The notes below the pieces were generated by a model that made no database searches, had not been told where the DNA came from, and saw only the letters and a program-made list of their open reading frames with translations. Positions 1 to 64,000 of a stretch of 64,000 bases of DNA are shown in pieces (position 1 is the stretch's first letter; the number at the start of each line of letters is the position of its first letter). This DNA comes from Sutcliffiella sp. FSL R7-0096 (GTDB taxonomy: Bacteria > Bacillota > Bacilli > Bacillales > Bacillaceae_I): assembly GCF_038595065.1 (NCBI RefSeq), contig NZ_CP152003.1, positions 166,001 through 230,000 on the forward strand, written 5' to 3'. Position numbers and translations under genes: made by a program.

Positions 1-35
1 AATCTGTAGCGATACCAAGTCTTGAAATCAATTAT

Positions 36-300
36 GTTACCGCACCGGCTTTTTATCCGGTGCTTCTTTTTGTTTCCAAAAAGTTCAGCATATATCATCA
101 CCCTAAGGGGGTGTCGGACGCTCGTGGGCAAGGTTATTGGTTGCCGTCCTCACTTGCCTATGCGTTGCACCTTCTGAAGTACCGAACGACTTCCTTCAGC
201 TTGGCTCAGGGTTGCCATATCTAGGAGACTTAGGTTTTCCCTGAATTCATCCGATTTTTCTACTCCCGGTCGCCCGAGAGTGGGGCATTGTTTTCTTTAA
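36..300 (-). ncRNA. Group I intron core (catalytic RNA)
   Basis: Read on the minus strand, this stretch folds into the conserved group I core. P3 is a 7-bp helix between 254-248 and 120-114. P4 pairs TCAGGG (244-239) with CCCTGA (211-206). P7 pairs GCAT (163-160) with ATGC (91-88). P8 pairs CTTGCC/GGCAAG (158-153 with 132-127). P2 (281-262) and a P9-like hairpin (63-42) flank the core. The conserved Q and R type strings (CCTGAGCCAAGC, GGTGCAACG) are present. No homing endonuclease is encoded inside it. The splice sites are not fixed: the 5' site lies at or just after the end of the lipoprotein gene and the 3' exon is outside the window. It could also be the 5' part of an IStron. Confidence 0.8.
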
Positions 301-311
301 GCCTTAATAAT

Positions 312-1226
312 CTATTGATGCAATACTCTGTATTTTCGCCAGAAAGGATTAGAATTCTCTTTGTTCATATCTCCTAATAATCGTTGGGTTTCTTCGTCAA
401 GACTGTTCCAAATTCCCATGCGAATATGAAATGCGTCGGTGAATTCGTAAAATTTATAGGCGTCGTAACTGTCAGTGTCTTTCCATTTATCGAAGTTAAT
501 GTCATTTAATGCTTCTTTTGTAAAATAGGAGGAAACTGCTACAGTATCTTGATTCGTAGTAGATATTACTATGTTTTCATATTCGTATTCTGACATTATT
601 TTTAGGATCTCCATAGCTTTCTCAGGGAAGCCTGTTTTTCTAGCAACAAAAGAAACTGCACTTAAAGCACTCTCTGTTGGGAATGAAATAGCTATAGACT
701 CTTCTTCAATCTCAACATCAATATCAGAAAGTACGCTATTGCTTGTCAAGGTTGTTTTTATCTCGTCCGTGGCTACTAAACGCCTAGCTGAATGGAGGAC
801 CTCATTAAATATTTCTTTATTATTATCTGAAATATTTAAAGGATAATCCGAATTTATATCATAAAGAATTTTTGCTCTGTATTCCATGTGCTCTTTCCAT
901 TTATTTATAAATATTTCTGAATCTACTTTAGCTGTAATTAAAGAAATACTCATAAGATTTAGTCTACTTTTATATGTTTGGTAACGGGAATATAAAGTAA
1001 TATCTTTAAAATCATCAATATCGTATTCTTTTAATATCTCCAATTCAGTTTCAGTTGCAATTCTTAAATTTTCTATAGTAACGTCTTCTGTAAGGCTTTC
1101 TGTATACTCCCACCTCTTTTCTAGAGAAAGAGAAAGATTCTCAAGAACCTCATCATCAATTCCACTCCCCAACGAACATCCTGATAATAAAAGCAAGAGT
1201 ACAATACCGATCAGTATTTGTTTCAC
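312..1226 (-). CDS. Prophage lipoprotein, candidate superinfection-exclusion protein
   Basis: A 304-residue protein with a lipoprotein signal peptide (hydrophobic residues 3-15, lipobox LSGC, Cys17) and a largely hydrophilic, helical remainder. The start is GTG at 1226, preceded by AAAAGGGGG. It lies 20 nt downstream of the CI-type repressor on the same strand, so it is probably expressed from the lysogeny promoter. Lipoprotein genes in the lysogeny module of Gram-positive temperate phages are often superinfection-exclusion factors (the Ltp type of Streptococcus phage TP-J34). That role is inferred from position only, as I recognise no domain. A group I intron begins at its 3' end, so the last few codons may be intron sequence. 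Confidence 0.85.
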   Translation of the reverse strand: MKQILIGIVLLLLLSGCSLGSGIDDEVLENLSLSLEKRWEYTESLTEDVTIENLRIATETELEILKEYDIDDFKDITLYSRYQTYKSRLNLMSISLITAKVDSEIFINKWKEHMEYRAKILYDINSDYPLNISDNNKEIFNEVLHSARRLVATDEIKTTLTSNSVLSDIDVEIEEESIAISFPTESALSAVSFVARKTGFPEKAMEILKIMSEYEYENIVISTTNQDTVAVSSYFTKEALNDINFDKWKDTDSYDAYKFYEFTDAFHIRMGIWNSLDEETQRLLGDMNKENSNPFWRKYRVLHQ

Positions 1227-1246
1227 ATAATACCCCCTTTTAATTT

Positions 1247-1627
1247 TTATTTCCTTTTTGGCTGCCTATCTCCAGGCTTTCGACCTTTCTCTTTTTCCAG
1301 TAACCACTCTAAAGCTTCAAGTGCTTTCTCTTCTGTCATGTCTCCATCTCGAGCAGCTATCTGAGTATTAGGATCTTCCAAAATTTCTTTTGCTTTTTTA
1401 ATCTGATTAACAGGCTTCTCAGTGCGTGCTGTTAAAAAGTCGAGGTCAACATCGAAGTAATCTGCAAACTTATGTAATATTTCTATATCAGGAGTTCTTG
1501 CCCCATTCTCATAACCGGATATCGTTGATTCTGCCAAGTTAAAGATGGCGCCAAATTCCTTCATGGTGTAATTTGTGTGTTTCTTTCTCAGTTCTCTTAG
1601 TCTAGAACCAAATTTCTTTTTATCCAT
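1247..1627 (-). CDS. CI-type phage repressor, XRE family
   Basis: A 126-residue repressor. An N-terminal Cro/C1 helix-turn-helix (residues about 6-65, with TMKEFGAIFNLAESTISGYE as the binding helices) is followed by an acidic and then basic C-terminal tail. There is no peptidase domain, so induction must work through a separate mechanism, as for ImmR of ICEBs1 or Xre of PBSX. It is divergent from the Cro-like gene at 1786, and the intergenic region carries four palindromic operators. On the minus strand TATAAT (1658-1653) is its likely -10, with operator O1 immediately upstream, so autoregulation is likely. Confidence 0.9.
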   Translation of the reverse strand: MDKKKFGSRLRELRKKHTNYTMKEFGAIFNLAESTISGYENGARTPDIEILHKFADYFDVDLDFLTARTEKPVNQIKKAKEILEDPNTQIAARDGDMTEEKALEALEWLLEKEKGRKPGDRQPKRK

Positions 1628-1658
1628 ATAAAATCACCCACTTCTTAGTACAATTATA

Positions 1659-1764
1659 CTTCGCATAATGCAAAGAATAAATAAATTTCCTAAAAACTTC
1701 GCAAAATGCGTTGACACTTTGCGAATCGCATTGTAATATAGAGGTAACAACGCATTATGCAAAG
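1659..1764. promoter_or_regulatory. Lysogeny switch: four 17-bp operators and divergent promoters
   Basis: Four near-identical 17-bp imperfect palindromes sit at 1659-1675 (CTTCGCATAATGCAAAG), 1697-1713 (CTTCGCAAAATGCGTTG), 1717-1733 (CTTTGCGAATCGCATTG) and 1748-1764 (CAACGCATTATGCAAAG). The rightward promoter is TTGACA (1711-1716), a 17-nt spacer and TAATAT (1734-1739). O2 touches its -35 and O3 fills its spacer, so binding would shut off the lytic promoter. The leftward repressor promoter has -10 TATAAT at 1658-1653 adjacent to O1. This is the expected layout of a CI/Cro switch. Confidence 0.88.
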
Positions 1765-1785
1765 CTTAGGAGGTGGTTATCAATA

Positions 1786-2013
1786 ATGAGAGGCCCAAAA
1801 CAAGCAAGATTAAAAGCTAAGTATTCCATAGAATCCGCGGCGAAAAAATTAGGAATTTCAGGTGGATACTTATCTCAAATAGAAAATGGCCAGAGACAAG
1901 TAAGCGAAGATAGAGCTACACAAATTGCGAATTTATATGGCGTTGAAAGAGATCAAATTTTTTTACCCACTCGCTACGCGGTACGCGAAGTGGAAGGGCG
2001 AGAGGTGGTTTAA
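1786..2013 (+). CDS. Cro-like XRE regulator
   Basis: A 75-residue helix-turn-helix protein. The XRE domain covers residues 5-60, with AAKKLGISGGYLSQIENGQR as the HTH core. The start is ATG 1786 because TTAGGAGGTGG lies just upstream; the longer reading from 1711 would begin inside the promoter and has no ribosome site. It is the first gene of the rightward early operon, driven by the operator-bound promoter, which is the position of Cro. Confidence 0.88.
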   Translation: MRGPKQARLKAKYSIESAAKKLGISGGYLSQIENGQRQVSEDRATQIANLYGVERDQIFLPTRYAVREVEGREVV

Positions 2014-2044
2014 TAAACCCAAATTCAGCCTAGGAGGTAGACCA

Positions 2045-2326
2045 TTGTCCAAAATAAAAACACAAAAATTATTACCGGAGAAAGTACAGAAGATTTTCAT
2101 TCAACTAGACGCTCAAAACCGTTGTTACGAAGGAGCAGTAATGATAAATGAACTCCAAATGCGAGACGGTATTATTTCTGTTGAATTAATTCTTAAGGCT
2201 AATCAACGACCAGAAGTAACTATTGAATACAATCAACAATTTATCAGTAATGAAACAGCAGAAGTGCTTGGTCTGAGTAAGAAAGAGATGGCTTCCTCTC
2301 GAACTGCCATTCAAGAGGAAGTATGA
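2045..2326 (+). CDS. Early phage protein of unknown function
   Basis: A 93-residue protein with no domain I recognise. TTG 2045 is chosen as start because TAGGAGGTAG lies at the right distance; the same frame stays open upstream into the Cro-like gene but without a ribosome site. The middle part alternates charged and hydrophobic residues, as expected for beta strands, and the end is hydrophilic. It follows the Cro-like gene in the early operon. Confidence 0.75.
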   Translation: MSKIKTQKLLPEKVQKIFIQLDAQNRCYEGAVMINELQMRDGIISVELILKANQRPEVTIEYNQQFISNETAEVLGLSKKEMASSRTAIQEEV

Positions 2327-2328
2327 AT

Positions 2329-2532
2329 TCACTTCATGATAACTATTGGAGCTGTTCCTGTGTAATAAACATCAGTTTCTTGAATTAACCTTGGATATTC
2401 ATAGTGCAAAGAATTTACAGTATCAGCAACATCTTGTTGATCATAATGCTCTAAACAATACTCTGTATTACCCTCTGGAGCATCCTTAATTAATTGGCGT
2501 ATTTCTCTAGCAATGGATTCTTTATAAGCCAT
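2329..2532 (-). CDS. Small antisense-oriented phage protein, unknown
   Basis: A 67-residue reading frame on the minus strand, convergent with the gene ending at 2326. ATG 2532 is preceded on that strand by GGAAGGGGGTGG, a strong ribosome site. The protein is acidic in its first half, with a short hydrophobic C-terminus. No family is recognised. It breaks the otherwise uniform direction of the early operon, which suggests a separately regulated insertion. It could be expressed in the lysogen. Confidence 0.55.
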   Translation of the reverse strand: MAYKESIAREIRQLIKDAPEGNTEYCLEHYDQQDVADTVNSLHYEYPRLIQETDVYYTGTAPIVIMK

Positions 2533-2600
2533 ATTTTCCACCCCCTTCCACAGTCAACATTCGACAAAAAGGGAGAAAATACCTGCAAAGGAGGACTCCT

Positions 2601-2747
2601 ATGTTAGACATCACCGAGGTACTTTTCAGGTCAGAAATTAAAACGGATTTTCTAAAAATGGCTAATAGCCTTCAAGAGGATGAAACATATAACAAGCGAG
2701 AAGCGATTGATGATTTATTAGTAATAATTGAAAAGCACAACCTATAG
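2601..2747 (+). CDS. Small early phage protein (48 aa)
   Basis: A 48-codon frame beginning ATG 2601 after AAAGGAGGACTCCT and ending just before the ribosome site of the next gene. It is acidic and probably helical. No family is recognised. The close packing with the following AlpA-like gene and the strong ribosome site support it as a gene. Confidence 0.65.
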   Translation: MLDITEVLFRSEIKTDFLKMANSLQEDETYNKREAIDDLLVIIEKHNL

Positions 2748-2759
2748 GAGGTGAAATAT

Positions 2760-3077
2760 TTGCACAGTATCCGTGAAATTGAAGATAAGTTGTTGGAATT
2801 ACACTTGGAATCCGTTATTCGAAAAGCATACGAGCAAGGTGTATCAGATGGAGTAAGAAAATTCTCACGCCCGGAGTTGCTGACCAATTCAGATTTAGCA
2901 GATATGTTTCAAATAGCCAATTCTACAGTAATGAAGATGACTTCTGATCCTACTTTTCCAAGGTCAAAGGCGGTCAAAGCGAGATACCCGCGGGACCTAG
3001 TTTATAAATGGATTGAACAAAACTCTAACTGGATTGAACAAAATACCAACTATTTCAATAGGGAGGCGATTGGATGA
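2760..3077 (+). CDS. AlpA/excisionase-like DNA-binding protein
   Basis: A 105-residue protein with TTG start at 2760 (AGGAGGTG upstream). Residues about 38-85 form a winged helix-turn-helix of the MerR/AlpA/Xis kind: LLTNSDLADMFQIANSTVMK, then a wing with PTFPRSK and RYPRDLVYKWI. Phage proteins of this layout act as small regulators or as directionality factors. Which one applies cannot be told, as the integrase is outside the window. The C-terminus repeats WIEQN twice. Its stop overlaps the next start (ATGA). Confidence 0.72.
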   Translation: MHSIREIEDKLLELHLESVIRKAYEQGVSDGVRKFSRPELLTNSDLADMFQIANSTVMKMTSDPTFPRSKAVKARYPRDLVYKWIEQNSNWIEQNTNYFNREAIG

Positions 3078-3379
3078 AGAGTATCCCACCTCAGCTGCTT
3101 AGCGATCGTTACTGGCGTGGTACCATTCACTTGTTTCAAAATCACTACAAACTAAATTTAGTCTTCAACACTAAGTATTTTGACTTAGAATCGGGTGATG
3201 TTCGAGTGACTGCATTAAAGAGAGTAGCTGCACCATGGTCTGAAAGTGAGAAATTTGTGTTAGCTTTAGCTCTTCATCTTTTCAATGAGAGAAACAAAGT
3301 TAATTTGAGTGATATGGACTATCTGGATGATGAAAATAAGCGGCTCTGCATTGAAGCAATTAAATATCGATACATGTAA
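3074..3379 (+). CDS. Phage protein of unknown function
   Basis: A 101-residue protein starting with ATG 3074 inside the stop of the preceding gene (ATGA overlap), with GGGAGG as ribosome site. The start TPPQLL-like segment and the later APWSESEKFVLALALHLFNE helix are typical of small early-operon proteins in Bacillus prophages. I do not recognise a function. Translational coupling suggests it works with, or is dosed with, the AlpA-like protein. Confidence 0.75.
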   Translation: MKSIPPQLLSDRYWRGTIHLFQNHYKLNLVFNTKYFDLESGDVRVTALKRVAAPWSESEKFVLALALHLFNERNKVNLSDMDYLDDENKRLCIEAIKYRYM

Positions 3380-3423
3380 ACACTTGCCCTGTAAATAAAA
3401 CGACTCCTTAGGAGGTAGACAAG

Positions 3424-4125
3424 ATGCAACACTTAAGTGTTTGTGAGAAAGATGGTCAGCGTGTCTTAAACACTTCTCAGCTTGCAGAATCATTTGGAAC
3501 TGAGACCAAAATCATCAATAGAAATTTCCAGCGGAACTCAGAACGGTATGTTCAAGGTAAACACTATTTCGCTTTAACTGGTGAAGAGTTAAAGGCATAT
3601 AAAGGGTCACGTCAAATTGACGACAGCCTAAAGTTCACCTCGGTGTTGTACCTCTGGACAGAAAAGGGTGCCTGGTTGCACGCTAAGTCATTGAATACTG
3701 ATTTAGCTTGGGACGCTTATGAAAAACTTGTTGACGAATACTACCATGTTAAAAGTAATGTGGTCCCATTATCAAAGGACCAAGCCCTTGTCACGGTATT
3801 AAGGACCACAGCCGACTTGGTAGAAGGACATGAATCCATTGTCAAGGAACAAGCGGAATTAAAACAACTCATTAATAATGTAAATCACAAAGTGGAAGAA
3901 CAAATTACGCTAGATTCTGGAGAGCAACGACGACTTCAAAAAGGAATTGCATCTAAAGTTTACGATCTCTGTGACGATCCTCAGATTCGGCCAAGATTCT
4001 TTCGGGAACTCCACAGAGAAATTAAAGATCGCTTCGGTGTTGCAAGTTACAAAGACTTAAAACGCAAGGAGCTCCAAACAGCATTGAGATACATAGAAAA
4101 TTGGATTCCTAAGAAGGTATCTTAG
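3424..4125 (+). CDS. Phage antirepressor (ORF6N + ORF6C)
   Basis: A 233-residue protein. The N-terminal part (about 1-110) matches the ORF6N type DNA-binding domain, with LNTSQLAESFGTE, the GKHYFALTGEEL motif and LYLWTEKGAWLHAKSLNT. The C-terminal part (about 120-230) matches ORF6C, with DDPQIRPRFFRELHREIKDRFGV. Proteins with this pair of domains are antirepressors or regulators in phages of Firmicutes. It is preceded by AGGAGGTAG. It lies in the early operon, apart from the CI/Cro switch. Confidence 0.85.
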   Translation: MQHLSVCEKDGQRVLNTSQLAESFGTETKIINRNFQRNSERYVQGKHYFALTGEELKAYKGSRQIDDSLKFTSVLYLWTEKGAWLHAKSLNTDLAWDAYEKLVDEYYHVKSNVVPLSKDQALVTVLRTTADLVEGHESIVKEQAELKQLINNVNHKVEEQITLDSGEQRRLQKGIASKVYDLCDDPQIRPRFFRELHREIKDRFGVASYKDLKRKELQTALRYIENWIPKKVS

Positions 4126-4189
4126 TAAGTTACTAGTTTCTTCATATATAAATTTTAATAGATTTGGTAAGTATTGTCTGACCACAATC

Positions 4190-4201
4190 TGCACATGTGC
4201 A
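4190..4201. promoter_or_regulatory. 12-bp palindrome upstream of an XRE gene
   Basis: TGCACATGTGCA is a perfect palindrome 30 bp before the XRE gene at 4232, and the half-site CTGCACA recurs at 4207-4213. The position suggests an operator for that regulator or another phage regulator. This is inference from symmetry and position. Confidence 0.4.
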
Positions 4202-4231
4202 AAATCTGCACACAGGAGGGAGGTGATTTCG

Positions 4232-4495
4232 ATGTCATTCGGAAAAATCCTCCGTCAATTAAGGGTGAAAGCTGGATACAGTCAAGAAGAATTGGCCGAA
4301 AAGATATTTTTATCTAGAAGTGCGGTCTCAAGGCTTGAAAACGACAATCTAGAACTGAAATTAGCAGATGCTATAAGGTGGTTTCAAGCCACAAGGGCGC
4401 CGGAGGCAGTCGCAGCTATGTTATGTGGAGTGGATGTAAACACATTACTTCAAGCTTTATCTATATTGGCAGGAGGGATTATTGCATGGCTTTAA
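4232..4495 (+). CDS. XRE regulator with hydrophobic C-terminus
   Basis: An 87-residue protein: Cro/C1 helix-turn-helix at residues 5-55 (YSQEELAEKIFLSRSAVSRLE), then a short linker and a hydrophobic C-terminal segment (LLQALSILAGGIIAWL) that could sit in or on the membrane. ATG 4232 is preceded by AGGAGGGAGGTG. The next gene starts 10 nt before this one ends. A membrane-associated small XRE protein is unusual; the tail may instead be an oligomerisation helix. Confidence 0.8.
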   Translation: MSFGKILRQLRVKAGYSQEELAEKIFLSRSAVSRLENDNLELKLADAIRWFQATRAPEAVAAMLCGVDVNTLLQALSILAGGIIAWL

Positions 4496-4761
4496 AAAAA
4501 GAACAATTTCATGCTCATGATTTTCAAAAGGTACTTCGGGAATATCATGCCGCAAAAACTTGTATTGCAAGAATGGAAGAGAAACTGACAGCTGGTGATT
4601 TTCAAGAAGTGAAGCTTACAGCGGTTGATTTTCTAAACTCTGTTTCAGAAGTGGAAAAGTTGATGAAAAGAAAAGAACATTACGATCGGTTGGCTCAAAC
4701 AGTTGAGGACTTAGCAAAACGCGGAATTGATATCACCTTGATTAAGCGATCCATATCATAA
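4486..4761 (+). CDS. Helical phage protein of unknown function
   Basis: A 91-residue protein beginning ATG 4486, overlapping the preceding gene, with AGGAGGG as ribosome site. It is predicted almost entirely helical, with charged heptad-like stretches (RMEEKLTAGDFQEVKLTAVD and EKLMKRKEHYDRLAQTVEDL). No family is recognised. The overlap implies coupled translation with the XRE protein. Confidence 0.72.
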   Translation: MALKKEQFHAHDFQKVLREYHAAKTCIARMEEKLTAGDFQEVKLTAVDFLNSVSEVEKLMKRKEHYDRLAQTVEDLAKRGIDITLIKRSIS

Positions 4762-4774
4762 GGAGGGACGAGCG

Positions 4775-4864
4775 ATGAAAATCCAGGTAAAACATTGGTT
4801 AGCACTTACTAATTTCGAAAAGTATGTACTTCTAAAAAACAGGACAAAAAAAGCAGCAAGCTAA
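4775..4864 (+). CDS. Small basic protein (29 aa)
   Basis: A 29-codon frame from ATG 4775 with a strong site (AAGGAGGGACGAGCG) and a basic C-terminus (KNRTKKAAS). Its last codons form the ascending arm of a terminator hairpin. Support is the ribosome site and the spacing to the upstream gene only. Function unknown. Confidence 0.5.
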   Translation: MKIQVKHWLALTNFEKYVLLKNRTKKAAS

Positions 4865-4888
4865 TTGGGTTAGCTTACCGCTTTTCAT
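4849..4888 (+). terminator. Imperfect rho-independent terminator
   Basis: A long hairpin with inner stem AAGCTAA / TTAGCTT and an outer A-rich/T-rich stem (AAAAGC...GCTTTT). It ends the first early operon and overlaps the stop of the 29-codon frame. Confidence 0.6.
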
Positions 4889-5133
4889 ACTAGTAATACG
4901 AACAACTTCATCATAACATACACACGTATGTTCGGCAAGACTTTGTCGTGCCGTCATGACTAGGAGGGTAGATGGTTCCCCCTTCACTATCTTCTTCCTG
5001 GTTAAGACAGTGCGACAGAGCACTAAAAATGACCCGTGGTGGGGCCACGAGTCAAGGTTTGTGGATAGAAAAATTCACTTGAATACATTCTATCCTAATT
5101 ACCGAAAAAACTCAATTAGGAGGAGATTAGAAG
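4889..5133. other. Early intergenic region, no clear gene
   Basis: About 245 bp between two early gene groups. It holds a LexA-like half-matching site (CGAACATACGTGTG on the minus strand, 4922-4935) and a GC-rich hairpin at 5032-5054. A 36-codon frame from ATG 4972 has TAGGAGGG only 3-4 nt upstream and an unconvincing sequence. A promoter for the recombination operon is expected here, but I do not see a consensus one. Confidence 0.4.
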
Positions 5134-5298
5134 ATGATTGAATTGGTTTTTAGCGGTAACAAATTTGATCAACAAAGACTAACAAAGTCTGGTGGTCAAA
5201 TCACGATCAAGCAGAATGGCATGCCTGTATTCCAATTTAAAAACAAGGCCCAGTTCACGAAATACGTTCAACTGGGGAAGAAGGGAGCTAGCGCTTAA
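5134..5298 (+). CDS. Small protein upstream of the Rad50-like ATPase (54 aa)
   Basis: A 54-residue frame from ATG 5134 with TTAGGAGGAGATTAG. Its TAA shares a base with the ATG of the ATPase gene (TAATG), so the two are translationally coupled. The protein has a basic, beta-rich pattern (GGQITIKQNGMPVFQFKNKA). No family is recognised. The coupling suggests a partner role or simply dosage control. Confidence 0.7.
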   Translation: MIELVFSGNKFDQQRLTKSGGQITIKQNGMPVFQFKNKAQFTKYVQLGKKGASA

Positions 5299-7274
5299 TG
5301 AAAAACATTACGCTTCATCGGTTAGAGCTAAGGAATTTCAAAGGTGTGAAATCATTCGCCCTTGAGGTGCACGGTGAAAATGTAAAAGTTTACGGTGACA
5401 ATGCTACTGGAAAGACGACTCTGTTCGATGCCTTTGTGTGGTTACTCTTTGATAAGGATAGCCAGAACAAAGAAAAATTTTCTATCAAGACATTGAATAA
5501 AGGGAAAGAATTACACGGGTTAGAGCATGAAGTAGAGGCGACATTTACAATAGGCGATCAAAAGGTTACTCTCCGAAAAGTCTTTTCAGAGAAATGGACC
5601 AAAAAGCGAGGCAGTGCAGAGAAAAAATTCTCCGGCCACACCACTGATTATTACGTAGATGATGTGCCATCAAAAAAGAAGGATTTTACGGATCAAGTAG
5701 AGTCCATAGTTGACGAGAAAATTTTCAAATTGCTAACTAGTCCATCCTATTTCAATGACCAACTTCATTGGAAGGATCGCCGTAACATCCTGCTAGAAGT
5801 TTGCGGTGATGTAACGGAGGAAGACGTCATTGCATCTAACAAAGAACTGGCACAACTTCCGGCAATCCTAAAAGGCCGCACTATTGAAAAACATCGCGCA
5901 GCAATTCTTGGTCGCAGGACTGAGATCAATAAAGAGTTGGACAAAATTCCAGTGCGAATTGATGAGATAGAACATAACCTACCTTCGGTTGAAGGACTAG
6001 AAAAGATAGTTTTAGAGGGCCAAGTTGAATCAATCACCTCGCAAATTGATGAAAAACAGGACATCATCAGCAACATTCGGAACGGAAATGCGATTTCCTC
6101 GAAACAGAGAGAAATACAAGAAATCGAGTTGGAACTCCTAAAGATAAGACAACAGCATGAAGCTGGCAGCAAGGATGATTTCTACAAGCTAAAAGCGCAA
6201 ATTCAAGAGGAAAAGTCAGCTATTTCTCTGCTGGAGTCCAAACAATCTAATCTAAGACAAAAGAAAAAATTCAATGATGACAGTATTGCTTCCACGGAAA
6301 AGAAATTGCAACAACTAAGGAAAGAATGGATGGAATTAGACGTTAAAGAATTTGTCCATAACGATGAGTGCGAATGCCCAACATGTGGTCAGGATCTTCC
6401 AGAAGAACAAGTTTCAGCCACAAGGGAAAAAGCGTTAGCACAATTTAATCTTCAAAAAAGTAAACAACTTGAAGAGGTTGATACCTCTGGCAAACGCATA
6501 AAAGCCCAGAAGGAATCTTTGTTATCCGAGAATGAGCAACTAACCAAAGAATACGAGAGTATTAGTTCCCTCATTTCGGAAAAAGAGGAAAATCTCCTTC
6601 AAATGAACGAACAACTTAAATTACTAGAAGGTTCTGTTGTGGACATCATGGACAACCAGTCCTATGCGACAAAATTAAAGGAAAAATTAGACCGTACAAG
6701 CGAATTAGACAGGATTCGACTAGATGCTCAAACTTCTATCAGAGAAGTAGAGAAAGAAGTTCAGAGTCTGAAAGAACAAAGACTTTCCATTCAAAGTGAT
6801 CTAGCAAAGTTTGTATCGGTGGATCAGGCGAAAAAGCGGATAGATGAACTAATGGAACAAGAACGATTGTTAGCAACTGAGTTTGAAAAATTAGAACAAG
6901 AGCTTTATCTAACGGAAGAGTTCACTCGTTCCAAAGTCAATCTACTGGAGGAAAAGATAAACTCTAAGTTCAAATATGCGCGATTTAACTTGTTCAAAAC
7001 GAACATCAACGGCGGTTTAGAAGATATATGTGATACAACTTACGAAGGCGTCCCATACTCAAGCGGATTGAACAATGCTGCAAGAATAAACGTTGGCTTA
7101 GATATCATCAACACTCTATCTGAGCATTACGGTGTATCTGCACCAATATTTGTAGATAACAGCGAAGCGGTGACGCGGTTAATCGATGTAGGTTCCCAAG
7201 TTATTCAGCTGGTGGTGTCAGAGCAAGATAAGGTGCTTCGAGTAGAGTATCCAGAGCATCGGGAGGCTATCTAA
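5298..7274 (+). CDS. Rad50/SbcC-like SMC ATPase with zinc hook
   Basis: A 658-residue SMC-type ATPase. Walker A (GDNATGKTT) is at about residues 33-41. A long coiled coil (about 210-560) is interrupted by a zinc-hook CPTC motif at about 359-362. The C-terminal ATPase lobe has APIFVDNSEAV as Walker B near 618, with Asn where the catalytic Glu normally stands. It is shorter than SbcC (over 1000 residues), as in phage homologues. There is no SbcD/Mre11 partner. RecT and an MBL-fold protein follow in the same operon, pointing to end processing and recombination of phage DNA. Confidence 0.88.
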   Translation: MKNITLHRLELRNFKGVKSFALEVHGENVKVYGDNATGKTTLFDAFVWLLFDKDSQNKEKFSIKTLNKGKELHGLEHEVEATFTIGDQKVTLRKVFSEKWTKKRGSAEKKFSGHTTDYYVDDVPSKKKDFTDQVESIVDEKIFKLLTSPSYFNDQLHWKDRRNILLEVCGDVTEEDVIASNKELAQLPAILKGRTIEKHRAAILGRRTEINKELDKIPVRIDEIEHNLPSVEGLEKIVLEGQVESITSQIDEKQDIISNIRNGNAISSKQREIQEIELELLKIRQQHEAGSKDDFYKLKAQIQEEKSAISLLESKQSNLRQKKKFNDDSIASTEKKLQQLRKEWMELDVKEFVHNDECECPTCGQDLPEEQVSATREKALAQFNLQKSKQLEEVDTSGKRIKAQKESLLSENEQLTKEYESISSLISEKEENLLQMNEQLKLLEGSVVDIMDNQSYATKLKEKLDRTSELDRIRLDAQTSIREVEKEVQSLKEQRLSIQSDLAKFVSVDQAKKRIDELMEQERLLATEFEKLEQELYLTEEFTRSKVNLLEEKINSKFKYARFNLFKTNINGGLEDICDTTYEGVPYSSGLNNAARINVGLDIINTLSEHYGVSAPIFVDNSEAVTRLIDVGSQVIQLVVSEQDKVLRVEYPEHREAI

Positions 7275-7486
7275 TGCCACTAGAGATCAGTTTTACGATT
7301 GAAATAAATGGACAAACGGGTAGGAACTTTTACGATTCCTACCCAACGGAGAAAGAAATCGAAAAGGCCATAACTGATATGTTTCCGCAGGGTTATATCT
7401 ATGATCAATTTGCAGGGGAAAATATCTATCCAATTGCACAAGTGAAAAAGGTTTATCGATTGAGAAATATGGAGGGGATTGAATGA
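7274..7486 (+). CDS. Phage protein of unknown function (70 aa)
   Basis: A 70-residue protein whose ATG overlaps the last base of the ATPase stop codon (TAATG) and whose own end overlaps the recT start. It is rich in aromatic and acidic residues. No domain is recognised. The double overlap places it firmly in the recombination operon. Confidence 0.72.
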   Translation: MPLEISFTIEINGQTGRNFYDSYPTEKEIEKAITDMFPQGYIYDQFAGENIYPIAQVKKVYRLRNMEGIE

Positions 7487-8409
7487 GTAGTCAAAATCAA
7501 TTATCCATCATTCAAAAAGACATCACGGATGATGTGAACAAGAGCTTAACTAGGTTGCAGGACGATGGATTGGTCCTGCCCCCTAATTACAACGCCAGTA
7601 ATGCGTTAAAGAGTGCTTTTTTCAAACTACAAGAAGTAAAAGATCGAGAAGGTAAGCCAGCATTAAATGTTTGTACAAGAGAATCAATCGCAAACACATT
7701 ATTGGATATGGTTACACAGGGTTTAAGTCCTTCCAAAACACAATGCTACTTCATTGTTTACGGAAATCAATTGCAATTAAACCGTTCCTATTTCGGCACC
7801 CAGGCAGTTCTTAAGCGATTATCGAACGTAAAAGATATTTGGGCAAATGTGATATTTGAAGGAGATGTGTTTGATTACGAGGTTGCAGGTGGTCGTGAAA
7901 AACTATTAAAGCATGAAACAAAATTTCTGAATAGAGACAACGAAATTCTAGGGGCTTACGCAGTTGTTAAAACGAACGAGGACGAAGAGTTATTAACGGT
8001 TATGACTCGTAAAGAAATCGATGCATCATGGGGGCAATCCAAGACTAGTCAAGGAGTACACAAGAAATTCCCACAGGAAATGGCGAAACGAACAGTCATT
8101 AATCGTGCTGCCAAAGCCTTCATAAACACATCTGATGACAGTGATTTACTTGTAGATGCCATCAACCGATCGACAGAAAATGAATATGAAGACGATCGCA
8201 AGGAAGTTAATCCGGAATACGCTGCACAAAAGGAAATTGACCAAAATGCCAATAAAGAGCTCCTTGATGTGAAAGGAAGCAAACCTTTAAAAAAACAACC
8301 CGAAATAATTGATGGCCGAACGGAAAATGACGTAAATCAAAATGGGAAAAATGAAGGGAATCATCAAGAAGAATTATTTGATACCTCACCTAAAGGGCCG
8401 AATTGGTAA
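7483..8409 (+). CDS. recT: RecT-family single-strand annealing protein
   Basis: A 308-residue RecT homologue. The family core covers about residues 20-230 (LPPNYNASNALKSAF, NTLLDMVTQGLSP, CYFIVYGNQLQL, AMKRTV-type segment QEMAKRTVINRAAK), followed by an acidic, disordered tail. RecT anneals complementary single strands and promotes strand exchange in phage recombination; it needs a 5' to 3' exonuclease partner. No RecE/YqaJ exonuclease gene is visible, so the flanking Rad50-like ATPase and MBL-fold protein are the best candidates for that role (inference). Confidence 0.92.
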   Translation: MSSQNQLSIIQKDITDDVNKSLTRLQDDGLVLPPNYNASNALKSAFFKLQEVKDREGKPALNVCTRESIANTLLDMVTQGLSPSKTQCYFIVYGNQLQLNRSYFGTQAVLKRLSNVKDIWANVIFEGDVFDYEVAGGREKLLKHETKFLNRDNEILGAYAVVKTNEDEELLTVMTRKEIDASWGQSKTSQGVHKKFPQEMAKRTVINRAAKAFINTSDDSDLLVDAINRSTENEYEDDRKEVNPEYAAQKEIDQNANKELLDVKGSKPLKKQPEIIDGRTENDVNQNGKNEGNHQEELFDTSPKGPNW

Positions 8410-9110
8410 TGATTGAAATTATAGCACTTGCATCCAGTAGTAAGGGGAACTGTTACCGCGTTACTGACGGTCATACCCCCCTTTTACTGGAGTGCGGTAT
8501 CAACTATCGAGAGATTCAAAAAGGCTTAAATTTTCAAATGTCAGAGGTCGCAGGGTGCTTAATTACACATGAGCATGGCGACCACTGTAAAGCCTTAAAA
8601 GATGTTTTAAAAGCAGGAATAGATTGCTACATGTCAACTGGAACTGCAGGCGCAATTGGAATAAATCATCACCGTATAAAACACGTAAAGGCACAACAGC
8701 CATTTACCGTAGGTACCTGGACGATTTTACCCTTTGATGTTCAACATGATGTGAGTGAGCCATATGGCTTTCTGCTCGTAAATAACGCTGGTGAAAAGCT
8801 TTTATTCGCTACAGATACCTACTACATCAAATACAAGTTCACAGGGCTTACACACATCCTAGTGGAGTGTAACTACTCGATGGAAATATTGAATCAGAAT
8901 ATCTTGGACGGTTCTGTCCCAGCTGTCATGAAAAAACGACTTTTGCATTCTCATTTTAGTCTAGAAAATGTCAAAGAGTTCCTAAATGCAAATGATCTAT
9001 CCAAGGTACAAGAAATATGGCTGCTTCACCTAAGCGATTCCAATAGCGATGAAGTGAAGTTCAAGGAAGAAATTATGGCCCTCACAGGACGTCGGGTATA
9101 TGTCCCATAA
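8409..9110 (+). CDS. MBL-fold metallohydrolase of the recombination operon
   Basis: A 233-residue metallo-beta-lactamase-fold protein. The metal motif HEHGDH is at about residues 54-59, with a later FATDTYY aspartate and LLHLSDSNSD near the C-terminus. ATG 8409 overlaps the recT stop (TAATG); the TTG six bases earlier is less likely. MBL-fold proteins beside RecT are common in phages of Firmicutes and are thought to act as nucleases. The substrate cannot be read from sequence. Confidence 0.85.
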   Translation: MIEIIALASSSKGNCYRVTDGHTPLLLECGINYREIQKGLNFQMSEVAGCLITHEHGDHCKALKDVLKAGIDCYMSTGTAGAIGINHHRIKHVKAQQPFTVGTWTILPFDVQHDVSEPYGFLLVNNAGEKLLFATDTYYIKYKFTGLTHILVECNYSMEILNQNILDGSVPAVMKKRLLHSHFSLENVKEFLNANDLSKVQEIWLLHLSDSNSDEVKFKEEIMALTGRRVYVP

Positions 9111-9294
9111 CATAAAGGTCGTTATTCCATCTTGTTATGTTTGGATGACAGAGGGATTACCGGATCGAGGGAAGTTATTTAAACGTTATGTACAAGGTTA
9201 TATGGCTCTGTACTATCCAGGTTATGAACTAGAAAAGATATCAGGTATGCATGCTCAATTAAGAAAGATACAAGAAAAAGCCAAAGATAGTTAG
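9100..9294 (+). CDS. Phage protein of unknown function (64 aa)
   Basis: A 64-residue protein from ATG 9100, overlapping the end of the MBL gene by 11 nt. It is basic, with several aromatic residues (YVQGYMALYYPGYELEK). No family is recognised. Its gene ends just before the ribosome site of the DnaD-like gene. Confidence 0.65.
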   Translation: MSHNIKVVIPSCYVWMTEGLPDRGKLFKRYVQGYMALYYPGYELEKISGMHAQLRKIQEKAKDS

Positions 9295-9305
9295 GAGGTT
9301 TTTCC

Positions 9306-10238
9306 TTGCAGGGGTACATCAAGGATTTTCGGAAGGAATTAGACAGCTCCATATGGATGATGCCCCCTCTCTATCATAGGACATGGCAGTATCTCAAATA
9401 CAAGGTCAATCATCATGAGAATACTATACCGATGCGAGATGGTAGCTTCTTAACCATAAAAGCTGGTCAGCATCTTACATCGGTACGAGATATTGCGAAA
9501 AACATTGGTTGGTATGAGGGGGTGAAATGGAAAGAACCAAATCCCAAAACCATTTCCACCATTTTGAACTGGTTCGAAAGTAACAGCATGATTGTAATAG
9601 ATAAAGGTAAGGGTAACAGGCAGTACACACTCATAACGTTGTTAAATTGGGATTTGTACCAGTCAAATGATGTTGAGGGTAACAGTAAGGTAACAGCTAG
9701 GGAACACCTCGTGGATATAAACAAGAATGATAAAGAATGTATTAAGAATGATAAAGATATTGCTGCTGCTAATAACGCACATGCAAACGAAGAAAGTGAC
9801 GGGGTGCTTACGACCGGCCAAAAGGGTGACTCAGTGCCATCTGAGGAAATATCACAAACTTCGGAGCAAGCAATAAAAGCCATTCTTAATCGTTTTATCC
9901 AGCTACGGGCATACGGGTTTGATTTCTCCCCTGCAGATGAAAATGCAGCATACGAAATTGTAAACGGGGGTGTCCCTCTAGAAGAGGCGTTACTTTACCT
10001 CAAAGAAAGATTTGATACTTACAAACCTAAACACTCAAGAGATCGGATAAACAGCCTTTCTTACTGTGTGGGCTATGTCTTGGACAAGCATCAGCAAATA
10101 ATAGACTCTCAAAAACTAGCGAAAAGGAGGATACAGGATGGCAACACAAACCATGGAAGAGATACTCAGGAAGCTCCAGATAAAGACAACTCAATTACTG
10201 GAGGAAGAGTCGGATGGCTCCGCAAATCAAACGTATGA
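9306..10238 (+). CDS. DnaD-like phage replication initiator
   Basis: A 310-residue protein starting at TTG 9306 (TTAGGAGGTTTTTCC upstream). The N-terminal winged helix (about 10-125: LYHRTWQYLKYKVNH, TSVRDIAKNIGW, TISTILNWFESNSMI) is that of phage replication proteins of the O/DnaD type. A polar linker (about 130-195) leads to a helical C-terminal region. These proteins bind the phage origin and recruit the helicase loader, which is the next gene. The 3' end overlaps that gene by 101 nt in another frame. Confidence 0.85.
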   Translation: MQGYIKDFRKELDSSIWMMPPLYHRTWQYLKYKVNHHENTIPMRDGSFLTIKAGQHLTSVRDIAKNIGWYEGVKWKEPNPKTISTILNWFESNSMIVIDKGKGNRQYTLITLLNWDLYQSNDVEGNSKVTAREHLVDINKNDKECIKNDKDIAAANNAHANEESDGVLTTGQKGDSVPSEEISQTSEQAIKAILNRFIQLRAYGFDFSPADENAAYEIVNGGVPLEEALLYLKERFDTYKPKHSRDRINSLSYCVGYVLDKHQQIIDSQKLAKRRIQDGNTNHGRDTQEAPDKDNSITGGRVGWLRKSNV

Positions 10239-10965
10239 ATGCACTAAATGCAAGGATCAAACCGGATATATCGGTATCGATAATGGCAAGGAAGTATGGA
10301 TCCGTTGTACTTGCATTACTTGGAGAAGGGTTAAGCGCCTGATGAAATCGAGTGAAATTACAGAAGAGTTTAAGCGGCTCGGTTTTCAAAACTTCAAAAT
10401 AGATGATAAACCGGATGTGATCAAGGATGCCTACGAATGTTCAAGGATGTACTATCAATCCTTCGATTCTATTAAAAACAACAGAAATAATAGCATTGGA
10501 TTACTAGGACAGCCGGGAGCTGGAAAGACTCATTTGCTTATGGCTATTGCTAATAACTTGCTTCAAAAAAAACATATTCCGGTTCTGTATTTTCCTTTCG
10601 TAGAAGGGTTCGGGGATTTAAAGGACGATTTTGATGCTCTTGAGGATAAGCTAGGAAGAATGAAAACGGTAGATGTCTTGTTTATTGATGATTTATTCAA
10701 ACCGGTTTCTGTACAAACTAAAGAAGGACGTAAGAGGAAACCACGGGCCACAGAATGGCAGGTTGAACAGATGTATGCAGTGATTAACTACAGATATCTA
10801 AACCATTTGCCGATTATGGTGTCATCAGAACTAACAGTAGACGAGCTTTGCGACATCGATGAAGCTTTAGGCACTCGAATCTATCAAATGTGTCAAGACT
10901 ATACCGTAGTTATCAAAGGTGATCGCAAGCAGCTAAATCATAGATTAGTAGGTGCGCCAGCCTAG
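10138..10965 (+). CDS. DnaC-like helicase loader ATPase
   Basis: A 275-residue AAA+ protein. An N-terminal zinc motif (CTKC at about 36-39, CTC near 60) is followed by Walker A GQPGAGKTH (about 123-131), Walker B VLFIDDLFKP (about 180-189) and an arginine-containing C-terminal segment (ALGTRIYQM). This is the DnaC/DnaI type that loads the host replicative helicase. ATG 10138 has GGAGGATACAG before it, inside the end of the initiator gene. Confidence 0.9.
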   Translation: MATQTMEEILRKLQIKTTQLLEEESDGSANQTYECTKCKDQTGYIGIDNGKEVWIRCTCITWRRVKRLMKSSEITEEFKRLGFQNFKIDDKPDVIKDAYECSRMYYQSFDSIKNNRNNSIGLLGQPGAGKTHLLMAIANNLLQKKHIPVLYFPFVEGFGDLKDDFDALEDKLGRMKTVDVLFIDDLFKPVSVQTKEGRKRKPRATEWQVEQMYAVINYRYLNHLPIMVSSELTVDELCDIDEALGTRIYQMCQDYTVVIKGDRKQLNHRLVGAPA

Positions 10966-10978
10966 GAAGGAGGTTGAA

Positions 10979-11170
10979 ATGAGTACATTGCTTAGAAAAA
11001 AGCGTCAAGAGAGAAGGGATTACTTGATGCACCAGTTAAAGCGTCATGGCGTTTCAAAATCCTACGAAGGTTCAGACTTGAAAACTATCAATCTATCAGA
11101 ACTGGAAAGGATCCATATCAAAGTGAAATGCGATTTTGGTAGGGAGTTATCCAAGGAGGAAAACAAGTGA
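10979..11170 (+). CDS. Small basic phage protein (63 aa)
   Basis: A 63-residue basic, helical protein, ATG 10979 with AGGAAGGAGG. The stretch LMHQLKRHGVSKSYEGSDL followed by LSELERIHIKVK faintly resembles small Fur-regulated basic proteins, but this is weak. The stop overlaps the GTG start of the RusA gene. Confidence 0.68.
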   Translation: MSTLLRKKRQERRDYLMHQLKRHGVSKSYEGSDLKTINLSELERIHIKVKCDFGRELSKEENK

Positions 11171-11607
11171 CAATTACCTTTACTGTTTACGGCGAGCCGG
11201 TTGCCCAAGGGAGACCACGGGCTTCCACGGTTCATGGAAAAGTTAGAATGTATGATCCTGCAAAGTCCAAAGACTTTAAAAAGTACGTGAGATTAGTGGC
11301 CTCACAGCATCGTCCAACTCTGTTGTTAGAAGGACCCTTAAAAATGCATGTGGTGATTTATAAACCAAGCTTGAAAAGTTTTAGCAAGAAAAAGGCTGCG
11401 GCTGCTGAAAGGGGTGAGTTGAGACCGGTCACAAAACCAGATGTCGATAACTATGTGAAAGCAATCAAGGACGCTTGTAACAAGGTTATATGGAACGATG
11501 ACAGCCAGGTAGTGGATCTATACATAAGCAAATATTATAGTGCCACTCCGAGGGTGGAAATACTTGTGGAGCCCTTAGAAAAACAGAATACGCAATTATC
11601 CCTGTAG
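11167..11607 (+). CDS. RusA-type Holliday junction resolvase
   Basis: A 146-residue RusA-family endonuclease that resolves four-way junctions. Recognisable pieces are GEPVAQGRPRAS near the N-terminus, TKPDVDNYVKAIKDA (about 93-107, with the catalytic aspartates) and VIWNDDSQVVDL (about 111-122, the second acidic cluster). The start is GTG 11167, overlapping the previous stop, with CCAAGGAGG upstream. It fits the recombination and packaging needs of the phage. Confidence 0.92.
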   Translation: MTITFTVYGEPVAQGRPRASTVHGKVRMYDPAKSKDFKKYVRLVASQHRPTLLLEGPLKMHVVIYKPSLKSFSKKKAAAAERGELRPVTKPDVDNYVKAIKDACNKVIWNDDSQVVDLYISKYYSATPRVEILVEPLEKQNTQLSL

Positions 11608-11618
11608 GAGGTTAGAAC

Positions 11619-11987
11619 ATGTCAAACATTATAGATTTAAATAACTTTTCGGAAGGAGCACTAGCAGAACGGTTCAACGAAGAGCTCCAAAAAATTCTGG
11701 AGAACATTGCTGATCCTAATACAGATGCAAAGAAGGTTAGAAAGCTAACCCTAACAGTTAGCTTAAAAGCTGATGATAAGCGGGATGTTGTACTGACTAG
11801 TGTCGTAGCAAAGTCCACACTGGCACCGGCTAAGGAAATCGAGGCTAAGTTGATAATGGACCTTGATGTTAAAGGGAAAGTCACTGGGGCGGAATTAAAG
11901 TCCGGAATTAAAGGACAAACCTATATTACTGATGATGGAGAAGTAGAGTCCGACCGTGGCGAGAAAATAGTAAGTTTCCGTAACTAA
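11619..11987 (+). CDS. Phage replication terminator-like protein
   Basis: A 122-residue acidic protein. It begins MSNIIDLNNFSEGALAERFN and has NIADPNTDAKKVRKLTLTV and an alternating beta-strand region. Close relatives in Bacillus prophages are usually annotated as replication terminator protein; I know of no direct functional proof for this group. Ribosome site GTAGGAGGTTAG. Confidence 0.7.
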   Translation: MSNIIDLNNFSEGALAERFNEELQKILENIADPNTDAKKVRKLTLTVSLKADDKRDVVLTSVVAKSTLAPAKEIEAKLIMDLDVKGKVTGAELKSGIKGQTYITDDGEVESDRGEKIVSFRN

Positions 11988-12012
11988 AAACCATAACAAG
12001 GAGGAATGTACG

Positions 12013-12720
12013 ATGATTAGAGAAGCAATTGAATACATTGTAGATTTAGGAAACACACGTAAAGAAATGATTGATGGTCAAGTTTATACTACGCAGAGAA
12101 TGCACTTGGTCCCGGAAGCAGTAGCTACCTCATTGCAAGTTCGTAGTCTGTCAGGATTGGTTGAATACCTTCAGTCAGATTTTGACACGGAAGATCCACT
12201 CATGATTCATGTGGTGAGTCCTACAGAGGTAGTGGTATTCGATACCCTTAACCGTGATTTTAACCGAAATGAATTGATTAGGGCAAAAGCAATGATACCA
12301 TCTATAACTTTTGACCGTTGGTATGATGCGGAAGATTTCAACATCAAATTACAGTCGGTATTTGTAAAGAATGATGATCGAGATGTCATGTTGAAAGTGG
12401 TAGGAAACATTAAAGAAGAAGCCGTAAATACTGTCGGTGACGATGGCGTCTCTCAATCTGTCGTGGCAAAAACTGGAGTAGCAAGTGTGGGCAATGTTCT
12501 TGTTCCTAACCCTGTGTTATTAAAGCCATACAGAACGTTTGTAGAGGTTGATCAACCAGCTAGTGATTTTATTTTCAGAATGAAATCAGGTCCAAGTTGT
12601 GCATTGTTTGAAGCTGATGGAGGGGCATGGAAAGTCCAAGCTATGAAGAATATCAAAGATTACCTCCAGGTTGCTTTAATAAAGGAATTTGAAACTGGCA
12701 AACTTGTCATTATTGCTTAG
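12013..12720 (+). CDS. Conserved phage protein, resembles YfdQ/DUF2303
   Basis: A 235-residue protein. The C-terminal pattern KPYRTFVEVDQPASDFIFRM, LFEADGG and AMKNIKDYL is that of the YfdQ (DUF2303) group of phage proteins of unknown role. It follows the terminator-like protein gene directly, as in related prophages. The ribosome site is AAGGAGGAATGTACG. Confidence in the gene is high and in the family moderate. Confidence 0.75.
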   Translation: MIREAIEYIVDLGNTRKEMIDGQVYTTQRMHLVPEAVATSLQVRSLSGLVEYLQSDFDTEDPLMIHVVSPTEVVVFDTLNRDFNRNELIRAKAMIPSITFDRWYDAEDFNIKLQSVFVKNDDRDVMLKVVGNIKEEAVNTVGDDGVSQSVVAKTGVASVGNVLVPNPVLLKPYRTFVEVDQPASDFIFRMKSGPSCALFEADGGAWKVQAMKNIKDYLQVALIKEFETGKLVIIA

Positions 12721-12728
12721 ATCATCAG

Positions 12729-12932
12729 ATGAACGTCATTATTGCTGACGATCGACCGGAATGGATGAAAAAAGAAGACAGGGTGACAGCGTGTCAATCA
12801 CGCTGCTCCCAATATAGAAAATGTGCAAGTCGATATGGAACGGACTGTAAGAAGCTAGGTGGCACGGAAATACCAAAGATACGCCAAGGAAGAAGGCGAG
12901 GAGATGTTGCAAGGAATTTGCGTAAAAGCTGA
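12729..12932 (+). CDS. Small cysteine-containing phage protein
   Basis: A 67-residue protein with four Cys (CQSRCSQYRKC and a later DCKK) spaced as in a small zinc-binding unit, and a basic tail. ATG 12729 lacks a clear Shine-Dalgarno site and lies 8 nt after the preceding stop, so translation may be coupled. It overlaps the next gene by 29 nt. Confidence 0.6.
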   Translation: MNVIIADDRPEWMKKEDRVTACQSRCSQYRKCASRYGTDCKKLGGTEIPKIRQGRRRGDVARNLRKS

Positions 12933-13356
12933 TAGCGCTGACGTGCTGTCTAAGGGAGAGAATTACTATCTCTTTCCGAATGGTCCAGAACATTACTATG
13001 TATCGAAATACCCTAATCAGGGAGCCCACAAGGGATGCTATCACGCAGAGAGATTCCAATTAAAACACAACGAGATAGAAATACATAAGGACAAGTTATA
13101 CTCTGCGGAGTTGATTTATACGGAACCGGGTTACAGTACTAAACTTTTTCAGAGATATATTATAAGGCCAAGCAAAACTCATTGCTACTTTTACAAGGAC
13201 GCAGAGCAACAGAAGTTAATGGGTTGCTATCCAAAAGAATGGTTTAAGGATTTTGAAGAAATAGAAAGTGTAGTTGAAAGTGAACAAGCAGATGTTTCAG
13301 AGTTTGAAAATCAAGAAGATAAGCCCGAAATGATGGAGCAACTAAGCCTTTTCTAA
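12904..13356 (+). CDS. Phage protein of unknown function (150 aa)
   Basis: A 150-residue protein. ATG 12904 with GGCGAGGAG is preferred to the GTG 45 bases earlier. The sequence is aromatic-rich and beta-like (GENYYLFPNGPEHYYVSKYP), with an acidic C-terminus ending QLSLF. That tail resembles a beta-clamp-binding motif (QLxLF), so interaction with DnaN is possible; this is inference. Confidence 0.7.
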   Translation: MLQGICVKADSADVLSKGENYYLFPNGPEHYYVSKYPNQGAHKGCYHAERFQLKHNEIEIHKDKLYSAELIYTEPGYSTKLFQRYIIRPSKTHCYFYKDAEQQKLMGCYPKEWFKDFEEIESVVESEQADVSEFENQEDKPEMMEQLSLF

Positions 13357-13393
13357 CTGGAATTGAAATCAATATGGAGAAAGAGGGTAACCA

Positions 13394-13777
13394 ATGATGC
13401 CAAGAGTGGTTGAGTTTCGCGGAATGGACGTTACGACTGGTGATTGGGTATATGGTAATCTCGTCAAACTTGGAACTGGATCTCATTACATCATTCCACA
13501 AAACTTTATAGGAAACAATGTTCCGCAAACGTTGGTGGATATAGAGACTATCGGCCAGTATACGAGAATGGAAGATAAGAAAGAAAAGAAGGTATTCGAA
13601 GGAGACATAATTTGGTCGGTTACTACAATCATTAAAACCGGACAGAAAATCGAGTCCATTGAAGTAATAAACGACATACGTTTTGTGGATGAACTATTCC
13701 AATGTGACGAATTTGTCGTAGTTGGAAATATCCATGAGCATCCTCATTTACTTGAAACAGAAGGAGAACAGTCATGA
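13394..13777 (+). CDS. YopX family protein
   Basis: A 127-residue YopX-family protein. It has the family marks FRGMDVTTGDWVYGN at the start, VDIETIGQYTRMEDKKEKKV in the middle with FEGDII, and VVGNIHEHPHLLE at the end. The family is widespread in phages of Firmicutes and its function is unknown. The stop overlaps the next start (ATGA). Confidence 0.88.
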   Translation: MMPRVVEFRGMDVTTGDWVYGNLVKLGTGSHYIIPQNFIGNNVPQTLVDIETIGQYTRMEDKKEKKVFEGDIIWSVTTIIKTGQKIESIEVINDIRFVDELFQCDEFVVVGNIHEHPHLLETEGEQS

Positions 13778-14124
13778 GTTCAGGAGAATCACTTTTTCTA
13801 GAGAAACAGCAACTTAAAGTAGGGGATTGGGCCCACATAACAAGGATTAGTAATGGATTTAATCCAAGAGCCTATGGATCTCGGGGTTTTATAATGGCAA
13901 TTGATCAAAAAGATAACACTGCCGAAGTATTATTTTTAAAACATGGAAGTGGAATGGACATCAGGGAATTAATATGGATCAGTCTCGAGGACCTTTCAGA
14001 GGTGGATTCTAGTTTAGAAGGTGAAGATATTCATACTTTAATAGATATGGCCCTAGCTACAAACGACAAAGAATGGTTCCAGGAGCTTACTGGAAGGTTA
14101 CAGAAGGAGTTGATTGGCTGGTGA
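13774..14124 (+). CDS. Phage protein of unknown function (116 aa)
   Basis: A 116-residue protein that starts in the stop of the yopX-like gene. The first half looks like a small beta-barrel (VGDWAHITRI, RGFIMAIDQKDNTAEVLFLK), the second is acidic and helical. No family is recognised. Confidence 0.7.
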   Translation: MSSGESLFLEKQQLKVGDWAHITRISNGFNPRAYGSRGFIMAIDQKDNTAEVLFLKHGSGMDIRELIWISLEDLSEVDSSLEGEDIHTLIDMALATNDKEWFQELTGRLQKELIGW

Positions 14125-14348
14125 AAGCTACAATGCAGCTGAAGGCTGAACAGTATATGGCTATGGCCGTCGGCATGTTTCAAAATGAAGGATTTTCAAA
14201 AGCGGAGATATCAGCTATGTGTAACGGATATTTTGAGAAATTTAAGCGTGACAAGCAAGCTCAAAAGAATTACTCCACTGCGAAAGAAAGAGATCCTTTC
14301 TATGAAGTGAATGGGAATGTGATTAAGGCTACTTTTGGGGGAAAGTGA
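14121..14348 (+). CDS. Small helical phage protein (75 aa)
   Basis: A 75-residue protein with GTG 14121 overlapping the preceding stop (GTGA). AAGGAG lies 12 nt upstream, which is rather far, so reinitiation is likely. It is basic and helical, with one Cys. No family is recognised. Confidence 0.6.
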   Translation: MKATMQLKAEQYMAMAVGMFQNEGFSKAEISAMCNGYFEKFKRDKQAQKNYSTAKERDPFYEVNGNVIKATFGGK

Positions 14349-14381
14349 ACATTTCATCAATATACGGAAGGAGGAGTTTAT

Positions 14382-14654
14382 GTGATTGAGGGATCAGTTC
14401 AAATATCTATTAAAGATTTTGATAAATTACGTGAAGAATCGAAACGCCTGGACTTGTTAATAAAATCCCTTCATAGGTGCGTTGCTAATGTTGAGGATAA
14501 AGAAACAGAGGAAGGCAGTGACGAATGGATTCAGATTATAGAAGTTGATGCAAAGACTGTTGCAAGGTTAGCTGCTGAATATGCAGATGTAGAAGAAATA
14601 CGGGACGTAGACATAATAAAGTTGGTAAACGTGGAATCTTTAGAAACAAAATAA
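14382..14654 (+). CDS. Acidic phage protein of unknown function (90 aa)
   Basis: A 90-residue acidic protein from GTG 14382, with GGAAGGAGGAG upstream. It is likely helical (FDKLREESKRLDLLIKSLHR). An inverted repeat, AACCTCTG / CAGAGGTT at 14657-14680, follows the stop but lacks a T tract, so it may be a weak terminator. Confidence 0.68.
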   Translation: MIEGSVQISIKDFDKLREESKRLDLLIKSLHRCVANVEDKETEEGSDEWIQIIEVDAKTVARLAAEYADVEEIRDVDIIKLVNVESLETK

Positions 14655-14734
14655 AAAACCTCTGAGAAAACCCAGAGGTTAAGCCAGAATCTCTTCTAGC
14701 ACGCCAAGGCTATTATATCATAGGAGGGGTTCTG

Positions 14735-14914
14735 GTGCACTTAGATATAGAGAAAATGACCGCAGTAATTGATCTAATGAATAACAAAAAAATGTATGTC
14801 GTGAAAGACGGTAGATTAATAGAGCATGACCTTCCTGATTATGGCGAGATAAACGTTGTTGTTTTTGATGGGAAGGTTGACCGATTAGAAACTTTATTGA
14901 AAAAGAAAATATAA
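14735..14914 (+). CDS. XtrA/YqaO-like small phage protein
   Basis: A 59-residue protein from GTG 14735 with TAGGAGGGG. The pattern VKDGRLIEHDLPDYGEINVV, then FDGKVDRLE, matches the small XtrA (PBSX) / YqaO (skin) proteins, whose function is unknown. The position shortly after rusA also fits those prophages. Confidence 0.68.
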   Translation: MHLDIEKMTAVIDLMNNKKMYVVKDGRLIEHDLPDYGEINVVVFDGKVDRLETLLKKKI

Positions 14915-14962
14915 ATTTGAACAAGGCAGCTGCTGGAATCATTGTTTTAGAAGGGAGTGAAC

Positions 14963-16216
14963 GTGTTGCAACTAGACTTGTTTAGAGAAATCATAGTCGA
15001 CAACTTTGCGGGTGGTGGCGGTGCCTCAACCGGTATTGAGATGGCGACGGGATTATCGGTTGATATCGCAATTAATCATGATCCAGCTGCTATTGCTATG
15101 CACAAGGCAAACCACCCTGATACAGAGCATTATTGTGAATCGGTGTGGGAGGTAGATCCGAAAGAAGCAGTCAAAGGAAGGAAAGTTGGGTTGGCATGGT
15201 TCAGCCCTGATTGCACTCATCATTCAAAGGCGAAGGGTGGAAAACCGGTAAAACAAGAAATAAGGGGTCTTGCATGGATAGCTGTTAAATGGGCAATTGC
15301 GGTAAAGCCGAGGGTCATCATGTTGGAAAACGTTGAAGAATTTAAAGATTGGTGTCCGTTGGATGAAAGAGGTAAACCATTAAGGGATTTAAAAGGAGTG
15401 ACCTTCAAAAGCTTTGTCAAAGCTCTTGAGTCATTAGGATATGAAGTTCAGTTTAAAGAGTTGCAAGCTTGCGATTACGGGGCACCGACAATCAGAAAGA
15501 GGTTCTTTATGGTTGCCCGTTGCGATGGGAAGAAAATTGTCTGGCCAGAACCGACTCATGGAGATCCTAAAAGTCCTGCAATTCAGTTGGGAAGAATAAA
15601 GCCGTGGAGGACATCCGGAGAGATTATCGATTGGTCTATAGGAACGCCCTCAATTTTTGACAGAAAAAGACCATTGGTCCCTAATACACTGAAGAGGATT
15701 CAAAAAGGTCTTGAAAAGTTTGTTCTACAAGAAGAAAACCCATTCATGGTACCAGAAGAACACAAAGCAGCGTTCATAATTAGTTATTATACGGAGCAAA
15801 CCGGACGTGAAGTGAGAGGGTTATCGTTAAATACTCCCCTTCATACTATTACGGCCGGAGGTAATCGATTCGGACTGGTAATAGCTTTTCTTACTAAATA
15901 TTACGGCCAAGGAGTCGGACAAGGTTTGAACGAACCATTACACACCATAACTACCAGAGACCGATTTGGTCTTGTAGCTGTTAAGTCAAATGGCTATGCG
16001 ATAAGCGATATTGGTTTAAGAATGCTACAACCTCATGAGTTGTATGCAGGACAAGGGTTCCCAGGCAACTATATTTATGAAATAGGTAAAAAGACAGATC
16101 AAATCAAAAGAGTAGGGAATTCTGTTCCCCCACCATTTGCTGATGCATTAGTAAGAGCAAACTTACCTGAATATTGCGTCCAAGATACAAGATATAAAAG
16201 TGCAGTAGCCAATTAA
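14963..16216 (+). CDS. DNA (cytosine-5) methyltransferase, orphan
   Basis: A 417-residue C5-MTase. Motif I is DNFAGGGGASTGIE. Motif IV is SPDCTHHSKAKGG, with the catalytic Cys preceded by Asp instead of the usual Pro. Motif VI is MLENVEEF, motif VIII APTIRKRFF, and motif X GNSVPPPFADAL. The target-recognition region lies between about 200 and 340. GTG 14963 fits the ribosome site AAGGGAGTG better than GTG 14957. No restriction gene is nearby, so it probably protects phage DNA from host restriction. Confidence 0.92.
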   Translation: MLQLDLFREIIVDNFAGGGGASTGIEMATGLSVDIAINHDPAAIAMHKANHPDTEHYCESVWEVDPKEAVKGRKVGLAWFSPDCTHHSKAKGGKPVKQEIRGLAWIAVKWAIAVKPRVIMLENVEEFKDWCPLDERGKPLRDLKGVTFKSFVKALESLGYEVQFKELQACDYGAPTIRKRFFMVARCDGKKIVWPEPTHGDPKSPAIQLGRIKPWRTSGEIIDWSIGTPSIFDRKRPLVPNTLKRIQKGLEKFVLQEENPFMVPEEHKAAFIISYYTEQTGREVRGLSLNTPLHTITAGGNRFGLVIAFLTKYYGQGVGQGLNEPLHTITTRDRFGLVAVKSNGYAISDIGLRMLQPHELYAGQGFPGNYIYEIGKKTDQIKRVGNSVPPPFADALVRANLPEYCVQDTRYKSAVAN

Positions 16217-16236
16217 TTTCAAAAGGAGAGGATCAA

Positions 16237-16980
16237 ATGAGCCTAGAGCTTATGCTAAAAACACAAGAAGGCCTAGACAACCGCATTATTGCTGAGAAAG
16301 GCATCGTATGGACAGAGGAGGAGCGATTTTGCAACACTTTAGTAGCTTTGGATGTTGAACTGAGTGAATTTGCCAATGAGGGTCGGTGGTTTAAGGTATG
16401 GAGCGATCAACAAACTCCAAAAGTTGAACAAGAATATTGCGATTATTGTGGTGAAAATACTGATTATACAAGACCAAGCCCGTTCATGGGGAGCCAAGGG
16501 TCAATGTGTAAACATTGTTGGAACATGACTAAAGAGGAATATGCTGCAGCTAATGGTGAGCATATTCCTGAATTTGAAAATTATCCAAATTTTAAGAAAA
16601 AGACACCGATTGCTCTCTTGGAAGAATACGTGGATGGAGTCCATTTCTTCCTATCCATAGCCAACCAAAAAGGGTGGGGGGAGCTGCTTTACTTTTCAGA
16701 AGAGGCGATTGAAGATCTTCGGGAAGAAGGTTTTGATGGCGGATTAAATGGAGCGTATCTGGAGTTAAAACGATGGCTTGGGGTCCTTGGAGTCGAAAAG
16801 GACGAAGAAAATTACATTAAGGTACTCGGATTGAGCAAACATCAATTCAGTTTTAAGAATGCCTGGTTCATTTTGATTGCTATTGGGATGGTGGAATATA
16901 ACTTCACTTTCGAACAAATTGCCGAAGCTTACTTTGCAAAGAACAAAATCAATCATGAGCGTCAGACACATGGATATTAA
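16237..16980 (+). CDS. Dimeric dUTPase with zinc-ribbon insertion
   Basis: A 247-residue all-alpha NTP pyrophosphatase of the dUTPase_2 type. The two metal-binding helix motifs are visible: VALDVELSEFANEGRWFKVW (about 37-56) and ALLEEYVDGVHFFLSIA (about 126-142). Between them is an extra stretch of about 60 residues with CDYC and CKHC, a probable zinc ribbon not present in standard members such as the Campylobacter or phage enzymes I know. It hydrolyses dUTP (and possibly dUDP) to keep uracil out of phage DNA. Confidence 0.85.
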   Translation: MSLELMLKTQEGLDNRIIAEKGIVWTEEERFCNTLVALDVELSEFANEGRWFKVWSDQQTPKVEQEYCDYCGENTDYTRPSPFMGSQGSMCKHCWNMTKEEYAAANGEHIPEFENYPNFKKKTPIALLEEYVDGVHFFLSIANQKGWGELLYFSEEAIEDLREEGFDGGLNGAYLELKRWLGVLGVEKDEENYIKVLGLSKHQFSFKNAWFILIAIGMVEYNFTFEQIAEAYFAKNKINHERQTHGY

Positions 16981-17086
16981 AGTGATCAAGGAGAAAAAGG
17001 GTGTACCTACAGTCATTGAATGGAAGGGGCAAAGGTACCAGTTGCAACATCCTTCACAGGCAAAGCGGGGAGGTGAAAAGAAATAG
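16955..17086 (+). CDS. Small basic protein (43 aa)
   Basis: A 43-residue basic frame overlapping the end of the dUTPase gene by 26 nt. ATG 16955 or ATG 16970 could be the start; neither has a strong ribosome site, so this is a weaker call. No family is recognised. Confidence 0.45.
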   Translation: MSVRHMDIKVIKEKKGVPTVIEWKGQRYQLQHPSQAKRGGEKK

Positions 17087-17125
17087 AGTTCATTCGACCG
17101 ATACTTGAAAAAGGGGGAGTTGAGG

Positions 17126-17332
17126 ATGGGCAAAAACTGTTTAGTGAAAGTCAAAAAGGGTGAATGGGAAAAAGCTGAATTTATTGGAGTTTTCCAATTT
17201 TCGAATGTAATTGATGCTTCACCGTTAGTCGGTGGTCATCCTGGAGGTGTGATTGCTTTTCCTGTGGTTGTAGTGAAGATGAATGGAGAAATAAAAGAAG
17301 TTAGACCACCTAGCGTAAAATTTTATGAATAG
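17126..17332 (+). CDS. Phage protein of unknown function (68 aa)
   Basis: A 68-residue protein. ATG 17126 has AAAGGGGGAG at the right spacing, which decides against TTG 17105. It is beta-rich, with a small SH3-like pattern (FIGVFQFSN, IAFPVVVVKMNGEIKEV). No family is recognised. Confidence 0.7.
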   Translation: MGKNCLVKVKKGEWEKAEFIGVFQFSNVIDASPLVGGHPGGVIAFPVVVVKMNGEIKEVRPPSVKFYE

Positions 17333-17385
17333 TACGACCAGGTATTTTTGACCCAAACTATTCGATAAAACAAGGAGGAAAAACA

Positions 17386-17691
17386 GTGAGTAAATTTTAT
17401 TTTGAGTTTATTGAACATGATTATTATGGCTTAGTTACGGTAAGTGTAGATAAGTACGATCTTAATGTAAATCCTTATAAGAAAGCTTCAAAGATATACT
17501 TTGAAAACGTTGGTGGAGAGAGCTTAGAACAAGTGTTAGAAGAGGCTCAACCCATCTTAGTGACAAAAGAGTTAGCTTTTATGAAGTTTATGAAAGCACC
17601 TAATACCCTAGACAATAAAGTTAGTGAATTAATTGCTGAATTTGAAAACAGTGAAGATGTTTGTTTGTTGGTAGATGGGTCATTAATCTAG
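17386..17691 (+). CDS. Phage protein of unknown function (101 aa)
   Basis: A 101-residue acidic protein from GTG 17386, preceded by CAAGGAGGAAAAAC. There are beta strands at the start (FYFEFIEHDYYGLVTVSV) and helices after. No family is recognised. Confidence 0.68.
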   Translation: MSKFYFEFIEHDYYGLVTVSVDKYDLNVNPYKKASKIYFENVGGESLEQVLEEAQPILVTKELAFMKFMKAPNTLDNKVSELIAEFENSEDVCLLVDGSLI

Positions 17692-17719
17692 GCGCAGTCC
17701 GAAGAAATTAGACGTTAGT

Positions 17720-17733
17720 TAGAACCGGTTCTA
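17720..17733. promoter_or_regulatory. 14-bp perfect palindrome
   Basis: TAGAACCGGTTCTA is a perfect palindrome 20 bp upstream of the zinc-protein gene at 17752. It is a plausible regulator site. It is not a LexA box because the spacer is too short. Confidence 0.4.
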
Positions 17734-17751
17734 TTAGAAAGGGGAGGGATA

Positions 17752-18108
17752 ATGAAAGGATATGAGACGGCTTTATATTCAATGGTAGAGAAAGCTAAAA
17801 AGTATGATGAACTGGCAAAGTTGCAATTAAGTGAGTTTTTACATTGTTCTTTCTGTGGACAACATCAGGACCAGGTAAATAGATTAATCGCGGGACCTAA
17901 CGTCTATATCTGTAATGAATGTGTATCGTTATGTACCGAAATCCTCGATGAAGGAGAAGAAGATATGAGATGTCAATATCATGGATGTAAAGAACAAGCT
18001 ACACATTTTGCAACAGGACATCAAGGGATCGAGGACAACGAAGCAGTTTTTAAAATGTGTGAACATCATGCCCTTGAGGTTGATTGTAATGCTGATAAGA
18101 TTGATTGA
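17752..18108 (+). CDS. Stand-alone ClpX-type zinc-finger protein
   Basis: A 118-residue protein. Residues about 32-66 form a C4 zinc finger of the ClpX N-terminal type ([28 protein letters not shown]). A second Cys/His-rich part (CQYHGC, MCEHH) follows. There is no ATPase domain. In ClpX this finger binds substrates and adaptors, so a free copy could modulate ClpXP. That is inference, and the finger may simply have been reused. AAAGGGGAGGG precedes the ATG. Confidence 0.82.
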
Positions 18109-18141
18109 CCGAAACCACGACACGGAGAAAGGGAAAATAAT

Positions 18142-18342
18142 GTGCAAATAGAAATAAATACATCTTCATTATTTGATTTATGTCATTATTGCTTTGGTAG
18201 TGGAGAACTTAAAGCTATGCAAAGGGCCATGACACTAAATGGTAGTACAGTAAGGGTGCAAGATACGACGGTGAAATGTCAGAACTGCAACGGAACAGGC
18301 CAAAAGAGCAGCCGGAAAAATGTTAATGGTAGAAAAAATTAA
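18142..18342 (+). CDS. DnaJ-type zinc-motif protein (66 aa)
   Basis: A 66-residue protein with two CxxCxGxG-like motifs (CHYCFGSGE and CQNCNGTGQ) like half a DnaJ zinc domain, and a basic tail. GTG 18142 is the start; the ATG one base earlier is out of frame. Such small zinc proteins are common in phage early regions and their role is unknown. Confidence 0.72.
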   Translation: MQIEINTSSLFDLCHYCFGSGELKAMQRAMTLNGSTVRVQDTTVKCQNCNGTGQKSSRKNVNGRKN

Positions 18343-18351
18343 AATTCCTCC

Positions 18352-18380
18352 TGTTGAATACGAACGTAGGTTCGTATAAT
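18352..18380 (+). promoter_or_regulatory. SOS promoter with LexA/DinR box
   Basis: CGAACGTAGGTTCG (18361-18374) is a full GAAC-N4-GTTC DinR/LexA box. It lies exactly between a weak -35 (TGTTGA, 18352-18357) and -10 TATAAT (18375-18380). The YolD gene 33 bp downstream should therefore be repressed by host LexA and induced by DNA damage. Confidence 0.85.
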
Positions 18381-18412
18381 ATAGAAAAAAAGACCTATCA
18401 GGAGGAAATACC

Positions 18413-18739
18413 ATGATAAGAGATCGCGGAAACATCAAATGGACTTCATTAATGCTCCCAGAACATGTAAAGATGGTAAGACAACATTACCTTGAAGAAG
18501 ATTATCAGAGTAAACCAGAAATAGACGAACAGCAGCAGGAGCTACTAAACGAGAAGATAAATGAAGCCCTCGAGTTCGGTAGTGAAGTAGAAATCAAGTT
18601 TTTCGAGGATCATAAGATTAAATTGTTGATTGGTACAATCCATTATGTGAACGTGATGGAAAAAAAGCTCCATGTACTAAATCAGAGAGAGCAAACAAGA
18701 TACATCAAGCTCGAAAATGTATTAGACATACAAAACTAA
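18413..18739 (+). CDS. YolD-like protein, SOS-controlled
   Basis: A 108-residue YolD-family protein (MIRDRGNIKWTSLMLPEHV at the N-terminus, then a small beta domain). YolD proteins are usually encoded next to the Y-family polymerase UvrX in SOS operons; no polymerase gene follows here. The LexA box in its promoter and AGGAGGAAATACC define expression. A terminator closes this single-gene unit. Confidence 0.85.
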   Translation: MIRDRGNIKWTSLMLPEHVKMVRQHYLEEDYQSKPEIDEQQQELLNEKINEALEFGSEVEIKFFEDHKIKLLIGTIHYVNVMEKKLHVLNQREQTRYIKLENVLDIQN

Positions 18740-18764
18740 ATAGATAGCCTAACCAAGAACTGGA

Positions 18765-18808
18765 GGGCACTAGACAGGCGCATGAGCGCTTTGTTTGGTG
18801 TCCTTTTT
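18765..18808 (+). terminator. Terminator after the YolD gene
   Basis: A long imperfect hairpin (GGGCACTAGACAGGCGC paired with GCGCTTTGTTTGGTGTCC, loop ATGA) followed by TTTTT. Confidence 0.7.
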
Positions 18809-18887
18809 ATCTTGTCGAAAACATACTCATTCTTTGCAACTTTTTTACCCAAAAATAAACTATTTGGCAACCAAAGGGGATAGACGG

Positions 18888-19076
18888 ATGAATAGGAGCC
18901 TGTCAGAGCAATTAATAGCTTGGAAAAAGCTACATCCAACTGAAACACAAACAAAACCCAAAAAGAAAAAAGAGAAGAAACCTGAGAAGTTCACTGAACA
19001 GGATTTAAGAGAGCTCATGGGGACAAACGGGCCAAGATATGTACGCAAAAAGGGTGGAGCATTTATACAAAGATAA
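18888..19076 (+). CDS. Small lysine-rich phage protein (62 aa)
   Basis: A 62-residue protein from ATG 18888 (CAAAGGGGATAGACGG upstream). A Lys-rich middle (KPKKKKEKKPEK) is followed by a conserved-looking end (LRELMGTNGPRYVRKKGGAF). Similar small genes sit before the late regulator in many Bacillus prophages. Function unknown. Confidence 0.7.
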   Translation: MNRSLSEQLIAWKKLHPTETQTKPKKKKEKKPEKFTEQDLRELMGTNGPRYVRKKGGAFIQR

Positions 19077-19089
19077 GGGGGCAATTACT

Positions 19090-19542
19090 ATGAATAAAAA
19101 AGAAATCGAGAATATTTTAAAAGACTATCACTGGATGATGAATTCCATTAAGATTTTAAAGAGCTCCATGAATGATGCGGGAGAAGGATTGACTGCACAA
19201 TATGGTGATGAAGCAGGGATGCCAAAGGCACAAGGCATTACTGGAGATCCTATATACAGAGAAGTTGTAAGAAGAGAAAAAAGATATTCAGTAATTGAAA
19301 AATATAAGGCAAAGATATCCGTCATCCAGGATAGGTTGCATTTAATTATTGATGATCGTGAGCTTGAGGTATTACATTGGTTGCTCGAGGGGAAGAGTTA
19401 TCGGTGGATTGCTTTGCACATGGGATTATCCCATTCACATATTAGAAGAATTAGAGAGAGTATCGTTAATCGACTATGTGATACAAATGTTCCAAATGTT
19501 CCAAACGATACAAAGTTGATGAAACAGAAATCTGCTTGCTAA
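19090..19542 (+). CDS. Sigma-like late-gene regulator
   Basis: A 150-residue protein. The C-terminal half carries a sigma-70 region 4-like helix-turn-helix (LEVLHWLLEGKSYRWIALHM, then LSHSHIRRIRESI). The N-terminal half is helical. Proteins of this plan (ArpU/RinA-like) stand just before the terminase genes and switch on late transcription. ATG 19090 has AAGGGGGCAA upstream. Confidence 0.82.
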   Translation: MNKKEIENILKDYHWMMNSIKILKSSMNDAGEGLTAQYGDEAGMPKAQGITGDPIYREVVRREKRYSVIEKYKAKISVIQDRLHLIIDDRELEVLHWLLEGKSYRWIALHMGLSHSHIRRIRESIVNRLCDTNVPNVPNDTKLMKQKSAC

Positions 19543-19754
19543 AATGGAAGGCAGGACGGGGAGGCAGATTAATTATGGCCCTCCACAATTTAACGGGAAC
19601 GGACGTCACCTTCGGTGGCGTTTTTGTATTTTTAAAAAAATGGAGGTTGTCACCTATGCAGTAACGGAACCTCCAATCAGAAAGAAATGTTGGAAATAGG
19701 TTTAGAAGGAAATTATCTCCTTTTGTCGAATAGTCAAGAAAAAGGAGGATGGAT
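19543..19754. other. Region between late regulator and next gene
   Basis: About 210 bp. It holds a terminator at 19604-19628 (CGTCACC TTC GGTGGCG, T tract) and then an inverted repeat TGGAGGTT (19641-19648) / AACCTCCA (19668-19675). The late promoter or a packaging start site could lie here, but neither is identifiable by eye. Confidence 0.5.
19604..19628 (+). terminator. Rho-independent terminator
   Basis: Stem CGTCACC / GGTGGCG with a TTC loop and TTTTTGTATT tail, placed after the late regulator. Confidence 0.8.
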
Positions 19755-20195
19755 ATGGAATATTCAAAATTGGTGTTTTCGGTTTTAAGGGAAAATATGT
19801 ATGCAGATAGTTGGGTCAGTAGCAACAATCATAACGGGCTTTATACTTACACTCTCCGAGATAATATTTCAATATCTATAACTGAATTGCCCGAAAGAAA
19901 TGACAATAAGGTTTCAAATGAGTTTACTGAGCGTTTTATGAATAAAAATGCAAAATTTCATCATTATTCCTTAAATTACAACGGAGCAGTTGTTAAAACT
20001 GTTTTATTATTTTCAGTCGATGGAGGTAGGGCACTAATTCCATCACCGAAGTTGATAAATGAGAACTTTATTGAAGACGATGATATTGTAATAAGTGTAA
20101 TCATTGATAAATTAGTGTTTGATTCACGTTATGAAAATACAACACATTATCTAAAAAAAGCTAAATTGGTGTATCAAGAATCATTAGTTGACTAA
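19755..20195 (+). CDS. Protein of unknown function (146 aa)
   Basis: A 146-residue protein. ATG 19755 is preferred to ATG 19749 because AAAGGAGG would touch the earlier codon. The sequence is polar and mixed alpha/beta, with no signal peptide or known motif. Bounded by terminators on both sides, it appears to be a single-gene insert between the late regulator and the terminase genes, the kind of site where accessory genes sit. Confidence 0.7.
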   Translation: MEYSKLVFSVLRENMYADSWVSSNNHNGLYTYTLRDNISISITELPERNDNKVSNEFTERFMNKNAKFHHYSLNYNGAVVKTVLLFSVDGGRALIPSPKLINENFIEDDDIVISVIIDKLVFDSRYENTTHYLKKAKLVYQESLVD

Positions 20196-20204
20196 CAAAA
20201 GATC

Positions 20205-20228
20205 AGCATCCTAACGGGTGCTTTTTTC
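20205..20228 (+). terminator. Rho-independent terminator
   Basis: AGCATCC TAAC GGGTGCT followed by TTTTTTC, directly upstream of the terminase genes. Confidence 0.8.
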
Positions 20229-20275
20229 TATGTTCCAAAACAAACACAAATATCGGGGGTGGCAGGTGATGTAAG

Positions 20276-21082
20276 ATGGCGGAAAAATATGTGTTGGCCG
20301 AGAAGGATTATGTCAAGGGCATGAAATATAAGGACATTGCTGAAAAGTATGAGGTGTCGCTCAACACGGTTAAATCATGGAAGAAACGATATGGTTGGAA
20401 TCGAGAAAAGGGTGCACCCAAAGAAAAAGGTGTGCACACAAAAAAGAGGGGAGCACCCAAGGGGAATATCAATGCAAAAGGTAATCCCGGGGGAGCTGCA
20501 CCGAAAGGAAACTCCAACGCTGAAACCCACGGCTTTTTCTCAAAGTTCTTACCCGAGGAAACACTTGAGATAATAGACCTTATGAATGAACGTTCTCCAG
20601 TTGATTTAATTTGGGATCAGATCCAAATACAATATGCAGCAATCATTCGGGCCCAGAAGGTTATGTTTGTAACTGCCAAGGATGAAATGATCAAGCAACT
20701 TAAAAAGGCAAAATATGAATATCACCCGCGATCAAAAGAAGAAGGCGGGGGACTGGAGCAAGCAACCACCGAAGAAGAATACGAGTTTCAGTTTGCTTGG
20801 GACCGACAAGCCACATTCTTGAATGCTCAATCAAGGGCAATGAGTGAACTTCGCAGCTTAATCAAACAGTTTGATGAAATGGCTCATATCGATGATGAGC
20901 GTAGGTTAAAGTTGGAAGGCATGAGGTTAGGTATTGAGAAAACGAAAGCTGAAACAGATTTTGCTAAAATGCGTGCTTCTAAACTTCGTGGTGATAAGAA
21001 AAATACATCAATGTTTGATGCTCTTATTGAAGGTAGAAAGCAGTATGAAGAAATGAAGAAGGAAAGTGAAAGCGATGACTAA
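20276..21082 (+). CDS. Terminase small subunit (PBSX XtmA type)
   Basis: A 268-residue protein. An N-terminal helix-turn-helix ([21 protein letters not shown], about 16-36) for packaging-site recognition is followed by a Lys/Gly/Pro-rich linker and a long helical region (about 90-260) for oligomerisation. This is the PBSX/YqaS layout. It overlaps the large-subunit gene. Confidence 0.88.
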
Positions 21083-22361
21083 AAACATTGTTTTCAGTCC
21101 TAAACAATTAGAAGTTATCTACCGGCCGTTTGACTTCACTTTTGATGTATTGGAAGGTACTCCAAGGAGTGGGAAGACTACTGCAGCTCATTTTCGATTA
21201 GCAGACTATTATTCGTGGAGTCGAGATACAAACCATCTACTGGTTGCTTATAACCAGGAACAAGCTTATCGCTTATTTATGGATGGTGATGGCACCGGCC
21301 TAATGCACATCTTTGATGGACTTTATGACTTGAAGCACGATGAACACGGCTCACACATGGAATTGCATACACCTAATGGAGTAAAAAAGATTTATTACAA
21401 AGGTGGAGGTAAAAGCAATAGTGTAGGCGCTATTACTGGTATGTCACTTGGTAGTGTGGCCTTTGGAGAGATTAATTTACTTCATATGGCTATGATCCAG
21501 GAATGCTTCAGGCGGACATTTGCAGCACAAGACCGGTACCATCTGGCTGACTTGAATCCTCCGGCCCCTCATCATCCGGTAATAAAAGAAGTTTTTGAAG
21601 TTCAAAATACAAGATGGACACATTGGACTATCCAAGATAACCCGATCATTACTGAAGAACGTAAAAAAGAAATATTCGATATTCTTTCAAAAAACCCTTA
21701 TCTACTCCAGCGTGACTGGTTTGGAAAGAGGGTTATTCCTGCTGGTGTTATTTATAGCATGTTTAGCATGAAAAATAACATCAAACCTCAACTAGAAGGT
21801 CAGAAGATTGAGCTTTACTTTTCAGCTGATGGAGGTCAGAGTGATGCGACAAGTTGTAGTTGTAACATAGTGACGAAGCACCGGGACAAAGGAAAAACTT
21901 ATTTCCGGCTTAATCGTGTGGCTCACTACTATCACAGTGGAAAAGACACTGGAGAAACAAAGGCCATGAGTGTGTATGCTCGTGAAATCAAAAAATTCAT
22001 CTTATGGTGTCAGGAAACATTCAATATGAGAAGGTCAGAAGTGTTCGTGGATCCAGCGTGTAAATCACTTCGGGAAGAATTGCACTTATTAGGTGTTGAT
22101 ACTTCTCCAGCGGATAACAACTCAAAAGATGTAAAAGGTTCGTCAGTAGGCATTGAAGTAGGAATTGAGCGCTTGCAATCATCAATGACAAACGAGCAGT
22201 TTGTTTTGATTGAGACAAATGAATATGATCACTACAATTTTTTGAAAGAGATTGGAATGTATACGAGGGATAAAGACGGCAAGCCCGTCGATGACTTTAA
22301 CCATAGCATGGATGAATGCAGATACAGCAATAATTACTTTTACAAGAAATTTGTCCTTTAG
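21075..22361 (+). CDS. Terminase large subunit
   Basis: A 428-residue packaging motor. Walker A is TPRSGKTT (about 29-36) and the Walker B-like strand is [11 protein letters not shown] (about 130-140). The C-terminal nuclease domain has [12 protein letters not shown] and later [12 protein letters not shown] and [11 protein letters not shown] acidic residues. It is of the PBSX XtmB type. ATG 21075 is chosen over GTG 21066. It works with the small subunit and portal to fill heads. Confidence 0.9.
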
Positions 22362-22378
22362 AATGGCGGTGATACACA

Positions 22379-23875
22379 ATGTTTAAATCACTCATAGGGA
22401 AAGTAAAGGAGGTGCTGCAGAAAATGGGACTAATCAAGAGTATCCGGTCCATATCAGATGTGAAAAGCATTACGATTGATGACCAATATTACAAACATAT
22501 CGACCAATGGAAAGCTCTGTACCAGGGCTATTTTAGCGAATGGCATGATATAAAGTATCAAACTATCAACGGCCAGAAGAAACGCCGTATGGCTACGCTG
22601 AACATGCCTAAAGTATTATCACAGGAAATGGCTACATTGATCTTTAATGAACGATGTGAAATAAATATTTCAGAAAAAAACCTCTCGGAAAATATTAAAG
22701 AGGTTTTTAAAGGAAACAAGTTCGTTAAGAGATTTCAAGATTACCTGGAATTCCAGTTTGCTCTTGGTGGGATGGTTATCAAGCCTTATGTATCTGACGG
22801 GAAAATCAAGCTCTCCTTTGTTACTGCAGATTGTTTCATACCCATAGGGTGGGATAATCAAGGCATACATGAAGCTGTTTTCCCAAACGAGATACGGAAA
22901 GGTGATAAGAAATTCACTCATCTTGAATGGCACCTCTGGGAAGGCAGTGAGTATGTAATTAAGAACGAGCTATTTGTTGCTGAAAAAGGGGAAGCTGATC
23001 TAGGCAAAAAGGTGCCTTTAAATACTCTCTATGAAGATTTAGAAGAAGAAGTAAGAGTTCAAGATTTTAAGCGTGCATGTTTTGTTTACTTCAAGCCAAA
23101 CATCGCCAATCACATTGATATGTCCAGTCCTTTAGGTGTTTCTATTTTCTCTAATGCCCTTGATACATTAAAAACCCTTGATATTGCTTTTGATAGTTAT
23201 CAGAGGGAGTTTAAGCTAGGAAAGAAGCGCATTTTGGTTCCTGCATCAGCTATAAAAGTTGTAGTTGATGAGAATGGGAATATGCAGCGGTATTTTGATG
23301 CAGATGATGAAGTGTATCAGGCTATGCAGCTGGGAGACATGGACGATTCCAAAATTTATGATAATAGCATCGAACTTAGAGTTGAGGAACATATTGCAGC
23401 TATCAACTCTTTATTAAATTTACTATCCATGCAAACTGGTTATAGTAGTGGGTCCTTTAGCTTTGATGGAAAGAGCGTTAAGACTGCCACTGAAGTCGTC
23501 TCTGAGAACAGTAAAACATTCCGCACAAAGCAATCACACGAAAATGTGATTGAGGAAGGAATTGCAGAACTTATTGATGCTATCGTACAACTGGCTGAAT
23601 TATACGAACTATTTGAAGGACCGAAAGACGGATGGGAAGTAACAGTTTGGTTTGATGACTCTGTAGCAGAGGATAAGGAAGCAGAAATCAATAAGCAAAT
23701 AAAAATGGTTGCTGGTGGTTTGCAAAGCAGGAAAAGAGCAATCATGAAGATTCATGGATTGACTGAGGAAGAAGCTTGGCAGATGCTAAAAGAGATTACC
23801 GCAGACAGATTGGAAATGGACCTATCAATCTTGGACGCTCAAGCAGAAAAGCAACTGTTTGGAGATGGAGAGTGA
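22379..23875 (+). CDS. Portal protein (A118-like)
   Basis: A 498-residue portal of the Listeria A118 minor-capsid-1 type: an N-terminal LIKSIRSISDV stretch, then YYKHIDQWKALYQGYFSEWH and the family segment SSGSFSFDGKSVKTATEVVS (about 360-379). It forms the dodecameric DNA gate at the head vertex. The gene is followed four bases later by the minor capsid gene. Confidence 0.9.
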   Translation: MFKSLIGKVKEVLQKMGLIKSIRSISDVKSITIDDQYYKHIDQWKALYQGYFSEWHDIKYQTINGQKKRRMATLNMPKVLSQEMATLIFNERCEINISEKNLSENIKEVFKGNKFVKRFQDYLEFQFALGGMVIKPYVSDGKIKLSFVTADCFIPIGWDNQGIHEAVFPNEIRKGDKKFTHLEWHLWEGSEYVIKNELFVAEKGEADLGKKVPLNTLYEDLEEEVRVQDFKRACFVYFKPNIANHIDMSSPLGVSIFSNALDTLKTLDIAFDSYQREFKLGKKRILVPASAIKVVVDENGNMQRYFDADDEVYQAMQLGDMDDSKIYDNSIELRVEEHIAAINSLLNLLSMQTGYSSGSFSFDGKSVKTATEVVSENSKTFRTKQSHENVIEEGIAELIDAIVQLAELYELFEGPKDGWEVTVWFDDSVAEDKEAEINKQIKMVAGGLQSRKRAIMKIHGLTEEEAWQMLKEITADRLEMDLSILDAQAEKQLFGDGE

Positions 23876-23879
23876 TTGA

Positions 23880-25049
23880 ATGCCCCGGCCAAAAATCACC
23901 CCACATCAACTAGACTTGTGGTCCAGTAATATGTCTGAACTTTACAACTCGCTTGAGGGTGAAATTATCCGGATTATTATCAGGCGCTTAAGTAAAGGTT
24001 CAAACGATATTACTAGCTGGCAAGCTCAAAAGCTATTGGAATTGCGATTGTTTAATAGTGAAGTAGCAAAGCTAATATCTAGTGTTACTAGTGTTGCGGA
24101 GTCGGAAGTTTCTCGAATGTTTGAAGAAGCCGGTAAAGGTATTATTGATAACATCGATAAATCTATGCCTTATTCCACCAAGCCGGTGCCAACGAATCTG
24201 GATGATGTAATGCGTGCTTACAGTAATCAAGCTTGGAAAGATATCGATAATTATGTCAATCAGTCTTTGATTACAACTCAGTATGGTATAGGTTCAGCCC
24301 AGGTCGCATATCAAAGTATATTAAATCAAACCTCTGCTTTATTTAATTCCGGAATAGAAAACTTTGAGCAGGCATTAGAAAGATCTATCACGGATTTAGT
24401 ACAAAGAGGTATTCGAACAACTTTAAAGGACAAAGGAGGAAATTCTTGGAGCCTTGAGGGGTACACACGTACAGTTTTAAAGTCTACGCTAAGTAACACC
24501 TATAACCAGCTTAGAACGGAGCGTATGGCTGAATATGGAGTTCATACCGTACTTGTAACAAGTCATGTTGGGGCACGTGAGGCTTGTTCACATATTCAGG
24601 GGAATGTGGTTGATTTAAGGCCTGTTTCTGAGTTGCCGGAAGGTAGTGAATTTAAATCAATTTATGATGAATCTTGGTCAGCTAAATATGGGGAAGCGGG
24701 TGGGCACCGAGGAGCAAACTGTAAACATCTGCACATACCGTTTATACCGGGAATAAATACAAACAATCAACCCCTGATTGACCCTGCATTAAACCAGAAA
24801 ATACTTAAAGCACGTGATACTCAGCGAAGAATTGAGCGTGAAATAGTGAAGTATAAGAAAAACCTCATGGTTGCCGAGGAACTAGGAAGTGAAAAGGCTA
24901 ATCATTGGAGAGAGATGGTTAGACGTAGGCAAGCAGCAATGAGGTTACATTTAAATACCAATGTTGAGTATTTAAGACGGAACTATAAGCGCGAGAAAGT
25001 ATATACTCCATTAGCTGCATTGCTTGAGGATTTTTCATATGAAGATTAG
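23880..25049 (+). CDS. Minor capsid protein 2 (A118-like head morphogenesis)
   Basis: A 389-residue protein of the phage_min_cap2 family. It starts MPRPKITPHQLDLWSSNMSE. The middle LKSTLSNTYNQLRTERMAEY, HVGAREACSHIQGNVVDL and HRGANCKHLHIPFIPG carry the Cys/His pattern of head-morphogenesis proteins. It is usually a few copies per head, entering with the portal. Confidence 0.88.
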   Translation: MPRPKITPHQLDLWSSNMSELYNSLEGEIIRIIIRRLSKGSNDITSWQAQKLLELRLFNSEVAKLISSVTSVAESEVSRMFEEAGKGIIDNIDKSMPYSTKPVPTNLDDVMRAYSNQAWKDIDNYVNQSLITTQYGIGSAQVAYQSILNQTSALFNSGIENFEQALERSITDLVQRGIRTTLKDKGGNSWSLEGYTRTVLKSTLSNTYNQLRTERMAEYGVHTVLVTSHVGAREACSHIQGNVVDLRPVSELPEGSEFKSIYDESWSAKYGEAGGHRGANCKHLHIPFIPGINTNNQPLIDPALNQKILKARDTQRRIEREIVKYKKNLMVAEELGSEKANHWREMVRRRQAAMRLHLNTNVEYLRRNYKREKVYTPLAALLEDFSYED

Positions 25050-25061
25050 GAGGAATAGGAG

Positions 25062-25445
25062 ATGAAGATGAAAGAATTAAACCATGATCTACTAACGAAC
25101 AAATATACTCAGGTTTATCATGAAGAAAAGTTTAAATTTAATGCTCCTCATACATTCGATGTAGTTACACAAGCTGAATTAGTGGAGGGGAAAGGGCCTC
25201 TTCCAGCTTCAATACAAAAAATTCATTTTCAAGAAGGTGCAATAAAAGAACATGGCGTAAATGGAGTAATGAATGAGGATTTGATTGCTATGGTCATTTG
25301 TCGATTAGACCACTTTCAAGAATCCGAATTTGCTTGCTATGAAAATGACATCGCTATCGTAAAACTAGAAGAAGCCCTATTGTGGCTAAGGAAGCGCACA
25401 ATGGGTAGAGAAAAACGCGGCGTAGAAGGAACACATATAAAGTAA
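25062..25445 (+). CDS. Tad1-like nucleotide-signal sponge (anti-Thoeris candidate)
   Basis: A 127-residue protein with the marks I associate with the Acb2/Tad1 group: KFNAPHTFDVVT at the N-terminus, IHFQEGAIKEHGVNGVMNED in the middle, and a hairpin of two helices with IVKLEEALLWLRKRT ending REKRGVEGTH. Tad1 proteins bind the TIR-made signal (1''-3' gcADPR) of Thoeris and so block defence; Acb2 binds CBASS cyclic nucleotides. It lies between minor capsid and scaffold genes, so it is expressed late or carried as a moron. Function here is inferred from recall of the family. Confidence 0.68.
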   Translation: MKMKELNHDLLTNKYTQVYHEEKFKFNAPHTFDVVTQAELVEGKGPLPASIQKIHFQEGAIKEHGVNGVMNEDLIAMVICRLDHFQESEFACYENDIAIVKLEEALLWLRKRTMGREKRGVEGTHIK

Positions 25446-25503
25446 ATCTCGGTTTTAGCTACGATGCTAGAAGACTTTTCATAAAAAGAATAGGAGGAAT
25501 ATT

Positions 25504-25758
25504 ATGTCCAAGTTAACCAAGAAAGATCTAAAAGCGATCTTCACTAAAGCAAAGGAAGAAGGTAGCAAATTTGTTTTTGTTGGAATTGAAGCAGAAGGTG
25601 TTCAAGAGACTATCTGTATTCCAGAGCGCTCTTTTGTCGAGAAACATGCCTTTTACGAGAGAAGTTACACTGACGATTTAGTCCATGTAATGAATAAAAA
25701 TGTATTCATTCGTGGTTTGTCATATGGTGGATCTGACCAGTTGGATAATATCGCATAA
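25504..25758 (+). CDS. Unknown protein next to the Tad1-like gene (84 aa)
   Basis: An 84-residue protein from ATG 25504 (TAGGAGGAATATT). It begins with a basic helix (LTKKDLKAIFTKAKEEG), then strands (KFVFVGIEAEGVQETICI). It shares the gap between capsid genes with the Tad1-like gene and ends at a terminator, so it may be a second anti-defence gene. That is inference from position. No family is recognised. Confidence 0.7.
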   Translation: MSKLTKKDLKAIFTKAKEEGSKFVFVGIEAEGVQETICIPERSFVEKHAFYERSYTDDLVHVMNKNVFIRGLSYGGSDQLDNIA

Positions 25759-25761
25759 TTT

Positions 25762-25791
25762 ACATCTATCAATCGATGATAGGTGTTTTTT
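25762..25791 (+). terminator. Rho-independent terminator
   Basis: ACATCTATC / GATAGGTGT stem with T6 tail, after the 84-residue gene. It partly insulates the packaging and anti-defence genes from the scaffold and capsid genes. Confidence 0.82.
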
Positions 25792-25857
25792 CTTGTCTTT
25801 TATTCGTTAGACGCAATAAAGAAACGAAAGGAAAATACCCATAAGGGAGGAATAATC

Positions 25858-26547
25858 TTGTTTAACAAATTGATGATGCAGGTTGTTTTGCTTTGGACGT
25901 TTTTGTTTGGTCAAAAGGTTGATCAGTCACCTAAAAGAACTGAAGGAAAGTTATTACCGTTACAATTACAATTCTTTGCCGATGGTGGGGAAGGAGATCC
26001 ACCGCCAGCAGATCCACAGGGAGGAAATGAACCTCCTAATAACGATCCGCCACCAGCCGACCCACCAAAGACATTTACACAGGATGAACTAAACAATATC
26101 GCGGCAAAAGAAGCTAAAAAGGCCCAAGAAAAGATTTTCAAAGAGTTAGGGCTAGATTTCGAGAATGCTAAAGAAGGAATGAAAGCATTTAAGGATTGGA
26201 GCGAAAGCCAAAAAACAGAGCAACAGAAACAAGCTGACAGATTAAAAGATTTGGAGAAAAACTATTCATCTGCCAGTGAAGAAAATACGTCTCTTAAAGC
26301 TCAACTATCCGCATTAAAAGCAAATGTAAAAGCTGAGTCCGTGGAGGATGTTGTCACTCTTGCTAAAACCATGGTTAGTGAGGAATTGGACATGGATGGA
26401 GCTATTGCGAAAATAGTAGAGAAGTATCCTCATTTTGCCCAAAAGGTAGAAGAACAACAGGAGGAGAAGAAACCATCTTTCTCCACAGGTCAGCACCAGA
26501 AGAAACCAGAATCCGATACGGAGAAATGGTTAAACGCATTTAAATAA
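25858..26547 (+). CDS. Capsid scaffold protein
   Basis: A 229-residue protein from TTG 25858 (TAAGGGAGGAATAATC). LQLQFFADGGEGDPPPA opens a Pro-rich acidic part. It is followed by a coiled coil (about 95-160) and a C-terminus typical of gp20/DUF4355 scaffolds (DTEKWLNAFK). The start is hydrophobic (LMMQVVLLWTFLFG), so an internal start such as ATG 25870 is possible. It directs capsid assembly and lies directly before the capsid gene. Confidence 0.83.
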   Translation: MFNKLMMQVVLLWTFLFGQKVDQSPKRTEGKLLPLQLQFFADGGEGDPPPADPQGGNEPPNNDPPPADPPKTFTQDELNNIAAKEAKKAQEKIFKELGLDFENAKEGMKAFKDWSESQKTEQQKQADRLKDLEKNYSSASEENTSLKAQLSALKANVKAESVEDVVTLAKTMVSEELDMDGAIAKIVEKYPHFAQKVEEQQEEKKPSFSTGQHQKKPESDTEKWLNAFK

Positions 26548-26569
26548 AATTAATTAGGAGTGATTCATA

Positions 26570-27466
26570 ATGGCAGTAGTAAACTATGCTGAACAGTATC
26601 AACAAGCATTACAACAAAAATTCACACAAGGACTAGCGTTCAACGCTCTTTATTCTTCACCGAACAATGCATACATCAAGTGGGTGAATGCTAAAACAAT
26701 CCAGATTCCTAACATCACGACTGGAGGATTCACCGACGTTGACCGGGATGTAATGGGTAACTATACCCGCCGAGTAGATAACTCTTGGATTCCGAAAACA
26801 CTTGAGCATGATCGAGAGTTCAAGACTCTTGTTGACCCTCAAGACATCGATGAAACAAATCTAGCTTTGACAATTGCAAACATCACACGTGTATTTAACG
26901 ATGAGCACAAGATTCCTGAAATGGACAAATACATGGCATCCAAATTATACACGGAGTACACAGGGTTTGGTGAAACGGCAAACACAGACCAGATTACGGA
27001 AGCATCAGCATTATCTATCTTTGATGACATGATGGAGGAAATGGATGAGGCTGAAGTGCCACAAGAAGGCCGTATCCTATATGTAACTCCAGCAGTTAAA
27101 AAGGTCCTTAAAAATGCTGAAAAAATTCAACGTACTCTGGATGTAAAAGGAGAAGCTAGTGCAGTAAATCGTAATGTTCGCTCACTTGATGAAGTGACAA
27201 TCGTTTCCGTTCCTTCTAGCCGAATGAAAACTTTGTATAACTTTACTGATGGAGCTGTTCCTGATGTAGCTGCACGTCAAATCAACATGATCTTAATTCA
27301 CCCGTTAACTGTAATTTCTCCTCAGAAATACGAGTTTGTTTCTTTGGATGAGCCTAGCGCAAAAACAGGCGGTAAACACCTTTACTACGAGCGCAAATAC
27401 TGGGATGCATTCTTAATCGAGCAAAAGGTTAAGGGAGTTAAATTCAACGTTTCAGCAGCAGAATAA
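26570..27466 (+). CDS. Major capsid protein
   Basis: A 298-residue protein. Its place after the scaffold and its features (NAPYIKW-like VNAKTIQIPNITTGGFTDVD, then IANITRVFNDEHKIPEMDKY and RQINMILIHPLTVISPQKYE) are those of HK97-fold capsid proteins of the A118-like group. It has a good ribosome site (TTAGGAGTG) and is likely the most abundant virion protein. Confidence 0.87.
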   Translation: MAVVNYAEQYQQALQQKFTQGLAFNALYSSPNNAYIKWVNAKTIQIPNITTGGFTDVDRDVMGNYTRRVDNSWIPKTLEHDREFKTLVDPQDIDETNLALTIANITRVFNDEHKIPEMDKYMASKLYTEYTGFGETANTDQITEASALSIFDDMMEEMDEAEVPQEGRILYVTPAVKKVLKNAEKIQRTLDVKGEASAVNRNVRSLDEVTIVSVPSSRMKTLYNFTDGAVPDVAARQINMILIHPLTVISPQKYEFVSLDEPSAKTGGKHLYYERKYWDAFLIEQKVKGVKFNVSAAE

Positions 27467-27495
27467 TAAAGGGAGGGCTTCGGTCCTCCTAAATT
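27467..27495 (+). terminator. Hairpin after the capsid gene
   Basis: GGAGG-GCTTCGGT-CCTCC with AAATTTTT behind it. It is probably a partial terminator that lowers expression of the connector genes relative to capsid. Confidence 0.55.
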
Positions 27496-27510
27496 TTTAG
27501 GAGTGATATT

Positions 27511-27804
27511 ATGGCAAAGATGATTAAAGGAAATCGTATTTTGGATGTTGATGCAGGTCGTGTGGAAGCGTATCTCAAACAGGGTTACAACCAGGTGGAC
27601 GACGCTGGTAAGATCGTAAAACGGGCAACAGGTGGTCGGTCAGTTTCTCTTCAGGAGCATAATAAGGTGTTGGCCGAGCTAGAAGCACTAAAGGGGTCGC
27701 CATCGGTTGAAAAGGAATTAGAGGAAGTAAAGAAAGAAAATAAGACCCTCAAGTCTGAGATTACAAAGCTGAAAAAGTCGTTGGATGAAAAGAAGAGTGA
27801 ATAG
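27511..27804 (+). CDS. Coiled-coil head protein of unknown function
   Basis: A 97-residue protein with a small N-terminal domain (KGNRILDVDAGRVEAYLKQG) and a Lys/Glu-rich coiled coil from about residue 50. It sits between capsid and connector genes, as small head-associated proteins do. No functional assignment beyond that. Confidence 0.75.
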   Translation: MAKMIKGNRILDVDAGRVEAYLKQGYNQVDDAGKIVKRATGGRSVSLQEHNKVLAELEALKGSPSVEKELEEVKKENKTLKSEITKLKKSLDEKKSE

Positions 27805-27806
27805 TC

Positions 27807-28211
27807 GTGCACTATATTACCTATACGGAATTTGAGGTGCTAACTGAAGGAACATTTGAAATTACAAAAGAAGAGTTCACTCAGCTACTCCATAAATCGT
27901 CAGCGGTACTAGATAGCGCTACTTCATACTTCTATAAAAGAAATAACCTGGAGAAAGACCATGATTGGCGTAGAAACCAATTCAAGTTAGCTTTATGTAC
28001 GCAAATTCAATATTTCCATTCCCTTGGGGCAACCACATTTGAAGAAATCAATAATACTCCTCAAACGTTTCAAGCGGGGCGTACTAGTGTTTCAAATTCT
28101 AGTAGATATAACCCAAATGGAGCTAACGAAAGTAAACCGTTGCTATCAAAAGATGTATATGTATACCTGGATGGGACCGGTCTTTTGTATAGTGGGGTGA
28201 ACGCATGGTGA
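27807..28211 (+). CDS. Head-tail connector protein
   Basis: A 134-residue protein from GTG 27807. The helical N-terminal part (FEITKEEFTQLLHKSSAVLD, RRNQFKLALCTQIQYFHS) and a flexible end are typical of gp6/gp15-type adaptors that form the ring under the portal. The assignment rests on order in the head-tail joining block. It overlaps the next gene. Confidence 0.75.
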   Translation: MHYITYTEFEVLTEGTFEITKEEFTQLLHKSSAVLDSATSYFYKRNNLEKDHDWRRNQFKLALCTQIQYFHSLGATTFEEINNTPQTFQAGRTSVSNSSRYNPNGANESKPLLSKDVYVYLDGTGLLYSGVNAW

Positions 28212-28546
28212 TGCCAAAGCCACCAAAAAAGTTTTGTATTGATTCTTTTGAGTACAAGGAATACACGGGGGAGAATAATTGGTCCGAACCTGTATTTGCA
28301 AACCCGGTGCTAATTGAAAATTGTCGTATCGATCGTGGTGCGGAATATACTTCAACTTCATCTGGAAAGCAACTGATCTACAACGCAGTTGTTTTTTGCT
28401 ATGAGGAAATAACAGTACCACTACCAATTTTTAAAGTTCAATCTGTACTCCGTTTTGATGGAAAAGATCATGTGTTGACTAAAGTCGTACCAATCTATGA
28501 GGCATACAAGAAAACCATCTATTCCTACGAATTGGAGGTGGTGTGA
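28205..28546 (+). CDS. Minor capsid / head completion protein
   Basis: A 113-residue protein starting in the end of the adaptor gene. The pattern ENCRIDRGAEYTSTSSGKQL and the beta-rich rest fit the A118-group minor structural proteins (stopper position). ATG 28205 is used. Its stop overlaps the following start (TGATG). Confidence 0.75.
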   Translation: MVMPKPPKKFCIDSFEYKEYTGENNWSEPVFANPVLIENCRIDRGAEYTSTSSGKQLIYNAVVFCYEEITVPLPIFKVQSVLRFDGKDHVLTKVVPIYEAYKKTIYSYELEVV

Positions 28547-28872
28547 TGGTACAAGTAAATATCAACTTAACTAAGGTCAAAAAAAGGATCAGTCAAGCTA
28601 GTGTTAATCGAGGACGAATGATATCTGCCAATCAAATGGTCGCTGACATGAATCAATTTGTTCCGATGGATGAAAATATTCTGAGGCAAACTGGTCATTC
28701 AAATAAAGGCGGAACAGCATTACTTTGGGAGATGCCTTATGCTGCTAGATTGTTTTATATGCCAATGTACAATTACACCACTCCTGGTACCGGTCCGAGA
28801 TGGGATATAAAAGCAAAGAGAATGTTCATGTCGGATTGGTTAAAAGCATTTGTGGAAGGTGCTGACTGGTAA
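28546..28872 (+). CDS. Minor capsid protein (HK97 gp10-like position)
   Basis: A 108-residue protein. VPMDENILRQTGHSNKGGTA and MPYAARLFYMPMYNYTTPG match the minor_capsid_2 group. This is the position of the tail-terminator/adaptor. ATG 28546 overlaps the previous stop; its own stop overlaps the next ATG. Confidence 0.78.
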   Translation: MVQVNINLTKVKKRISQASVNRGRMISANQMVADMNQFVPMDENILRQTGHSNKGGTALLWEMPYAARLFYMPMYNYTTPGTGPRWDIKAKRMFMSDWLKAFVEGADW

Positions 28873-29267
28873 TGGATTTTATTGAAAGGTTATGCGATCG
28901 AGTAAATAAAATGGCTGGTCTCCCTATAGATTGTAAGCTGGGTTATTTAGGAACAGATGAATCTTTTGTGGTGTATCCTCTACCTGGATCACGGACAGTT
29001 CAAGAGTATATGAATGGTACCAAGGACCAGCAATTGAATTATGAGTTTGCCATGAAGTCTAAACTACAAAGTAAAATACATGCAACTTTGTGGCTTGTTC
29101 AAAAAGAGTTGGAGAAGTTAAAAGAACTTAAAAGCCAAGATGATAGCTTTGAGTTTGAAGAATTAATCATAACAAACAAACCTTTCATCAATAATGCAGA
29201 TGAACAAGGTTGGTTTGTTTTTTTATTAGATGTGCAAGCAAATATAACCGTTATTAAGGAGGAATAA
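28872..29267 (+). CDS. Tail completion / minor capsid protein
   Basis: A 131-residue protein directly before the tail tube gene, the usual place of the tail terminator. ESFVVYPLPGSRTVQEYMNG and the C-terminal GWFVFLLDVQANITVIKEE are like the minor_capsid_3 group. ATG 28872 overlaps the previous stop. Confidence 0.75.
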   Translation: MDFIERLCDRVNKMAGLPIDCKLGYLGTDESFVVYPLPGSRTVQEYMNGTKDQQLNYEFAMKSKLQSKIHATLWLVQKELEKLKELKSQDDSFEFEELIITNKPFINNADEQGWFVFLLDVQANITVIKEE

Positions 29268-29269
29268 GG

Positions 29270-29716
29270 ATGGCTAGAAAAAAGAACGCCCTTCGCGGGC
29301 ATTTTGTCCAGGCATATGTGCCAGGTGAAGAAGTAGGAACCGCATGGTTAGAGCTTGCTAAATGGATTTCCACTATTGGAGACGATACGCAGGAAACAAC
29401 TGAAGATACCGCTTATTACGATGGAGACGGTACGCCAGAAACGGAAGTGGTTTCTGTTGCAGGGGCGTATACTCCTGAGGGTACATTCGATCCCGAAGAT
29501 CCTGCACAAGCACTGATTGCAGGACTGAAGTACAAAACGGGTGATGGTCGTAAAATTTGGCACCGGGTAGTGTCTGCAGATGGTAAAAAAGAATGGGTAG
29601 GACGTGCAACTGTAACTTCTATTGTTGCAGGGGCAGGGGACGCTAGTGCATATGAAACATTTAGTTGTAACATTCGTTTTGATAGTATCCCAGAGGAAAC
29701 AGTTCTTACTCCCTAA
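29270..29716 (+). CDS. Major tail (tube) protein
   Basis: A 148-residue tail tube protein. It is rich in acidic and small residues, with the typical TTEDTAYYDGDGTPETEVVS and YETFSCNIRFDSI beta segments. The last codons are ACT CCC followed by TAA. After the stop, the +1 frame stays open for 16 codons (see the entry at 29711), so a longer minor form probably exists. The ribosome site is AAGGAGGAATAAGG. Confidence 0.87.
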   Translation: MARKKNALRGHFVQAYVPGEEVGTAWLELAKWISTIGDDTQETTEDTAYYDGDGTPETEVVSVAGAYTPEGTFDPEDPAQALIAGLKYKTGDGRKIWHRVVSADGKKEWVGRATVTSIVAGAGDASAYETFSCNIRFDSIPEETVLTP

Positions 29717-29765
29717 CGAACCTCCAGAAGATGGAGGCGATGAAGAAGAGATACCAGAAGAATGA
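29711..29765 (+). other. Probable +1 frameshift site and C-terminal tail extension
   Basis: The zero-frame end of the tail tube gene is CCC (29711-29713) TAA. A slip of tRNA-Pro by one base (CCC to CCT) would continue AAC GAA CCT and add PNEPPEDGGDEEEIPEE-type residues (16 codons after the shift) up to TGA 29763-29765. CCC-stop +1 shifting at this gene is established for Listeria phage PSA (CCC TGA) and for SPP1 gp17.1* (CCC TAA). Here the extension is short and acidic, and a terminator follows immediately. Confidence 0.72.
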
Positions 29766-29787
29766 GAGAGGCACATGCCTCTCTTTA
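29765..29787 (+). terminator. Rho-independent terminator after tail tube gene
   Basis: AGAGAGGC ACAT GCCTCTCT with a short T run. It begins at the stop codon of the frameshifted frame. Confidence 0.72.
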
Positions 29788-29809
29788 ACTTATTTAAGGA
29801 GGATGACTA

Positions 29810-30259
29810 ATGTCTGAAGTACAGATTGACATACAACGAACGGGGTTTCCGGTAAAAGTCGGTTCTATTGAGCTGTGGTTTGATAGTTCTTTAGAGAACT
29901 TAAGACGTTTCTTTAATGTGGATGAAATTGCACAGGAAAAGTTAAAGGAAGCTCAAGAAAAGGCTAAACATATACATTTCCCGGATGAAGTGGAAATCGA
30001 AAATTTAGATGTTACTACGGTTGATGCAGCGTTTGATGTTAATAAAGAATTCATCGCGGCCCAATACGATATCATTTTCGGTGATAACACATTTAAAAAG
30101 GTTTACAAAACTTATCCTGATATCTTGGCTTTAGAACAAGCTCTTGATGTAATTGGGATTGCTATTGCAAAACGAATTGAAGAATTAGAAGTTGAAAGGT
30201 CTGAAAAGACAGAAGCTAAAAAGATGGAATACTTAAACAAAAAAGCAAAGAAGAAGTAG
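29810..30259 (+). CDS. Tail assembly chaperone (gpG-like)
   Basis: A 149-residue acidic protein between the tail tube and tape measure genes, where the assembly chaperones lie. It has VKVGSIELWFDSSLENLRRF at the start and a Lys-rich end (KKAKKK). Its TAG stop is followed in the same frame by the next open frame, without any other stop between. Confidence 0.8.
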   Translation: MSEVQIDIQRTGFPVKVGSIELWFDSSLENLRRFFNVDEIAQEKLKEAQEKAKHIHFPDEVEIENLDVTTVDAAFDVNKEFIAAQYDIIFGDNTFKKVYKTYPDILALEQALDVIGIAIAKRIEELEVERSEKTEAKKMEYLNKKAKKK

Positions 30260-30268
30260 GTGACTAGC

Positions 30269-30841
30269 ATGAGGTTGAACGACCCTCTAGTTACCTCTTT
30301 TTCATATAGAGGGGAAGAGTATTCCATTGACTTGGCTTTTGACAATGTTCTAGATGTATTTGATGTACTAGGCGATAAAAGTCTTAGGAATCAAGAAAAG
30401 GCTGAAATCTGCCTTGAATTGTTACTTGGATATAGTCCGACTGATCAATCTTTAACAGTTGAGTTGTGGAATTATATTTATAAAACTTTTATCCATATTG
30501 AAAGCAAACAACCTCTTGAATATGACCGTCAAGGAAATCCGATGCCAGTAAAAAAAGAGGATAGTAGAAAGTTGATTGATTTAGAAAAAGATGCACCATA
30601 TATCTTTGCTTCTTTCCAACAAGCTTACCAGATAAATCTACATAGAGAGCAAGGGAAGCTGCACTGGCATGAATTTCAATCATTATTAAATGGGCTACCA
30701 AGTGAAACAATTATGCAGCGTATTATTCAAATACGAATGTGGGAACCGTCAAAAGGTGAGTCAAGTGAATATAAGCAGGCAATGAGAGAAATGCAGAAAA
30801 TTTATGCATTGGATGACGAAGGTGGAGAGGAGGTGGAATAG
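30269..30841 (+). CDS. Gp15 family tail chaperone
   Basis: A 190-residue protein of the bacteriophage Gp15 group (RLNDPLVTSFSYRGEEYSID, then a helical domain with FASFQQAYQINL and LHWHEFQSLLNGLP). ATG 30269 with TAGGTG is chosen; the frame is open back to the TAG of the upstream chaperone, so readthrough of one stop would fuse them. It works on the tape measure protein encoded next. Confidence 0.85.
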   Translation: MRLNDPLVTSFSYRGEEYSIDLAFDNVLDVFDVLGDKSLRNQEKAEICLELLLGYSPTDQSLTVELWNYIYKTFIHIESKQPLEYDRQGNPMPVKKEDSRKLIDLEKDAPYIFASFQQAYQINLHREQGKLHWHEFQSLLNGLPSETIMQRIIQIRMWEPSKGESSEYKQAMREMQKIYALDDEGGEEVE

Positions 30842-33800
30842 ATGGCCGATGGGACTATTAAGATTGCAATTGAAGTGGATGGAAAACCGGTCACTTTAGC
30901 ATCAAAGGAGCTTGATAAGCTAGAGGAATCTGGTAAAAAGTCCGGAAAGGGTATCAAATCGGCAGAGAGTAGCATGGAAAGCCTGGCCGATAGCAGTGCC
31001 AAAGCTGGTAAAAGTGTAAAAGGTGCTAGTGATGCGGTAGATAACCTAGGTGATAGTGGGGCCAAGACAAGTAAAGGTTTGAAGAGTGTAGACGGGGCAA
31101 TGGATGGTCTTGCCGATAGTAGCGCGGATGCATCCTCAAGTGTAAAAGGCGTATCAGATAGTTTAAATAATATGTCTGACAATGCAACTGGAGCAGCTAA
31201 TAGTACTAAAAAAGCAAAAGAAGAAGCTGCTAGCCTTGGTGAAGAAACTGATAAAGCTTCAGGAAACACGAAGAAATTTGCGGTAGCCCTTGGACTTGTT
31301 GCCATCGCTTCTGCTGCTTTCGCGGTATTGAAATCGTCAATGGATAGTGCTATCAGCCGTTTTGATACACTCAACCAGTTTCCAAAGGTGTTACAAGCAC
31401 TAGGGGTTTCGGCAGAAGAATCAGAGCGTGCAATGAGTCGGTTATCCGATGGCATTGATGGACTTCCAACAACTTTAGATGACATTGCAGGAAGCGCCCA
31501 GAGGATGTATACCTCTTTTGGGAATATGGATGAAGCAACCGACACTGCCATCGCGTTGAATAACGCATTGTTAGGGTCGGGATCTAGCGCCGAACAGGCT
31601 AAGCGTGGAACAGAACAATATATTAAAGCACTTCAAACCGGTACGTTTGATATGAACACTTGGAACACACTATCAGAAACGATGGATGTAGGGTTGGTTA
31701 AGATTGCCGAAAGCTTCGGATTTGCTGGTAAGAGTGCCAAGGATGATCTTTATAAGGCGTTGCAAGACGGGACCATCACCCTCGACCAATTTAATGAAAA
31801 GTTAATTGATGTGGGTACTGGGACTGGTATCATGGCGAAACTAGCTAAGGAAAATAGTCTTGGTATCGCTACGTCTTTAGGGAACTTGCGTAATGCGGCT
31901 GCCAGAGGTGTAGCTGGAATGCTTGATTCATTTAATAAGCTGACTCGAGATGTTACTGGTAAAGAAATAGCAGAAAATATTGATGGATTAAAGGTTATAG
32001 TAAACCAGTCTTTTAAAGTGATGGGTTCAGTAATTGAAAGCACTACCCCATATGTTGTAGGATTTTCATCCGCAGTAAGGGATGCTATGCCTGTTGTGAA
32101 AGCTCTCACCCCGGCTTTGGTTGGTATGGCCAGCGCATATACCATCCACAAAGTTATCACCTTGACCACATCAGCCCTAGTGGCAAATACTACTGCAGTT
32201 GCAGTTGCAACTACCGCTAAAAATGTCTATGCGGTTGCAACGAATAAATTAGCACTTGCTTTAGCCCTAAGCGCTGTACAAATGAAGGTTTCAAGCGCTG
32301 CGATTTTAACTTATAACAAGGTAATCGCATTAACTACAGCTACACAAGCAATGATGGCATCTGGAATGAGTCTCACTGCTATTGCTGCAGTCGGTCTAAG
32401 TGGAGCAGTTCACATACTAAACGTAGCAATCAAGGTGCTTTTAGGACCAATTGGATGGGCAACACTTGCTCTTGGTGCTTTGGTAGGTGCTGTGGTTGGA
32501 ATAGTTAAGTGGTTTAACAGAGCGAGCGAGGATTCAAAAAGGTTAAGCAAAGAGACAGAAGACTTAGGAAATGCTAACGACGAATTAAAAAATTCGTTGG
32601 ATAACTCTTCAAAAGCTTACAAGGACAATCAAAGAGAAATAGAAAACACTACCGCCAACAACAAAGACCTGATAAAAAGGATTGAAGAATTATCCGAAAA
32701 GGAAAATAAATCTGTTGGCGATAAGCAAATGCTTAAAACTTACATCGATGAGCTTAACGGATCTATAACAGATATGAACCTTGCTTATGACGAGGAAGCC
32801 GATGCCTTAAATCTATCTTCTGAACAAATACAGGCCAGAGTTGTCTATATGAAAGAAGAGGAAAAACTATTAAGTGCTCGTGAAAGGCAAGTGGAAATAT
32901 CTCGAGAGCAAGAAGAAGTTGAAGGGCAACTTGCGGAAACGATAGCGAAAAAAACAGAAGTCGAAAATAATAGTAATCTGTCAAAAAGTGAAGCAAAAGA
33001 GCTTTCAGAACAACTGACAGAAAAAGAAAGAGAGCTTGAAGAAGCTCTAGCTGCTCTAGCAGTGCAACAAGCAGATACGGAAGAACAAATGACAGCATCT
33101 CAAAACAAAATTGCAGAGGCAGTTGAATCAGGAAATACTAGGCAGATAACCTCTTATGAGCAGTTAGAGGGCGCTACCAAAGAAGCATTCGATAGCATGA
33201 AATCTTCTTATGACTCTCTAGTAGAAAATGCTACAAACGCATTTGACAGAATGTCCGAAGAATCCAAGGTAAGTGCCGAAGAAATGATTGCTAACCTTGA
33301 ACACAATCAGAGAATGACGGAAGAATGGGGAAAGAATGTCGCAAACCTTTATGAGCGAGCTGGTAAAGAAGGTAATGAAGGGTTTATCCAGTGGCTAGAG
33401 TCTATGGGGCCGGAGTCAGCAGCTGAATTGGCCGTTGTTTCTGACATGTCAGATTCAGAGTTGAATAGATTCATTCAATTAATGAATGAAGGTGGCACGG
33501 TTGCCTCTCAATCCTTAAAAGATTCACTTGGAGAAGGCTTTGACGAAGTAGTCGATGTCATGATCAATTTCGTAGACGATGGATCTAAAACGCTAAAGGA
33601 TCAGATTAAGGCTGCAGATTTTGAGTCAATTGGTATTGCAATTCCTGAGGGTGTGCAAGGTGGAATGGAAAAAGGCAAAAAAGGAGTCATCGATGCATCC
33701 TCTGAAATGGCGAAAGGAACTTCTGATGCTTTTAAAACCTACATGGATATCAACAGTCCTTCTCGACGTTTTAAAGGTTATGGGACAAACATCACCGAAG

Positions 33801-34618
33801 GTCTAGTGCTTGGTATTAATGAAGGCACATCGGCTGTTTTGGATGCTATTAGAAAAATGCTTCAAGCAATTCAGAAAGAATCAGAGAATAACTTCAAACT
33901 CATTTCGAAAAATCAAGATTCTTCAGTGAAAGAAATGGAGAAGTCATTTGATAGTTTGAAAAGAGTTACTCAAACAGGCATGCAAAACATGCTGGATAGA
34001 GTAAGGGATGGCTCCAATCGTCAAAAAGATGTCATGAGGGGATTGGCTAAAGACTTATTAAATCCTTTTAATAATACTCCATCCCAATTTCTTTCTATTG
34101 GTAGAAATTCCATGGCAGGCTTAAATCAAGGGTTATTGGCTGGCAGAGGGCAAGTGTTGTCCACTGCTAGAACTATAGCAAACCAAGTTGCTAGTACAAT
34201 GAAAAGCGCTTTAAGAATCCACTCACCTTCTAGATTGATGCGTGATGATGTAGGTCGTTTCATTCCGGAAGGGATCGCAGTGGGGATAAAGGAAAATGCA
34301 AAGTCTGTTTACAGAGAATTAGACATTCTTTCTAAAAACATGGTTCTGTCATCTACACCTGAGCAAGCATTAGGGACCTCTAGAATGGCGTATGCAAGTT
34401 CTAGCAGCCAAGTCATGGATCCGTTCAAAAGAGTACCATTCCCTGGTAATAATACTTCCAATTCCAATATGAATCTAACTGGACTAATATCTGCAATTGA
34501 GCGACTGGCAGCAAGGCCGATCAGAGTAGGTATTGACGGCCATGAATTTATTGAAGCTACCGTTGATGGCTTTGATGCTGCACTCCAGTTTAAACAAGCA
34601 AGAAAGGACCTGTTTTAG
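30842..34618 (+). CDS. Tape measure protein
   Basis: A 1258-residue protein. The N-terminal 120 residues hold repeats of about 22 residues (SSAKAGKSVKGASDAVDNLG, SSADASSSVKGVSDSLNNMS). The tape-measure core follows (FDTLNQFPKVLQALGVSAEE). Hydrophobic segments are near residues 145-162 and 530-555, a coiled coil lies at about 560-760, and two repeats of the INSPSRRFKGYGTNITEGL / IHSPSRLMRDDVGRFIPEG type are at the end. At about 1.5 angstrom per residue this suggests a tail near 190 nm (rule of thumb). Confidence 0.92.
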   Translation: MADGTIKIAIEVDGKPVTLASKELDKLEESGKKSGKGIKSAESSMESLADSSAKAGKSVKGASDAVDNLGDSGAKTSKGLKSVDGAMDGLADSSADASSSVKGVSDSLNNMSDNATGAANSTKKAKEEAASLGEETDKASGNTKKFAVALGLVAIASAAFAVLKSSMDSAISRFDTLNQFPKVLQALGVSAEESERAMSRLSDGIDGLPTTLDDIAGSAQRMYTSFGNMDEATDTAIALNNALLGSGSSAEQAKRGTEQYIKALQTGTFDMNTWNTLSETMDVGLVKIAESFGFAGKSAKDDLYKALQDGTITLDQFNEKLIDVGTGTGIMAKLAKENSLGIATSLGNLRNAAARGVAGMLDSFNKLTRDVTGKEIAENIDGLKVIVNQSFKVMGSVIESTTPYVVGFSSAVRDAMPVVKALTPALVGMASAYTIHKVITLTTSALVANTTAVAVATTAKNVYAVATNKLALALALSAVQMKVSSAAILTYNKVIALTTATQAMMASGMSLTAIAAVGLSGAVHILNVAIKVLLGPIGWATLALGALVGAVVGIVKWFNRASEDSKRLSKETEDLGNANDELKNSLDNSSKAYKDNQREIENTTANNKDLIKRIEELSEKENKSVGDKQMLKTYIDELNGSITDMNLAYDEEADALNLSSEQIQARVVYMKEEEKLLSARERQVEISREQEEVEGQLAETIAKKTEVENNSNLSKSEAKELSEQLTEKERELEEALAALAVQQADTEEQMTASQNKIAEAVESGNTRQITSYEQLEGATKEAFDSMKSSYDSLVENATNAFDRMSEESKVSAEEMIANLEHNQRMTEEWGKNVANLYERAGKEGNEGFIQWLESMGPESAAELAVVSDMSDSELNRFIQLMNEGGTVASQSLKDSLGEGFDEVVDVMINFVDDGSKTLKDQIKAADFESIGIAIPEGVQGGMEKGKKGVIDASSEMAKGTSDAFKTYMDINSPSRRFKGYGTNITEGLVLGINEGTSAVLDAIRKMLQAIQKESENNFKLISKNQDSSVKEMEKSFDSLKRVTQTGMQNMLDRVRDGSNRQKDVMRGLAKDLLNPFNNTPSQFLSIGRNSMAGLNQGLLAGRGQVLSTARTIANQVASTMKSALRIHSPSRLMRDDVGRFIPEGIAVGIKENAKSVYRELDILSKNMVLSSTPEQALGTSRMAYASSSSQVMDPFKRVPFPGNNTSNSNMNLTGLISAIERLAARPIRVGIDGHEFIEATVDGFDAALQFKQARKDLF

Positions 34619-34629
34619 GAGGTGAGTAT

Positions 34630-36057
34630 TTGAGTTTCTATTTTGACAACATAACCAAGACCTATATCAGGGCATTACTAGGAGTGGAACGGCCAGCTTG
34701 GGCTCCTATCGAGCATGAAATCATTGAGGTCCCAGGAAGTGCCGGCGGTATTACTGTAGAGAAGAAAAGGAAGGTTAGAATTCTTTACGTGCCGGTGGAA
34801 ATTAGGGGGAATAATACACTTAATTTGCAAAAAGTTAAAGAGGATTTAGCCAAATGGTTGATTAAGGACGACCCTAGAAATCTCGTATTTCCAGACGAAC
34901 CTGATCGAGTGTATTATGCAGAAATAACAGGAGAGTTAAATCTAGATGAAATAGTGGAGAAAGGGAAAGGGTTGCTTACATTCCTTTGTACGAACCCTTT
35001 TAAATATGGGCCACAACTCACCTTTACTAAGTCTGCATCAACAAGTGGTACGAATACACTAATCATGAACAACCCTGGTACCGTAGAAGCCTATCCGGAA
35101 TTTAGATTTATTGTTAAGAAGCCTATTACTCATTTGGATATCATTGGTCCGGATAAGTACATGAGAATTGGTAGACCAGTAACGGTTGAAGAAACCATTG
35201 TCAATCCTACAGAAACCATTCTATCCGATACTATGCGAACTCTGATTGGTTGGACAAATGCACACAATGTGGATGGAGGAGTCATTGCAGGTAGTTTCCA
35301 AGCTACAGAAAATGGATTTAGAGTTAGTAATTTTGGAACAGGAGAAGCATGGCACGGACCAGCATTGCAAAAGTCAATATCGCAGCCATTGGAAGATTTC
35401 CAAGTGATGATGCAATGTACTTTCTATTCTTCGAGTAATGATGGTGTAGGGAGAATAGAACTTTACCTATTAGATGAAAACGGGAATGCCTTTGGAAAAT
35501 TGGCTTTCAAAGATATTCACCGTTACGAATACAAACAACAAGCAGAAGCAAGAGTGGGCCCGTTGTTAGGTGGTACCTTTATCATTGCTGGACAACCTGC
35601 AGATCCTAAAATGTTTGATTTCTTTACTGGAATCCTACGACTCAAGCGCGTGAAAGGGAAATGGGAAGCATATGTGGCCAATATCTCCAATCAACATGTT
35701 GGGGAAATGCAAGGTTCTATACTGGATGAAAGTGTTTCAGCAAACCTTGCGGGAATTAAAATTCATGCAGGTGTAAGTGGGCAGAATACGCCAGCATACA
35801 TGACAGTTAATCATATATGGGTTGAAAAAATAAATGATCTTTCTGGATCGGTTGTACCTAACATCGTCCAACCAGGAGACGAGATTGTAATGGACTTTAA
35901 GAAAGACTTAATCCTAATAAACGGTGAAGATATGAAGAAGCTGAAAGGTGATTTTATCTCATCTTTCTTTCCAATCAAGCCGGGCGATACCGCCCTAGTC
36001 ATTTCTCCTGGAGATGCAGTAGACGTCGAAGCAAAAGTGAGGGGGCCTTACCATTAG
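34630..36057 (+). CDS. Distal tail protein (Dit) with insertion domain
   Basis: A 475-residue Dit. The N-terminal belt domain (about 1-135, with EVPGSAGGITVEKKRKVRIL and FLCTNPFKYGP) and the C-terminal galectin-like part (GDEIVMDFKKDLILINGED) are separated by about 180 extra residues (about 205-395) with a LamG/lectin-like beta sandwich. This makes it an evolved Dit with a carbohydrate-binding module. TTG 34630 with AGGAGGTGAG. Confidence 0.85.
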   Translation: MSFYFDNITKTYIRALLGVERPAWAPIEHEIIEVPGSAGGITVEKKRKVRILYVPVEIRGNNTLNLQKVKEDLAKWLIKDDPRNLVFPDEPDRVYYAEITGELNLDEIVEKGKGLLTFLCTNPFKYGPQLTFTKSASTSGTNTLIMNNPGTVEAYPEFRFIVKKPITHLDIIGPDKYMRIGRPVTVEETIVNPTETILSDTMRTLIGWTNAHNVDGGVIAGSFQATENGFRVSNFGTGEAWHGPALQKSISQPLEDFQVMMQCTFYSSSNDGVGRIELYLLDENGNAFGKLAFKDIHRYEYKQQAEARVGPLLGGTFIIAGQPADPKMFDFFTGILRLKRVKGKWEAYVANISNQHVGEMQGSILDESVSANLAGIKIHAGVSGQNTPAYMTVNHIWVEKINDLSGSVVPNIVQPGDEIVMDFKKDLILINGEDMKKLKGDFISSFFPIKPGDTALVISPGDAVDVEAKVRGPYH

Positions 36058-39000
36058 TCAAATACATTTATTACATCATCAAACCGATGAAATATTATGC
36101 ACCTTGGAAAACAAAATCAATGCCCCTTCCTTTTTCGATGACACACATATTGAAAACATTAAAAATCTCGAAACATATGATTTTACTATGTTGGCCACCA
36201 TTCCTAATGCTGCACATGCTACAAGGCGAAACCGTGTAATAATCCCTGATGACGATGGACATTATCGGGAATTTATTATCTTAGACACGATCCAGCTCAA
36301 TAAGAAAAGACAAGTAAAAACAGTAGCCTCCTATATCGAATTGAAGAAGAGTAAGCGAATTTCTCCAATTGTTTTAGAAGGCCAAACAGTCAATATGTCT
36401 ATGGATTGGATACTAGCAGGTACCGGGTGGCAACGGGGAATCACAGAGTATGCCGGAATACGTAAAGTAACCATAGAAAACTATCAGGATCCTTACCAGA
36501 CATTAAAACAACTTGCTAGTTTATATGGACTAGAGCTTCGTTTCCGGATTGAAGTGGACGGCAGCCGTATTGTTGGTAGATTCGTGGATATGATTAAAAA
36601 ACGAGGACAGGATACCAAGAAAGAAACAAGGATTGGAAAAGACCTCATTGGGGTGGAACGAATTGAAAACTCGGATATCGTCACTGCTCTTCGAGTGCTG
36701 GGGCCTGAGCAGGAGGACGGGGACAGGCTAATCGTTGAAGTGAAAAACGAGGAAGCCAGGAAACGATGGTCCCGGGATGGTAATCATCTATGGGAAGATT
36801 ATGAACCGTCTATCTCTGAAGAAAACGTAACGACAGCACGATTAAAGGAGCTTGGGGAAGCACAGTTAGCCAAGCGAATAAACACCACTGTCCAATATAC
36901 AGCTGAAGCAGTAGCGATGGAGGAAGTGTTTGGCTACACGCATGAAAAGGTCCGTCTAGGTGATACCAATCGGATCATTGATACTTCCTATGTGCCCCCA
37001 TTGTATTTAGAAGCAAGGGTTATCGAAATTCAACGATCCATTGCAGCTGGTAAAGTAAAACGAAAATATGTCCTTGGCGATTTCATCGAGTACAACGAAG
37101 AAGACCTGAAGAAGACCTTCTTGCAACTGCAAATCCTATATGGCCAAAAAGTAATCCGAAGAGATACCCCTCCACCTAACACACGGCAAGGGATGGTATG
37201 GGTAGATACTAGTGGAGAACTGGACGTTATTTATACATGGAATCATTATGCACAAAAGTGGGAGAAAGCCACTCCTACCTCTGCTGAAGAAGTAGGGGCA
37301 TATGACAAAGAAACGGTAGACAACAAGGATAAGAGTGTGTTTGATGATGCAACCTGGTACACAGACGTTGTATCTGAGGAGAAAAAGCAAGAGGTTATCG
37401 ATTATACAAACAAGGAAATCCAAACGCGTGAACTTGCTATCATCCGACAAGATACAGAGCCTCCTGGAACCAACTATGCTATAGACCAACTATGGCTTAG
37501 AAGCACAGATGATGTGTATTTTAAGTGGACTGGTTCCGAGTGGAAGCAAATCACTCCGAGTCTCGCTGCACTTGGAGAAAAAGCTGGTCTTGAGTATGTG
37601 GATGGAAAATTATTAACCAAGGCAAACAAGGGAGAAACATATACCATAGTGGAAGTGGACAATGCTCTGGATTCTAAGGTTAGTTTAATAACTTATACCT
37701 CTGATCAGGACGGAATCGTTCAACGTTTTATGAGTGCTGAAAGTCGGATATCTCAAACAGAAGAAGCAATCACGAGTAAAGTCTCCCAGATTTCATTTGA
37801 TGCAGTGGAAGAAAGAGTCAGTTCAGCTGAGTCTAGGATAATCCAACACGCTTCCTTAATTGAAAGTAAGGTAAGTCAATCCGTTTATGAGTCGGATCGT
37901 AATGGACTTATTTCTAGGTTGAATAATGCGGAATCGTCGATCACTCAACAAGCTAATGAAATTACGCAACGAGTCCGAACCGAGGAATACCTAATTGACC
38001 AGAATGCCCTCAAATCAAGAGTTCAAACAGCAGAATCCACTATCACGCAGCATGCGAGTGAGATTGCCCTACGGGTAGAGAAGAACGGGGTAGTTGCAGC
38101 CATTAACCTTAGCTCGGAAGGTACCAGGATCCTTTCGTCCAAAATTCACATTGATGGAAATGTGACCTTTGCGAATGGATATGATCCCACGAAAATACAA
38201 GTTGGAGGAACCAATATTTTTAAAGGTTCCATGTTACAACAAACCGCCGCATGGGGCACTAATGCTACTCAAATAAGAACTGCTTTAGAGATTGGATACA
38301 GCGCGAGAGTAAATTATGGTGGGGGCGGTACAAATTTCGGCTTACAGTTAAGTAGTAATACTATTTATAGAAAGACCGAGATTATCCAAGGGAAAACCTA
38401 CACGCTTTCTTTTGATGTGAGGGGAAATACAGAGAATTTGAATTACACCTATCTTATGAGGGGGGATGGCTCAAACGTATCTTTCCCCAATATAAGTGTA
38501 AATTTAGATACTTCAAATTATACAAGGGTTTCTGTTTCTTTAACTTCACCTTGGTCTACGCAAGTGGGTTATCTGTTAATCGGTTCAACAGACGCATCAG
38601 TTGGCGGTAAATGGATTGAAGTTAAAAACGTTATGTTAGAGGAAGGAAATAAAAATACTTCCTGGGAGCCAAACCCTTTTGAAATAACAGAAGAGTTTCA
38701 AGCATGGAAGTTTCCAAACACCACCGAGATTGACGGCGGAAAGATTAGAACTAACACAATCACTGCTGTACAAATTAATGTAAGCTCTCTTTCTGCGTTA
38801 AGTGCGAATCTCGGAACAGTGATAGCTGGAAGTCTGTCCGGTGTAAGTATCTCTACTATTGGAAGTCAAGGCTCCGTTTCGCTATCTGGAGATAGAGTGG
38901 AATCCACAAATGCAAGTCGAATTGCACGCCTTTCCAATGGTGAAGGCCTTTTTTCTAGTAATTCCTTAGTAACGATGGTAACAGACAGTAATGGGATTCA

Positions 39001-39352
39001 ATTACGTTCAGAAGAAAACGGATTACCTTGGTCTAGTCTGCAGTTTAGTAGAATAATTGCGAATACGCATGACGCTACTTTATACGCTTCAAGAGATATA
39101 GTCCTTTCAGGAGGCCGTGATATCAACCTTACTCCTGGTGTCGGCAGAGGCATCAATGTGCAAGGGAATTTAAATATCAATAGATTAAGGGGATTAAGTG
39201 ATCCGGTGAAGTTCTTCCTAGGCATAGGAGATGCTCAAATAGATATGACAGGCGGGGACTTACGTATTATGAGAGATAACAATAACTATGTCCGAATCAA
39301 TAATGGCAGTATCCAATTCTATACCAATGGTACACTGAAGCACACTATTTAA
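36053..39352 (+). CDS. Tail-associated protein Tal, AUU start
   Basis: A 1099-residue protein if started at ATT 36053. The conserved Tal N-terminus (IHLLHHQTDEILCTLENK) lies upstream of the first in-frame TTG (36104). No ATG, GTG or TTG is available, while GAGGGGG lies 7 nt before ATT. Domains: prophage endopeptidase tail (about 1-360), two WxxT-type repeats (about 370-510, RRDTPPPNTRQGMVW and RQDTEPPGTNYAIDQLW), repetitive coiled coil (about 555-680), a carbohydrate-binding module (about 710-870) and a tail-fibre tip. It recognises the cell surface. Confidence 0.85.
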   Translation: MSQIHLLHHQTDEILCTLENKINAPSFFDDTHIENIKNLETYDFTMLATIPNAAHATRRNRVIIPDDDGHYREFIILDTIQLNKKRQVKTVASYIELKKSKRISPIVLEGQTVNMSMDWILAGTGWQRGITEYAGIRKVTIENYQDPYQTLKQLASLYGLELRFRIEVDGSRIVGRFVDMIKKRGQDTKKETRIGKDLIGVERIENSDIVTALRVLGPEQEDGDRLIVEVKNEEARKRWSRDGNHLWEDYEPSISEENVTTARLKELGEAQLAKRINTTVQYTAEAVAMEEVFGYTHEKVRLGDTNRIIDTSYVPPLYLEARVIEIQRSIAAGKVKRKYVLGDFIEYNEEDLKKTFLQLQILYGQKVIRRDTPPPNTRQGMVWVDTSGELDVIYTWNHYAQKWEKATPTSAEEVGAYDKETVDNKDKSVFDDATWYTDVVSEEKKQEVIDYTNKEIQTRELAIIRQDTEPPGTNYAIDQLWLRSTDDVYFKWTGSEWKQITPSLAALGEKAGLEYVDGKLLTKANKGETYTIVEVDNALDSKVSLITYTSDQDGIVQRFMSAESRISQTEEAITSKVSQISFDAVEERVSSAESRIIQHASLIESKVSQSVYESDRNGLISRLNNAESSITQQANEITQRVRTEEYLIDQNALKSRVQTAESTITQHASEIALRVEKNGVVAAINLSSEGTRILSSKIHIDGNVTFANGYDPTKIQVGGTNIFKGSMLQQTAAWGTNATQIRTALEIGYSARVNYGGGGTNFGLQLSSNTIYRKTEIIQGKTYTLSFDVRGNTENLNYTYLMRGDGSNVSFPNISVNLDTSNYTRVSVSLTSPWSTQVGYLLIGSTDASVGGKWIEVKNVMLEEGNKNTSWEPNPFEITEEFQAWKFPNTTEIDGGKIRTNTITAVQINVSSLSALSANLGTVIAGSLSGVSISTIGSQGSVSLSGDRVESTNASRIARLSNGEGLFSSNSLVTMVTDSNGIQLRSEENGLPWSSLQFSRIIANTHDATLYASRDIVLSGGRDINLTPGVGRGINVQGNLNINRLRGLSDPVKFFLGIGDAQIDMTGGDLRIMRDNNNYVRINNGSIQFYTNGTLKHTI

Positions 39353-39366
39353 TTAAGGAGGGTATA

Positions 39367-39729
39367 ATGGCACCAATACTGAACTGGAAAAAAGAAGTCA
39401 CGTATTCTTTCAGGTTTCTCGAAACGGAGCATAAGGAATACATGTATGTAAATGAGATTGATGGCAAACGTTATCGTTTGGCCGATGACAACCCTGCTTT
39501 TGGGATGAATCCAACCAGCCATCCCTCTACCGGAGAGGAACACACTATTATTGAGGCGGAACTTGTAGGTGAATACTTAAGGAGAGTGACACCCACACTC
39601 AAGCGATACGAACTAGTTTACTACCTTCCTGACATCGAAAAATATGTTTTCCTAAACTATGAGGAAGAAACAAGCGACTATCCAGGGGAAAGTGGAGCAA
39701 GATTCTATTTCATATCTATTCCATTCTAA
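39367..39729 (+). CDS. Tail-region protein of unknown function
   Basis: A 120-residue protein from ATG 39367 (TTAAGGAGGGTATA). It is aromatic and acidic, mostly beta (EYMYVNEIDGKRYRLADDNP). It sits directly after Tal, so it is likely a baseplate or fibre accessory. No family is recognised. Confidence 0.72.
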   Translation: MAPILNWKKEVTYSFRFLETEHKEYMYVNEIDGKRYRLADDNPAFGMNPTSHPSTGEEHTIIEAELVGEYLRRVTPTLKRYELVYYLPDIEKYVFLNYEEETSDYPGESGARFYFISIPF

Positions 39730-39740
39730 ATAAAGTAATC

Positions 39741-39770
39741 AAACAGGCAGGTACTCCTTGCCTGTTTTTA
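39741..39770 (+). terminator. Rho-independent terminator
   Basis: AAACAGGCA / TGCCTGTTT stem and T tract, ending the tail operon proper. Confidence 0.82.
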
Positions 39771-39797
39771 ATTTAACTAAAATTGGAGGAACACTTA

Positions 39798-40223
39798 ATG
39801 AAAATCAAATTGAAATATGCGTACATTGGAGAGATTATTACATTCCTAATCAACCTGGATCTTACAGGAAAGCAAAATAGACACCGAATCCGATTGGTGA
39901 ACACGCTACGGGAAAAGTATAAACAGATTGCCGAAGAAGAAATGACCCTTATAAAGGAGTATGCTGGTGTGGATGAAGAAGGGAATCCAAACAGAAAAGA
40001 TGGTGTATTTGCCATTAAGGATGTTAAGGGCTTTAAAAACCAACAGGACGAGTTATTTGAAGAAGAATATGTACTTGAGGGTGGTGATTATCATGGAATG
40101 TTAAAAACCATGAAGCCAATTGTCTTGGATTATGAAGGTAAAGTAAGTGGGAGAGAAGCCTTTGTATTGGACCATCTTTGCGAAGCTTTTGAAAATGCAG
40201 AACAGGAGAGTGACAAAGAATGA
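39798..40223 (+). CDS. DUF1617 family phage protein
   Basis: A 141-residue protein of the DUF1617 type: MKIKLKYAYIGEIITFLINL, RHRIRLVNTLREK, EEEMTLIKEYAGVDEEGNP, then acidic repeats. It is common near the end of tail clusters in phages of Firmicutes; role unknown. ATG 39798 has TTGGAGGAACAC. It overlaps the next gene. Confidence 0.83.
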   Translation: MKIKLKYAYIGEIITFLINLDLTGKQNRHRIRLVNTLREKYKQIAEEEMTLIKEYAGVDEEGNPNRKDGVFAIKDVKGFKNQQDELFEEEYVLEGGDYHGMLKTMKPIVLDYEGKVSGREAFVLDHLCEAFENAEQESDKE

Positions 40224-40432
40224 TCATTTTAATAAGATATACCAACGTCCAATGGACCGATGAAGGGGAAGTAAGCTCTGTCCTAGTAAACTTCAGCGGA
40301 CATACCTCAGACAGGAATATTAACATAAACGGAAACATTCCTTTGACTGCAGAAGAGTATCAAGGTAACGAAGCAATTTCAGCATTAACCGGCATTGTGA
40401 AGCAACATTTAGCAGCACAATTATCGGAATAA
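40220..40432 (+). CDS. Small phage protein (70 aa)
   Basis: A 70-residue protein starting in the end of the DUF1617 gene. It is beta-like (EGEVSSVLVNFSGHTSDRNI), with a helical C-terminus. No family is recognised. Confidence 0.68.
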   Translation: MIILIRYTNVQWTDEGEVSSVLVNFSGHTSDRNININGNIPLTAEEYQGNEAISALTGIVKQHLAAQLSE

Positions 40433-40452
40433 TAGATAGAGAAAGGGGGCAT

Positions 40453-40476
40453 ATGTTCCCTATGATAGGGGGGTAA
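40453..40476 (+). other. Seven-codon frame with strong ribosome site
   Basis: ATG TTC CCT ATG ATA GGG GGG TAA sits 4-5 nt after AAAGGGGG, just before the xhlA gene. It could be a leader peptide for lysis control, or a chance frame. Confidence 0.25.
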
Positions 40477-40496
40477 AGTCATTGGAGGCACAGCCT

Positions 40497-40736
40497 ATGA
40501 ACAGATATGAACAAGATATGGTGGACGCAAAAACAGAAATTAAATTACTTCGGAATGAAGTTAATGATGTGAAGCTTACCGTAGCCAAACACGATGTGAA
40601 AATCGAAGCTATCAATAAATCTATAAATAAAATTGAAGAAAATACCACTTGGATAAAACGGACAATAATCGGGGCAATTGTTACTGGAGTCATTACAGGA
40701 GCGATTGCTATTTTTTATGCCGTTTTACAAAACTAA
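40497..40736 (+). CDS. xhlA: XhlA-type hemolysin/holin partner
   Basis: A 79-residue XhlA-like protein: a charged coiled coil (about 1-48) and one C-terminal membrane span (IIGAIVTGVITGAIAIFYAV). ATG 40497 with TTGGAGG is used. In PBSX, XhlA works with the holin XhlB to release the endolysin. Confidence 0.85.
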   Translation: MNRYEQDMVDAKTEIKLLRNEVNDVKLTVAKHDVKIEAINKSINKIEENTTWIKRTIIGAIVTGVITGAIAIFYAVLQN

Positions 40737-40750
40737 GGGAGGAAGAGTTT

Positions 40751-41005
40751 ATGTACACAAAACCACAAACATGGAAAGACTGGGGCATTTTATTAAGCGC
40801 TTGGGGATCTGCAGTAGCTTTGTTTTTGACTGCAGTGTTTGGATGGGACCTTGAGAAGTATGTTGGTCCATTTGTATCAGTAGTCATGCTATCAGCCTTT
40901 CTTGCATGGAATATATGGGGAATCTGGAAGAACACCTATGTCAGCAAAGAGGCGCAACAACTGAAAGAGAACGCGTTAAAAGCACAAGGATTAATCAAGA
41001 AATAG
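40751..41005 (+). CDS. Phage holin
   Basis: An 84-residue protein with two membrane segments (GILLSAWGSAVALFLTAVFG and VGPFVSVVMLSAFLAWNIWG) and a charged end (KNTYVSKEAQQLKENALKAQ), as in the phi-LC3/SPP1 holin group. ATG 40751 with AAGGGAGGAAG. It makes the membrane holes that let the endolysin out. Confidence 0.83.
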   Translation: MYTKPQTWKDWGILLSAWGSAVALFLTAVFGWDLEKYVGPFVSVVMLSAFLAWNIWGIWKNTYVSKEAQQLKENALKAQGLIKK

Positions 41006-41006
41006 A

Positions 41007-41034
41007 GCTGCCATTCGTGGTGGCTTTTTCTTTT
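41007..41034 (+). terminator. Rho-independent terminator
   Basis: AGCTGCCA TTCG TGGTGGCT with TTTTC tail, between holin and endolysin. Confidence 0.75.
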
Positions 41035-41057
41035 ACAAAAACTTAAGGAGCGATTTT

Positions 41058-42134
41058 ATGCTGTACAAATTTGAAACACTACCTCAATTGGTTGACCTTC
41101 GTAATTCTTTACCCAGTAAGGGAAACTTATCGAAAAGAAGAACATCGTTAAAGGACTTAGTCCGAGTCTGGCACCATAGCTTAACACGTAAACATCTTTC
41201 TGGATCCACTGCATTAGGATTTGCCAATTATCATGTAAACACGCTGGGTTGGGAACGAATTGGATACACTTTTGTTATTGAACCACAAAATATCATAGAT
41301 ACTCCAAACGGAAAGCGTGCTCGCATAGTATATGCAAACAATGTGTTGGACAGATCTTACCACGTTGGTGATAGCAACGACTTTTCCTTAGGTAGTTGTG
41401 TGGCTGGTGACTACCGCTATGACGAGTTAGACGATGCAACGATAGCTAGTATGGTTGACCTACACCTTGCATTAAAAGCTGATAAGATTGGTAAAGAGGA
41501 CAAATCTCATCACGAAATGACAGGGTATGCGTGGAAACAATGTGCAGTCTTTAATTATGCTGTAGCATTAAACTTTAAGCCGAACAAACCAGTCGATAAG
41601 ACTTTACCAGATGTTTATACGGTCCAACAAGGTGACACTTTATGGGGATTAGCGAAAAACGATAGTCGTTTTACTGTGGAAGATTTGATGCTTTGGAATA
41701 ACATTAAGGATCCCTCCAAACTAAAAGTCGGTCAAAAATTGCTATTTAAGCAACCTGAAGTGAAGAATAAACCAGTTACACCACCTACTTCTCAACAGAA
41801 AGCACCAACGAGTGTCGTAGATTATCTTAATAGTATTGGTGTTGATTCATCCTTTGCCAACCGTACAAACCTCGCTAGGCAACATGGCATCAACAACTAT
41901 ACTGGTACTGCTGCACAAAACTTGCAATTGTTGGACAAGTTACGAAACCAACCTAGCAAACCAGCTGCACCTAAGGGCGATCAAAAGACCAATAGTATTG
42001 TTGATTACTTGAATTCCATAAAACAAGATTCATCTTTCGCTAATCGTGAAAAGTTGGCCAAGCAACATGGGATTAAGAATTACAAAGGGACTGCAGCTCA
42101 GAACACTCAGTTGTTAAATAAGTTACGAAAATGA
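41058..42134 (+). CDS. Endolysin: amidase with LysM and two C-terminal repeats
   Basis: A 358-residue endolysin. The N-terminal part (about 1-175) is an N-acetylmuramoyl-L-alanine amidase of the PGRP/Amidase_2 kind (VWHHSL, RIGYTFVI, later SHHEMTG and CAV). A LysM domain follows (about 193-240, VYTVQQGDTLWGLAKN). Then come two 45-residue repeats (about 256-300 and 313-357, VVDYLNSIGVDSSFANRTNL and IVDYLNSIKQDSSFANREKL), probable wall-binding units. It cuts host peptidoglycan at lysis. Confidence 0.88.
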   Translation: MLYKFETLPQLVDLRNSLPSKGNLSKRRTSLKDLVRVWHHSLTRKHLSGSTALGFANYHVNTLGWERIGYTFVIEPQNIIDTPNGKRARIVYANNVLDRSYHVGDSNDFSLGSCVAGDYRYDELDDATIASMVDLHLALKADKIGKEDKSHHEMTGYAWKQCAVFNYAVALNFKPNKPVDKTLPDVYTVQQGDTLWGLAKNDSRFTVEDLMLWNNIKDPSKLKVGQKLLFKQPEVKNKPVTPPTSQQKAPTSVVDYLNSIGVDSSFANRTNLARQHGINNYTGTAAQNLQLLDKLRNQPSKPAAPKGDQKTNSIVDYLNSIKQDSSFANREKLAKQHGIKNYKGTAAQNTQLLNKLRK

Positions 42135-42139
42135 TATAA

Positions 42140-42165
42140 AGGCCTCCCTTTTGGGGGGCTTTTTG
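42140..42165 (+). terminator. Rho-independent terminator
   Basis: GCCTCCC / GGGGGGC stem with TTTTTG, closing the lysis genes. Confidence 0.82.
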
Positions 42166-42216
42166 CAGGAATTTTAAAATGAACCTAGAATATAAACTAT
42201 ATTGAGGTGAAAGATA

Positions 42217-42942
42217 TTGGAACAGTTTATATCGCTTATTGTTTTTTCTCTACCAGGATTACTTGCGTATTTATGGATCCAGATGTTTGGATTGAATCCA
42301 ACCGTTAAACATAATCCCACAGAAATAGTAGGTTTAGCAGCGCTCTTGTGGGCACCTACGACCATTCTATCAGTATTAACTTATAACCTTTTATATTTTA
42401 TCTTTGACAATTTTTTAGGATTTTTAAAGATTGATATCTCAAGTCTAACTTTAAGATATATAATTAATATAAACGATATAAATGAGATGTCCTTAAGTTT
42501 AGTTTTCTTATTATATTACTTAATGTTAAGTGGGCTGTTTAGTTTTATAGTGGCATGGGTATGGGTAACTTATATTTATAAATATATGATGGATTTGGTG
42601 AATTGGGTTAGAGTAAAAAGAAAGATATCCAAACTTTCGCAAGAAACAACAGTTTGGGATAGTTTCTTCTTGAAGTTGGAAGAAAATAAGGAAAGCCCAA
42701 TAGTAATAGAGATGTATAAAATAGATAAACCAGAAGAAAAACAATATGGTTCAATTATAAGAATGTCCCGTCCTTTTGAGACGGAACGCGCTTTGATTTT
42801 ACATGACTCAGAAAATTGGAAACTAGCATATAATCATTTTCAGTATAGTATTAAAAGATCATATGTTGATATTAAATCAGGCATTATTATCAATGAATTA
42901 GATGTTCCTCCACCACAAGTAATCGAATCATTAGATAACTAA
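42217..42942 (+). CDS. DUF6338-type membrane protein, accessory
   Basis: A 241-residue protein. Three membrane segments lie in the first 125 residues (FISLIVFSLPGLLAYLWI, LLWAPTTILSVLTYNLLYFI, YLMLSGLFSFIVAWVWVTYI). A cytoplasmic domain follows, with DSFFLKLEE and, near the end, KSGIIINELDVPPP. This is the plan of DUF6338 proteins, whose function is unknown. It stands after the lysis cassette, where lysogenic conversion genes usually sit. TTG 42217 follows TGAGGTG. Confidence 0.78.
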   Translation: MEQFISLIVFSLPGLLAYLWIQMFGLNPTVKHNPTEIVGLAALLWAPTTILSVLTYNLLYFIFDNFLGFLKIDISSLTLRYIININDINEMSLSLVFLLYYLMLSGLFSFIVAWVWVTYIYKYMMDLVNWVRVKRKISKLSQETTVWDSFFLKLEENKESPIVIEMYKIDKPEEKQYGSIIRMSRPFETERALILHDSENWKLAYNHFQYSIKRSYVDIKSGIIINELDVPPPQVIESLDN

Positions 42943-43091
42943 CTCTTTTTTGGAGGAACTGTAGGTGCACTATAGGCAGGTCTTTCACCAGACCTAATAC
43001 GACCAGGGGTAGTAGTTGCGATCTTAGGCACTGTAGGTGCCTTTGCTGCTGGTCTTGAAATAGAATAATCTTTCCTTGTATTTCTACTCAT
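42939..43091 (-). CDS. Small basic protein convergent to DUF6338 gene (50 aa)
   Basis: A 50-codon frame on the minus strand, ATG 43091 with GAAAGGAGAG. It is Arg/Lys/Pro-rich (MSRNTRKDYSISRPAAKAPT, then VPPKKS at the end) and probably unstructured. Its stop overlaps the DUF6338 stop tail to tail by 4 nt. The tight pairing with the membrane gene may mean a functional pair such as a toxin and its control element; that is speculation. Confidence 0.6.
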   Translation of the reverse strand: MSRNTRKDYSISRPAAKAPTVPKIATTTPGRIRSGERPAYSAPTVPPKKS

Positions 43092-43307
43092 CAAAACTCT
43101 CCTTTCTAAATATCTATGTAAAAACCATACATCGTATATTTCGACATCGGGGAGTGTTTCTCCTTTTATTCAACCCTCTTAAGTTTCATTTCCGTATCTT
43201 ACTCTTGTTTAAAAGTATTTATTCAAATTGCAGAGTAAAAGTAAATAAAGAAGGATTCATATAAAATATGTCGAATATTCATTCTGTTAGGTAATAGGAG
43301 GGATAAG
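43092..43307. other. Divergent intergenic region
   Basis: About 215 AT-rich bases between the 50-aa gene (leftward) and the proteasome-like gene (rightward). Both promoters should lie here; I see no consensus pair with confidence. The 62-codon frame at 43076-43264 has no ribosome site. Confidence 0.4.
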
Positions 43308-44588
43308 ATGACAGCTGAAATCGGAATTCTTAATCGATCCGGAGTCGCTCTTGCAGCTGATAGTGCTGTAACAATTGGAGGGGAAGGTAATCAAAAAGTA
43401 TATAATTCCGCAAATAAATTATTTTCCCTTTCTAAGATACATCCTGTAGGGATTATGATTTACGGCGGAGCGGATTTTATGGGTGTACCATGGGAAACAA
43501 TTATTAAAACATATAGAGGTAAATTGGGAGATGCTAAATTTGATACTTTGCAAGAGTATGCGGACCATTTTATAAAGTTCTTTGTAACGGATAACAGGTT
43601 TTGCAATAATCACACAGAATACGATTTGGTGCATAAAATCTTATATAGTGAACTAATGGACATGCTAAATTATGAGGTTAATCCGAAAATTAATGAATTA
43701 ACAGGAACAGGAGAACCTGTTCATAATTCTGATGTTGAAAAAATATTAACTTCAGTTTTAGAGAATAGAATCAATAAATTAAATTCAAACTCAGAAATAA
43801 TACATAATCCCACTTTTGTAGAGAGTTTTGTTGATAAACATAGAAATACAATATTAGATTTATTAAGAAAAGTTATTAATTTCGAACTACAAACACATGT
43901 CATTGATTCATTTGTGGACTTTTGTACTAAGTTAATCAAATCTGATACTTTTTCTAAAAATCACTCAGGTATAGTGATTTCAGGTTATGGGGAAAATGAA
44001 ATATTTCCTAGTTTATTGGACTATAAAATTGAGGGGATATTTCTGGGGGAACTGAAAGCTAAAGAATCTCAACCAATAAAAATTAATTCATATAGTGATG
44101 AAGTTTACTCTACAGCTGCGATGAGACCATTTGCACAAAAGGAAATGGTGTATTCTTTTATGAATGGCCTAGAGCCCTCCCTCCAGGATAATATTATGCA
44201 AATAATATATAATACGATAGAAGCATATAATCAAATATTAATTAAAGATTTTTCAATAGACAAGAAATTTACTGAAGGAGTTCCGAATGTTATTGTCGAA
44301 AATATACACAGGGAACTCGATAAAATTCAATCTACTTACTATGCGCAACCGATAATGGATATTTTAGAAGTGCTCCCAAAAGAAGAGCTAGCAGCTATGG
44401 CGGAAGCGTTGGTAAATCTTACATCATTTAAAAGAAGAATAAGTATGGAAGCTGATTCTGTAGGTGGTCCTATTGATGTGTGTGTCATTACCAAAGGAGA
44501 TGGCCTAGTTTGGATAAAAAGGAAACATTATTTTGAACCTGAACTTAATTATAATTTCTTCAAAAATTACTTAAAGGGGATAGACTAA
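43308..44588 (+). CDS. Proteasome/HslV-like Ntn hydrolase (accessory)
   Basis: A 426-residue protein whose N-terminus reads like a proteasome beta subunit: Thr2 (N-terminal after Met removal) in MTAEIGILNRSGVALAADS, Asp18 and Lys37 at the positions of the catalytic D17 and K33, and the glycine turn GIMIYGGADF matching HslV. Near the end DSVGGPIDVCVITKG resembles the D-x-x-S-G-G strand of beta subunits. It is far longer than HslV (about 175), with a helical insertion (about 80-390). There is no ATPase partner nearby. Its stop overlaps the next start. It is likely a prophage defence or stress peptidase. Confidence 0.75.
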   Translation: MTAEIGILNRSGVALAADSAVTIGGEGNQKVYNSANKLFSLSKIHPVGIMIYGGADFMGVPWETIIKTYRGKLGDAKFDTLQEYADHFIKFFVTDNRFCNNHTEYDLVHKILYSELMDMLNYEVNPKINELTGTGEPVHNSDVEKILTSVLENRINKLNSNSEIIHNPTFVESFVDKHRNTILDLLRKVINFELQTHVIDSFVDFCTKLIKSDTFSKNHSGIVISGYGENEIFPSLLDYKIEGIFLGELKAKESQPIKINSYSDEVYSTAAMRPFAQKEMVYSFMNGLEPSLQDNIMQIIYNTIEAYNQILIKDFSIDKKFTEGVPNVIVENIHRELDKIQSTYYAQPIMDILEVLPKEELAAMAEALVNLTSFKRRISMEADSVGGPIDVCVITKGDGLVWIKRKHYFEPELNYNFFKNYLKGID

Positions 44589-44758
44589 TGCTAACTCAAT
44601 TTTTTTCAAGTGATAAGTTAGTTAAAGTGGAAAATCAAAGTTATTTTAACATCTCTAGCAAAGAAAAGTTGATTTTTGAATTAAAGAAAAATGAATCTAA
44701 TGTAGTAAAATATGCTACTGAAAATATTGTAAAAAATTTAAATGAATTAAATCGATAG
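44588..44758 (+). CDS. Small protein coupled to the proteasome-like gene (56 aa)
   Basis: A 56-codon frame whose ATG shares a base with the stop of the Ntn-hydrolase gene (TAATG). It is Lys/Asn/Glu-rich, with an aromatic first half (LTQFFSSDKLVKVENQSYFN) and a helical second half (EKLIFELKKNESNVVKYATE). No family is recognised. Coupling and the shared terminator make it a likely partner, inhibitor or substrate of the peptidase. Confidence 0.7.
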   Translation: MLTQFFSSDKLVKVENQSYFNISSKEKLIFELKKNESNVVKYATENIVKNLNELNR

Positions 44759-44765
44759 ACCATCT

Positions 44766-44793
44766 AACCCCTTATAATAAGGGGTTTTTCTAT
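44766..44793 (+). terminator. Rho-independent terminator
   Basis: AACCCCTTA / TAAGGGGTT stem followed by TTTTTC, closing the two-gene unit. Confidence 0.85.
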
Positions 44794-45123
44794 TTTAACT
44801 TTATGGATTTTATCAATTTGAGGATTAATGAAATAACTGTTATATAGTTAGCTTAGAATTTGGTCGATACCTACGATTGTTTCCTTCGTTATTAGGATGT
44901 AAGAGGTAAAACTGCCCTGCCCCAAAAGTTATAAGGCGAGGGTCCACGCCGTCAGAGAAAGGTGCAAAAAGGTAAAAAGCCCTCCTTTTATTCACAAGGG
45001 CTTTTTAAGTTTATTTGTCTTCTCTTTCTCTACTTTTAAACTCATAGTAATTTCTTCACCATGCGCAAGATTTTATTCTTCTAAGTAATTTACTGTCAAT
45101 TTATTATGTTCAGATTTATAAAA
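44794..45123. other. Intergenic region with possible leftward small transcript
   Basis: No long gene. On the minus strand TTGACA (45099-45094) and TAAAAT (45075-45070) are 18 nt apart. A transcript from there would run about 90 nt to the hairpin at 45006-44974, holding a 17-codon frame (45045-44992) with a basic product. On the plus strand nothing is recognised. Confidence 0.45.
44974..45010. terminator. Bidirectional terminator-like hairpin
   Basis: AAAAAGCCCT / AGGGCTTTTT with a 13-nt loop. A and T tracts on the two sides allow function in both directions. Confidence 0.7.
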
Positions 45124-45179
45124 AATAGGAACATTCGTTCGTTTGTTAACTTGAATAGGAACATTCGTTCGTTTATAAT
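45124..45179 (+). promoter_or_regulatory. SOS promoter with two tandem LexA/DinR boxes
   Basis: Two copies of a 21-bp repeat (45124-45144 and 45154-45174), 30 bp apart, each contain GAACATTCGTTC, a perfect GAAC-N4-GTTC box. The second box fills the 17-nt spacer between -35 TTGAAT (45151-45156) and -10 TATAAT (45174-45179). The first lies just upstream. Two boxes on one face of the helix suggest tight LexA repression. Confidence 0.88.
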
Positions 45180-45194
45180 TAGGAGGTCTTATCG

Positions 45195-45402
45195 ATGGTA
45201 AATTTACGTAACAGAATAAACGAAGTAATGGAAATGATATATATTAGCAATAAAGGAGAATTAAGCAAAAGAAGAGTAAAAGTTCTAAGTGTACAGGAAG
45301 ATGCATTTCGAGCCTATTGTTGTTAGAAAACAACAACGTATTTTTAAAATGGTAAATGTATTATCGATAAGACCAGTTCAGAGCGTTAGGAGAGGTGCAT
45401 AG
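45195..45402 (+). pseudogene. SOS operon small protein, frameshifted
   Basis: ATG 45195 (TTAGGAGGTCTTATCG) opens a frame that stops after 43 codons at 45326 (QEDAFRAYCC). The +1 frame continues VRKQQRIFKMVNVLSIRPV to TAG 45402. Together they match the small WYL-like proteins of Bacillus SOS/YolD operons, whose pattern is RAYC-hydrophobic-RKQxRxFK-NVLS. A single extra T around 45318-45322 (TTGTTGTTAG) would explain the break. It may be a real mutation, a sequencing slip or a programmed shift. Confidence 0.65.
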
Positions 45403-45404
45403 AA

Positions 45405-45668
45405 ATGATGTTAGCTAAGCCAAAAAAAATGAAAAAAGCTTCTAGGCCAAGTAGAGATGAATTTGAGATGGAAGAGTTGGGGAACGCAATTGAAGAGGCT
45501 TATCGGGAAAAAAGTGAAGTAATTGTGACTATCTGGCAACGTGATCCACTTAAAGGCAATATTACAAAGTTGGATGGGCAAACAAAAACTGTCCACATTT
45601 TGAGTGGGTATGATACTCATAAAGTAAAGTTTATCGACATACTAAAAGTGGAAAGCGCACCTCGTTAA
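45405..45668 (+). CDS. yolD: YolD-like protein of the SOS operon
   Basis: An 87-residue YolD-family protein: SRPSRDEFEMEELGNAIEEA at the front and a small beta domain with VIVTIWQRDPLKGNITKLDG. It is the last gene of the unit driven by the tandem LexA boxes; its ribosome site (TTAGGAGAGG) lies in the end of the preceding frame. No UvrX polymerase gene is near, so the protein may act on a host polymerase (inference). Confidence 0.87.
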   Translation: MMLAKPKKMKKASRPSRDEFEMEELGNAIEEAYREKSEVIVTIWQRDPLKGNITKLDGQTKTVHILSGYDTHKVKFIDILKVESAPR

Positions 45669-45688
45669 TGAGGGCGCTTATTTTATTT
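45653..45688 (+). terminator. Rho-independent terminator
   Basis: AAGCGCACCTC / GAGGGCGCTT with an AT-rich, T-rich tail. It overlaps the yolD stop and also separates the convergent XRE gene. Confidence 0.82.
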
Positions 45689-45875
45689 GATCTCCCCATA
45701 AATCTTCGACTGTAGTATTCAAAGTCCTTGCTATACGGATTGCAGATGGTAAAGAAGGCAATGACTCTCCTCTAACAATTAAGCTATATGCACCATTTGA
45801 GAGACCGGACTTTTCTGCAACGAACCCCTGTTTAATTCCAGTTTCTTTATGTAATTTCTTCAATTTACTTTCCAT
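45678..45875 (-). CDS. XRE regulator of the accessory end
   Basis: A 65-residue Cro/C1 helix-turn-helix protein (KQGFVAEKSGLSNGAYSLIV core). ATG 45875 is preferred, with AGGGTGAT upstream. It is divergent from the FtsK operon, with inverted repeats between them, so it may regulate that operon and itself. Confidence 0.85.
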   Translation of the reverse strand: MESKLKKLHKETGIKQGFVAEKSGLSNGAYSLIVRGESLPSLPSAIRIARTLNTTVEDLWGDQIK

Positions 45876-45917
45876 ATACACATCACCCTGATTTATATAT
45901 TCTGTGAAAAAATAACA

Positions 45918-45957
45918 TGTCCTCTAAAAAATTTTGTTTTAGGACAAACAATTGTTT
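45918..45957. promoter_or_regulatory. Inverted repeats between XRE and FtsK operon
   Basis: TGTCCT(C)TAAAA / TTTTAGGACA arms (45918-45946), directly followed by the perfect palindrome AAACAATTGTTT (45946-45957). These are probable operators for the XRE protein encoded at 45678. Confidence 0.5.
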
Positions 45958-46020
45958 TCATACGCTTTACTATTCAGTATTACAGTCGCTATCATCTACG
46001 TGTACAAACGCCGTTATTAA

Positions 46021-46098
46021 CTTCGCAAGATGCACGCAAAAACGCATTACCAAAACCAATAGTGTCAAGGGTTTGAGATATCTCTTCACTATGCGTTT
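46021..46098. promoter_or_regulatory. CI-operator-like sites upstream of FtsK
   Basis: CTTCGCAAGATGC (46021-46033) matches lysogeny operator O2 (CTTCGCAAAATGC) at 12 of 13 positions. AACGCATTA (46041-46049) matches O4, and ATGCGTTT (46091-46098) matches a half-site. The prophage repressor may thus also control the right-end operon. This is inferred from similarity only. Confidence 0.5.
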
Positions 46099-46143
46099 AA
46101 GGTGCAACTATTTATTACTAAATAATAAATACGGGGTGAAGAA

Positions 46144-47442
46144 ATGTTGTTTGAAATCATCACTACAACTGTAGCAGCTGGGCTAGTTGGATTAAGTTAT
46201 TTTAAAAACTCTGAACTTGATGATGGAGAGAAAATCAAGAAAATCGCGGTTAATTGTGGACTTTATGTAAAGGAAGGTGAAGAGATTAAGACAATTCAAT
46301 TATATAGAAAAGAAACTCGAGAGTGGGGAAAGGAGTATGTGTACCGGATCCCTCTAGGTCTTTCGTTTAATGATTTTGAAAAAAGATTAAGCAACCTTAG
46401 AGACGGAATAAACAATAGGAAAGGCATCATTGATTGGAACATAATAAAAAAGATTCAATATAAAAAGGGGTTGATTCATCAGTTAAAGGAAATGATGGGG
46501 AACCGGTATATTTCTGACAAGGATGTAGAGTTGAGCTTTGATGGGATGTTACACATTAAAGTATTAGATCGTCACCTACCATCAAAATATGATTTTGAGG
46601 TAAACGTTCTTTCTAAAGAGGATAATTGGAAAGTCCCTCTAGGGGAATCTAGGTATGGATTTGTAAATCATGATCTGGAAGCTGGGCATATCACTTTGGC
46701 TGGAGCAACCAGGAAAGGAAAGACTGTCTTTCTAAAATTACTTATTACATCACTTATATTAAAACAGCCTGACAAAGTGAAATTAACATTAATTGATCTC
46801 AAAGGAGGATTGGCATTTACCCGATTTAAAAACGCAAAACAAGTAGAAGAGGTGGCTACAAACTTAGATGAATCCCTTCGTGCTTTGATAAGAATCAAAA
46901 AAGAAATGGATAATCAAAAGGAGTGGATGGATCAACATGGATGCGAAGACATTAAAGAAGCTAGGCTTGGCACTCGACATTTCATTGTGGTTGATGAAGC
47001 AGCACAAATCTCGCCGCACATCCTCACAAACAAAGAAGAAAAGGAAAAAGCAAAGAAGTGTGAAGAAGCGCTCTCGGAAATAGCAAGAATTGGTGCTGGA
47101 CTTGGGTACAGACTCATCTATTGTAGTCAATATCCAACTGCAGATGTTATGAACAAACAAATAAAACAAAACTGTGATACTGTCATAACTTTTAAGTTAA
47201 GGGATGCGGTTGCTTCACGAGTGGTTTTAGATGAGAGTGGAGCCGAGAAATTAGAGGTAGCAGGAAGGGCAATATATAAAACACCAGATGGCACCAAAAT
47301 TGTGCATACCCCCTTCATAACAAATGGCCAAATAGAGGCACTTATAGCTCCACATATAGTTAATAAGGTTCAAAAGGAGGAGTTGAGGCTTGAAAAACCA
47401 AAAGAAGTTGGAGGAAATACTTTTAAGTTTGAAGAAATGTGA
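46144..47442 (+). CDS. FtsK/SpoIIIE-domain DNA translocase
   Basis: A 432-residue FtsK-type ATPase with one short N-terminal membrane segment (MLFEIITTTVAAGLVGLSYF), Walker A GATRKGKTV (about 186-194), LIDLKGGLAF, and Walker B FIVVDEAAQIS (about 281-291). There is no gamma DNA-reading domain. It is followed by a replication-relaxation protein and a small membrane protein. This trio is seen at the ends of Bacillus prophages and on conjugative or cryptic elements. The likely role is moving the element DNA or keeping it extrachromosomal; unproven. Confidence 0.87.
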   Translation: MLFEIITTTVAAGLVGLSYFKNSELDDGEKIKKIAVNCGLYVKEGEEIKTIQLYRKETREWGKEYVYRIPLGLSFNDFEKRLSNLRDGINNRKGIIDWNIIKKIQYKKGLIHQLKEMMGNRYISDKDVELSFDGMLHIKVLDRHLPSKYDFEVNVLSKEDNWKVPLGESRYGFVNHDLEAGHITLAGATRKGKTVFLKLLITSLILKQPDKVKLTLIDLKGGLAFTRFKNAKQVEEVATNLDESLRALIRIKKEMDNQKEWMDQHGCEDIKEARLGTRHFIVVDEAAQISPHILTNKEEKEKAKKCEEALSEIARIGAGLGYRLIYCSQYPTADVMNKQIKQNCDTVITFKLRDAVASRVVLDESGAEKLEVAGRAIYKTPDGTKIVHTPFITNGQIEALIAPHIVNKVQKEELRLEKPKEVGGNTFKFEEM

Positions 47443-47959
47443 CTACCTCTCCAGGGAGCAGTTACAACGTATGCATCGATTAGGAAAAGACCGAAATGCG
47501 CAGAGAATACTTAGTAATATGGAAGAGTTTATTTCCTACTTTCACGAAAATAGAAGGAAAATCTACTACTTAAATGCAGCTGGTCGAGAGATGGTGCAAG
47601 CAGTAAAGAAACGAAAGAAAACAGTACAGGTGAATCATTACTTAATGAGAAACGATCTTTATATTCATAAAGGAAGACCGTCTTCATGGAAAAACGAAGT
47701 TAAAATCTCCATTAATAAAGTAGCCTTCATAGCAGATGCCGTCTATATTTCAAACAAAATCCACAAATTTATAGAAATCGATTATAAACAGTCCATGGTT
47801 AAAAATGTGCAGAAAATTAAAAAATACAAAGATTTATCCACAGTTAATCCACACTTTTCACTTATCTGGGTAACAACTACACCTTATCGAAAGAACAGGC
47901 TAGAACAACTTTGTCAGGGCTTGCGAGGTAAAGTCTATCTATGGGAGGATCTAAAATGA
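47390..47959 (+). CDS. Replication-relaxation family protein
   Basis: A 189-residue protein of the Replic_Relax group. The N-terminal winged helix (about 5-70: LEEILLSLKKCDYLSREQLQ, then RILSNMEEFISYF) is followed by a nuclease-like alpha/beta part (about 95-185; EIDYKQ, FSLIWVTTT). TTG 47390 with AAAGGAGGAG overlaps the FtsK gene by 53 nt. The family is linked with plasmid and phage replication control. Confidence 0.83.
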   Translation: MKNQKKLEEILLSLKKCDYLSREQLQRMHRLGKDRNAQRILSNMEEFISYFHENRRKIYYLNAAGREMVQAVKKRKKTVQVNHYLMRNDLYIHKGRPSSWKNEVKISINKVAFIADAVYISNKIHKFIEIDYKQSMVKNVQKIKKYKDLSTVNPHFSLIWVTTTPYRKNRLEQLCQGLRGKVYLWEDLK

Positions 47960-48378
47960 GAACTGAATCCATTTCCTTTGGAGAGTTTATGTCAGGAAGT
48001 TATAAGCAAAAGAAAAAGGTTACTGATTTGAATTGGAAGTATATGAGGAGAGTGGCGACATCTATGGCAATTCCACTGATTGCAACAAAACCAGTGTTCG
48101 CTGATTCGCCAGAAGTCATTTCGGTAGGTGCTACCCAATACTTGGGTGAGAAATCTTTGGAAATCATTGCTCATGCACTAGACCCTCTTGTAGATTTAAT
48201 GGTAGCACTCAGCTTTCCGGTTTGTTCTGTCATCATTGTAGGATCCTGTTTCTTCTTTATGTTAGGTAAAAGCGAGAGGGGATGGACTGGAATACAAAAT
48301 GCAGGGCTCGGGTATGTACTTATTCAGTTAATGCCAATGTTACTGACAGTATTAAAAGAAATTGGTAGTGCTATATAA
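47956..48378 (+). CDS. Small membrane protein of the FtsK trio
   Basis: A 140-residue protein. A charged N-terminus precedes a signal-like segment (MAIPLIATKPVFADS) and two membrane spans (LVALSFPVCSVIIVGSCFFF-like region and YVLIQLMPMLLTVL). ATG 47956 with GGGAGG is chosen. It is overlapped by and probably works with the FtsK-like protein at the membrane. No family name is recognised. Confidence 0.75.
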   Translation: MRTESISFGEFMSGSYKQKKKVTDLNWKYMRRVATSMAIPLIATKPVFADSPEVISVGATQYLGEKSLEIIAHALDPLVDLMVALSFPVCSVIIVGSCFFFMLGKSERGWTGIQNAGLGYVLIQLMPMLLTVLKEIGSAI

Positions 48379-48501
48379 AATTGACCAACTTTTGACCATT
48401 TTTACAATGTTTTTGAATAGAACTACATGTAGAAATTTTTGTTTAAAGAAGAGAAATTGCACAGGAGAGTAAACTCCCGAGAAGTTGTGTATAGGGATGA
48501 T
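48379..48501. other. Prophage right end
   Basis: Non-coding stretch between the last prophage gene and attR. It contains short repeats (TTGACCAACTTTTGACCATTTTT) and an inverted repeat (GGAGAGTAAACTCCC), which may be integrase or excisionase arm sites. Confidence 0.5.
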
Positions 48502-48567
48502 ATGAAAGAGCGTAAAAAATACGGACTTAAGGGCGCTCGTCGTGCACCTCAGTTCTCAAAACGTTAA
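48502..48567 (+). pseudogene. rpsI: rpsI 3' fragment = attR core
   Basis: These 66 bases encode the last 21 residues of ribosomal protein S9 (MKERKKYGLKGARRAPQFSK, then Arg and stop). No S9 sequence precedes it; upstream is prophage DNA. It is therefore the duplicated attachment sequence left by integration into the 3' end of rpsI. The intact rpsI, repaired by the matching phage sequence at attL, should lie left of the window beside the integrase. The fragment is followed by the native rpsI terminator. Confidence 0.88.
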
Positions 48568-48586
48568 TCTTCGGATTCCAATATGG

Positions 48587-48620
48587 AAAACCCCCGGCCC
48601 TTTGTGGTTGGGGGTTTTTT
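48587..48620 (+). terminator. Native rpsI operon terminator
   Basis: AAAACCCCC / GGGGGTTTTTT hairpin directly after the rpsI fragment. It was cut off from its operon by the prophage. Confidence 0.85.
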
Positions 48621-48754
48621 GGTGTTCCGGAAACAAAATTTTTATGGGGGAACTGTGTACATATTTATATAGGCATCGAGCTCCAGCACCCGTACTGGAA
48701 TTGCGAGTCATCTCAGTAAATCAACGCCAATGTTTAATCCTGCTTTAATTTTTT
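48621..48754. other. Intergenic DNA
   Basis: About 130 bp after the rpsI terminator and before the repeat element. I see no gene or motif. Confidence 0.4.
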
Positions 48755-48938
48755 GGCTTTGTTAAAGTTAATTGTTGATAATAACCTGTTTCTAGCTGGT
48801 GATTGGAGCAAAAGGCGTAGACTCCAGCGGGAGAGTAGCGACAATCTCGAGACCCCGCAGTGGAACGAGGAGGCTCAAGGTCGCCCTCTGGATAAGCGAA
48901 GCCTATTGCGGAAATCAACAGCGACGTTTAACAGAGCC
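48755..48938. repeat. Inverted-repeat element, copy 1 (184 bp)
   Basis: Bounded by GGCTTTGTTAAAG and GTTTAACAGAGCC, which are inverted copies. The inside includes ATTGGAGCAAAAGGCG, CGGGAGAGTAGCGACAA, TCGAGACCCCGCAGTGG, AGGCTCAAGGTCGCCCT and GCGGAAATCAACAG. A second copy lies at 52843-53029. The form is that of a non-coding, MITE-like dispersed repeat of Bacillaceae. Confidence 0.85.
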
Positions 48939-48965
48939 AATTTTTTTAAAAAAAAGGTATTAAAA

Positions 48966-49010
48966 CGACACTTGTGTCGATATAATAGTTTTAGATAGAC
49001 ACTGATGTCG
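48966..49010 (+). promoter_or_regulatory. MFS promoter with two TetR operators
   Basis: Two GACA-N4-TGTC palindromes, CGACACTTGTGTCG (48966-48979) and GACACTGATGTC (48998-49009), flank the -10 TATAAT (48981-48986) upstream of the exporter. They are probable binding sites of the TetR protein encoded at 50262. Confidence 0.72.
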
Positions 49011-49030
49011 TTATTATTGGAGGGAATGGG

Positions 49031-50302
49031 ATGGACGTGAAGTTGAACAGAAATAGAGGGTTTCTTACGCTGATGTTGGCACAGTTGATTTCAAGTTTGG
49101 GTGATTGGTTGAGTATTGTTGCGATAATGACGCTTGTGGGATTGAAGTGGGAAGCCTCTCCGATGGAAGTCTCCTTTGTAATTTTGAGCCTAGCAATTCC
49201 AATGGCGCTTTTGGGGCCTTTCGCAGGGACAGTTGCAGACAGGGTGAACCGGAGAACGCTGATGGTGATTTCGGACCTTGGTAGAGCGGTGCTTATATTG
49301 ATACTTGCCTTCGCAAGCTCGATTTGGATGGTGTATGTGTGTTTGTTTTTCATTGGAATGCTGTCCGCTGTCTTTGTTCCCGCTAAGAATGGTAAACTGA
49401 AGGAACTCGTACATCAGGAGCATATGAAGAGTGCCATGTCCATCACCTCCATGATCGATGCAAGTACAAAGGTGATTGGTCCGTTGCTGAGCGGGTTATT
49501 GGTTACGGCATTCAGTACGCAGCTTGTTTTCTATATAGACTCGGTGACTTTTATCCTCTCGGCCCTGTTATTATTCATCTTGCCGAAAACGGTTAAAGAG
49601 ACAGTGGTACCAACTGAAGAGTCAGGGGATATGAATAAAACTTCTTTTAAAGAGGAGTTTGTGGAAGGAATGGCCTTTATCAAAGGAAGCCGCTATTTGC
49701 TGGTCGGAATGCTGGTGCTTGGAATCAGCCTTTTAATCTTGCAGCTATCCGATTCCCAGATTATCGTATTGGTAAGGGAGCTCTCACAGGCTTCACCCGA
49801 CCTTTTTGGATTTATCGTCACGGCTTCAGGAATCGGCATGCTCTTATCAGGGGTCCTGCTGGCCAAGAAAACAGACTATCATGCCCTCAGCCTCATGTTT
49901 CTCGGGGTATGCGGCCTTGGCTTGGGATTTGGCATGATGGCAGTATTGACCGGAATTGATGCAACATTATCCACCCTATGGGGACCTGCGCTTGGATTAT
50001 TGGCCGGATTTGCAGCTGGACTAGTTTTCATCCCGTTTCAGGCTGCTGTTCAAACGAGTACACCTGTTCACATGACAGGCAGGGTCTTCGGGGTGATAAA
50101 CAGTGTAACCACAACAGCGACCATAATCGGACCTTTGTTGGGAGGTTGGCTTGCCACTGTATGGGGTGTGTTACCTACTTTTATCATTACAGCATCCCTA
50201 TTGGTCGTCATTTCGATACTGGGACTCACTTTTAAAAATAATATAGAGCGGGGGAAGATCAGTGTCTCCGAAAGTCAGCAAGGAACACATGGAACAACGT
50301 AG
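49031..50302 (+). CDS. MFS exporter
   Basis: A 423-residue major facilitator with about 12 membrane segments in two halves joined by a charged loop (about 195-225). The MFS signature GTVADRVNRRTLMV is between spans 2 and 3. It is of the macrolide-efflux/MdrT-like kind; the substrate is not deducible. It is co-transcribed with a TetR regulator whose start lies inside its 3' end. Confidence 0.88.
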   Translation: MDVKLNRNRGFLTLMLAQLISSLGDWLSIVAIMTLVGLKWEASPMEVSFVILSLAIPMALLGPFAGTVADRVNRRTLMVISDLGRAVLILILAFASSIWMVYVCLFFIGMLSAVFVPAKNGKLKELVHQEHMKSAMSITSMIDASTKVIGPLLSGLLVTAFSTQLVFYIDSVTFILSALLLFILPKTVKETVVPTEESGDMNKTSFKEEFVEGMAFIKGSRYLLVGMLVLGISLLILQLSDSQIIVLVRELSQASPDLFGFIVTASGIGMLLSGVLLAKKTDYHALSLMFLGVCGLGLGFGMMAVLTGIDATLSTLWGPALGLLAGFAAGLVFIPFQAAVQTSTPVHMTGRVFGVINSVTTTATIIGPLLGGWLATVWGVLPTFIITASLLVVISILGLTFKNNIERGKISVSESQQGTHGTT

Positions 50303-50882
50303 AGCTTATATATTGAATAAAGCAAAAGAGGTTTTTATCGAGCATGGCTACGAAAAGACCACAATGAAGCACATCATGGAGAAGGCGAACATAAGCCGTG
50401 GCGGCTTGTATCAGTACTTTTCCAATAAAGAGGATGTGTATGAAACCATACTGGATGAAGCATTGAAAGAGTCCATGAAGAATAGTGCCGAGCTTCTGAA
50501 AGATAATGCGGCTTCCCACTGGGAGCTGCTGCTTTCCTGTATGTTTGGTAAAGGGGGAAGGCCAAACGATAAGATGGATCCGATGGGGCCTTCCAATCTG
50601 GAATTTTTCATTTCGGGAAGAAAGGATCAGCGCAGAAGGGAGTATGGGAAGGTTCGTTATGAAAATGGTGTGAAAATATACAGGGACATCATTGAACAGG
50701 GTCAGGAAAGAGGGGAATTCCAACCATCTTTCCAAAGTGAAGTTCTCGCACGGTCCATTGTCACTTTCCTGGATGGTCTGGCTTTAGACCATACCATTCT
50801 GCCCAGTGAAGACCTCAAAATAAAAGAGCAGGCTGAGCTTTTTGTGGAATTTTTGAAAATAGCATTAGGTATGAAGAAATAG
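50262..50882 (+). CDS. TetR family repressor of the exporter
   Basis: A 206-residue TetR protein. The N-terminal HTH (about 12-60: EVFIEHGYEKTTMKHIMEKA, NISRGGLYQYFSNKEDVYE) precedes a helical ligand-binding domain. GTG 50262 overlaps the exporter gene by 41 nt. It probably represses its own operon through the two palindromes at 48966-49009 and is released by the exported compound. Confidence 0.9.
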   Translation: MSPKVSKEHMEQRRAYILNKAKEVFIEHGYEKTTMKHIMEKANISRGGLYQYFSNKEDVYETILDEALKESMKNSAELLKDNAASHWELLLSCMFGKGGRPNDKMDPMGPSNLEFFISGRKDQRRREYGKVRYENGVKIYRDIIEQGQERGEFQPSFQSEVLARSIVTFLDGLALDHTILPSEDLKIKEQAELFVEFLKIALGMKK

Positions 50883-50912
50883 CCCCCGCCCCTTTATTGG
50901 CTGGGGTTTTTT
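50881..50912 (+). terminator. Rho-independent terminator
   Basis: AGCCCCCGCC / GGCTGGGGTT with T6, after the TetR gene. Confidence 0.83.
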
Positions 50913-51101
50913 GTTATGCTCGGCCTTCCTACCTAAGCATTATTTCACAGCCCATATGGAAAATTAGTAAAAAATAGGTAATAACAACCAAATTTTACTT
51001 GTTCTATATAGTGAATAAAATAGGCATTATGCAACTTAACATAAATCGGGACATGCTATATCATTAGTTCTTAATAAAGAAAAAATAGCAAAGGGGGATG
51101 A
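50913..51101. other. Upstream region of the secreted-protein operon
   Basis: About 190 bp, AT-rich. A promoter must lie here; GACATGCTATA (51050-51060) is a weak resemblance to sporulation sigma factor -10 boxes, not enough to call. Confidence 0.4.
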
Positions 51102-51530
51102 ATGGCCATAAAGAATAAACGCATGATCATGTGTCTATCACTGACCTGTTTCTTCGTCGCTGGCAGCCAAGTTCAGGCAGGCAGCAGCTGGAACAACCTT
51201 AAAGATTGGGTGGCAGGGAAATGGAACAGCTACTCCGATAACAACAGTGAATGGATTACTAAAGACATCTTTTCAAAACAACTCCAAGAAACAGATAACT
51301 CCCACCACTCCTTAGAACTAGAAGAATTCATTAATTCCACCACATCTTCATCAAAGCGTAAGATCGAACTCCAACAACAGACATACCTTCAACAATTAAC
51401 ACAAGCGAAAAATCAACTGAACCAACATCCACTAGGCACTTATTACGAAGAGCGCCAAGTGAAATTAGATGTAGAACTGACACAGGAACTCGAACAATAT
51501 CTTGCTGAATTATTAGGTGAAAAACAATAA
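51102..51530 (+). CDS. Secreted helical protein 1 (unknown)
   Basis: A 142-residue protein with a signal peptide (MIMCLSLTCFFVAGSQVQAG), then WNNLKDWVAGKWNSYSD and a Gln/Glu-rich helical region. The start has AAAGGGGGATGA. It is the first of three adjacent genes with the same plan: signal peptide, short Trp-containing motif, long helix. No family is recognised. Confidence 0.75.
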   Translation: MAIKNKRMIMCLSLTCFFVAGSQVQAGSSWNNLKDWVAGKWNSYSDNNSEWITKDIFSKQLQETDNSHHSLELEEFINSTTSSSKRKIELQQQTYLQQLTQAKNQLNQHPLGTYYEERQVKLDVELTQELEQYLAELLGEKQ

Positions 51531-51552
51531 ATCCCTAAAAGGAGCGATATAT

Positions 51553-52323
51553 ATGTCTTGGAAAAAGAAATTAGTAGCAGGTACGGTAGCAGTAGGTTTG
51601 GTTTCGGGTGTTGGATTGACTTTTGCGAGTGCGAGTGAGGATTCGCTCTTAAGGCAGTGGTATAACGGTATTTTTGGTACTACACAACAATCCATCTTGG
51701 CGGATAATGAAGCAAATGCAACTGCTGCATTTGAAAGCTGGGCAGCAAATACGGAGCAACTTAAGGCAGGAGCAGGCTTGAAGATCAATGAAACAATGGC
51801 GGCGGAGCTAACAAGGGCAGGCACGGAAATCATGAGGGTAAAAGAGGGGCATCTTGCTTCATTGGATGCGGAGAAATTGGCTTTGCTTGATAATATGAAC
51901 TATCAGGTGTACCAGCATATCTTCTTGGAAGGTTATTTCGCCATCCAGAATCAAGGAGATGCAGCCTTAGGAACTGTGCGTGAAGGATTCCGTGATTACA
52001 CCAGCGAGACTGGACAAGCTGCCGTTAATGAAATGACGCAAGAGTTGACGTCTGCGAAGAACTCGGCGGTTTCCGAACTTGAAGGTGCCATTGAACAGGC
52101 AAAAGCGGAACTGTCCGCACAGCTTGCGATGGAAGAGCAGGTGAGCAGATACAATTTAGAGCGGCAGATCACCTTCAAATTGAACGACTTGCGTGAGGCA
52201 TTGACAACCATCATCAATGGTTTGGTAAGAGAACAGCAAAATATCATAACAGCCAAGGCATTGGAGCTGGAAGAGGAAGCGAAAGCAAGCCTTGATGAGG
52301 TGATGAACAGTATCAATGACTAA
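51553..52323 (+). CDS. Secreted helical protein 2 (unknown)
   Basis: A 256-residue protein with a signal peptide (KKLVAGTVAVGLVSGVGLTF, cleavage after ASA), then DSLLRQWYNGIFGTTQQSI and a long Ala/Glu/Gln-rich helical body with heptad character (about 70-250). ATG 51553 with AAAGGAGCG. It is the largest of the trio and is probably exported to the cell surface or the space around the forespore; the location is inferred. Confidence 0.78.
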   Translation: MSWKKKLVAGTVAVGLVSGVGLTFASASEDSLLRQWYNGIFGTTQQSILADNEANATAAFESWAANTEQLKAGAGLKINETMAAELTRAGTEIMRVKEGHLASLDAEKLALLDNMNYQVYQHIFLEGYFAIQNQGDAALGTVREGFRDYTSETGQAAVNEMTQELTSAKNSAVSELEGAIEQAKAELSAQLAMEEQVSRYNLERQITFKLNDLREALTTIINGLVREQQNIITAKALELEEEAKASLDEVMNSIND

Positions 52324-52351
52324 CATTGGGGATTTCTATGAGGTGAAGTGA

Positions 52352-52795
52352 TTGAGTAAAGTGAAGTATAAGAAGCTATTCGTTGTTGCGATGATGATCA
52401 TGGTACTTCTTTTTACGGCAGAATGGAAAACGGCCTTTGCCAGCTCCAGTATCCAAACCTTGTTGACCAATTGGTTTGAAGGGGAAAAGCAGGAATCGAT
52501 TCGTTCTCTAGAAATGGAGATCACGAAGCAGAAAGAAGCGCAGATGGCCATATTAAAGAAAGAAATAGCAACCACACTTGCGAATGCCAATCAAGAGCTT
52601 GCAAACTTTACAGCACATGAGGCGGAAAAGAGCAAGGAAGAGCTGAAAGCTTATACAAACGCTCTGTTACAAACGATGGAGTTTGATATGGAGGGACAAC
52701 AAGAGCAATTTTTGTTGGAAGTGGAGCGGATTATGGAAGAAGCGTATGAAAAGCTTGAGCAAGCCCGAGCAGAATCCATAGAGAATACGGAATGA
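52352..52795 (+). CDS. Secreted helical protein 3 (unknown)
   Basis: A 147-residue protein with a signal peptide (KLFVVAMMIMVLLFTAEWKT, AFA cleavage), then SSIQTLLTNWFEGEKQESI and a coiled-coil body. TTG 52352 with GAGGTGAAG. The mature start matches the W-containing motif of the other two, so the three are likely ancient duplicates. Confidence 0.75.
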   Translation: MSKVKYKKLFVVAMMIMVLLFTAEWKTAFASSSIQTLLTNWFEGEKQESIRSLEMEITKQKEAQMAILKKEIATTLANANQELANFTAHEAEKSKEELKAYTNALLQTMEFDMEGQQEQFLLEVERIMEEAYEKLEQARAESIENTE

Positions 52796-52800
52796 AATCT

Positions 52801-52831
52801 TGCCTGTACTTAAATGTGCAGGCTTTTTTTG
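52801..52831 (+). terminator. Rho-independent terminator
   Basis: TGCCTGTAC / GTGCAGGCT followed by T7, ending the secreted-protein operon. Confidence 0.82.
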
Positions 52832-52842
52832 TTTTGAAAGAT

Positions 52843-53029
52843 GGCTCTGTTAAAGCAAACTGTTGGTTTTGCAACAACCTAGCTGTTGATTGTAGCAATA
52901 GGCGAAGACTCCTGCGGGGGAGTAGCGACATTCTTGAGACCCCGCAGGGCGTAGCCCGAGGAAGCTCAAGGTCGCCCTTTGGATAAGCGAAGCCGTTTGC
53001 GGAAATCAACAGCTGTGTTTAACAGAGCC
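52843..53029. repeat. Inverted-repeat element, copy 2 (187 bp)
   Basis: Bounded by GGCTCTGTTAAAG and GTTTAACAGAGCC (13-bp inverted ends, perfect here). The inside matches copy 1 at 48755 over most of its length (ATTGTAGCAATAGGCG, GGGAGTAGCGACATTC, TTGAGACCCCGCAG, GCTCAAGGTCGCCCTTTGG). It carries no gene. Confidence 0.87.
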
Positions 53030-53162
53030 TAAAAGATAGTTCCAATCCAAGCTTTATAAAGCAAATACATTCCAAATTCATACTTGGAAAAACGTACTCA
53101 TTCTTTGTACGCATGAAAGCCCACGCCCTTTAGGAAACTAAACGGGAAAGGGTGTGAAAGCG

Positions 53163-53603
53163 ATGACTGTAGTAACAACCTTCAAGGAAAAACGCAGAGA
53201 AAAGCAGATGAAGTATGAGCGAAAAATGCTGCGTGAAATATCACTAGAGGTTTTGCGGACGAAGGTGAAGGATTTTTTTTCACCATACTTAAAAAATAAA
53301 AAGCAGGTTACTGCCATTGAAGAGGGATGCCTGGATGTTGCCATTGAGGCGTATCTCCTAGGTGCATCATATAGTAAGTTTGGATATTACGGAGAAAGTG
53401 CGGAGATGGTGAAAACGCGCTGTCATGTAGAAGAAAAATACCTGATTGATACCCTATACGACTATTTCCTTTATTGGGGCTCGATCGGTGATAATGATAT
53501 GGTACATGAATCTTTTTATATGACATGCGATGCCTTCGTCGACTACTGGTGGCGTGAAGGCTTCCATAAAGGTGAAAAAAGGTACCGAATGAGGCTGCAC
53601 TAA
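53163..53603 (+). CDS. ybaK: YbaK (DUF2521 family)
   Basis: A 146-residue protein matching YbaK of B. subtilis in length and place, immediately before cwlD. It has a basic start (KEKRREKQMKYERKMLREIS), and a conserved middle and end (CLDVAIEAYLLGASYSKFGY, YWWREGFHKGEKRYR). ATG 53163 is chosen over GTG 53154. Function unknown. Confidence 0.85.
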   Translation: MTVVTTFKEKRREKQMKYERKMLREISLEVLRTKVKDFFSPYLKNKKQVTAIEEGCLDVAIEAYLLGASYSKFGYYGESAEMVKTRCHVEEKYLIDTLYDYFLYWGSIGDNDMVHESFYMTCDAFVDYWWREGFHKGEKRYRMRLH

Positions 53604-53665
53604 TTATCATAATCTTCCCCCTTGTCCCATATAGTTTATAGAGCGGACATGCGGGAGGGATACAT

Positions 53666-54388
53666 ATGCGAAGGTGGAAGTTCTGGGCGTTTCTAACAGC
53701 AGCCTTAACGGTGACAGCCGTTTTTCAATTTCAGTTATTTTCTGAAGATACATGGGAACAATGGAGCCTCCCTTTAAGTGGGAAAATTATCATTCTTGAT
53801 CCCGGTCATGGGGGACCTGATGGCGGTGCTGTTGGTGGGGACGTGCTGGAAAAGGATGTGGCCCTGCAGGTATCGAGGTATGTGAAAGACTATCTCCAGG
53901 AGCAGGGAGCCTTGGTATTGATGACGCGTGAGGAAGATGTAGATCTTGCAGACCCTGGGACAAAAGGCTACAGCCGTAGAAAAGTGGAAGACTTGCGAAA
54001 AAGGATTGAGATGATCAACGAATCAGATGGCGACCTCTTTCTCAGTATCCACTTGAATGCCATCCCATCTCCAAGATGGAGGGGTGCCCAAACCTTCTAC
54101 CACGGCGGCAAACATGATAAAAATGAACGATTGGCGAAATTCATCCAGGAGGAATTTCGGGTCAATCTTGAAAATACAAACCGATATGCTAAATCGATGA
54201 ATAGCCTATTTATATTGAAGAATGCAAAGATCCCTGGTGCCCTCGTGGAAGTGGGTTTCTTATCCAACCCATCGGAGCGGGCCCTGCTAAACACAGAAGA
54301 ATACCAAAAGGCACTCGCTGCATCCATCTATAACGGAATCATGAGACATTATACCGATGAAAAGGAACTACCAGATCCCCCTCAATAA
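53666..54388 (+). CDS. cwlD: N-acetylmuramoyl-L-alanine amidase CwlD
   Basis: A 240-residue amidase_3 enzyme with an N-terminal membrane/signal segment (FWAFLTAALTVTAVFQFQLF). Active-site motifs are DPGHGGPDGGAVG (about 45-57), SIHLNAIPSP (about 128-137) and GALVEVGFLSNP (about 190-201). CwlD removes peptide side chains so that PdaA can form muramic delta-lactam in spore cortex, which germination enzymes need. AGCGGACATGCGGGAGGG upstream; a terminator follows. Confidence 0.93.
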   Translation: MRRWKFWAFLTAALTVTAVFQFQLFSEDTWEQWSLPLSGKIIILDPGHGGPDGGAVGGDVLEKDVALQVSRYVKDYLQEQGALVLMTREEDVDLADPGTKGYSRRKVEDLRKRIEMINESDGDLFLSIHLNAIPSPRWRGAQTFYHGGKHDKNERLAKFIQEEFRVNLENTNRYAKSMNSLFILKNAKIPGALVEVGFLSNPSERALLNTEEYQKALAASIYNGIMRHYTDEKELPDPPQ

Positions 54389-54404
54389 TAGAAGGGGATT
54401 TTTT
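54374..54404 (+). terminator. Terminator of cwlD
   Basis: ATCCCC / GGGGAT hairpin followed by T7; it overlaps the last codons of cwlD. Confidence 0.83.
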
Positions 54405-54419
54405 TGTTTAGGCTAACCA

Positions 54420-54466
54420 TGTTGATTTCGAGTGAAAGGCGTGAAGACGCCAGAAACGGAAATCAA
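54420..54466. repeat. Short hairpin remnant related to the 185-bp repeats
   Basis: GTTGATTTCGAGTGAAAGGCG...GACGCC...GGAAATCAAT keeps the GTTGATT, AAAGGCG and GGAAATCAA pieces of the longer repeats and forms a hairpin between TTGATTTC and GAAATCAA. It may be a deleted third copy. Confidence 0.5.
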
Positions 54467-54556
54467 TAATTCCATAAGAAATAAGCCTTATGTTATACTG
54501 GTATTGTAAACGAATTCAATTCTGAAAATAGACTATTATCACATAAGGGTGGGGTC

Positions 54557-55606
54557 ATGTTGTTAACAGAAGCTAAAGTTGTACAGTTATTGAAAGATCT
54601 ACAAGATCCGTTTTTACATAGAACGTTCGAAGAAACAAATGCGATTCAAGAAATCTCCATCAAAGAGGAAAAGAACCATGTAAGTGTGAAAGTGGCACTT
54701 GCCAAAACAGGCACCGCAGAACAGATGCAACTGCAGGGCACAATCGTCAACCTTTTAAAAGAAGCGGGCGCCTCAACAGTGGGCCTGCGTTTTATGGAAC
54801 TCCCGCAAGAAGTGGTAGAACGCTTTGGGGCTGCAGCGCCTAAAGAGGAAGAGACACTTCTGCATAGTAATAAAACAACGTTCCTTGCAATTGCTTCCGG
54901 AAAAGGCGGTGTGGGAAAATCAACGGTATCCGTCAACTTGGCTGTATCCCTTGCACGTTTAGGGAAAAAGGTAGGATTGATTGATGCGGATATCTATGGA
55001 TTCAGCGTCCCGGATATGATGGGTATAACAAAACGTCCGATCGTGCGTGGGGAAAAGATCATCCCTGTTGAGCGTTTTGGGGTACAAGTGATCTCCATGG
55101 GCTTTTTTGTAGAAGACAACTCCCCAGTCATCTGGAGAGGACCGATGCTTGGAAAAATGCTCAATAGCTTCTTTAATGAAGTGGAGTGGGGCGACTTGGA
55201 CTATCTCCTTTTAGATTTACCACCTGGCACAGGTGATGTGGCACTTGATGTGCACTCCATGCTGCCGTCCTGTAAAGAGCTCATCGTAACGACACCTCAT
55301 CCAACAGCCGCTTTTGTTGCTGCCAGAGCGGGTGCGATGGCCATTAAAACAGATCATGAGGTAATTGGGGTCATCGAAAACATGGCCTACTTCGAAAGTA
55401 AGAAGACAGGCGAGAAGGAGTATGTTTTTGGCAAAGGTGGAGGAGAGAAGTTGGCGGAGGAATTGCAGGCACCACTACTTGGACAGCTTCCTCTTCAACA
55501 GCCTGATTGGAACGACGATGATTTCGCACCTTCCATCTACCAGCAAGACCATGACCTTGGGAAAATCTATCTGAACATTGCTTCCAAAGTGGTGGAACTG
55601 ACATAA
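54557..55606 (+). CDS. salA: SalA / Mrp-type ATPase
   Basis: A 349-residue Mrp/NBP35-type P-loop ATPase. The N-terminal DUF59-like domain (about 1-95) precedes Walker A SGKGGVGKST (about 114-123) with the deviant-Walker Lys, then DADIYGFSVPDMMG and LLLDLPPGTGD. The CxxC pair of iron-sulfur carriers is absent (IENMAYFESKK), as in SalA. In B. subtilis SalA represses scoC and so raises exoprotease expression. It is followed by a bidirectional terminator shared with gerD. Confidence 0.9.
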   Translation: MLLTEAKVVQLLKDLQDPFLHRTFEETNAIQEISIKEEKNHVSVKVALAKTGTAEQMQLQGTIVNLLKEAGASTVGLRFMELPQEVVERFGAAAPKEEETLLHSNKTTFLAIASGKGGVGKSTVSVNLAVSLARLGKKVGLIDADIYGFSVPDMMGITKRPIVRGEKIIPVERFGVQVISMGFFVEDNSPVIWRGPMLGKMLNSFFNEVEWGDLDYLLLDLPPGTGDVALDVHSMLPSCKELIVTTPHPTAAFVAARAGAMAIKTDHEVIGVIENMAYFESKKTGEKEYVFGKGGGEKLAEELQAPLLGQLPLQQPDWNDDDFAPSIYQQDHDLGKIYLNIASKVVELT

Positions 55607-55607
55607 A

Positions 55608-55649
55608 AGAAAGAAGCAGACCCTTCGTACGAAGGGTCTGCTTCTTTCT
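55608..55649. terminator. Bidirectional terminator between salA and gerD
   Basis: A perfect 19-bp stem (AGAAAGAAGCAGACCCTTC and its complement) with a GTAC loop; A and T rich ends serve both convergent genes. Confidence 0.9.
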
Positions 55650-55650
55650 A

Positions 55651-56284
55651 TTAACCGCCTTGTTGTCCACCGCCGGAAGCTTCCTGGCCGCCTTCTGAGC
55701 CGCCGGATTGTCCTTCCTGGCCTCCACCAGAGCCTTGTTGCCCCCCCTGCATTTCAGAAGCGGCTTTCAACAAGATGTCCTGTATTTTAGCCATTGAACA
55801 ATGGACTCTCAAATGTTTCGGTCATAACTTTTTGCAGGTGTTTTTTATATTCCTGCCCACTCATTACGGTGATCATCTGCTTTTCCATTTCGGGATCTTG
55901 CAGGATCTGTACCATCATTCCTTGATATTCAGGGTCCTTCATCAGGTCCTTGATGAGCTTTTCATGCTCGTCTTTCATGCTTTTTGCGAAGGTCTCTGCA
56001 AATTTTGGATCTTCAAAGGCTTTCTTCCAGAATTCGGTGCCTTTTTCACTGTCCAAAGTCTGCTCGATTGACTTGGTGACAACTTCCTGATCAAGGACAA
56101 AGTTAGCCTTCATCTTATCATCTGCCATAATTTCTTCAATCGCTTTCTTGCCATCATCTGTCTTTAATATATCCACAACCATTTTTTTGGTTTCTTCATA
56201 ATCCATTTGGCCGCCTTTTTCACCCTGTGCACATCCTGAAAGCAACAGGAAAAGAAGGAGAGACGGCAAAAGGTAGCTTTTCAT
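55651..56284 (-). pseudogene. gerD: GerD lipoprotein gene with apparent frameshift
   Basis: ATG 56284 (GGAAGGAG) starts a lipoprotein with lipobox LSGC and the GerD body (QMDYEETKKMVVDILKTDDG, then HEKLIKDLMKDPEYQGMMVQ). The zero frame stops at 55787 after SPLFNG. The +1 frame continues MAKIQDILLKAASEMQGG and the Gly/Gln-rich tail to TAA 55651, as in intact GerD. One extra A in TTCAATGG (about 55793-55800) would cause this. GerD clusters germinant receptors. The 165-residue product keeps the helical core but loses the tail. Confidence 0.8.
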
Positions 56285-56442
56285 GAAAAAAACTCCTTCC
56301 ATCTGGTTTTTCATACGTTTAATATGTGACAAAGTTAATGAAATATACAAATTTGCAAGCGCGCTATTATAGATTTTTACTGGTTGGATTGGTAAAATGG
56401 TAACTAGTGTCTTTAATCTGTGTAAAATGGAGGAAAAGAAAA

Positions 56443-57042
56443 GTGAACAGTCGTAATTGGGTTCGATTATTTCTTTCCACGTTACTAGTCGGAGCGGTAA
56501 CCACCGTTATTGTTGCCTTCATAGTCCGTTGGGATCAACATACAGCACAATTTGCAGATGGGGAATATCTTCAATTCCTTTCCATCATTGCTTGGTATAT
56601 TGGTGTGGGGCTTATATTCAGCATCATCAGCCAAATGGGTTTTTTCGCATATCTGACCATTCACCGGTTTGGTCTGGGAATCTTCAAGTCCCTTTGGAAC
56701 GCAGTACAGATTGTATTGATCATATTTGTTCTGTTTGATTTGGTGTATTTCCGTTATATAGCTTTTGCAAATGATGGGGATTCCATGCTCCCTTATCTGG
56801 CCTTTCCGATTTTCATGCTCGTGTATGGCCTGCTTGTCGCATATGTAAAAAGTGCACAGACCAATAAGCATGCGTTTATCCCAGCCCTATTCTTTATGGT
56901 GGTGGTAACCACGATAGAATGGTTCCCAGCCCTAAGGGAGAATGAACCAGGATGGCTGTTATTTATGCTGTTTCCGTTATTGGCATGTAACTCATATCAG
57001 CTTCTATTGCTACACAGGCTGAATAATCCTGCAGCAAAATAA
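56443..57042 (+). CDS. kbaA: KbaA, KinB pathway activator
   Basis: A 199-residue membrane protein with six hydrophobic segments (LFLSTLLVGAVTTVIVAFIV, FLSIIAWYIGVGLIFSIISQ, and four more). Size and neighbours (gerD divergent, pdaB convergent) match KbaA of B. subtilis, which activates the KinB phosphorelay branch for sporulation. GTG 56443 with TGGAGG is the start; the longer frame has no ribosome site. Confidence 0.9.
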   Translation: MNSRNWVRLFLSTLLVGAVTTVIVAFIVRWDQHTAQFADGEYLQFLSIIAWYIGVGLIFSIISQMGFFAYLTIHRFGLGIFKSLWNAVQIVLIIFVLFDLVYFRYIAFANDGDSMLPYLAFPIFMLVYGLLVAYVKSAQTNKHAFIPALFFMVVVTTIEWFPALRENEPGWLLFMLFPLLACNSYQLLLLHRLNNPAAK

Positions 57043-57043
57043 G

Positions 57044-57080
57044 AAAATGGCGCCTCTCCGTTTGGAAGAAGCGCCATTTT
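57044..57080. terminator. Bidirectional terminator between kbaA and pdaB
   Basis: AAAATGGCGC / GCGCCATTTT stem with a 17-nt loop, between convergent genes. Confidence 0.88.
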
Positions 57081-57081
57081 T

Positions 57082-57846
57082 CTATTGTACTTCCTTGCTA
57101 TTTGCCTTCGTATTATTTATCAATTCCGTCACACTGCTTATATCATATCCCTTGCTCTTGATATATTGGATAATTTCCGGCAAAGCCTCCTCCGTTTGCT
57201 TGGCGGAGTCCGATGCGTGCAGGAGCACAATGTCTCCATTCGTGAGGTTCTTTGTCACATTATCCACGATGATCTCCTTGCCTGGGTTAATCAAATCATG
57301 GGAATCCACACTCCAATGCACAACAGTAAAGCCAAGGGAATTGGCGATTTCCAGAACTCTTTTATCAAAAGCGCCTTTTGGTGGGCGCAACAGATTGACC
57401 TTCTTTACTCCAAGCTTGTCGAAAACATCCAGCGACTTCAATATATCACGTTTCACTTTTAAATCTTCCAAGTCCCGGTAATTTTCATAAGCATAGCCCA
57501 TACTGCCAATTTCGTGCCCGTCATCCATAATCCGTTTCACTATATCCGGGTGCCTCTCTGCCCAGGAAGCGGAAAGGAAAAAGGTCACCCCCGTCACGCC
57601 ATTCTGCTTCAGCAAGTTGAGGATAGGTACTGCTTTCTCATCACCCCAGCTGATATCAAATGACAAAGCAACTTCTTTATTCTTCCCCTCGCCTTTATAA
57701 ATAGCCCTTGGGCCATCCTTTGTTGAAAATACAGGCTGATTAGAAAAATTCTCTATATATAAGATCCCTGCAGTGAAGAATGCTGCCAATATGATAATGG
57801 ATAATTGCTTGAGTTTTCTTCCGTTAATTACATAAAAGTTAATCAT
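57082..57846 (-). CDS. pdaB: Polysaccharide deacetylase PdaB
   Basis: A 254-residue protein, the usual PdaB length, with an N-terminal membrane anchor ([17 protein letters not shown]) and a NodB domain (about 60-235: [60 protein letters not shown]). PdaB is needed to keep spores stable after formation, probably acting on cortex peptidoglycan. Its position beside kbaA is conserved in Bacillus. Confidence 0.92.
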
Positions 57847-57903
57847 GCTTTGCCCCCTTGTCCACAGTGTCTACTCTCATAAATATTCAGGAGGACAAAT
57901 CTT

Positions 57904-58224
57904 ATGCAAAAAAAATCTAGGAAAATGTTTCATAAAAACCTGTTTGGTGGAAAAAATAACTATAAAGTAACTTTCAGAGGTGAAGAAATGTTAGGGATGT
58001 TATTTAATAATAAAGAAGTAAAAGAAATGGAATACCTGCTCAAACGCGAACTTGAAGAGCTATTACATGACTTCGAGGATAAACGTATCGATAGAGTGGT
58101 GAAGCACGCCATGGAAGAACGCTATCAAATACTCTATAAAATGTTCACGCGTATCGCACCGCAGACAGAATGCATGAAATATATCCGATCCAAGGCCGTC
58201 TTCAGGGAAAGGGAATCCTTATAG
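57904..58224 (+). CDS. Conserved Bacillaceae protein of unknown function
   Basis: A 106-residue basic/acidic helical protein from ATG 57904 (CAGGAGGACAAATCTT). EVKEMEYLLKRELEELLHDF and RRVVKHAMEERYQILYKMF-like stretches suggest a helical bundle. It stands between pdaB and the rRNA operon and ends in a terminator. An internal ATG at 57988 is an alternative start. No function known to me. Confidence 0.75.
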   Translation: MQKKSRKMFHKNLFGGKNNYKVTFRGEEMLGMLFNNKEVKEMEYLLKRELEELLHDFEDKRIDRVVKHAMEERYQILYKMFTRIAPQTECMKYIRSKAVFRERESL

Positions 58225-58237
58225 ATCTTTAATACCA

Positions 58238-58258
58238 CCGCAGTCACTGCGGTTTTTT
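58238..58258 (+). terminator. Rho-independent terminator
   Basis: CCGCAGT C ACTGCGG with T6, after the conserved small gene. Confidence 0.85.
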
Positions 58259-58312
58259 GTTTGCCCATTTTAACGGTTAAAAAAACAATTAAAAAATAAA
58301 TCCGAAAAACAG

Positions 58313-58342
58313 TTGACGCATAGAGAAAATGCATGGTATATT
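58313..58342 (+). promoter_or_regulatory. rRNA promoter P1
   Basis: TTGACG (58313-58318), 18-nt spacer, TATATT (58337-58342), upstream of the rRNA leader. Confidence 0.8.
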
Positions 58343-58398
58343 ATTATTCGTCGCTGGGAGATGAACAACAGCTTGCACGATAAAAATAAAAAAACATG

Positions 58399-58428
58399 TT
58401 GACAACAACTTGCTCGATATGTTAAATT
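58399..58428 (+). promoter_or_regulatory. rRNA promoter P2
   Basis: TTGACA (58399-58404) and TAAATT (58423-58428), 18 nt apart. A boxA-like TGATCTTTGAAAACT (58462-58476) follows in the leader for antitermination. Confidence 0.8.
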
Positions 58429-58574
58429 AGAAAAGTCGCCTCTGAGCGACAAAGCGATTGAAATGATCTTTGAAAACTAAACAAAACAACAGCGTCATAA
58501 CGTTAATCCTACGGGATTAACAAAATGATTTAAGTAACACAAGCTAGCAAATTTTGAGCAAAAGCTCAGACTCT

Positions 58575-63259
<4,685 letters not shown>

Positions 63260-63380
63260 ACAATGATGAAATAAGAGAACGATATGAATATCTTGATACG
63301 AACACATTATCTAGTTTTGAAGGAACAAGAAAGTTGAAAAACTTCTTGATTTTCTTTCTCAATTTTGTATAATATTATTT

Positions 63381-63498
63381 GTCTGGTAATGATGGCGAAG
63401 AGGTCACACCCGTTCCCATACCGAACACGGAAGTTAAGCTCTTCAGCGCCGATGGTAGTTGGGGGATCTCCCCCTGTGAGAGTAGGACGTTGCCAGGC
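63381..63498 (+). rRNA. rrf: 5S ribosomal RNA
   Basis: GTCTGGTAATGATGGCGAAG to GTAGGACGTTGCCAGGC, about 117 nt, with the conserved CCGAACACGGAAGTTAAGC. The ends may be off by one or two bases. Confidence 0.96.
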
Positions 63499-63507
63499 TA
63501 GTATTGT

Positions 63508-63582
63508 TCCACCATAGCTCAGCGGTAGAGCATTCGGCTGTTAACCGAAGGGTCGTAGGTTCGAATCCTACTGGTGGAGCCA
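63508..63582 (+). tRNA. tRNA-Asn (GTT)
   Basis: Cloverleaf with acceptor TCCACCA/TGGTGGA, anticodon loop CTGTTAA (GTT), T-loop GGTTCGAATCC, CCA encoded. Confidence 0.97.
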
Positions 63583-63583
63583 T

Positions 63584-63657
63584 GCTTCCATAGCTCAGTT
63601 AGGTAGAGCACTTCCATGGTAAGGAAGAGGTCACCGGTTCGAGCCCGGTTGGAAGCT
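63584..63657 (+). tRNA. tRNA-Thr (GGT)
   Basis: Acceptor GCTTCCA/TGGAAGC, anticodon loop ATGGTAA (GGT), T-loop GGTTCGAGCCC. The CCA end is not encoded, unlike its neighbours. Confidence 0.96.
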
Positions 63658-63672
63658 TATACAATAAAAATT

Positions 63673-63747
63673 GGCCCGTTGGTCAAGCGGTTAAGACACC
63701 GCCCTTTCACGGCGGTAACACGGGTTCGAATCCCGTACGGGTCACCA
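63673..63747 (+). tRNA. tRNA-Glu (TTC)
   Basis: Acceptor GGCCCGT/ACGGGTC, anticodon loop CTTTCAC (TTC), T-loop GGTTCGAATCC, CCA encoded. Confidence 0.97.
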
Positions 63748-63804
63748 TAGTTTTTTCGCGCAGCGAAAATAACTTTCCTTTTAAATAAATATATTTATTA
63801 CATT

Positions 63805-63880
63805 GGAGGATTAGCTCAGCTGGGAGAGCACCTGCCTTACAAGCAGGGGGTCGGCGGTTCGATCCCGTCATCCTCCACCA
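63805..63880 (+). tRNA. tRNA-Val (TAC)
   Basis: Acceptor GGAGGAT/ATCCTCC, anticodon loop CTTACAA (TAC), T-loop GGTTCGATCCC, CCA encoded. Confidence 0.97.
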
Positions 63881-63888
63881 TATCCCTT

Positions 63889-63972
63889 GGAGGGGTAGCG
63901 AAGTGGCTAAACGCGGCGGACTGTAAATCCGCTCCTTCGGGTTCGGCAGTTCGAATCTGCCCCCCTCCACCA
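63889..63972 (+). tRNA. tRNA-Tyr (GTA)
   Basis: 84 nt with a long variable arm (TCCTTCGGG region), acceptor GGAGGGG/CCCCTCC, anticodon loop CTGTAAA (GTA), CCA encoded. Confidence 0.97.
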
Positions 63973-64000
63973 TTCAACTTCGAAATGAAAATTCCGGAGT

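Follow-up and report, generated by a model that had tools for sequence, protein, structure and literature searches.

A prophage-borne proteasome-like Ntn hydrolase, probably of the PMI-4 family, and its conserved small partner gene in Sutcliffiella sp. FSL R7-0096

Twenty-two uncharacterised proteasome-like families were described in 2021 by Fuchs, Alva and Lupas (PMC8665760), and one of these is the 'Proteasome homolog with Multiple Insertions 4' (PMI-4), for which HDY66466.1 is a published sequence example. According to the accessible part of that paper, no genomic context suggesting a function was found by its authors for these families. PMI-3 has the same two insertion sites as PMI-4, but it is given without phage members in Table 1 of the same source, and Connectase, a monomeric archaeal proteasome homologue, is described there as a specific protein ligase. 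The DNA studied here is a stretch of 64,000 nt of Sutcliffiella sp. FSL R7-0096 (NZ_CP152003.1, positions 166,001-230,000), referred to below as the window. From its letters alone, the original prediction had proposed a prophage-borne, HslV-like peptidase of 426 aa coupled to a 56-aa protein and closed by a terminator. Both ORFs exist, they overlap as TAATG, and a terminator-like hairpin follows them (Table 1).

Table 1. Features of the gene pair and its surroundings (window coordinates), and of the ubiquitin-like cassettes (coordinates of the loci named)
Feature	Coordinates	Strand	Basis or remark
426-aa proteasome-like Ntn hydrolase, probable PMI-4	43308..44588	+	ATG start; profile, model, conservation
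Shine-Dalgarno-like AGGAGGG of peptidase gene	43296..43302	+	read from sequence
Peptidase active-site codons	Thr2 43311-43313, Asp18 43359-43361, Lys37 43416-43418, Asp390 44475-44477	+	
56-aa micro-partner	44588..44758	+	start overlaps peptidase stop as TAATG; positional conservation
Shine-Dalgarno-like AAAGGGG of micro-partner gene	44573-44579	+	read from sequence
Terminator-like hairpin closing the pair	44766..44786	+	9 pairs
Endolysin gene, upstream of the pair	41058..42134	+	LysM; PHROG 5182; context only
attR	48501..48568	none	exact copy of attL; prophage right end
Ubiquitin-like cassette	L019 6416-8799		
Ubiquitin-like cassette	L022 7944-11751		
Ubiquitin-like cassette	L023 10699-14210		
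Ubiquitin-like cassette	L104 11687-15203		

When the window peptidase was searched alone, nothing significant was obtained in Pfam, NCBIfam, PADLOC or, by sequence, the PDB; it matched PHROG 5990 (E=6e-117), a family of unknown function. When a 45-row profile was compared with the PDB, the archaeal (Thermoplasma) proteasome beta subunit was matched (E=4.1e-5), with its Thr1 aligned onto Thr2 and its GGxIDVAVI strand onto residues 384-402; this match consists of two stretches, each weak taken singly. Hits to the Pfam Proteasome family at E up to 0.1 were given by 9 of the 45 members, the lowest E being 0.002; none was obtained for the window protein itself. A structure model from 9 rows was poor (pLDDT 61.3), and the model from 45 rows was used instead (mean pLDDT 89.9, pTM 0.86). 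As shown by Foldseek against the PDB, all ten matches at E<=0.001 were 20S proteasome subunits (best E=1.4e-4, probability 1.00), with TM-scores by target of 0.50-0.57 and rmsd of 12-18 A, the high rmsd being due to the helical inserts. Among the best 50 PDB fold matches, Anbu was found at rank 31 and HslV was absent; in a viral structure library, the best match (E=1.3e-4) was to a phage protein that bears the name proteasome beta. The predicted Ntn fold was thus recovered by the profile, the model and the fold matches to 20S beta subunits. The label HslV-like was too specific, since no HslV appeared among those 50 fold matches and PMI-4 fits better, and membership of HslV was rejected on the basis of length, inserts and the lack of a Pfam proteasome match for the window protein.

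Within the model, helices 62-73 and 81-94 are present, and a short link joins the strands at 30-32 and 38-40. Long helices are found at about 101-211 (before a strand at 220) and at 290-379 (before a strand at 389), in agreement with the large helical insertion that had been predicted; in our reading of the model, the first would lie after H1/H2 and the second in the H3/H4 region. The GIMIYGGADF strand to which the original prediction pointed is also present, modelled as E47-53.

Conservation was counted in 56 full-length relatives less than 90% identical to one another. Residue 2 was Thr in 54 of these and Ser in the other two, and Asp18 and Lys37 were present in all 56, so that the claimed Thr2, Asp18 and Lys37 are both in place and conserved. 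Asp390 was likewise invariant, as were Ser19, Gly226, Gly228, Val385, Gly387, Trp402, Lys406, Phe409 and Asn414. The oxyanion part of the GIMIYGGADF claim fared less well than the strand: Gly53, which is the counterpart of oxyanion Gly47 by our own alignment, was Gly in only 31 of the 56 and Asn in 15. The oxyanion hole relies on a backbone NH, so that a residue other than Gly at position 53 is unusual but compatible with activity. Taken together, the proteasome fold and active site are regarded as virtually certain; the identity as a proteasome-type Ntn hydrolase is strong, and its function is what we infer below. In the E. coli locus L097 (4786-6189), the annotated peptidase start is probably too early, being placed some 33 codons ahead of the conserved Met-Thr start.

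To score the small gene, 81 full-length reads were reduced to 64 distinct proteins (window included), 60 of which were scorable. Four loci ending less than 200 nt from the stop with no scorable ORF (L017, L026, L040, L066) were set aside, broken or partial ones (L005, L011, L012, L024, L082-L085, L087, L092-L095) were excluded; L010 and L090 duplicate the window locus. After 58 of the 60 relatives there is an ORF of 35-80 codons whose start lies between -32 and +25 nt relative to the peptidase stop, as compared with 221 of 755 control ORFs (at least 150 aa, from the same loci, spurious frames included); with the TAATG overlap, this is the arrangement looked for in toxin-antitoxin systems, namely two coupled genes kept together. 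When an ATG and a Shine-Dalgarno-like tetramer were required and ORFs of at least 250 aa served as controls, the counts were 51 of 60 and 27 of 341, respectively. The significance given by the Fisher test is inflated by the relatedness of the loci. Both misses of the first test have a small ORF nearby: a 65-aa ORF begins inside the extended peptidase C-terminus in L019, and in L038 a 360-aa ORF is met first, its end being overlapped by one of 63 aa. The small ORFs chosen in 59 loci had median values of 58 aa for length and 5 nt for the gap, and were preceded by a Shine-Dalgarno-like match of at least 4 bases in 52 loci. Summed over related pairs (>50% amino-acid identity, some rows used in two pairs), the differences at codon positions 1, 2 and 3 were 149, 107 and 256, and this third-position excess indicates that the small gene codes for a protein under selection. 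The predicted conservation of the small gene with the peptidase was therefore confirmed, and a conserved two-gene unit is very probable. Neither a non-Ntn fold, nor the loss of Thr2, Asp or Lys, nor an unconserved small frame, which the original prediction had named as refuting results, was found.

The micro-partner of the window was 60% identical to that of Cytobacillus. No sequence family uniting distant partners emerged (36 cross-cluster matches versus 22-33 in eight shuffles), and no common motif was found across the small partners. When the partners were compared with shuffles for an amphipathic helix, 13 of 53 had p<0.05, modestly more than expected, and the median p was 0.24. The small ORF is unannotated in the records of both E. 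coli loci fetched. At 13 of 53 loci a terminator-like hairpin was found 3' of the small ORF, compared with 7 of 1060 random windows, which indicates that the pair is a closed unit at part of the loci. Among the broken peptidase copies examined, a small ORF follows in 8 of 9. A toxin-antitoxin logic drawn from this pattern was set aside, since the peptidase gene is the larger target and this could explain why it is the one found broken beside an intact partner.

The prophage harbouring the pair is real. It is bounded by a 68-bp exact repeat, of which attL lies in the host contig (G000:C1:163345), with a tyrosine integrase gene adjoining it just inside the element; the repeat is at the 3' end of a gene that, by eye, we take to be that of ribosomal protein S9. 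Holin- and endolysin-type genes lie upstream of the pair. The predicted position after the lysis genes and before attR stood for the endolysin; as for attR, the pair does precede it, but at a distance of 3.7 kb with other genes between. The ORFs neighbouring the pair in the Pfam scan were the endolysin and a 241-aa protein and, on the other side, a YolD gene. The 241-aa ORF (42217-42942), located between the endolysin and the pair, has only a weak DUF6338 match (E 0.013) and is possibly a second cargo gene. Two exact 21-nt repeats, each with GAACATTCGTTC, a sequence resembling the Bacillus LexA/SOS box, are found at 45124-45174 upstream of a 43-aa ORF and the YolD-like gene. FtsK/SpoIIIE-like, replication-relaxation-family and membrane-type genes occupy 46144-48378, between the pair and attR; such genes are not usual at a phage genome end and recall a plasmid or conjugative element instead.

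As predicted, a Pfam scan covering 20 of the window ORFs, out of 104 listed ORFs of at least 90 aa, revealed no ATPase of the ClpY, Mpa or Arc type. Other ATPases are present in the window, namely an FtsK-type (46144-47442) and an SMC-like protein (5298-7274), and the host genome carries a single ordinary gene of Pfam's proteasome family (C1:2118609-2119133). In the same genome (G000:C1), two tyrosine-recombinase frames (402 and 661 aa) are paired at six places, for example at 2553928 and 3058732, with identical scores, and behave as a multi-copy transposon would. A promoter scan of the pair region gave 5 promoter-like sites versus a shuffle mean of 10.0, with none directly upstream of the pair, and no promoter is claimed.

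One search for relatives gave five loci, in Cytobacillus (70% identity), Bacillus, Euryarchaeota, Prevotellaceae and Dehalococcoidia MAGs. Relatives were also counted in 13 of 50,697 phage records (Streptococcus satellites and phages, Providencia, Porphyromonas, Stenotrophomonas), in 10 of 72,556 plasmid records and on 63 IMG/VR contigs. Among the genomes of the relatives set, 2 of 61 matched, one being the genome studied here and the other holding two fragments; in the phylum set there were 5 of 398, own genome and fragments counted, with an uninterrupted full-length gene in the own genome and one other only. The E. coli count, 22 of 5426 genomes, was made by DNA similarity and is a lower bound. 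The presence of the peptidase is sporadic and on mobile elements: prophages, Streptococcus satellites and plasmids.

The E. coli matches are of two kinds, 9 being near-identical to L096 and 13 of the L097 type. In L096 the peptidase gene lies between the antiterminator Q and DNA methyltransferase genes and runs counter to its neighbours. All 13 L097-type copies have the DNA of a CI-like HTH gene some 1.3 kb upstream of the part that matched (12 of them cover 80% or more of the flank query), and such a gene directly precedes the peptidase in the one L097-type locus fetched. The rexAB genes of lambda sit after cI, a comparable kind of place. An HTH gene also precedes the peptidase in L038, HigA-like HTH genes do so in the Streptococcus satellites, and repressors rank among the most frequent families matched by neighbours. 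These neighbours would suit a regulator of lysogeny or induction, in which the protease processes the repressor or antirepressor of the element, or a host regulator, and the micro-protein is a signal or inhibitor; ImmA-type proteases, which act with ImmR-type repressors, offer an analogy. We place this reading second and consider it unlikely: in the window and in Stenotrophomonas phage BUCT708 the peptidase is near lysis genes and far from the repressor, and it also occurs on plasmids and beside differing regulators.

In BUCT708, which carries integrase and Cro/CI-type genes, the peptidase gene stands in inverted orientation, flanked by tail-region and holin genes. A RloB-domain gene and an ATP-binding-protein gene, inverted in the early region of the same phage (L103, 39549-41200), look like another defence-type cargo. 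In the satellites, the peptidase follows a Gp49/HigB-like and HTH/HigA-like gene pair. When the slot after this pair was compared in nine records (those with at least 80% of the gene-pair query), the peptidase was found in seven, three of them closely alike, another gene in Javan342 and a short ORF only in Javan99; the peptidase pair thus comes and goes at one satellite slot.

The neighbours were scanned as a batch of 125 proteins, hand-picked (mostly longer ones) from 194 predicted at 56 loci. Within the top 25 of 90 families matched, the commonest were lysis (endolysin, holin) and repressor families, and a few neighbours matched PADLOC models: RmrA (up to 4), HTH_VI (4) and capH (4), with single matches to a methyltransferase, RmrT, mad3 and PDC-S35. 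These PADLOC matches were counted without a control set and are compatible with enrichment near defence genes as well as with its absence. The frequent endolysin and holin neighbours are also what a phage lytic-cycle protein, acting in host takeover, virion maturation or lysis timing, would show. Such a role is highly improbable, as the gene is rare and sporadic even within related hosts, occurs in satellites and on plasmids, and in some prophages runs against the direction of the late genes.

The gene pair behaves like cargo, being inverted in BUCT708, on the opposite strand in an E. coli prophage and variable at the satellite slot. Because prophage and satellite defence or conflict genes behave in this manner, a mobile-element cargo module for immunity or conflict is placed first, and defence or conflict between elements is our leading, though tentative, reading of its main role. 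The defence or abortive-infection role of the original prediction would agree with this distribution. Counted against defence is that many relatives lie by lysis or repressor genes, as a lysis or lysogeny role also predicts; counted against the favoured reading as a whole are the absence of a family uniting the partners, the oxyanion Gly in only 31 of 56, the weak profile stretches and the high rmsd. Neither gene matched a described defence-system model in PADLOC-DB 2.0.0 at E up to 10, and a known defence system was rejected on this basis. No report of the pair as a defence system was found in the open-access literature, most subscription papers lying outside that search, and a word search of the accessible text of PMC9122126 and PMC9519451 found no mention of proteasome, Ntn or HslV.

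For the favoured immunity role, the following mechanism may be proposed. Met1 would be removed by methionine aminopeptidase, exposing Thr as the nucleophile with no propeptide, as the Met-Thr start suggests. The two big helical inserts probably block or alter ring assembly and probably offer a binding surface for the coupled partner of 34-74 aa, which would be an obligate regulator, either an inhibitor/antitoxin or an adaptor; that it regulates the peptidase directly is rather likely. An infection cue may then change the partner-peptidase complex so that a restricted group of proteins, of host or phage, is cleaved, and the most likely role would be an immunity or abortive-infection module by which a lysogen, or a cell with the satellite, is shielded from rival phages. 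If a role in phage conflict is true, prophage and satellite immunity would gain a new kind of effector, a proteasome-type protease. The 1:1 gene pairing and the inserts would also suit a dedicated processing or ligating enzyme with a private substrate, either the micro-protein itself or some protein that it tags, for which the monomeric ligase Connectase (PMC8665760) is a precedent. We judge this quite improbable: the small partners have no common motif, and the model has no Connectase S3/S4 insertion and does have the H1/H2 that Connectase lacks.

Nine of the ten matching plasmid records were viewed, one of them unannotated, and 4 of the 8 annotated loci, on rhizobial plasmids (L019 from Mesorhizobium; L022, L023 and L104 from Rhizobium), have a multiubiquitin protein, the E1-like adenylyltransferase ThiF and DUF6527 near the peptidase. 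About 1.2-1.5 kb separate this cassette, which has a ClpP gene in three of the four, from the peptidase gene, and the L104 peptidase match is in two pieces. The cassette has two arrangements, which go with different peptidase branches (L019 versus L022/L023) in a part of the tree with weak support around L019. Relatives of the cassette ThiF were found in 170 of 72,556 plasmid records, and 'DUF6527' occurred in no paper by a word search of the open-access literature. That PMI-4 and its micro-partner form an unrecognised immunity class with a threonine protease, wired to the ubiquitin-like cassette in rhizobial plasmids, is quite improbable as a whole; if true, the link would be a bacterial counterpart, in defence, of ubiquitin-proteasome coupling.

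Compared with known systems, the window peptidase shares with HslV (ClpQ) the superfamily, the N-terminal Thr nucleophile and the Asp17/Lys33 counterparts. The HslV subunit is compact, without long insertions, and has the HslU (ClpY) ATPase beside it, whereas the window peptidase has 426 aa with two helical inserts and no HslU among its adjoining ORFs. Like PPH and AAH, it is a proteasome-like protein spread by phages; unlike it, these belong to the compact, insertion-free group I, PPH having about 140 residues, as described in the accessible part of PMC8665760. Connectase is, in the same source, likewise a single-chain proteasome-like protein with helical insertions, and shows that the proteasome fold can work outside rings, but its insertion is a two-helix one at S3/S4; after the window peptidase there is also a coupled micro-gene. 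With the variable immunity cargo of prophages and satellites (PMC9122126, as far as accessible), the pair shares the form of variable small gene units. The insert combination and the occurrence in phages indicate that PMI-4 is the best fit by description: the PMI-4 core Thr/Ser1-Asp17-Lys33 is matched by 56 of 56 relatives, the long insertions after H1/H2 and between H3/H4 are matched at both sites in the model, and the range over many bacterial phyla, Euryarchaeota and phages given in PMC8665760 is also broad here. The large protein alone is thus probably a further member of a family described in 2021 as uncharacterised. Neither the micro-partner nor the cargo habit is part of the PMI-4 description in the accessible text of that paper, relative to which the conserved micro-partner, the exchange at the satellite slot and the rhizobial ubiquitin-like neighbourhood seem to be new; no later report of them came up in the open-access literature. 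The fixed micro-partner and the mobile-cargo habit give a functional hint for this apparent PMI-4 branch and make it directly testable.
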